A DNA stretch of 24,152 nucleotides from a virus, in IMG/VR virus record IMGVR_UViG_3300013130_000047, positions 1 through 24,152 of that record; one strand, 5' to 3'. The position numbers and the translations under genes are program-made. Under the pieces are notes generated by a model. It was not told the origin of the DNA. It did no database searches and saw only the letters and a program-made list of their open reading frames with translations. Shown piece by piece: positions 1 to 24,152 of this stretch (position 1 is the first letter of the stretch; the number at the start of each line of letters is the position of its first letter).

Positions 1-210
1 CGGGAATGGATCGAAGATTATTTCCTGCAGCTATCAGCTTATGCTTTAGCACATAATGAAGTTTATAATACCAAAATACGTAAGGGCATAGTATTCATGT
101 GCAGCGCAGATAATCAATATCAAGAATTTATAGTCGAGGGACAGGATTTTGATAGATATACTGAGCTTTGGTATCAGAAACTAGAACAATATTATAAACA
201 ATTCCTGTAG
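1..210 (+). CDS. PD-(D/E)XK-type exonuclease, C-terminal fragment
   Basis: The reading frame is open from the first base and ends at TAG 208-210, giving about 69 residues of a protein whose start lies left of the window. The fragment has the pattern W-x2-D-x3-QLSAYALAHNE, then a beta-strand region with KIRKGIVF, then an aromatic-rich helix ending YYKQFL. In the RecB/MGME1-like PD-(D/E)XK exonucleases often found in T4-like aquatic phages, a Q-x3-Y motif follows the catalytic E-x-K, and this segment matches that part. The catalytic D and E-x-K residues would lie upstream and cannot be seen. The gene is followed nine bases later by a late promoter for the next gene. The frame is certain; the family is a by-eye call. 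Confidence 0.6.
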   Translation, partial: REWIEDYFLQLSAYALAHNEVYNTKIRKGIVFMCSADNQYQEFIVEGQDFDRYTELWYQKLEQYYKQFL

Positions 211-218
211 CCCTTAAG

Positions 219-226
219 TATAAATA
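219..226 (+). promoter_or_regulatory. T4-type late promoter (TATAAATA)
   Basis: This is an exact TATAAATA octamer in the short gap between the exonuclease stop and the tail-fibre start. In T4 the sigma factor gp55 recognises this octamer about ten bases upstream of the start site. The gap to the ATG at 252 is 25 nt, which leaves a leader of roughly 20 nt. Confidence 0.75.
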
Positions 227-251
227 GTTGTACTACCGGTAAAGTATAACT

Positions 252-2726
252 ATGTCAATCATACAGATTTCTAAAATTCAGCAGAGATCGGGCGACCTTG
301 TCGATCTACCCCAGCTTGACGAAGCAGAGTTTGGTTTTGCTTCAGACGAAAAAAAACTGTTTATTGGTAAAGAATCACCCAACGAAAACATCGAAGTTCT
401 TACCAGCTATTCAGAGATATCATTTAGTCAAATTGAAGGTTCAAATAGCAATGTCTTTATAACAGATGCTACATTAGCTAATGGACAGATATTAGCATAT
501 GACGGAACTGATTGGGTTAACAAAGGCGGTAATGCTGGTGGATTAATCACATTAGGTAATGTATCAGATGTCAAGTTAGACGGCGGTGCTATAAGTTATG
601 TTTTGACAACTGACGGAGTGGGTAATCTTAGCTGGACTCCTAAAGGTGTAATATCATTAGACATCCTTACAGTGAGCAATGCTAACCCTGCAGTAGTAAC
701 ACTAACTTCAGATTTCGCATTAACTAATAACACAGAAGTCACCATTAATGGTATCACGGGTAACACAGGTTTTACTGCATTAAATGCAGGAACATTTTTC
801 TTACAAACTGTACCTACTAGTTTTAGTGAATACAAGCTTTATAATAGTCCGGGAACAGGCAGTCCATATGATGCTACAGCTATAACACCATTATATCCTT
901 TCACAAGTGCTACAGCTACTGATAGCTCAACAGATATAATAACAGTCGCTAATAGTGTACCGTTCGCAAATACCAATCCTGTAATATTTTATGGTGACCT
1001 AGCAAATAGCGGTATAGAAGCAAATACAACTTATTACATTTGCAATGTACCTACAACTACAACGATACAGATTTGCACTACAAGTGACGGCAACATAGGA
1101 AATCTATTAAGTCTAACAACAGCAACTATAACTGCTAATGTGTTTGTTACTGGAGGTAAAGTTACTTCTATAATAAGCGGAGGCAGCGGATCAGGTGGCG
1201 CAGCGGGTGGTGTAACAAGTTCTATACAATATAACTTTGCCGGTATCATAGTAGGTGATAGTAACTTTACATGGGCTAACTCTTCACAGTTATTGACAGT
1301 TAACGGTAATTCAAATATAGGTAATGTTACTATAACAACTGCAGGTGGTATAGGTACAGTGACTGCTAACTTGTTAGTATCAAATATTGCAACAGGTACT
1401 GCACCATTAACTGTAACCTCAACGACAAGAGTTGCAAACTTAAATGTAAGTTATAGTAACGTGAGTGATTTTGAAGTAGTTACTACTAGAACTACAGGAA
1501 CATTTTATCCTGCATTAGTTAGTGCATTGTCAGGCAATCTTGCCTTAGGTGCCAATGCAAATCTTTCGTTTAATGCAGCTACAGGCAACCTATCAGCAAC
1601 ACTTTTGACAGGCATATTAACAACAGCAAGTCAGCCAAACATTACAAGTGTTGGTACATTAACAAGTCTAGCTGTAACTGGCAATATTACAGCAGGAAAT
1701 CTTTATGCTAATACCGGAACATTAGGTGCTGCAACTATAACTGCGACTGGAAATGTTACAGGCGCGAATGTATCTGCAACTACCGGTGTTATATCAGGTA
1801 ACGGTAGTAGCATATCATCATTAAATGCTAGCAATATCACGTCAGGCACATTAGCTCAGGCAAGACTTGCAAATAGCTCTATCACCATTAATGGTGTTAC
1901 GATAGCACTAGGTGGCACAGGTACTATAGGCGCTAGCACTACTAATACATTAACATTAGGCGCATATTTGACAGGCGGTAGCTTTAATGGTAGTGCTGCA
2001 GTTACAGCAGCGGTCGATGCAACCCCTTCATCTACAGCCAGCAAAGTGGTAGCTAGAGATACTAACGGTAGCTTTAGTGCGAACATCATAACAGCAAACT
2101 TGAATGGTAATGCGACTACAGCAGGTACAGTGGTTACTGCGGCACAGCCAAATATTACCAGTGTTGGTACATTAACTTCATTAACTGTGAGTGGAAATAT
2201 TACTGCAGGGAATGTCGATGGAGGAAACTTAGTAAGTGCAAACTTCTTGCAGGGTACGGTAATAACAGCGGCACAACCAAATATAACTAGCGTAGGTACT
2301 CTTACAAGTTTAACAGTTTCAGGTAATGCTAATGTAGGTAATATAGGGGCTACTAATGGCGTATTCACTGGTAATCTAACAGTAGGTAACATTGTTAATA
2401 ACGGATATAATATACGTTCAGTAGGTACAGGAATCGCAGCAGCCGGCACAGTACAGGGAAATGCTACCGCAATAACTAAAGAATTTAATCTTGTATCAAG
2501 CGTTCCTAGCAGTTCTAACGGAGTAGTGTTACCTACAGCAGTAGCCGGTATGGCTATAAGTATTGTAAACTCTACGAGTACAACTATGAACGTTTATCCA
2601 GCTGCTGGAGCACAAATTAACGCATTAGGAACTAATATTCCTCTTACACATAGTGGAAATGCTACACTTCAGTACATAGCTCTAACTAGTACTCAATGGT
2701 ATACAGTAGGCGCCACTTACGCCTAA
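252..2726 (+). CDS. Long tail-fibre-like virion protein (824 aa)
   Basis: Probably a tail fibre or fibre-associated adhesin. The first ~45 residues (QISKIQQRSG, then AEFGFASDEKKLFIG) resemble the N-terminal domain of phage tropism determinants and tail fibres. A segment near residues 100-133 (VSDVKLDGG, GNLSWTPKG) recurs in the second fibre gene at 21970. The middle is rich in Asn, Thr, Gly and Ser and holds three copies of a QPNITSVGTLTSL repeat (1620-1700, 2130-2213, 2259-2342). The last ~80 residues (GVVLPTAVAGMAISIVNS, then TQWYTVGA) look like a compact beta-rich tip domain of the kind seen at fibre ends. There is no signal peptide or membrane segment. The start follows a TATAAATA promoter; its ribosome site is weak (GGTAAAG). 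Receptor binding is inferred. Confidence 0.8.
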   Translation: MSIIQISKIQQRSGDLVDLPQLDEAEFGFASDEKKLFIGKESPNENIEVLTSYSEISFSQIEGSNSNVFITDATLANGQILAYDGTDWVNKGGNAGGLITLGNVSDVKLDGGAISYVLTTDGVGNLSWTPKGVISLDILTVSNANPAVVTLTSDFALTNNTEVTINGITGNTGFTALNAGTFFLQTVPTSFSEYKLYNSPGTGSPYDATAITPLYPFTSATATDSSTDIITVANSVPFANTNPVIFYGDLANSGIEANTTYYICNVPTTTTIQICTTSDGNIGNLLSLTTATITANVFVTGGKVTSIISGGSGSGGAAGGVTSSIQYNFAGIIVGDSNFTWANSSQLLTVNGNSNIGNVTITTAGGIGTVTANLLVSNIATGTAPLTVTSTTRVANLNVSYSNVSDFEVVTTRTTGTFYPALVSALSGNLALGANANLSFNAATGNLSATLLTGILTTASQPNITSVGTLTSLAVTGNITAGNLYANTGTLGAATITATGNVTGANVSATTGVISGNGSSISSLNASNITSGTLAQARLANSSITINGVTIALGGTGTIGASTTNTLTLGAYLTGGSFNGSAAVTAAVDATPSSTASKVVARDTNGSFSANIITANLNGNATTAGTVVTAAQPNITSVGTLTSLTVSGNITAGNVDGGNLVSANFLQGTVITAAQPNITSVGTLTSLTVSGNANVGNIGATNGVFTGNLTVGNIVNNGYNIRSVGTGIAAAGTVQGNATAITKEFNLVSSVPSSSNGVVLPTAVAGMAISIVNSTSTTMNVYPAAGAQINALGTNIPLTHSGNATLQYIALTSTQWYTVGATYA
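1620..2342 (+). repeat. Three copies of a QPNITSVGTLTSL protein repeat
   Basis: Copies lie at 1620-1700, 2130-2213 and 2259-2342, each about 27-28 codons long (core QPNITSVGTLTSL, then x-V-x-G-N). The protein is nearly identical in the three copies, but the DNA differs at many third positions: gttggtacattaaca in the first, gtaggtactcttaca in the third. Similar repeats are common in phage fibres and probably form beta-structured shaft units. Confidence 0.85.
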
Positions 2727-2730
2727 GTAA

Positions 2731-2738
2731 GATAAATA
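2731..2738 (+). promoter_or_regulatory. Late promoter (GATAAATA) with downstream ribosome site
   Basis: GATAAATA followed by CTTTA is close to the extended T4 late consensus TATAAATACTATT. It starts four bases after the fibre stop codon. A Shine-Dalgarno-like AGGAAAA lies between it and the ATG at 2756 (17-nt gap). Confidence 0.7.
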
Positions 2739-2755
2739 CTTTATAGGAAAATATA

Positions 2756-3025
2756 ATGGCAGCAGCAATATACACACCAAGCGGATCAAGTCAACAGACA
2801 GCAGCATCAGGTACTGAAAAAGTTCGCATATCAACTACTAGTAGCGCAATTGCTGTGGTTGTAGGTAGCAATCCAACTGCTAATCTGTCAGCTTGTGAGA
2901 TTATTCCCGCAAACACTGTAAACAATAGTTTCATAGTCGGTGAAGGAAATAAGATCGCTTATATCAGTGTAAGCGGCACAGGCATATTTTCAGTCACAGA
3001 ACTTGGCGCAGCAGTTGGCGAATAA
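2756..3025 (+). CDS. Small probable virion protein (89 aa)
   Basis: I do not recognise the family. The 89 residues are rich in Ala, Ser, Thr and Gly, have only one Cys, and alternate beta-prone stretches (AIAVVVGSN, KIAYISVSGTGIFSVTEL) with short loops. No signal peptide or membrane segment is visible. It has its own late promoter and an AGGAAAA ribosome site, and sits between a tail fibre and another late structural gene, so a small beta-rich structural or decoration protein is the likeliest role. That role is inferred from context only. Confidence 0.8.
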   Translation: MAAAIYTPSGSSQQTAASGTEKVRISTTSSAIAVVVGSNPTANLSACEIIPANTVNNSFIVGEGNKIAYISVSGTGIFSVTELGAAVGE

Positions 3026-3052
3026 TAGTAGTGTAATAAAATAGCATTTTTT

Positions 3053-3060
3053 GATAAATA
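3053..3060 (+). promoter_or_regulatory. Late promoter (GATAAATA) with an unusually long leader
   Basis: GATAAATA lies 28 bases after the preceding stop codon. The next gene most plausibly starts at 3145, leaving an 84-nt gap, the longest of the + strand late-promoter gaps in this window. The leader carries several stem-loops, listed separately. Confidence 0.7.
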
Positions 3061-3068
3061 TAACATAT

Positions 3069-3088
3069 TCATAACGTTGTTGTTATGA
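3069..3088 (+). promoter_or_regulatory. 5'-leader stem-loop with GTTGTT loop
   Basis: TCATAAC (3069-3075) pairs perfectly with GTTATGA (3082-3088) around the loop GTTGTT. It begins nine bases after the late promoter, so it would sit at or next to the 5' end of the transcript. The gp18 leader has a comparable hairpin with loop GTTGT. A role in mRNA stability is inferred. Confidence 0.5.
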
Positions 3089-3094
3089 GTTTAT

Positions 3095-3126
3095 GCGGTC
3101 CCCGCCGCGTATCGGCTAGAACCCGA
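3095..3126 (+). promoter_or_regulatory. GC-rich leader segment with two short hairpins
   Basis: GCGG (3095-3098) can pair with CCGC (3102-3105 or 3105-3108), and TCGG (3112-3115) with CCGA (3123-3126). The segment is much richer in G and C than its surroundings and ends just before the AGGAG ribosome site near 3133. It lies in the untranslated leader if the ATG at 3145 is used. No known riboswitch or tRNA fold was recognised. Confidence 0.3.
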
Positions 3127-3144
3127 ACTTATAGGAGAAAAACA

Positions 3145-4272
3145 ATGGGTCGTCCACTTAAAATCGCAAAAGCACAAGCAGTCGTTACATTGACTGCAAC
3201 AAACGGAACTACTGAAGTAGTCACAACAAATGCAAACTTTACTAACCTAGGCATCATTGCTGGCATGCCATTCATTCCAGCAAGCAACGTAGGCAACCTA
3301 GTAGCCGGTACAACATACTGGATATTAGAAGTAGTGAATGCAGGAGCCAATAGTACTTTCACAGTTTCAGCAACAGAATTGTCAGCAAACCCAACTTTCA
3401 CTAAGTTTAATTTGGCAACAACTACTGCACAATCAGTAGCATTAACAGTTGGTGTCGTTGATGCATATTTCAATAACCCAATCGGCGGCGCAGGTTATCC
3501 TGCAACTAACGCAAATACATATGGTGTAGTTGGTGGTAACACAGCAATCTATGGTAGCCAAGTATTAGTTGGCGTATGCATGGGTGTAACAGGAACAGGT
3601 ACAATAACTGTCGCTGATGATAGCCCAGACATTGACGGTGTTGGCACAGACTTTGCAAACACATTCGTAGACGGTACAATCGTTTATGACGTTGATGGTA
3701 ACATTCTTGGTACTATTGATGACATAGCAAACGCAAATGCTGTATTCGCAACATTTGCAGCCAACGCAAGTGCAAACGTATCAGGTGCTGCTTATGTATA
3801 TGGCACACCGGAAGCAGGCTTTATCGTTCGTCAGAAAGGAAAGATGAAGTATCTCGTAAAAGGTACAACGTCAGGTCTAACACAGGCTTGCTATACAGCA
3901 AATGTAGCAAACACTGCATTATCACCTAACACGTTCACAATCACAGCAACTTATGCTAATACTTCAACAGCATATGTGCAGTCACTAAGTGACTATAGGT
4001 CAGAAGTGTTCCCAACAACTGTTGCTGCTGCTTCATTGGTAGCAGGTACAGTATATACTATTGAGTTTGTTGGCACAACTGACTTCACAGCAGTTGGTGC
4101 ATTTGCCAACATGACTGGTATCACATTCGTTGCTACTGGTGCAGGTTCAGGTACAGGTACAGCAGTACTTTCAAACATTGATCCTGACGTTATAGCATCG
4201 TTCAACAGCGCAGTTGCAGCAAACACTGCAAATGGTCTATTGAACCCAGTAGTAACCATCACAAACTCCTAA
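3145..4272 (+). CDS. Probable virion structural protein, MGRPLKI-type (375 aa)
   Basis: I place the start at ATG 3145 because ATAGGAGAAAA lies just upstream and the protein then begins MGRPLKIAKAQAV, an N-terminus I associate with structural proteins of T4-like aquatic phages. An in-frame ATG at 3085 would add 20 Arg-rich residues, lacks a ribosome site and overlaps leader hairpins. The protein is rich in Ala, Thr, Val and Asn. It includes a GVVGGNTAIYGSQVLVGV segment, a RQKGKMKYLV segment, and at about residues 297-340 a GTTDF-x-AVGA ... ATGAGSGTGTA module widespread in phage proteins. No enzyme motif is visible. It is probably exposed on the virion; the exact location is unknown. Confidence 0.8.
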   Translation: MGRPLKIAKAQAVVTLTATNGTTEVVTTNANFTNLGIIAGMPFIPASNVGNLVAGTTYWILEVVNAGANSTFTVSATELSANPTFTKFNLATTTAQSVALTVGVVDAYFNNPIGGAGYPATNANTYGVVGGNTAIYGSQVLVGVCMGVTGTGTITVADDSPDIDGVGTDFANTFVDGTIVYDVDGNILGTIDDIANANAVFATFAANASANVSGAAYVYGTPEAGFIVRQKGKMKYLVKGTTSGLTQACYTANVANTALSPNTFTITATYANTSTAYVQSLSDYRSEVFPTTVAAASLVAGTVYTIEFVGTTDFTAVGAFANMTGITFVATGAGSGTGTAVLSNIDPDVIASFNSAVAANTANGLLNPVVTITNS

Positions 4273-4285
4273 TAGGAAAAATAAG

Positions 4286-4612
4286 ATGCCAGCAGCAGTT
4301 CGTGTTAATAAAATTAAGCAAGCTGAGACTGACATCGCAGTCCTACAGGTGCAAGTCAGAAATCTTGATGAAAAGTTCGATGAACTCAAATTTGATTTCA
4401 AAGATTTGCGTGGTGCAATAGATAAGGGGTCTGAAGATACTTTAAATATGATTAAAGAACTTCAGACCTCTAATTCTGAATCTCATGAAAAGTTAGCAGA
4501 AAAAGTAAATGTGCTTGAGCGTGTGCGCTGGATGGTCATGGGCGCTGCTGCAGTTGCAGGAGCTATGGGTTTTGAAACATTTCAAATGCTAGTAGCTAGT
4601 TTTGTGTCGTAA
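4286..4612 (+). CDS. Coiled-coil protein with C-terminal membrane segment (108 aa)
   Basis: Residues ~8-78 form a strongly charged heptad-like coiled coil (IKQAETDIAVLQVQVRNLDE and onwards). Residues ~82-106 form one hydrophobic segment (WMVMGAAAVAGAMGF...). This plan, a cytoplasmic coiled coil anchored by one C-terminal helix, is shared by XhlA-like haemolysin/holin accessory proteins and other small phage membrane proteins. An AGGAAAA ribosome site lies just before the ATG, 13 nt after the previous gene, so it is probably co-transcribed with that structural gene. A lysis role is a guess; a membrane anchor or assembly factor is equally possible. Its 3' end overlaps the opposing Nudix gene by 17 bases. 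Confidence 0.8.
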   Translation: MPAAVRVNKIKQAETDIAVLQVQVRNLDEKFDELKFDFKDLRGAIDKGSEDTLNMIKELQTSNSESHEKLAEKVNVLERVRWMVMGAAAVAGAMGFETFQMLVASFVS

Positions 4613-5000
4613 GCATACGCAGTTTATCTTGAACTAGATCAATATTCACAGTACTAAACAATCCAGGATGCAAAGGTTTAGGATATAAGTCATCATTCAC
4701 CCAAGCATAACCACAATGTTCGTCATTTAGCTCCGGTGTAAATTCTTGAGAAACTTCACAGAAAAATGTATTATATGTGAAACTGTTATTAGTAAACTTT
4801 TGTATAGGTATTAGTTTCCATTCTTTATTCCATACATTCATCTCTTCGCTGCATTCTCTTTCAAGACCTTCAAGCAAAGTCTCATTTTTTTCTATCTTAC
4901 CACCGGGTATGCTCCAGCTAGGTGTTTTATCAGACCTTAATAGATAGAGATAACGATTTGTAGATTTAGCGTAAAAGAATATACCGGCTGAAACACTCAT
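4596..5000 (-). CDS. Nudix hydrolase (134 aa)
   Basis: Nudix enzymes hydrolyse nucleoside diphosphates linked to another group, often damaged or regulatory nucleotides. The Nudix box is clear: G34-x5-E40-x7-R48-E49-C50-x-E52-E53-x2-V56. The usual Gly two residues before the end is Asn55; the metal-binding Glu residues are intact. The fold context also fits, with a PSWSIPGG segment before the box and HPGL near the C-terminus. The length is normal for a single-domain enzyme. It is the last of three minus-strand genes and converges on the coiled-coil gene, overlapping it by 17 bases. No Shine-Dalgarno precedes the ATG, but a late-promoter-like octamer ends five bases before it. The substrate cannot be told from the sequence. 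Confidence 0.93.
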   Translation of the reverse strand: MSVSAGIFFYAKSTNRYLYLLRSDKTPSWSIPGGKIEKNETLLEGLERECSEEMNVWNKEWKLIPIQKFTNNSFTYNTFFCEVSQEFTPELNDEHCGYAWVNDDLYPKPLHPGLFSTVNIDLVQDKLRMLTTQN

Positions 5001-5005
5001 ACGTT

Positions 5006-5013
5006 GATTTATC
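5006..5013 (-). promoter_or_regulatory. Weak late-promoter-like octamer (GATAAATC, minus strand)
   Basis: Read on the minus strand this is GATAAATC, one mismatch from NATAAATA, ending exactly five bases before the Nudix ATG. The same spacing occurs at 8132-8139, 11817-11824 and 18346-18353. GATAAATC also occurs by chance inside genes (near 11226 and 14296), so the site alone is weak evidence. Confidence 0.35.
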
Positions 5014-5018
5014 TGTAA

Positions 5019-6398
5019 TCAAATGACTATAGAATAATCTCCCTCACCATACCAGCCTTCATATGATTTCATCCATTGACCTTCTGTATTAACATAACGA
5101 TACTGTACATTGGTAGTTAGATTTGTTACATACTCAACATCTGTTGCTTCACTAGCATCAAAAGATATGGACCATTGTCCTGTACCTGCGTTATATTGCA
5201 CTATATCATTTGCACTTGCTACTAATGTACCCCAAGCTACTGTGCTACTACCCTCGCTACCTATGTCTTCTACTATCAAATATCTACGACCATTGATAGG
5301 TCCTGGCAATCCTGCATTAGGACCTTGCAATAAAGGATTGATTATAGCATCTACTGGATTAAGTGTATTTTGTGGTAATGTATCTGGATCAATATTGTAA
5401 ATCAATAACCTATCGTCTATTGGATCGGGTACTATGGTACCTACAATATCATCTTCCATGTAGGGATTTTGTAACCATATCTGGCTTATGCCGGGTTTTA
5501 CATTACCGTATACGTTCAATAAGCTAGACCAATATAAGCTTGTATTAGGACTATCAGGAATATCTAAACTTGTATTTGACGGATCTTGGAAAGTTTGTCC
5601 GTTAGGTAATAACTGCAATGAATTACCTAATAATAAAACTTTATATCCATATGGACTTATTTTCTGTCTCGTGCCCAACAATAAATCCTCATCCTGTATA
5701 TCTTGTAATGCAGTGCCTTTGTAAATGCTGGCAATGATTTTTTGAATGACACCCATCTTTTTAAGTTTGCTGCTTGTGCTGATCCATATAGGCATATAAA
5801 ACTTCCAGCTTAATACATCTATAGGATTTTGTGTACCTACGGGAATACTACGACTACTAAAAGTCAATCCATCTTGGAATACTACGCTTAATGAAGTCCA
5901 ATCAACAAAGTTATCTGTGCTTTGTATTTCTAGTGCCGGATTAAACAAAGTACCTAGCTGCTCTATTATTTCTAGTTTTTGTTGATAGTTAGTAGTCCAA
6001 AAATCTACCTGACAGCGTAGTGTATAAGGTACTGGCATCAATCTTTCTATAGTGAATGCTTGCCCTTGTGTCTGCTCATAACTTTGTGTTTCGCTGTTAT
6101 ACTCTCTTTGACGTACATTCATCTTATCAATAAATGTAGGGTTTAGAGTTCTTCGCTGGTCATATTCTAAACCAGTTATATAATAAGTTATCATAGGTGC
6201 ACTAGGTAGATTACTAGGACTATTATTAGCTATTATTGTACTTACCTGCCTACTCTGATCACCATACATTACAGGAACACGTATCAATATGTCATTTCCT
6301 GCAGGATCTTTTCCTCTAGTCACATACCAGTTGCTGAAAATCTTAGCAAACTGTATTAAAAATCTACGTATCTGATTGTCGTAAAAAAACTGTGCCAT
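5019..6398 (-). CDS. gp15: gp15-like proximal tail sheath stabiliser, extended (459 aa)
   Basis: In T4, gp15 caps the head-proximal end of the sheath and tube and joins the tail to the neck. The first ~235 residues match that protein's layout: an N-terminal FFYDNQIRRFLIQFAKIFSN, then ILIRVPVMYGD, then an ITYYITGLEYDQRR segment, RLMPVPYTLRCQVDFWT and a C-terminal core strand DVLSWKFYMPIWIS. T4 gp15 is about 270 residues, so some 190 residues are extra. The last ~95 (GRRYLIVEDIG ... WGTLVASANDIVQYN ... GQWMKSYEGWYG) form a Trp/Tyr-rich module of a kind seen in other aquatic T4-like virion proteins. It follows gp14 with an 8-10 nt gap and an AAGAG-like ribosome site. T4 has 14 and 15 in the same order, but here both are on the opposite strand from the other tail genes. 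Confidence 0.75.
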   Translation of the reverse strand: MAQFFYDNQIRRFLIQFAKIFSNWYVTRGKDPAGNDILIRVPVMYGDQSRQVSTIIANNSPSNLPSAPMITYYITGLEYDQRRTLNPTFIDKMNVRQREYNSETQSYEQTQGQAFTIERLMPVPYTLRCQVDFWTTNYQQKLEIIEQLGTLFNPALEIQSTDNFVDWTSLSVVFQDGLTFSSRSIPVGTQNPIDVLSWKFYMPIWISTSSKLKKMGVIQKIIASIYKGTALQDIQDEDLLLGTRQKISPYGYKVLLLGNSLQLLPNGQTFQDPSNTSLDIPDSPNTSLYWSSLLNVYGNVKPGISQIWLQNPYMEDDIVGTIVPDPIDDRLLIYNIDPDTLPQNTLNPVDAIINPLLQGPNAGLPGPINGRRYLIVEDIGSEGSSTVAWGTLVASANDIVQYNAGTGQWSISFDASEATDVEYVTNLTTNVQYRYVNTEGQWMKSYEGWYGEGDYSIVI

Positions 6399-6407
6399 GC
6401 ATTACTC

Positions 6408-8126
6408 TTATGGTTGTGGAGGATTTGGATCTGGTGGTAACTGTAATATGCTTGATAGAGGTTGTGCTTCTGGCACAACGTTACCTGTCTCTTGCAAGAA
6501 TATTTGATTTTGATTATTTATAAATCCTGATACTTGTGATTGATCATTCTCATCAAATCCTGTTGCAGTTCTGACATTGGTGCTGATTCTTACCCATAAC
6601 TGACCGTCCCAACGATATAAAATATTTGGAAAATAATCTATGCGTAAGAAGTAATCACCAACTTGCGGATTTTGTGGAAATGCTATTCCTGCTCCGCTTG
6701 GAGAACCGTTTGGTGCTTGCCCATCACCGTCTAGATAGCCTGTGCTATAACCAAATGATCTAGGTGTGCTACGAGAAATATATTGAAAACGAGGGTCGCA
6801 GTCTGCACGCCAGTTCATTTGAGGACTTATATTACCTGTAAATCCTGGTGCAGTAGGATCAGCATCAGCAGTAGCATATGTATTGTCTGCTGTACCATAT
6901 GGACTAGTGATAGGTCCTACGCTATAAACACTTAAAACTTTTGTTCCTTCTACTGCTCCGCCGCCAGTATCTAATCTTTTTGGTGCGATCTCTTTTATCT
7001 CTAAACTTGCTTGCATGAACTTATCAATCTTAGCAGACAAGTCCATGTCAGCAGTCATATCCCATATGCTTTTAACTGCTTCTTTGCTTATTTTTATGAC
7101 TGGACTAGCAGTTTTATATCTAGGGTTCCTCATATAAACTACTTGACCTGTTACGGTAGTCTGCGGTGCGCCGCCACCGAAAGTCAACACATCTATAGGA
7201 GGAGCCGGCTGATTGGTTTTATAACTAAGCACACCGTTACTTTCATAAGGCCCATATGTAGGTACTACATATAGTTTGCTACGATCATAACCTGCCTTAG
7301 GTACAAGGCGTTGAGCCTCTTGTAACTGAGCGTTATTGATATCAATATTTTTATTGTATGTCGAGAGAATATCACTCAACATACCTGCTGTGTCTTTTTC
7401 CCAATAAGTAGGATTAGGCGGGGCAATGCCTGCAGGAACTTCTATCTTGCTCTTCCAGTTATATTCCCCATAAGATATGACATATCCCGGTGGATATACT
7501 TTATCCTTATCCCACATTCCTAGATAGTTGTCTTTGTTTATTGGCTCTTGCAGTATTTGTGCGAACTCTTCGCTATTGACCAGTGGTTCACACTTTATGC
7601 GCCATAGATGTGGATACCAAGTTTGACTGAAACCCTCGCTAGCATAGTTTGCATCTGTTATCTGCATGAAGCGTTTCAATGCAACTGGTATAGTTTCTTT
7701 TAATGGGTTGTAGTCAAGTAAATGCGGTAGCTCAAGAACATCGCCCACCATAAGCTTTCTACCAATGATATCGATCATATCATTGTAGTGGACGGTGATG
7801 AATATAATGTCATTATTCAAGAATAAGCCGAACTGGCTTAGATCGAAATCAAGATTCTGAACATTATAATGGCCACGTAGACGATAGATATTGGAATCAT
7901 ATATCCTATCTCTATTTTCCAAAAACAATAGATCCTGTATATTCGTAGGATCAAGTTGATCATATTGAGGTTGTGTAAAATCTACGCTAGGAGTGCTAGC
8001 ATTGGGTCCAAGATACTTGTGTATATATAAGTCTGTACCCCCAACAGTAAGCATCTCAGATATGGACTTATCCATGAATCTGTAGTCATTTTGCTTAGTA
8101 GGGGAGTAAAGGGACAGCTTTGGCAT
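6408..8126 (-). CDS. gp14: gp14-like neck protein with added modules (572 aa)
   Basis: The N-terminal ~190 residues follow the T4 gp14 neck-protein pattern: an early ISEMLTVGGTDLYIHKYLG, a 'DRIYDSNIYRLRGHYN' stretch, FGLFLNNDIIFITVH, and GRKLMVGDVLELPHL, a beta-turn segment shared with gp14. T4 gp14 has about 256 residues, so this protein is more than twice as long. Residues ~203-241 resemble a carbohydrate-binding module of the CBM5/12 type (W205, then VYPPGYVISYGEYNW, then W238). Further on lie a KISKEAVKSIWDM segment and a C-terminal GDYFLRIDYFPN/YRWDGQLWV unit, ending in a Pro-rich tail. I chose ATG 8126 rather than TTG 8150 because only the former gives a standard start; an ACTAAATA octamer ends five bases upstream. 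The gp14 call rests on motif layout and on gp15 following it. Confidence 0.65.
   Translation of the reverse strand: MPKLSLYSPTKQNDYRFMDKSISEMLTVGGTDLYIHKYLGPNASTPSVDFTQPQYDQLDPTNIQDLLFLENRDRIYDSNIYRLRGHYNVQNLDFDLSQFGLFLNNDIIFITVHYNDMIDIIGRKLMVGDVLELPHLLDYNPLKETIPVALKRFMQITDANYASEGFSQTWYPHLWRIKCEPLVNSEEFAQILQEPINKDNYLGMWDKDKVYPPGYVISYGEYNWKSKIEVPAGIAPPNPTYWEKDTAGMLSDILSTYNKNIDINNAQLQEAQRLVPKAGYDRSKLYVVPTYGPYESNGVLSYKTNQPAPPIDVLTFGGGAPQTTVTGQVVYMRNPRYKTASPVIKISKEAVKSIWDMTADMDLSAKIDKFMQASLEIKEIAPKRLDTGGGAVEGTKVLSVYSVGPITSPYGTADNTYATADADPTAPGFTGNISPQMNWRADCDPRFQYISRSTPRSFGYSTGYLDGDGQAPNGSPSGAGIAFPQNPQVGDYFLRIDYFPNILYRWDGQLWVRISTNVRTATGFDENDQSQVSGFINNQNQIFLQETGNVVPEAQPLSSILQLPPDPNPPQP
6525..6532 (-). 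promoter_or_regulatory. Internal late promoter (TATAAATA, minus strand) ahead of gp15
   Basis: An exact TATAAATA on the minus strand, inside the 3' end of the gp14 gene, 126 nt upstream of the gp15 ATG. It could give gp15 its own late transcript. Being inside a coding region it may also be chance. Confidence 0.45.
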
Positions 8127-8131
8127 ATATG

Positions 8132-8139
8132 TATTTAGT
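8132..8139 (-). promoter_or_regulatory. Late-promoter-like octamer (ACTAAATA, minus strand) at gp14
   Basis: Read on the minus strand: ACTAAATA, then CATAT, then ATG. It differs from NATAAATA at one position and is the only late-type signal upstream of gp14. No Shine-Dalgarno is present. The HNH gene has the matching arrangement TCTAAATA-CTATA-ATG. Confidence 0.45.
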
Positions 8140-8164
8140 TTAAGAATCAATGACTTACAAAGGC

Positions 8165-8193
8165 TTGACTCTATATGTGCAAGGTATTATAAT
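8165..8193 (+). promoter_or_regulatory. Sigma70-type promoter (TTGACT-17-TATAAT)
   Basis: TTGACT at 8165-8170 and a perfect TATAAT at 8188-8193 are separated by exactly 17 bases. This lies in the 99-base gap between the divergent gp14 gene and the 375-aa gene. The start site would fall near 8200, leaving a leader of about 25 nt with GGAG at 8216-8219. It resembles a host sigma70 promoter, unlike the late octamers elsewhere, so the cassette behind it is probably expressed early. Confidence 0.75.
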
Positions 8194-8225
8194 ATATAAG
8201 TTAAGTAGTATTCACGGAGTATCGT

Positions 8226-9353
8226 ATGTCAAAGCTTAAAGATATTAAAGAGTTGCACCCCCGCGACCCTGACGCGAAGTACATCGGGCCCGAGCCCAAA
8301 TTCGATGCTGATGCAGTCAGCACTACTTGGGACCTCGCAAAAGCATTTGGGTGGTACAATCACTTCTATGACAAGAAGGACGCCCGTGAGTTTATTGCAC
8401 AGTATCTTGAAGTTGCAGGAAAGCAACAAGTTGCGAAAACACTACGCCGTGTCAATGAGCGCCATGTAAAGCCCACATATGGATGGCTAGCACGATGTAT
8501 CGTTCGTGGTAGCGTAGTTGACAATGACACTCTTACTAAGTTGCAGGATGAGGTCAATCGTCTCATCATACTGACTCAGCCTGAGGACACTACAGACGGT
8601 CCTGTTGTGTCTAATCGACCCAATGTGCAGGAGATCATGCGTGAGCGCACTCTGAATCTTGGCGGTGAACTTGAGGGTCTCTGGGACGATTATTTGAAGA
8701 AGGGTGCTGGCAAAGACGGCATCAAGGCAATCGATGTGTTGTCACAAAGCAACATTCTACCCCAGCATGTCCCGCTTCTCATTAGTGCGTGGCAGGCAAA
8801 GTTGGACGAATACAATGATGTTGCGTCAGGTAAAGATGAGCAGTTGAATGAAGCCTATGAGCGTTTCGGCAAGATTCAGTTGCGTAACATCATTAGTACG
8901 ATTGAAACTGTCATCGCCGATCTTAACGCATATGTCGGTATGAAGAAAGCAGGCAAGAAGCCACGTGCTAAAAAGCCTGTACCAGTCGAGAAGGTCGTCA
9001 AGCGTCTCAAGTATCTCAAGACTTTCAAACTTGAGAAACTTGAACTCACTAGCATCAGCCCAACTAAACTTCATGGCTGTAGTGAGGCTTGGGTCTATGA
9101 CACTAAGAAGCGTAAACTTCATCACTATGTTGCTGACGAATACGGTAAGAGTATTGGTGTCAAGGGTAATACTGTGATCGGCTTCTGTACTAAGGAATCG
9201 CAGATCAAAACATTGCGTAAGCCCGAAGAACAGATAAAAGTGATTATGGGTAGCAAGCCTGCAGCACGTAAGTTCTTTGATGGTGTCAAGGCTGTAAGCA
9301 CTACACCGAACGGTCGATTCAACAATAACATGATTATATTGAGGGCATTTTAA
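8226..9353 (+). CDS. Conserved phage protein of unknown function (375 aa)
   Basis: I do not know its function. The N-terminal half is acidic and helical, with a WDLAKAFGWYNHFYDKKDAR segment and two further helical stretches. Residues ~245-262 are a Lys/Arg/Pro linker (KKAGKKPRAKKPVPVEK). The C-terminal ~100 residues carry EAWVYDTKKRKLHHYVA, then VKGNTVIGFCTKESQIKTLR and an RFNNNMIILRAF end, a segment I associate with uncharacterised proteins of T4-like aquatic phages. The basic linker and paired domains could suit nucleic-acid binding, but there is no catalytic motif. It is the first gene behind a strong sigma70-type promoter and uses more C/G-ending codons than its late neighbours, consistent with early, high expression. 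Its stop overlaps the next start (TAATG). Confidence 0.85.
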   Translation: MSKLKDIKELHPRDPDAKYIGPEPKFDADAVSTTWDLAKAFGWYNHFYDKKDAREFIAQYLEVAGKQQVAKTLRRVNERHVKPTYGWLARCIVRGSVVDNDTLTKLQDEVNRLIILTQPEDTTDGPVVSNRPNVQEIMRERTLNLGGELEGLWDDYLKKGAGKDGIKAIDVLSQSNILPQHVPLLISAWQAKLDEYNDVASGKDEQLNEAYERFGKIQLRNIISTIETVIADLNAYVGMKKAGKKPRAKKPVPVEKVVKRLKYLKTFKLEKLELTSISPTKLHGCSEAWVYDTKKRKLHHYVADEYGKSIGVKGNTVIGFCTKESQIKTLRKPEEQIKVIMGSKPAARKFFDGVKAVSTTPNGRFNNNMIILRAF

Positions 9354-9544
9354 TGAATAGTATTGATCCTATTGAAAAAAGAATGGAAACAATGATGGTA
9401 GTTATAGATACTGCTGTCTTGGGTGCAACAACACCTAATGATCAACTTATGTTGGCATGTGCTATGTTGCAAAGAACTAAAGAGATTTTTGATCACTGCA
9501 TTGGGGTAGATGGTCGTAAAGAAATGTTTAGGGGACTTGTATGA
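9353..9544 (+). CDS. Small hypothetical protein (63 aa)
   Basis: The ATG shares a base with the upstream stop (TAATG), and the stop shares ATGA with the next start, which is typical of translationally coupled genes. The product looks all-helical: an N-terminal EKRMETMMVVIDTAVL stretch, a short loop, then LMLACAMLQRTKEIF. No family is recognised. Its existence rests on the tight coupling on both sides; its role, perhaps as a partner of the neighbouring MazG-like enzyme, is unknown. Confidence 0.7.
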   Translation: MNSIDPIEKRMETMMVVIDTAVLGATTPNDQLMLACAMLQRTKEIFDHCIGVDGRKEMFRGLV

Positions 9545-9990
9545 AAAATGTAGATTTAAACAAATATAAAGAGTTTGTAGCAGCAGTAACTAGCAAGCAG
9601 AGCCATGATCTAACAGAGTTCATGAATCGTCTTGATCGTCTTGACGGTAACTATGAAGCATATGGTCCAGATGGTGAATATATTCATGGTCCAGATGTCA
9701 ATGTACCATTATTGCTTTGCGGTGCTATCGGTCTTGGTAGCGAGACAGGTGAGTTCCAAGAGATCGTAAAGAAGTGTGTGTTTCAAGGCAAACCGCTCAA
9801 TGAAGAAACACTATTTCACATGAAGCGTGAATTGGGCGATATCATGTGGTACTGGGTCAATGCTTGTAGGGCTCTTGATCTAGATCCTAACGAAGTGGTA
9901 GCAGAGAATGTGAAGAAACTTGAAGCACGTTATCCCGGTGGTTCGTTCAGTGTCTGGCACAGTGAAAATCGAAAAGAGGATGACCTGTAA
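9541..9990 (+). CDS. mazG: MazG-like nucleoside triphosphate pyrophosphohydrolase (149 aa)
   Basis: MazG-type enzymes hydrolyse (d)NTPs to the monophosphate and pyrophosphate; in phages they may trim nucleotide pools or alter host alarmone levels. The family signature is present: GLGSETGEFQEIVKK with E71-x2-E74, FQGKPL, then RELGDIMWYW with E97-x2-D100, and a C-terminal NVKKLEARYPGGSF. These acidic residues bind Mg2+ in all-alpha NTP pyrophosphatases. The first ~50 residues before the core are extra, including a GPDGEYIHGPD stretch. It overlaps the 63-aa gene by four bases and ends the sigma70-driven cassette, directly before a palindrome that contains the gp13 promoter. Confidence 0.92.
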   Translation: MKNVDLNKYKEFVAAVTSKQSHDLTEFMNRLDRLDGNYEAYGPDGEYIHGPDVNVPLLLCGAIGLGSETGEFQEIVKKCVFQGKPLNEETLFHMKRELGDIMWYWVNACRALDLDPNEVVAENVKKLEARYPGGSFSVWHSENRKEDDL

Positions 9991-10020
9991 ATTCCGATAA
10001 ATAATATTATTAATCGGAAT
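9991..10020. repeat. 30-bp near-perfect palindrome containing a late promoter
   Basis: ATTCCGAT (9991-9998) and ATCGGAAT (10013-10020) are perfect inverted repeats. The 14-base centre is itself almost palindromic around TAATATTA, with one A-A mismatch (9999/10012). It begins directly after the MazG-like gene's stop. No T-run follows, so it is not a typical intrinsic terminator. Confidence 0.8.
9996..10003 (+). promoter_or_regulatory. Late promoter (GATAAATA) inside the palindrome
   Basis: GATAAATA lies in the left half of the palindrome at 9991-10020, 22 bases before the gp13 ATG. The leader has only a weak ribosome site (CGGAA). Overlap of promoter and palindrome could allow control by a DNA-binding dimer or by a structure in read-through RNA. 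Confidence 0.65.
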
Positions 10021-10025
10021 ATACA

Positions 10026-10811
10026 ATGTCTGCTGATCCATTATCAACCCCAACAAATGCAACACTAGAAGAGTTAAAAGAAGCTCTTTTTAACAACTTA
10101 AGATTGCGTTTGGGCGGAGATATAATCGATATTGAGTTAGACCCTCAGCATTATGAAGCAGCATATAACTATACTATTAAGTTATATCGCCAACGTGCGC
10201 AGAATGCTACACAAGAAAGTTATACATTGATGACTATCATCAAGAACGTAGACACATATACACTGCCTGCTCAGTTCATAAACGTTCGTAGTATTTTTCG
10301 TAGAACTGTAGGTCTTGAGACAGGCCCAAGCAGCACAAGCTTTGACCCATTTAGTAGTGCGATCCTAAATACATATTTGCTTAACTATAACTATACAGGC
10401 GGCATGGCTACATATAATTTCTATGCTGGTTATGTTGAATTGGCAGCACGTATGTTCGGTGGCTATGTCACATACACATTCAACTCTGTGACTAAAGTAT
10501 TAAAAATGGTTCGTGACTTTAAGGGTACTGGTGAGCGAGTTTTAATTTGGGCAGATATACAACGTCCAGAAGTAGAACTATTGCAAGATCCGGGCGCAAG
10601 TGTTTGGATAGGTGAGTATATATTAGCTGTACTTAAAAATATCATTGGTGAGGCCCGTGAAAAATATGGAACCATTGCAGGCCCGGGCGGAGGAACAACT
10701 CTAAATGGTACTGCTATGAAAGCTGAAGCGAAAGCAGCGCAAGAAGCATTATTACAAGACTTGCAAAGATATCAGGATTATAGCCAACCATTGACATGGA
10801 TTCAGGGTTGA
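10026..10811 (+). CDS. gp13: gp13-like neck protein (261 aa)
   Basis: T4 gp13 forms part of the neck that closes the filled head and receives the tail. The N-terminal ~85 residues match the usual layout: a short helix with LEELKEALFNNLRLRLGG, then IDIELDPQHYEAAYNYTIKL in a helix that ends in Arg/Gln-rich residues, then a strand segment DTYTLPAQFINVRSIFRR. The middle (FNSVTKVLKMVRDFKGTGER) and the long C-terminal helix with an A/E/K/Q-rich stretch also fit neck proteins. T4 gp13 is about 309 residues, so this version is slightly shorter. It is preceded by a late promoter inside a palindrome. Its partners gp14 and gp15 lie on the opposite strand 2-5 kb to the left. Family call by eye. Confidence 0.65.
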   Translation: MSADPLSTPTNATLEELKEALFNNLRLRLGGDIIDIELDPQHYEAAYNYTIKLYRQRAQNATQESYTLMTIIKNVDTYTLPAQFINVRSIFRRTVGLETGPSSTSFDPFSSAILNTYLLNYNYTGGMATYNFYAGYVELAARMFGGYVTYTFNSVTKVLKMVRDFKGTGERVLIWADIQRPEVELLQDPGASVWIGEYILAVLKNIIGEAREKYGTIAGPGGGTTLNGTAMKAEAKAAQEALLQDLQRYQDYSQPLTWIQG

Positions 10812-10836
10812 TTTTATTATTTTTTATTGATATCAT
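10808..10836 (+). promoter_or_regulatory. Possible sigma70-type promoter before dNMP kinase
   Basis: TTGATT (10808-10813) and TATCAT (10831-10836) are 17 bases apart in a very AT-rich stretch that begins at the gp13 stop. The start site would fall at about the ATG at 10843, which has no Shine-Dalgarno, so the mRNA might be leaderless. AT-rich sequence makes chance matches likely. Confidence 0.3.
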
Positions 10837-10842
10837 ATTAAT

Positions 10843-11475
10843 ATGATTGTAGGCATTACAGGATTTATTGGATCAGGCAAAGATACCATTGCTGACTACC
10901 TAGTTACGTTCAAAGGATTTAGACGAATGAGTTTTGCCGAACCGTTAAAAGATGCCATGAGTGCAATCTTTGGATGGGATCGTGAACTACTTGAAGGTAA
11001 AACAGTCTATAGTAGACAATGGCGTGAGCAAGTCGATCCCTGGTGGGCAGAAAGATTACAGATACCGCATCTGACTCCTAGATGGGTATTACAACAATGG
11101 GGAACAGAAGTCGGTCGCCGCGCTTTTCATGATGATATCTGGATCGCTAGCGTAGAAAATAAACTACGCACTATAAATGATAATGTAGTATTAAGCGATG
11201 CTAGATTCCCCAATGAGTTGATGGCTATAAAAAGGGCGGGCGGGATAAATCTGCGTGTATTACGTGGAGAGAATCCAGCCTGGTATGATGCTGCATTAAT
11301 ACTTAATAAAGGATACTATGCTTCGGGGTACAAAGAAGCTAGACAAGTTTTAGAATCATATAATGTACATGCTAGTGAATATAGTAGTGTAGGGTTAGAA
11401 CACGATTTCTACATAGATAATAACGGATCGGTAGACGAGTTACATAGACAAATCGATTCAGTAATCAATCTGTAA
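10843..11475 (+). CDS. gp1: Deoxynucleoside monophosphate kinase, T4 gp1-like (210 aa)
   Basis: This enzyme phosphorylates dNMPs to dNDPs for phage DNA synthesis. A P-loop is at the N-terminus: G7-x2-G10-S-G12-K13-D14-T15, giving the GxxGSGKDT form typical of phage dNMP kinases. Further family features are FRRMSFAEPLKDAMSAIFGW (substrate-binding region), VLQQWGTEVGRRAFHDDIWI, and VVLSDARFPNEL. T4 gp1 has about 240 residues, so the length fits. It acts in the cytoplasm in the nucleotide-supply pathway. It follows gp13 after a 31-bp AT-rich gap and has no clear ribosome site. Its 3' end overlaps the convergent HNH-like gene by 18 bases. Confidence 0.9.
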   Translation: MIVGITGFIGSGKDTIADYLVTFKGFRRMSFAEPLKDAMSAIFGWDRELLEGKTVYSRQWREQVDPWWAERLQIPHLTPRWVLQQWGTEVGRRAFHDDIWIASVENKLRTINDNVVLSDARFPNELMAIKRAGGINLRVLRGENPAWYDAALILNKGYYASGYKEARQVLESYNVHASEYSSVGLEHDFYIDNNGSVDELHRQIDSVINL

Positions 11476-11811
11476 ATCACCCCTTCTCCAGTTAACTTCT
11501 TTTCTTTTTATGACCTCTACGCAGTTCAAGCAGATCGTGCGTAAGTTATTTAGAGCAGTATTTTTAAGATTACCGTCTATGTGAAACACTGTAGTTTGCG
11601 TAGGGTATATGCTTCTAAAGCCGCAGTTATCACAAGTGGACTTCTTTTTATAGCCAGTCCTTTCCCAGTTAGGTACTCTAGGCTTAGATTTTCCTTTCTT
11701 TTTGCCGCATTCATCACATATACTGCGATAGTGTTTTATTCCATCGCGGATATAGTTAACTGCCCTTGGGTTTCTATTACAGCTTTTACAAATAGGTCTA
11801 GCGTTATTCAT
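11458..11811 (-). CDS. HNH-like zinc-finger nuclease (117 aa)
   Basis: Four Cys-x2-Cys knuckles are visible: C8/C11, C32/C35, C60/C63 and C94/C97. The second half has CDNCGFRS, then VFHIDGN (H77-x-D79-G-N81), then NNLRTICLNC, the H-x-D-G-N...NL...C-x2-C layout of phage HNH endonucleases. The first His of the classical HNH triad is not obvious: the residue before HIDGN is Phe rather than Asp or His, so activity could be weak or lost. The protein may be a free-standing homing-type nuclease or a zinc-ribbon DNA-binding protein. It is alone on the minus strand between dNMP kinase and gp18, overlaps the kinase by 18 bases, and has no Shine-Dalgarno. Confidence 0.8.
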   Translation of the reverse strand: MNNARPICKSCNRNPRAVNYIRDGIKHYRSICDECGKKKGKSKPRVPNWERTGYKKKSTCDNCGFRSIYPTQTTVFHIDGNLKNTALNNLRTICLNCVEVIKRKEVNWRRGDLQIDY

Positions 11812-11816
11812 TATAG

Positions 11817-11824
11817 TATTTAGA
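11817..11824 (-). promoter_or_regulatory. Late-promoter-like site (TCTAAATA, minus strand) at the HNH gene
   Basis: On the minus strand: TCTAAATA-CTATA-ATG. The bases after the octamer match the extended T4 late consensus (TATAAATACTATT) well, although position two is C instead of A. The gap to the ATG is five bases. Confidence 0.5.
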
Positions 11825-11841
11825 AAAAAACCTTCGAAGGT
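11824..11841 (-). terminator. Possible minus-strand terminator (palindrome plus T-run)
   Basis: ACCTTCGAAGGT (11830-11841) is a perfect 12-base palindrome. Read on the minus strand it is followed by a run of T (bases 11829 down to 11824). The stem is short. It would stop minus-strand transcripts coming from the gp18 side just before the HNH promoter. No plus-strand T-run is present. Confidence 0.4.
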
Positions 11842-11870
11842 ATCTGTATCCGTTATTTTTTGCCTTTTGT

Positions 11871-11878
11871 TATAAATA
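11871..11878 (+). promoter_or_regulatory. Late promoter (TATAAATA) for the tail sheath gene
   Basis: An exact TATAAATA 58 bases before the gp18 ATG. The leader contains a stem-loop and ends with AGGAAG as ribosome site. This is one of the two best matches on the plus strand and serves the largest tail gene. Confidence 0.8.
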
Positions 11879-11891
11879 ATAGAGACAACTC

Positions 11892-11908
11892 AGGCTTGTT
11901 GTAAGCCT
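11892..11908 (+). promoter_or_regulatory. 5'-leader stem-loop with GTTGT loop (gp18)
   Basis: AGGCTT (11892-11897) pairs with AAGCCT (11903-11908) around loop GTTGT. It starts 14 bases after the late promoter, so it lies close to the mRNA 5' end. No T-run follows, so it is not a terminator. Confidence 0.5.
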
Positions 11909-11936
11909 CAAAATATTACACATAGGAAGTAAAAAT

Positions 11937-14900
11937 ATGGCACTAGTATCACCTGGCGTAGAAGTTACGATCATTGACCAAAGTCAATATCTTCCAGCGC
12001 CTACAAATTCAGTTCCTTTCGTCTTGTTAGCAACAGCACAAGACAAAGCAAATCCAAACGGTACAGGTATAGCTGAAGGCACGACTGCAGCAAATGCAGG
12101 TAAGCTCTATCAGATCACTAGCCAACGCGAGCTAGTGACAATATACGGTAACCCATTCTTTTATACATCAACAGACGGTACTCCATTACAAGGTTATGAA
12201 CTTAATGAGTATGGTCTGTTAGCAGCTTATTCTGCACTTGGTGTTACAAACAATCTTTATGCAGTCAGAGCAGACATAGACTTAGCAAGCCTCGTAGGAA
12301 GTTCAGGTCGTCCAGTTGGTGCACCAGCAGACGGAACTTACTGGTTAGATGCAACAGATTCAAGTTGGGGCATTTATGAGTTCAACGCAACTACTGGCAC
12401 ATTCGCACTACAAACTCCACTAGTTATTACTGATTCTAATCAGATGAGCGGCGGAGTTCCAATAGCAAGCTTAGGCGCTATAGGTGATTATGCAGTATGG
12501 ACTCAGAAAGACATTGATCCTCCTGTAAATGCAGGTACTTTTTTCTATAAAGCTCCTAATAACAGCTGGGTAGAAATAGGATTAGATGCATGGGCAGAAA
12601 GCGTACCAACAATCATAGGTACTGAAAGCAATCCTACACTAACTGTAGGAAATCAGTTCGGTATAAATCTTGGTTCATCAACTTACGGATTCGTGAGTGC
12701 AACAATAACAGTTGCAGGCGGCGGATTGAATAATGTATCCGGTGTTGCAGCATCGATCAATAACTTAGGTTGGGAGTATCTTAGCGCTAGCGTGACATCA
12801 GGCGGAAAACTACAGATATTCTGTCATTTATCTCCTACCGACGGCGCTCCTCCTGGCATCAATATAACATCAATATCAGGCACAGTGTTGGCAGATATAG
12901 GCATATCAACAGGGTTGGTATATCAACCTGCATATGCATATGGCACATCAGCACAACAACCATTATGGACTGCAGGTCAGACTTTCCCAAGACCAAGTGG
13001 TTCAGTATGGATCAAGATCGGTAGTGCAGGCAATGGATTATTACCAGTAATCAGTGAATATAGCCAGGCTGCAGCTTCATGGATCAATCGCACAGTAAAT
13101 CTAGCACGTAGCGACTGGGCAGTAAATGCGTCATTAGATGCTACTGGCGGTCAAGCAATACCGGCTGGAACACTATATGCAGAATATAGTTTCAACGGTG
13201 GATATGCTCCTTCTCCTGTATATTACAAGAGAAGAGTAGCTACAGGCCCAACTATCATTACTGGAACAAATACAAGTGTTAACTTGACATCAGGACCATA
13301 CTCTGCTCAAATACAGGTATCAATTCCTGGTAGCTCAGATTTAAGCAGCACTTATAACTTAAATGTTCCTAATAATAGCGATGCTGTTGATTTCGTTACA
13401 GCATGGGCTGCTGCTGCAGTACCTTATACAACTGCTAGCGTCACTACAGATGGAGCTATACAACTAGTACACACAGAAGGCGGTGTAATAGTTGTTAACG
13501 ATGCATTATCAGGACAAAGCAACAACTTGATGTCGGGTGCAGGTTTCGTTCAAAATAGCACAGACGGTGTTGTCGCCGGTCCAGGCAGAGTTTATACAGC
13601 TACTGGCACAGCAACAGGCGGAACTGGTACTGGATTCCAGCTATCAGTGATCTCAGCATATAACGTATATATTTTCCAAGCTGCAACTTTTGTCGGCGCA
13701 GGAACAGGTTATACAGTAGGAGATCAGCTAACGATACCAGGTACAGATTTAGGAGGTGCAACTCCTGGAAATGATCTAGTATTAGCAGTCACAGAAGTAA
13801 GCGGTGGCGGCGTGGTTCAGGGAGTAGCACAGGTTTCAGGAGCACCCACACCAGTCTATACTACACAGTTAAGTAACTGGGTATTCTTAGACTATACAGC
13901 AAATGAAGGTGCACCAACTGCACAGCCAGATAACTTGACTAACTGGTTCTACAACGTAGTAGATCAGGCTGATATCATGGTAAACTATAATGGCGCATGG
14001 CGTGGCTACAAGAATCAAAACTATGATTCAAATGGTTTCCCAACACCAACTGGCGTGAATGCTACTGATCCAAATGGACCAATAGTAAGTGCTAGCGAAC
14101 CAACTGAGCAGTCAGACAATACAGCTTTAGTATATGGCGATCTATGGATAGATACAAGCGATCTTGAAAACTATCCAATCATTCGTCGTTGGCAAGCAGT
14201 TGACGGTGTAGATCAATGGGTACTAGTAGATACAACTGATCAAGTCAATCCACAAGGTTGCTTGTTCGCAGATGCACGTTGGAGCTCATCAGGGGCGATA
14301 AATCCTGTAGATGATCCTGTTCCAACTATTAGTTCACTACTAACTAGCGATTACATTGATTTAGATTGCCCAAGTGACTCATTATATCCAACAGGTATGT
14401 TGTTATTCAACACACGCCGTTCAGGATACAATGTCAAGCAGTTTAGAACAAGCTACTTCACAGGTCAAGCCTATCCTAATGCAGGTGCTTATGATCCAGG
14501 TGATCCAACTGATGTAAACAACTTACCACAAGTAAGTTATACATGGGTAAGTGCTTCAGGATTGCAATCAAACGGTAAGGCATTCATGGGACGCCAAGCT
14601 CAAAGAGCAATGGTTGTTGCAGCAATGCGCGCATCACTAGACAGTAACTCAGCACTACGTGATGAAGATAACTTCTTTAATTTACAAGCTGCTCCATACT
14701 ATCCAGAGTTGCAGCCAAACATGGTAGCATTGAACAGTGATCGCGGCGAGACATCTTATATCTTAGGCGATACTCCAATGGGATTACCAGAAAGCGCGAC
14801 ATTGATACAGGCCTGGGCAACTAACGCAGCAGGTGCTACAAGCACAGGTGAAGCAGGTTGTGTAACACGCAACACTTATCTTGGCTTGTTCTATCCAAGC

Positions 14901-15533
14901 GGCATTGCCCCAGAACCAACTAACGGTAACTTAGTCGCTGTTCCACCAAGTCATATGATGTTACGTACATTCTTGCGTAACGACACAATCGCTTTTCCTT
15001 GGTTAGCAGCAGCAGGTACTCGTCGTGGTATCATTGATAACGCAACAGCAATCGGTTATCTTGACAGATCAACTGGTGAGTTCCAAGTCATGAAGACTAA
15101 CCTAGGTATACGTAACACACTATATCTAAACTTCATAAACCCACTAGTGTTCTTTACTGGTAACGGCTTGTTAAACTATGGTAACAAGACCTCATTCAAT
15201 AGTCAAAGTGCGTTGGATAGAACTAACGTAGCAAGACTAGTTGCATATATTCGTCGTCAGCTAACAATAGCAGCAAGACCATTCGTGTTCGAACCAAACG
15301 ATGCGTTGACTCGTCAACAGATCGCTGGTGTAGTTGAATCATTGATGGTTGATCTAGTTGCTAAGAGAGGTCTATATGACTATCTCGTTGTCTGCGATGA
15401 AAGCAACAACACTCCAGCAAGAATAGATCGTAATGAGTTGTGGATCGACGTAGCAGTTGAGCCTGTCAAGGCAGCTGAGTTCATCTACATCCCAGTACGT
15501 ATATTGAACACTGGCGAGTTGTCAGGAGCTTGA
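11937..15533 (+). CDS. gp18: Tail sheath protein gp18, strongly enlarged (1198 aa)
   Basis: The sheath subunit surrounds the tail tube and contracts to drive it into the cell. The N-terminus MALVSPGVEVTIIDQSQYLP and the C-terminal ~420 residues (NTRRSGYNVKQFRTSYF; FLRNDTIAFPWLAAAGTRRG; TFEP-like FVFEPNDALTRQQIAGVVES; an ELWIDVAVEPVKAAEFIYIPVR end) are the conserved sheath core. T4 gp18 has about 659 residues; here ~500 more lie between residues ~120 and ~770. The added part is rich in Gly, Thr, Ser and Asn and has units such as YWLDATDSSWGIYEF, FFYKAPNNSWVEIG and GDLWIDTSD...DQWVLVD, resembling surface-displayed beta modules. It is preceded by a TATAAATA promoter, a leader hairpin and AGGAAG, and followed by a terminator. 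Confidence 0.95.
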   Translation: MALVSPGVEVTIIDQSQYLPAPTNSVPFVLLATAQDKANPNGTGIAEGTTAANAGKLYQITSQRELVTIYGNPFFYTSTDGTPLQGYELNEYGLLAAYSALGVTNNLYAVRADIDLASLVGSSGRPVGAPADGTYWLDATDSSWGIYEFNATTGTFALQTPLVITDSNQMSGGVPIASLGAIGDYAVWTQKDIDPPVNAGTFFYKAPNNSWVEIGLDAWAESVPTIIGTESNPTLTVGNQFGINLGSSTYGFVSATITVAGGGLNNVSGVAASINNLGWEYLSASVTSGGKLQIFCHLSPTDGAPPGINITSISGTVLADIGISTGLVYQPAYAYGTSAQQPLWTAGQTFPRPSGSVWIKIGSAGNGLLPVISEYSQAAASWINRTVNLARSDWAVNASLDATGGQAIPAGTLYAEYSFNGGYAPSPVYYKRRVATGPTIITGTNTSVNLTSGPYSAQIQVSIPGSSDLSSTYNLNVPNNSDAVDFVTAWAAAAVPYTTASVTTDGAIQLVHTEGGVIVVNDALSGQSNNLMSGAGFVQNSTDGVVAGPGRVYTATGTATGGTGTGFQLSVISAYNVYIFQAATFVGAGTGYTVGDQLTIPGTDLGGATPGNDLVLAVTEVSGGGVVQGVAQVSGAPTPVYTTQLSNWVFLDYTANEGAPTAQPDNLTNWFYNVVDQADIMVNYNGAWRGYKNQNYDSNGFPTPTGVNATDPNGPIVSASEPTEQSDNTALVYGDLWIDTSDLENYPIIRRWQAVDGVDQWVLVDTTDQVNPQGCLFADARWSSSGAINPVDDPVPTISSLLTSDYIDLDCPSDSLYPTGMLLFNTRRSGYNVKQFRTSYFTGQAYPNAGAYDPGDPTDVNNLPQVSYTWVSASGLQSNGKAFMGRQAQRAMVVAAMRASLDSNSALRDEDNFFNLQAAPYYPELQPNMVALNSDRGETSYILGDTPMGLPESATLIQAWATNAAGATSTGEAGCVTRNTYLGLFYPSGIAPEPTNGNLVAVPPSHMMLRTFLRNDTIAFPWLAAAGTRRGIIDNATAIGYLDRSTGEFQVMKTNLGIRNTLYLNFINPLVFFTGNGLLNYGNKTSFNSQSALDRTNVARLVAYIRRQLTIAARPFVFEPNDALTRQQIAGVVESLMVDLVAKRGLYDYLVVCDESNNTPARIDRNELWIDVAVEPVKAAEFIYIPVRILNTGELSGA

Positions 15534-15543
15534 TAATAAAACA

Positions 15544-15569
15544 GGGAGCCTCGTAAGGGGCTCCCATTT
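15544..15569 (+). terminator. Stem-loop terminator after gp18
   Basis: GGGAGCC (15544-15550) pairs with GGCTCCC (15559-15565), extended by one wobble pair and one C-G pair to close a GTAA tetraloop (GNRA type). Only a short ATTT follows, so termination may be partial, letting some sheath mRNA continue into gp19. Confidence 0.7.
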
Positions 15570-15572
15570 GCA

Positions 15573-15580
15573 GATAAATA
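15573..15580 (+). promoter_or_regulatory. Late promoter (GATAAATA) for the tail tube gene
   Basis: GATAAATA directly after the gp18 terminator, 22 bases before the gp19 ATG, with AGGAGA (15590-15595) as ribosome site. Confidence 0.75.
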
Positions 15581-15602
15581 AAGTATATTAGGAGATATTC
15601 AA

Positions 15603-16241
15603 ATGGCAACAGCCTCACAATCATTGTTCAACATGACAGTAGCATCTGATAACGCCGGAGGCAATCAGGGCCTGTTGATGCCTAAGCTTCAATTCCGTTT
15701 CAGAGTTAACTTTCTGAACTTTGGTGTAGATGCTGCAGGCGGGTTGAGCTTAACAAAGCAAGTCATGGACTGCGCAAGACCCCAGCTACAGTTTGATGAA
15801 ATAACATTGAACGTATATAACTCACGTTTATATCTAGCAGGCAAACATGCATGGCAACCATTGACTGTCAACATTCGTGACGATGCTTCAGGCACAGTCG
15901 CAAGAGCAGTAGGACAGCAGTTACAGAAGCAGATGGACATGGTAGAACAAGCTTCAGCAGCAACTGGACAAGATTACAAGTTCCAAACAAACATTGAAAT
16001 CTTAGACGGTGGTAACGGTGCATTCGCTCCAACAGTATTAGAAACTTGGGAGCTATATGGCTGCTATCTACAACAAGCAAACTATCAGACATTAAACTAT
16101 GCAACAAGCGATGCTGTATCAATAGCATTGACTATACGCTATGACAACGCAATCCAAGCCCCACTTGGCGCAGGCGTTGGTGCAGACATTGGAAGAATAT
16201 TAGGTGGCGACAGCGTAACAGGTATCGGCGCTGGCACATAA
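15603..16241 (+). CDS. gp19: Tail tube protein gp19 (212 aa)
   Basis: Subunit of the inner tail tube through which DNA passes. The order and pattern fit T4 gp19: a flexible N-terminus, LMPKLQFRFRVNFLNFG, then LTKQVMDCARPQLQFDEITL with a VYNSRLYLAGKHAWQPLTVNIRD beta block, then NIEILDGG...TWELYGCYL and DAVSIALTIRYDNAIQ near the end. T4 gp19 is about 163 residues; the extra length is spread between N- and C-termini, the latter Gly-rich. It lies directly behind the sheath gene with its own terminator, promoter and ribosome site, which fits the need for many copies. Confidence 0.9.
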   Translation: MATASQSLFNMTVASDNAGGNQGLLMPKLQFRFRVNFLNFGVDAAGGLSLTKQVMDCARPQLQFDEITLNVYNSRLYLAGKHAWQPLTVNIRDDASGTVARAVGQQLQKQMDMVEQASAATGQDYKFQTNIEILDGGNGAFAPTVLETWELYGCYLQQANYQTLNYATSDAVSIALTIRYDNAIQAPLGAGVGADIGRILGGDSVTGIGAGT

Positions 16242-16247
16242 TAAATA
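16240..16247 (+). promoter_or_regulatory. Late-promoter-like octamer (AATAAATA), seven bases before ATG
   Basis: AATAAATA overlaps the gp19 stop codon. The ATG of the next gene follows after seven bases, and no Shine-Dalgarno is visible. If it is a promoter the mRNA would be nearly leaderless. Confidence 0.5.
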
Positions 16248-16254
16248 ACTTATT

Positions 16255-17547
16255 ATGGGATTCTTTCAAGACTTACTAAAAGGCGCTGCCGGAACTTTTT
16301 TCGGCAGCGATAACCTTAGAGATTATACCCACGCTAGCAAAACGTTTAGGCCTAATAACTATCAGTATGCGCCTAAGTTCAAGTTTCTATTTCATACATA
16401 TTTTGAAATATCAAACACGGCATACGACTTTGATTTAAAAGAAACTACACAACAGAATTTCGGTCTTTTAGTGAGAGATGTAAAACTACCATCTTTCACA
16501 ATGCAAACCTATCAAATGAATCAATACAATCGTAAACGTATTGTTCAGACAAAAATAAAATATGATCCGGTAAATATAACTTTTCACGATGATAACAGTA
16601 GTTTAATAACAAAATTATGGGCATCTTATTACACCTATTACTACAAAGATGGTGCAAATCCTAAAGTGATATTCGGTGGTAAAAGAGGAGCGAACTCAAC
16701 TACTGATTTAAGCGTCCCGCCGGGTCCCGGTGACGTGAGGGGATTAGCGGGTGCGGGAAGTGGCAAAGCAGTCAGCCCTACACTAGTGACTTACTATGAC
16801 AGAAATCTATATCAACCTACTATAACAGGTAACGGTGATTGGGGATATATAGGAGAATCAGCGAAGCCTGGCACTGCAGATCCTACAAAGGTACCTTTCT
16901 TCAAAAATATTACAGTATTTGGATTTCATGATAAAAACTTTATAGCCTACACTTTAATCAATCCTATAATCACAAACTTTGCTCACGACACCTATAACTA
17001 CGATGAAGGTGGCGGAGTGATGAAAAACACTATGACTATTGATTATGAAACTGTAGTTTATAATGAAGGTGCTATAGATGGTCGCAAGCCCGGCGATATA
17101 GTAACTGGATTCGGTGACGTAGCTACATATGATAGAACTTTAAGTCCTATAGCTAAGCCAGGTTCTAATGGAACTATCTTAGGTCAAGGTGGACTTATAG
17201 ATTCAGTTGGTGGTGCAATAAAAGATTTGGCAGGTGGAGGAAATGCCATCAGAGCGATACAAACTATAGGTACAGCATACAAAACAGCAGGAAGAATAGA
17301 TGTCAAGGCTACTTTAAAAACAGAACTCAAAAATGCCTTTAGCAAAAATCTAAAATCCGCTATAGCAGGAGATCCTCCTAAAACTAGAAATCTACAGTTT
17401 GAATTTCTAAGTGCAGGTTCTACGCCGATACCGGATAAGACTGCCAATAGCCCAACTGCAGGTGCACAGAGCCGTCCTCAAAATCCAACAACGACACCAG
17501 CAGCCGGTCAACAAGTAAGTCAATCTCCAAGTAGAGCGGGAGGATAA
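16255..17547 (+). CDS. Second tube-fold tail protein, gp19/gp54 type (430 aa)
   Basis: Residues ~35-125 have the start of a tail-tube fold: YAPKFKFLFHTYFEIS, then FGLLVRDVKLPSFTMQTYQM, then RIVQTKIKYDPVNITFHDD and a LWASYYTYYYKDG helix. After a Gly/Pro-rich insert, residues ~215-275 resume with FKNITVFGFHDKNFIAYTLI, NPIITNFAHDTYNY and MTIDYETVVYNEG. This matches the gp19 family, in which gp54 and gp48 of T4 start the tube at the baseplate. The C-terminal ~130 residues are low-complexity (Ala, Gly, Pro, Gln). Length and position fit a tube initiator or tube-end protein better than a second shaft subunit, but I cannot separate gp48, gp54 and a novel paralogue. No ribosome site precedes the ATG. 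Confidence 0.75.
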   Translation: MGFFQDLLKGAAGTFFGSDNLRDYTHASKTFRPNNYQYAPKFKFLFHTYFEISNTAYDFDLKETTQQNFGLLVRDVKLPSFTMQTYQMNQYNRKRIVQTKIKYDPVNITFHDDNSSLITKLWASYYTYYYKDGANPKVIFGGKRGANSTTDLSVPPGPGDVRGLAGAGSGKAVSPTLVTYYDRNLYQPTITGNGDWGYIGESAKPGTADPTKVPFFKNITVFGFHDKNFIAYTLINPIITNFAHDTYNYDEGGGVMKNTMTIDYETVVYNEGAIDGRKPGDIVTGFGDVATYDRTLSPIAKPGSNGTILGQGGLIDSVGGAIKDLAGGGNAIRAIQTIGTAYKTAGRIDVKATLKTELKNAFSKNLKSAIAGDPPKTRNLQFEFLSAGSTPIPDKTANSPTAGAQSRPQNPTTTPAAGQQVSQSPSRAGG

Positions 17548-17548
17548 T

Positions 17549-17911
17549 ATGCCAATCATCGACGAAGATAATCGTGACTTAGATCAAACTATAAAAATAT
17601 TTGACAACTTTTATAATCAGACACTTGTTATAAATGCTAGCGAGTTTGATATAGTTATGGGATACTTCACAGAAGTATGTACTACGAAAAAGATAGCAGC
17701 TAACTTCACTACTGCACTATTTCAAATAAGTCAAAATGCTGAGATTCCTGTACTTACTTTGCTTGAATTTGTAAAGGGTACTAATAACAAACTGCAAATG
17801 AATCAACTTATAACTTATTACCTCAATAGTTTTAAATCAAAGACTACTCTTTATGGAGTAAGCGTAGTCCCTAGACCAAATCAATCTGTAGCAAGAAATG
17901 TAGTATTATGA
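17549..17911 (+). CDS. Conserved T4-like virion/assembly protein (120 aa)
   Basis: The protein follows the tube-fold gene after one base, with GGGAGG (17538-17543) as a strong ribosome site, and precedes gp4 by one base. It looks mostly helical: FDNFYNQTLVINASEFDIVM, FTTALFQISQNAEIPVLTLL, MNQLITYYLNSF. The last part (TTLYGVSVVPRPNQSVARNV) resembles small conserved proteins near gp4 and the baseplate genes of aquatic T4-like phages. No catalytic motif or membrane segment is seen. A structural or tail-assembly role is inferred from the neighbourhood. Confidence 0.75.
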   Translation: MPIIDEDNRDLDQTIKIFDNFYNQTLVINASEFDIVMGYFTEVCTTKKIAANFTTALFQISQNAEIPVLTLLEFVKGTNNKLQMNQLITYYLNSFKSKTTLYGVSVVPRPNQSVARNVVL

Positions 17912-17912
17912 T

Positions 17913-18350
17913 ATGGCGAACTTCGCGCAAGGTATATTCACTCCAAAAAATCCAAGTAAATATGTAGGTAAACATAAACCTAAATATCGTAGTGGTTGGG
18001 AGTTGACGTTCATGACCTTCTGCGATACTAATAAAAATATCATAGCCTGGGCAAGTGAAGCTATGGCTATACCCTATAGGCACCCGTTAACTGGAAAAAA
18101 CACTCAATATGTACCTGATTTTTTCGTATTGTATGAAGATAAATTCGGGAAAAAGAAAGCAGAGATAGTTGAGATTAAACCCAAGAAACAAAGCTTGATA
18201 GAAAGCAGGGTAGCAAGTGCTAGAGATAGAGCTATAGTGGCTATCAATCACGCAAAATGGGCAGCAGCTATGGCATATTGTAAGCAGAAAGGGTTAGTGT
18301 TCAGAGTAATCACCGAAGATGATATTTTCTATAATGGGAAAAAGAAATAA
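17913..18350 (+). CDS. gp4: Head completion protein gp4 (145 aa)
   Basis: In T4, gp4 is needed to finish filled heads before tail joining and carries a nuclease-like fold. The sequence has KYVGKHKPKYRSGWELTFMT, CDTNKNIIAWASEAMAIPYR, then YVPDFFVLY and AEIVEIKPKKQ. These give E30, D69 and E87-x-K89, the PD-(D/E)XK arrangement. T4 gp4 has about 150 residues, so the length is normal. It starts one base after the 120-aa gene, with which it is probably translationally coupled because no separate ribosome site is seen. It leads into gp16 (small terminase), giving a head-completion and packaging pair. Confidence 0.88.
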   Translation: MANFAQGIFTPKNPSKYVGKHKPKYRSGWELTFMTFCDTNKNIIAWASEAMAIPYRHPLTGKNTQYVPDFFVLYEDKFGKKKAEIVEIKPKKQSLIESRVASARDRAIVAINHAKWAAAMAYCKQKGLVFRVITEDDIFYNGKKK

Positions 18351-18353
18351 ATA
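18346..18353 (+). promoter_or_regulatory. Late-promoter-like octamer (AATAAATA), five bases before ATG
   Basis: AATAAATA overlaps the gp4 stop codon and ends five bases before the gp16 ATG (TCTGA-ATG). No Shine-Dalgarno is present. The spacing equals that at the three minus-strand sites near 5006, 8132 and 11817. Confidence 0.5.
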
Positions 18354-18358
18354 TCTGA

Positions 18359-18841
18359 ATGACTAAAAAACTAGAAGAGCTATTTGAGCTTACTAACAAA
18401 GAAGGAGAAGACTTGCCTTTTCCGCTTCCTGAAAATACACAGGAAGTTACCAAAGAAGCATTAAACAACTTAGAAAAGATTGAAAATGCATTGCCTCAGG
18501 TCAGGGGATTAGAGACAGCAGATATAGAGATGGATAGTCTTGCTGACTTAGCGCAGGCTAGCTATAAGGATCTAATGGATCTAGGTATGCAGGTTGATAG
18601 CAGATATAGCAGCGAGATATTTAATGTCGCAGGCACTATGTTAGGACATGCCATAACTGCTAAAACTGCAAAAGTACAGAAAAAACTTAAAATGATTGAG
18701 CTACAGCTTAAGAAAGCTGGTTTAGATCAGAAACTTGCTAGTAAAGAAGAGCAGATAGAAGCTACTCCTGTAGGTGAAGCTAAAGCTCTTGATCGTAACG
18801 AGATGCTTAAAGCACTCATGGGTAAAAACAACGGACAATGA
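18359..18841 (+). CDS. gp16: Small terminase subunit, gp16-like (160 aa)
   Basis: The small terminase binds phage DNA and regulates the packaging ATPase. The layout fits T4 gp16 (164 aa): an acidic N-terminus with GEDLPFPLPENTQE, a DSLADLAQASYKDLMDLG segment, then two long helices (YSSEIFNVAGTMLGHAITAK; AKVQKKLKMIELQLKKAGLD) that would form the oligomerising coiled coil, and a short C-terminal tail. The large subunit, gp17, is not in the window, whereas it normally follows directly. gp4 lies upstream and the putative head-internal protein genes lie downstream. Confidence 0.72.
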   Translation: MTKKLEELFELTNKEGEDLPFPLPENTQEVTKEALNNLEKIENALPQVRGLETADIEMDSLADLAQASYKDLMDLGMQVDSRYSSEIFNVAGTMLGHAITAKTAKVQKKLKMIELQLKKAGLDQKLASKEEQIEATPVGEAKALDRNEMLKALMGKNNGQ

Positions 18842-18847
18842 TAAATA
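18840..18847 (+). promoter_or_regulatory. Late promoter (GATAAATA) for the 208-aa and 787-aa genes
   Basis: GATAAATA overlaps the gp16 stop codon (18839-18841), 21 bases before the ATG at 18869, with GGGAA as a ribosome site. No further promoter appears before 19508, so this one probably drives both genes down to the terminator at 21896. Confidence 0.7.
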
Positions 18848-18868
18848 TTAGATACGGGAATATATGCT

Positions 18869-19495
18869 ATGAAAAGTCTTAAACATTACATCGTAGAGAG
18901 CTTGCACACTTATAATGTCACCATCAAGATAGCTGGTGAGATAGATAAGAATTTTTTAGATTTGTTTACATACAATCTTAAAAAGTTTGAACCTGTCAAC
19001 ATAAGCAAGCCAGTAACTACACCTATTCAGAAATCACCATATGGATTTCCTAATCTTAGTAATGAACCTGTAACTATTTTAAAATGCGAGTTTCGTTATC
19101 CTTGCACTGAGCCAATGGTACAACAGATGGCACAGTTATTAGGATATAACGTCAACATGGTACGTCTAGTCGATACAAAATATGATGAAAGTATTGATGA
19201 AGAGAACAAGCAATATGAGAACCAAATGGATCATAGTCCAGTACTCACACATGCTGAGATGGAGGACGCAGGTGATCCAGCAAAGAAAGCTAGCAAAGAC
19301 TACGGTAACTCATATCTCAATACTATTAAAGATAATAGTAAAGAAGATAAGATGGAAATGCAGTTTGATGCAAAAAAGACTCCTATCGCATTCGACCCAT
19401 TCAAGCCCGAGACTTATGTAGACAATAAAGGTCAAAAAAGTCCGATATCAAACATTAAACTACCAGCTAAACCAAAGACTGGCGCGATGGTATAA
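18869..19495 (+). CDS. Probable head-associated protein with capsid-targeting N-terminus (208 aa)
   Basis: The first ten residues, MKSLKHYIVE, line up without gaps with the T4 capsid-targeting peptide MKTYQEFIAE, which sends internal proteins into the prohead and is cut after Glu10 by protease gp21 (consensus I/L-x-E). I8-V9-E10 fits that rule. The mature part has a beta-alpha unit (YNVTIKIAGEIDKNFLDLF), TPIQKSPYGFPNLSNEPVTI, CEFRYPCTEPMVQQMAQLLG, then an acidic, Lys-rich, probably disordered second half. I recall similar proteins in aquatic T4-like phages without a known function. It lies directly after small terminase and is co-transcribed with the 787-aa gene. Packaging into the head is inferred from the targeting peptide only. 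Confidence 0.8.
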   Translation: MKSLKHYIVESLHTYNVTIKIAGEIDKNFLDLFTYNLKKFEPVNISKPVTTPIQKSPYGFPNLSNEPVTILKCEFRYPCTEPMVQQMAQLLGYNVNMVRLVDTKYDESIDEENKQYENQMDHSPVLTHAEMEDAGDPAKKASKDYGNSYLNTIKDNSKEDKMEMQFDAKKTPIAFDPFKPETYVDNKGQKSPISNIKLPAKPKTGAMV

Positions 19496-19507
19496 GAGGA
19501 AATAATC

Positions 19508-21871
19508 ATGGAATTTAAAGACATTCTGTCAAAGATTGCTGAACTAGATATCATAGAAGAAGCAAAGAAAGAATCAACTGCCAAGAAAGATCATAAGGCT
19601 GAAAAGGCAGGTAAGAAAGTTGCCAAAGACATTGAATATGATGAAGGTCACAAGGGCAAAGATGACAAGAAAGCTGAAAAGGCTGGTAAAAAAGTAACTA
19701 AAGATATCGAATACGATGACAAGAAAGATAAGAAAAAGAAATCTTTGAAAGATTGGATTGAGATTGTTGGCAAAGAAATAGTTAATGAAGCAGAACAGAT
19801 ACAAGTTGTTCCTGCAAAATCAACAACACAAGTAATCAAACAAGGTAATAAAACATTAGGTACAGTGACTAATCCACAACTTGCTTCACAGATTAAACAA
19901 AGTATCGGCAAAGGCGAGATGAGTTTAGCCGGTACAGAGATAAAAGAAGAAGAAGTTGAAGAGAGTGGACTACAAGCCTATCTCGGTAATAAAAAATACG
20001 GCAAAGCAGGTATGGATGCATTACGTAAAGCAGGTCGTGAAGGCGCAAGCAAAGAAAAGATGGCACAGATTCGCGCACAGCACGATAAGTTAGATGAAGC
20101 TGACAAACCAAACTACTGGGTCAAGAACGAGAAAACAAATCAATATCATGGTCCATATGGTAGTGAACGTGCAGCAAAAGAGGGCGGCGTGATCGGTAAG
20201 ATCGAAAAATACCCATCAAGTGTGCGTAATCCTAAATCAGTAAACAGATCACCTGAACATGCTGCTAATGCTGCAAAAGCAGGCGGTGCTATCAAAGTAA
20301 ATGAAAAGGCAGTAAGCAAGGCTCAACAAAAGTTCATGGGCATGGTACATGCAGCACAGAAAGGTGAGAAGCCAGCAAGTAAAGCTGTTGGTGATGTTGC
20401 TAAGTCCATGAAGAAAGGCGATGTCAAAGATTTTGCAAAGACTAAACACAAAGGTCTTCCAGAAAAGAAAAAGAAAACAAATGAAGCAGAAAGACCAAGC
20501 GACCAAGTAGATATGGGTGCAGGTCTAGGTGCAGGACGAAATGCAAAAGTTTTAGAAGCAAAACCAGACTTTATAGATTTAGATAAAGATGGTAATAAGA
20601 AAGAATCAATGAAAAAGGCAGCACAAGATGCCAAAAAGAAAAAGAAGGTACATGAAGCTATGAACACATTAGAAGCAGCCTATCACGAAGGCAAATCACA
20701 TGGTCTAAGCAAGCATGGTTATTCATGCCGCTATAACGAAGGCAGTGAAGAACACAGACGTTATCATAAAGGATTCGTAGAGGGTCTTGATGAATGCTAT
20801 GGAATGGGCATCAAGAATAAGCCAATCATTGGTATGGGTGAAAATGTACCAGCGACTGTTCCAGGTATGGCAAATGCAGCAATGCCAGCAATGGAAGATG
20901 ATATGGGCGAAGGTAATGCATTTACCGGTAAACTCGCATCAACTCCACCAGGTGGAACATTTAAGTTAGGTGATAAGACATTCAAAGATACTTCAAGCCT
21001 AGAAGAATATGCTTTTGAATCACTAGATAAACAACTAGATGATCTATTAAACGAAGGTATCATTAATGAAGGATTGAGCGTAAGCATGTCAACTGGTCAG
21101 CAGGGTGCGCCTGATAGCGTAAGTGTTACAGCTAGCGACGATGATGCAGGCAAGTTATTAGCTTTCATCAAGCAAGTTGGATTAGGCGGTATGGGCGGTG
21201 ATAGTCCAGAAGCAGCACACGGTGAACCAGCAGCAGTGGTCACATCAGTAAGTGATTACGGCGGACCAAAATTCAGTAGCGATAATCCAGACATGGCTGC
21301 ACTACTTCAGAAAGTAGGTGTAGACGGTGAAGATTATAAGGAAGAACAAGGCGGATCATGTCAGGTTCACGGCATGGCAGAGGCTGAGTGCGGTTGCGAA
21401 AACAAAAAAGTTGATGAAGTAGAAACAGAAGATCAAATGGAATTTGAAGTAGCAGAAGATAGTGCAGGTGCAGATGAACAAGCAGAAACAGCAGCAGATG
21501 AAAATGCAGAAGCAGCAGAAGATTCAGCATTAGCAAAAGCAGCACAGCAAAACAAAACTAATACTGTCAACGAAGGCGGTGACGGTGGTGAAGCTAGCGA
21601 AGAGACAGTAGATAATAGTCCTGGATCAGGTGAATCAAGTGTTAGCGACAAACAAGAACAACTTGATGAATGGGCTAATAACGCAGGACAAAAAGGCACA
21701 GATACTGCATTCGAACAAGATATTGAGTTTATGACTAAGGTGATCTCAGGTGGATTAAACAAACCTAAATCAACTGGTCAAACAACTATTCCTGTCATTG
21801 CAGGACAAAATGCTCGTACAGGCGATGAAGATGTTGTAGCTTGGAAGAGATTAGCAGGTCTATTAAAGTAA
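19508..21871 (+). CDS. Mosaic Lys/Ala/Glu-rich protein, possible head-internal precursor (787 aa)
   Basis: A string of short modules. Residues 1-80 are basic and contain two copies of KAEKAGKK-V-x-KDIEYD. Residues ~155-197 hold a YLGNKKYGKAGMDALRKAGR unit. Residues ~270-318 match DUF3008 (SKAQQKFMGMVHAAQKGEKP ... FAKTKHKGLP). Residues 354-368 form an EF-hand-like DFIDLDKDGNKKE loop. Residues ~386-432 resemble ribosome-modulation-factor-like motifs (AYHEGKSHGL ... CRYNEGSEEH ... GFVEGLDEC). Residues ~522-560 are beta-rich; ~640-720 very acidic; the end has DVVAWKRLAGLLK. Hydrophobic-x-E followed by A or G recurs at module borders (E94, E197, E350, E383, E516, E521, E689), matching the T4 gp21 cleavage rule. 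It follows the 208-aa gene with AGAGGA as ribosome site. Function unknown; scaffold or internal protein is inferred. Confidence 0.8.
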   Translation: MEFKDILSKIAELDIIEEAKKESTAKKDHKAEKAGKKVAKDIEYDEGHKGKDDKKAEKAGKKVTKDIEYDDKKDKKKKSLKDWIEIVGKEIVNEAEQIQVVPAKSTTQVIKQGNKTLGTVTNPQLASQIKQSIGKGEMSLAGTEIKEEEVEESGLQAYLGNKKYGKAGMDALRKAGREGASKEKMAQIRAQHDKLDEADKPNYWVKNEKTNQYHGPYGSERAAKEGGVIGKIEKYPSSVRNPKSVNRSPEHAANAAKAGGAIKVNEKAVSKAQQKFMGMVHAAQKGEKPASKAVGDVAKSMKKGDVKDFAKTKHKGLPEKKKKTNEAERPSDQVDMGAGLGAGRNAKVLEAKPDFIDLDKDGNKKESMKKAAQDAKKKKKVHEAMNTLEAAYHEGKSHGLSKHGYSCRYNEGSEEHRRYHKGFVEGLDECYGMGIKNKPIIGMGENVPATVPGMANAAMPAMEDDMGEGNAFTGKLASTPPGGTFKLGDKTFKDTSSLEEYAFESLDKQLDDLLNEGIINEGLSVSMSTGQQGAPDSVSVTASDDDAGKLLAFIKQVGLGGMGGDSPEAAHGEPAAVVTSVSDYGGPKFSSDNPDMAALLQKVGVDGEDYKEEQGGSCQVHGMAEAECGCENKKVDEVETEDQMEFEVAEDSAGADEQAETAADENAEAAEDSALAKAAQQNKTNTVNEGGDGGEASEETVDNSPGSGESSVSDKQEQLDEWANNAGQKGTDTAFEQDIEFMTKVISGGLNKPKSTGQTTIPVIAGQNARTGDEDVVAWKRLAGLLK

Positions 21872-21895
21872 GTTACTAAAACTTACCCGACAAGG

Positions 21896-21926
21896 AATGC
21901 CCGGCTAGCCCGGGCATTTTCTTTTG
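21896..21926 (+). terminator. Strong rho-independent terminator
   Basis: AATGCCCGG (21896-21904) pairs perfectly with CCGGGCATT (21910-21918) around a five-base loop, followed by TTCTTTT within a T-rich run. It closes the gp16-208-787 block and separates it from the fibre gene. Confidence 0.9.
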
Positions 21927-21938
21927 TATTCATAAAAC

Positions 21939-21946
21939 GATAAATA
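21939..21946 (+). promoter_or_regulatory. Late promoter (GATAAATA) for the collagen-like fibre
   Basis: GATAAATA lies 13 bases after the terminator T-run and 23 bases before the ATG at 21970. The ribosome site is weak. Confidence 0.75.
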
Positions 21947-21966
21947 CAACATTAATGGTAGTTTAA

Positions 21967-24152
<2,186 letters not shown>

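Follow-up and report, generated by a model that had tools for sequence, protein, structure and literature searches.

A mosaic phage protein with hydrophobic-x-Glu sites at its module borders is a likely prohead-core precursor of several small head peptides

The scaffold protein gp22 of phage T4 is a known substrate of the prohead protease gp21. Among the processed T4 head proteins there is precedent both for retention (the internal proteins and Alt, the latter trimmed at both ends) and for loss (gp22 and gp67 fragments) (PMC9026906). In SPN3US and phiKZ, the long propeptides of gp53 and gp54 are cut at several Glu sites by the prohead protease (PMC10052503), and polyvalent proteins, which are multidomain phage chains packaged in the head and processed, have been compared to polyproteins by the authors who described them (PMC5512222). 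We found no description of phage polyproteins of the mosaic type in the open-access literature searched.

Here, we analysed a virus fragment of 24,152 bases (the window, meaning this whole stretch), in which an ORF at 19508-21871 (+) encodes a mosaic protein of 787 aa. We propose that this protein is a prohead-core precursor that carries targeting signals at both ends and is cut many times by a gp21-type S77 protease to yield several small head peptides. We consider this reading likely (probability about 0.82); cleavage, targeting and the fate of the fragments are inferred. Upstream of the mosaic gene, PHROG and Pfam identify a tail sheath, two tail-tube proteins and a gp4-type head-completion nuclease, along with what we take to be a probable gp16-like small terminase, on our own reading only. 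The two tail-tube paralogues (212 and 430 aa) lie side by side at 15603-17547, as they do in PA5oct. A tail-fibre-like gene follows the mosaic gene; this ORF (21970-24150) contains a long collagen-like G-A-T-G repeat and runs off the end of the window. The fragment holds neither a protease nor a capsid gene of its own, and the link to them is made via relatives only. The gene preceding the mosaic gene and the successive parts of the mosaic protein are listed below, with a slash marking the putative cut and h denoting a hydrophobic residue.

18869-19495 (+): upstream gene, 208 aa, with the start MKSLKHYIVE/S, like the T4 IPIII capsid-targeting sequence
19508-19561 (+): N-terminal targeting-like peptide MEFKDILSKIAELDIIEE, ending in h-x-E/A (E18)
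19562-19789 (+): module 19-94, a Lys-rich AEKAGKKVAKDIEYD repeat ending in VNE94/A, present in 38 of 49 relatives
19790-19963 (+): module 95-152, a small beta-beta-beta-alpha unit ending in VEE152/S, in 21 of 49 relatives (AlphaFold elements E98-H134)
19964-20098 (+): module 153-197, a two-helix unit beginning SGLQAYLGNKKYG and ending in LDE197/A, in 3 of 49 relatives
20099-20557 (+): modules 198-350, comprising a YWVKNEKTNQYHGPYG unit, a DUF3008 unit and a GAGLGAGR unit, ending in VLE350/A; net charge +15
20309-20470 (+): DUF3008 (PF11450), residues 268-321; Pfam E 2.9e-7, 31 bits against a curated cut-off of 24
20558-20656 (+): module 351-383, a KPDFIDLDKDGNKKE unit ending in VHE383/A, in 30 of 49 relatives
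20657-20911 (+): module 384-468, a helical hairpin (pLDDT about 95) ending in MGE468/G
20912-21070 (+): module 469-516 plus linker, with the double site LNE516/G and INE521/G
21071-21382 (+): module 522-625, a beta-beta-alpha unit with an acidic Cys-bearing tail, ending in MAE625/A
21383-21574 (+): module 626-689, a Cys pair and a strongly acidic stretch, ending in VNE689/G; net charge -16
21575-21670 (+): acidic linker 690-721, ending in LDE721/W
21671-21868 (+): C-terminal module 722-787, nearly universal (47 of 49 relatives)
21842-21868 (+): C-terminal tail WKRLAGLLK, a motif common to the scaffold C-terminus

Database searches gave little functional information. DUF3008 was the sole Pfam match in the window mosaic protein, with no peptidase or enzyme domain; four long relatives gave no Pfam match at all, and PHROG matches were unnamed apart from a weak one labelled virion structural protein. 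No relative turned up when GTDB genomes were scanned for a link to a host. When a DUF3008-free relative (residues 1-489) was compared with cultured phages by tblastn, no match was obtained, and close homologues are therefore carried by no isolate of that collection.

The mosaic protein contains 11 matches to the motif [ILVM]-x-E/[AGS], compared with 3.7 expected from local shuffles, and none of 300 shuffles reached 11. A preliminary description of the protein, made from sequence alone, had named seven candidate gp21-type sites (E94/A, E197/A, E350/A, E383/A, E516/G, E521/G and E689/G); all seven were confirmed at these residues, and E18/A, E152/S, E468/G and E625/A bring the actual total to at least 11. 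The subset hNE[AGS] is found four times against an expectation of 0.2. As controls, hxD[AGS] is absent, and hxQ, hxK, hE, hxxE and the reversed motif all lie near expectation; other strong h-x-E places, mainly LDE721/W, differ in the residue that follows. The same pattern holds in 50 non-redundant relatives, where the strict motif was observed 538 times (174 expected) and hxD[AGS] was depleted three-fold (57 vs 166), with hE[AGS] at 179 vs 177, hxxE[AGS] at 186 vs 172, the reversed motif at 148 vs 175, and only a mild excess for hxK (270 vs 209) and hxQ (114 vs 98). The site count exceeded expectation in all 50 relatives and did so with p<0.01 in 36, bearing in mind that the relatives are not independent and that z-scores and pair counts are thus inflated. 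With the same counting, T4 gp22 as positive control gave 10 sites vs 2.6 expected. Composition does not account for the dependence on E and on its spacing. An artefact of chance or composition is the obvious objection to such counts, and the richness of the protein in E, A, G and K speaks for it; however, the excess is not reproduced by shuffles or by reversed or substituted motifs, and the conservation and border tests given below are positive, which all but excludes this explanation.

One IMG/VR scan found 469 relatives of the mosaic protein, 80 of which were fetched. Their lengths range from about 520 to 1497 aa. Both the start (MDFKsLLsqLdqLnEA) and the end (W-K-K-L-A-G-I/L) are constant, and in the interior modules are gained, lost and reordered; module 19-94, for instance, lies near the N-terminus in some and near the C-terminus in others. 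Ends of local alignments fell within 4 aa of a site in 22% of cases, compared with 11% expected (2.03-fold), while the controls gave 0.57 for hxD, 0.66 for hxK, 0.32 for hxQ and 1.07 for non-hydrophobic xE. Breaks were also enriched at hxE followed by other residues (1.87-fold) and at hE[AGS] (1.79-fold), which leaves it uncertain exactly which residue follows the cut. Within the window protein, homology breaks most often at LDE721/W, with 22 alignment edges at 721. When chains were divided at the sites, whole inter-site cassettes with different neighbours on both sides were encountered 42 times, compared with 0-15 times when all cuts were shifted by 8-25 residues. The site Glu residues are better conserved than other Glu residues (mean 0.80 vs 0.50; Mann-Whitney p=0.002), and E350, E383 and E521 are kept in 100% of the relatives having that column. 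An AlphaFold model built with 42 sequences is of low confidence (mean pLDDT 55), with small separate units visible; 10 of 11 sites lie in predicted coil between mini-domains, compared with 8 of 15 E[AGS] positions taken as controls. What the sequences show directly is thus the sites, how well they are conserved and how they match module borders.

These results bear on several claims of the preliminary description. Its placement of the sites at or near borders of unrelated modules held, and the homologue check that it had suggested had the predicted outcome, hydrophobic-x-E being kept while modules shuffle. Its polyprotein idea, in which the chain is cut into many head peptides, is supported; cleavage and retention of the pieces in the head have not been shown. 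Its very acidic C-terminal third also held (net charge -35), whereas the very basic N-terminal third was an overstatement: the first third is only mildly basic, at net +9 (54 K/R, 45 D/E), with +15 in residues 198-350.

Two relatives contain a second site-rich protein, encoded at 103643-105547 in the genome designated G002 (634 aa, 11 sites vs about 3 expected) and at 93458-96253 in G003 (931 aa, 12 sites vs about 3 expected). It is built differently from the window mosaic protein and has the SALQAYLG module in common with it; module 153-197, including its E/S start, recurs in this second gene in both genomes. We regard it as a likely second polyprotein.

The head machinery is visible in relatives. 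Near-complete G002 (174 kb) encodes, on one strand, a portal, an S77 protease (PF03420, E 4e-29), a scaffold and a gp23-type major capsid protein (MCP). Among its 168 ORFs, the scaffold ranks first in site excess (14 vs 2.4) and the mosaic protein second (14 vs 3.0); in G003 the mosaic protein ranks first. PF07068 and PF03420 were missing from most first-round contigs, which were mostly fragments, although G003 measures 171 kb, and MCP-bearing contigs were used in their place. Six further large contigs with a related MCP all carry an S77 protease, and at least four of them contain long site-rich ORFs with mosaic-protein modules. In 80 of 80 related MCPs, L-x-E followed by S, N, T or A precedes the conserved shell domain, at the position where T4 gp23 has FLTE/A. 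The polyprotein reading is further supported because relatives thus carry a T4-type S77 protease, an MCP with an L-x-E site at the gp23 cut position, and a scaffold with a like site density and C-terminal tail.

Two rival readings can be weighed here. According to the first, the protein is an uncut structural head or neck protein, a flexible modular chain whose h-x-E runs are merely a style of linker. The location of the gene, adjoining tail-tube, head-completion and probable small-terminase genes, is in favour of this, but the excess depends on the Glu and on its spacing (D is depleted three-fold), only the scaffold and the polyproteins of the genome show it, and module borders coincide with sites; we consider this reading unlikely. 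According to the second, the protein is an injected effector of the polyvalent type that travels intact in the head and is not cut until it has reached the new host. Polyvalent proteins do combine several domains in one chain that is delivered together with the phage DNA, and peptidases embedded in the chain are thought to release them (PMC5512222). However, Pfam shows DUF3008 only, without a peptidase or enzyme domain, and the sites fit the specificity of the head protease, making this alternative very improbable.

Both ends of the mosaic proteins carry putative entry signals. An h-x-E lies within about 21 aa of the start in 47 of 50 relatives, followed by A, G or S in 33, and these N-terminal peptides resemble MKTYQEFIAE/A of T4 IPII/IPIII. 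At the other end, 46 of 48 full-length mosaic proteins have an xxLAG-like C-terminus. A long ORF ending in LAG[ILVM] is found in 78 of 80 MCP contigs; the 40 listed are scaffold-like and end in KRLAGL or close to it. The shared tail is thus established, and from the motifs we infer that it is an entry or core-binding tag, with neither head entry nor binding shown. The tag can itself be cut off where a canonical site stands 11-19 aa from the C-terminal end, as in LNE/SVSDWKKLAGI, which is the case in 23 of 48 relatives; PA5oct shows a like arrangement. KRLAGL is almost invariant as the scaffold C-terminus (G002 scaffold, 2463-3563) and also recurs internally, followed by h-x-E/S, in head proteins of PA5oct and CBB; it could be a short head-entry or core-binding motif. 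The neighbours encoded upstream have an N-terminal h-x-E[AGS] in 72 of 79 cases, with M[KR]SLKxYIxE/S in nearly all loci, and the 208-aa product in the window is likely an internal head protein.

Evidence from virions comes from isolates. The MCP of PA5oct (Arenbergviridae) is 66% identical to that of G002, and the gene order matches. Its syntenic counterpart of the mosaic protein, YP_010678933, which has ILRLAGVQAVKE/S and ISKLAGISNVEE/S, is annotated ESI-MS/MS, as is the counterpart of the 208-aa upstream gene, YP_010678932 (CTS-type); the PA5oct scaffold, ending in RRLAGIK, has no such annotation. Site excess in PA5oct is only weakly linked to detection by mass spectrometry (detected proteins, 84 sites vs 62.8 expected; others, 67 vs 57.6). 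The PA5oct annotation lists two head maturation proteases, at 84079-84711 and 180349-181020, each marked ESI-MS/MS. In phage CBB, counterparts detected in the virion are CBB_210, which corresponds to the upstream gene, CBB_213 and CBB_214. DUF3008 and KPDFLDLDKDGNKKE units occur in proteins annotated as virion proteins in Synechococcus phage S-SCSM1, a phage whose virion proteins were determined by mass spectrometry, and the unit of module 351-383 is present in the S-SCSM1 virion protein QFG06349. Since the syntenic proteins of PA5oct and CBB and the cyanophage relatives of the modules are found in virions, some products probably stay as internal head peptides; we consider it likely that at least some do, and which pieces these are is unresolved.

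A third rival remains possible, namely that cutting occurs at the same sites but the chain serves as a sacrificial helper of core or scaffold, after the manner of T4 gp67, gp68 or gp22, its fragments leaving the head to free space for DNA without any later function. The C-terminal tail and site density resemble those of the scaffold, the C-terminal third is acidic, and T4 gp22 and gp67 fragments mostly exit the head (PMC9026906). Against this, conserved mini-folds and the change of cassettes between phages would not be needed for filler, the PA5oct annotation marks the counterpart, but not the scaffold, as detected in the virion, and DUF3008 and KPDF units occur in annotated virion proteins of S-SCSM1.

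For the preferred reading, a prohead-core precursor of several head peptides, we propose the following hypothetical scheme, in which (i) the N-terminal peptide of the capsid-targeting type and the scaffold-like C-terminal tail would bring the precursor into the assembling head, as inferred from the motifs; (ii) the gp21-type S77 protease, acting in trans, would recognise hydrophobic-x-Glu in flexible linkers and cut after the Glu at most of the sites, which number about 11 or more; (iii) cutting would release about ten small folded or charged peptides; and (iv) modules are gained, lost and moved as cassettes bordered by cutting sites. With cassette borders that are also cutting sites, one gene could therefore alter the set of head peptides without new assembly signals. 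A bolder version, which we regard as somewhat less likely than not, is that the head cargo of giant T4-like phages comes from a true polyprotein system, with constant tags at both ends, a trans-acting prohead protease and cassettes freely exchanged, also between two polyprotein genes, the products entering the head along with the DNA and reaching the host as a set that changes quickly between phages. If the proposal is correct, it would reveal a polyprotein strategy of tailed phages in which processing is done by the head maturation protease, and it would account for a family of long 'hypothetical' mosaic proteins, to which all relatives from the single scan belong. It would also provide a rule for predicting internal head peptides, in which chains are cut at h-x-E and the pieces searched separately. 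The short scaffold-type tail (WKKLAGI), suggested as a head-entry tag, could serve to bring foreign peptides into phage heads.

Compared with the known systems, the mosaic protein resembles SPN3US/phiKZ gp53 and gp54 in its multiple Glu sites, but the phiKZ protease has the specificity S/A/G-x-E (PMC13282480), one mature domain remains after processing, and no module shuffling is reported in the relevant sections (PMC10052503). Polyvalent proteins consist of enzyme and effector domains with embedded peptidases, in contrast to the small domains and trans-acting prohead protease proposed here, and membership of that class is not met, Pfam giving DUF3008 only. The likeness to cyanophage DUF3008 (PF11450) proteins is confined to residues 268-321; those are short stand-alone proteins of 69 and 91 aa in two isolates, one of them annotated as a virion protein. 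With T4 gp22, gp67 and gp68 the protein shares many [LI]-x-E sites per chain followed by A, G or S, which are cut in T4 by the S77 prohead protease. However, where gp22 forms a single coiled-coil scaffold, the mosaic protein strings together swappable modules that are unrelated to one another; its phage group has a separate gp22-type scaffold, located in G002 in the gp22 place between protease and MCP. Membership of the gp22 family is accordingly not met: the mosaic gene lies elsewhere, and only the C-terminal tail is in common. T4 IPI-IPIII and Alt likewise have a short N-terminal peptide ending in h-x-E/A and variable cargo behind a constant signal; T4 encodes these in one gene each, whereas the mosaic protein carries several units per chain, each joint marked by a site, and has a C-terminal tag of the scaffold type.
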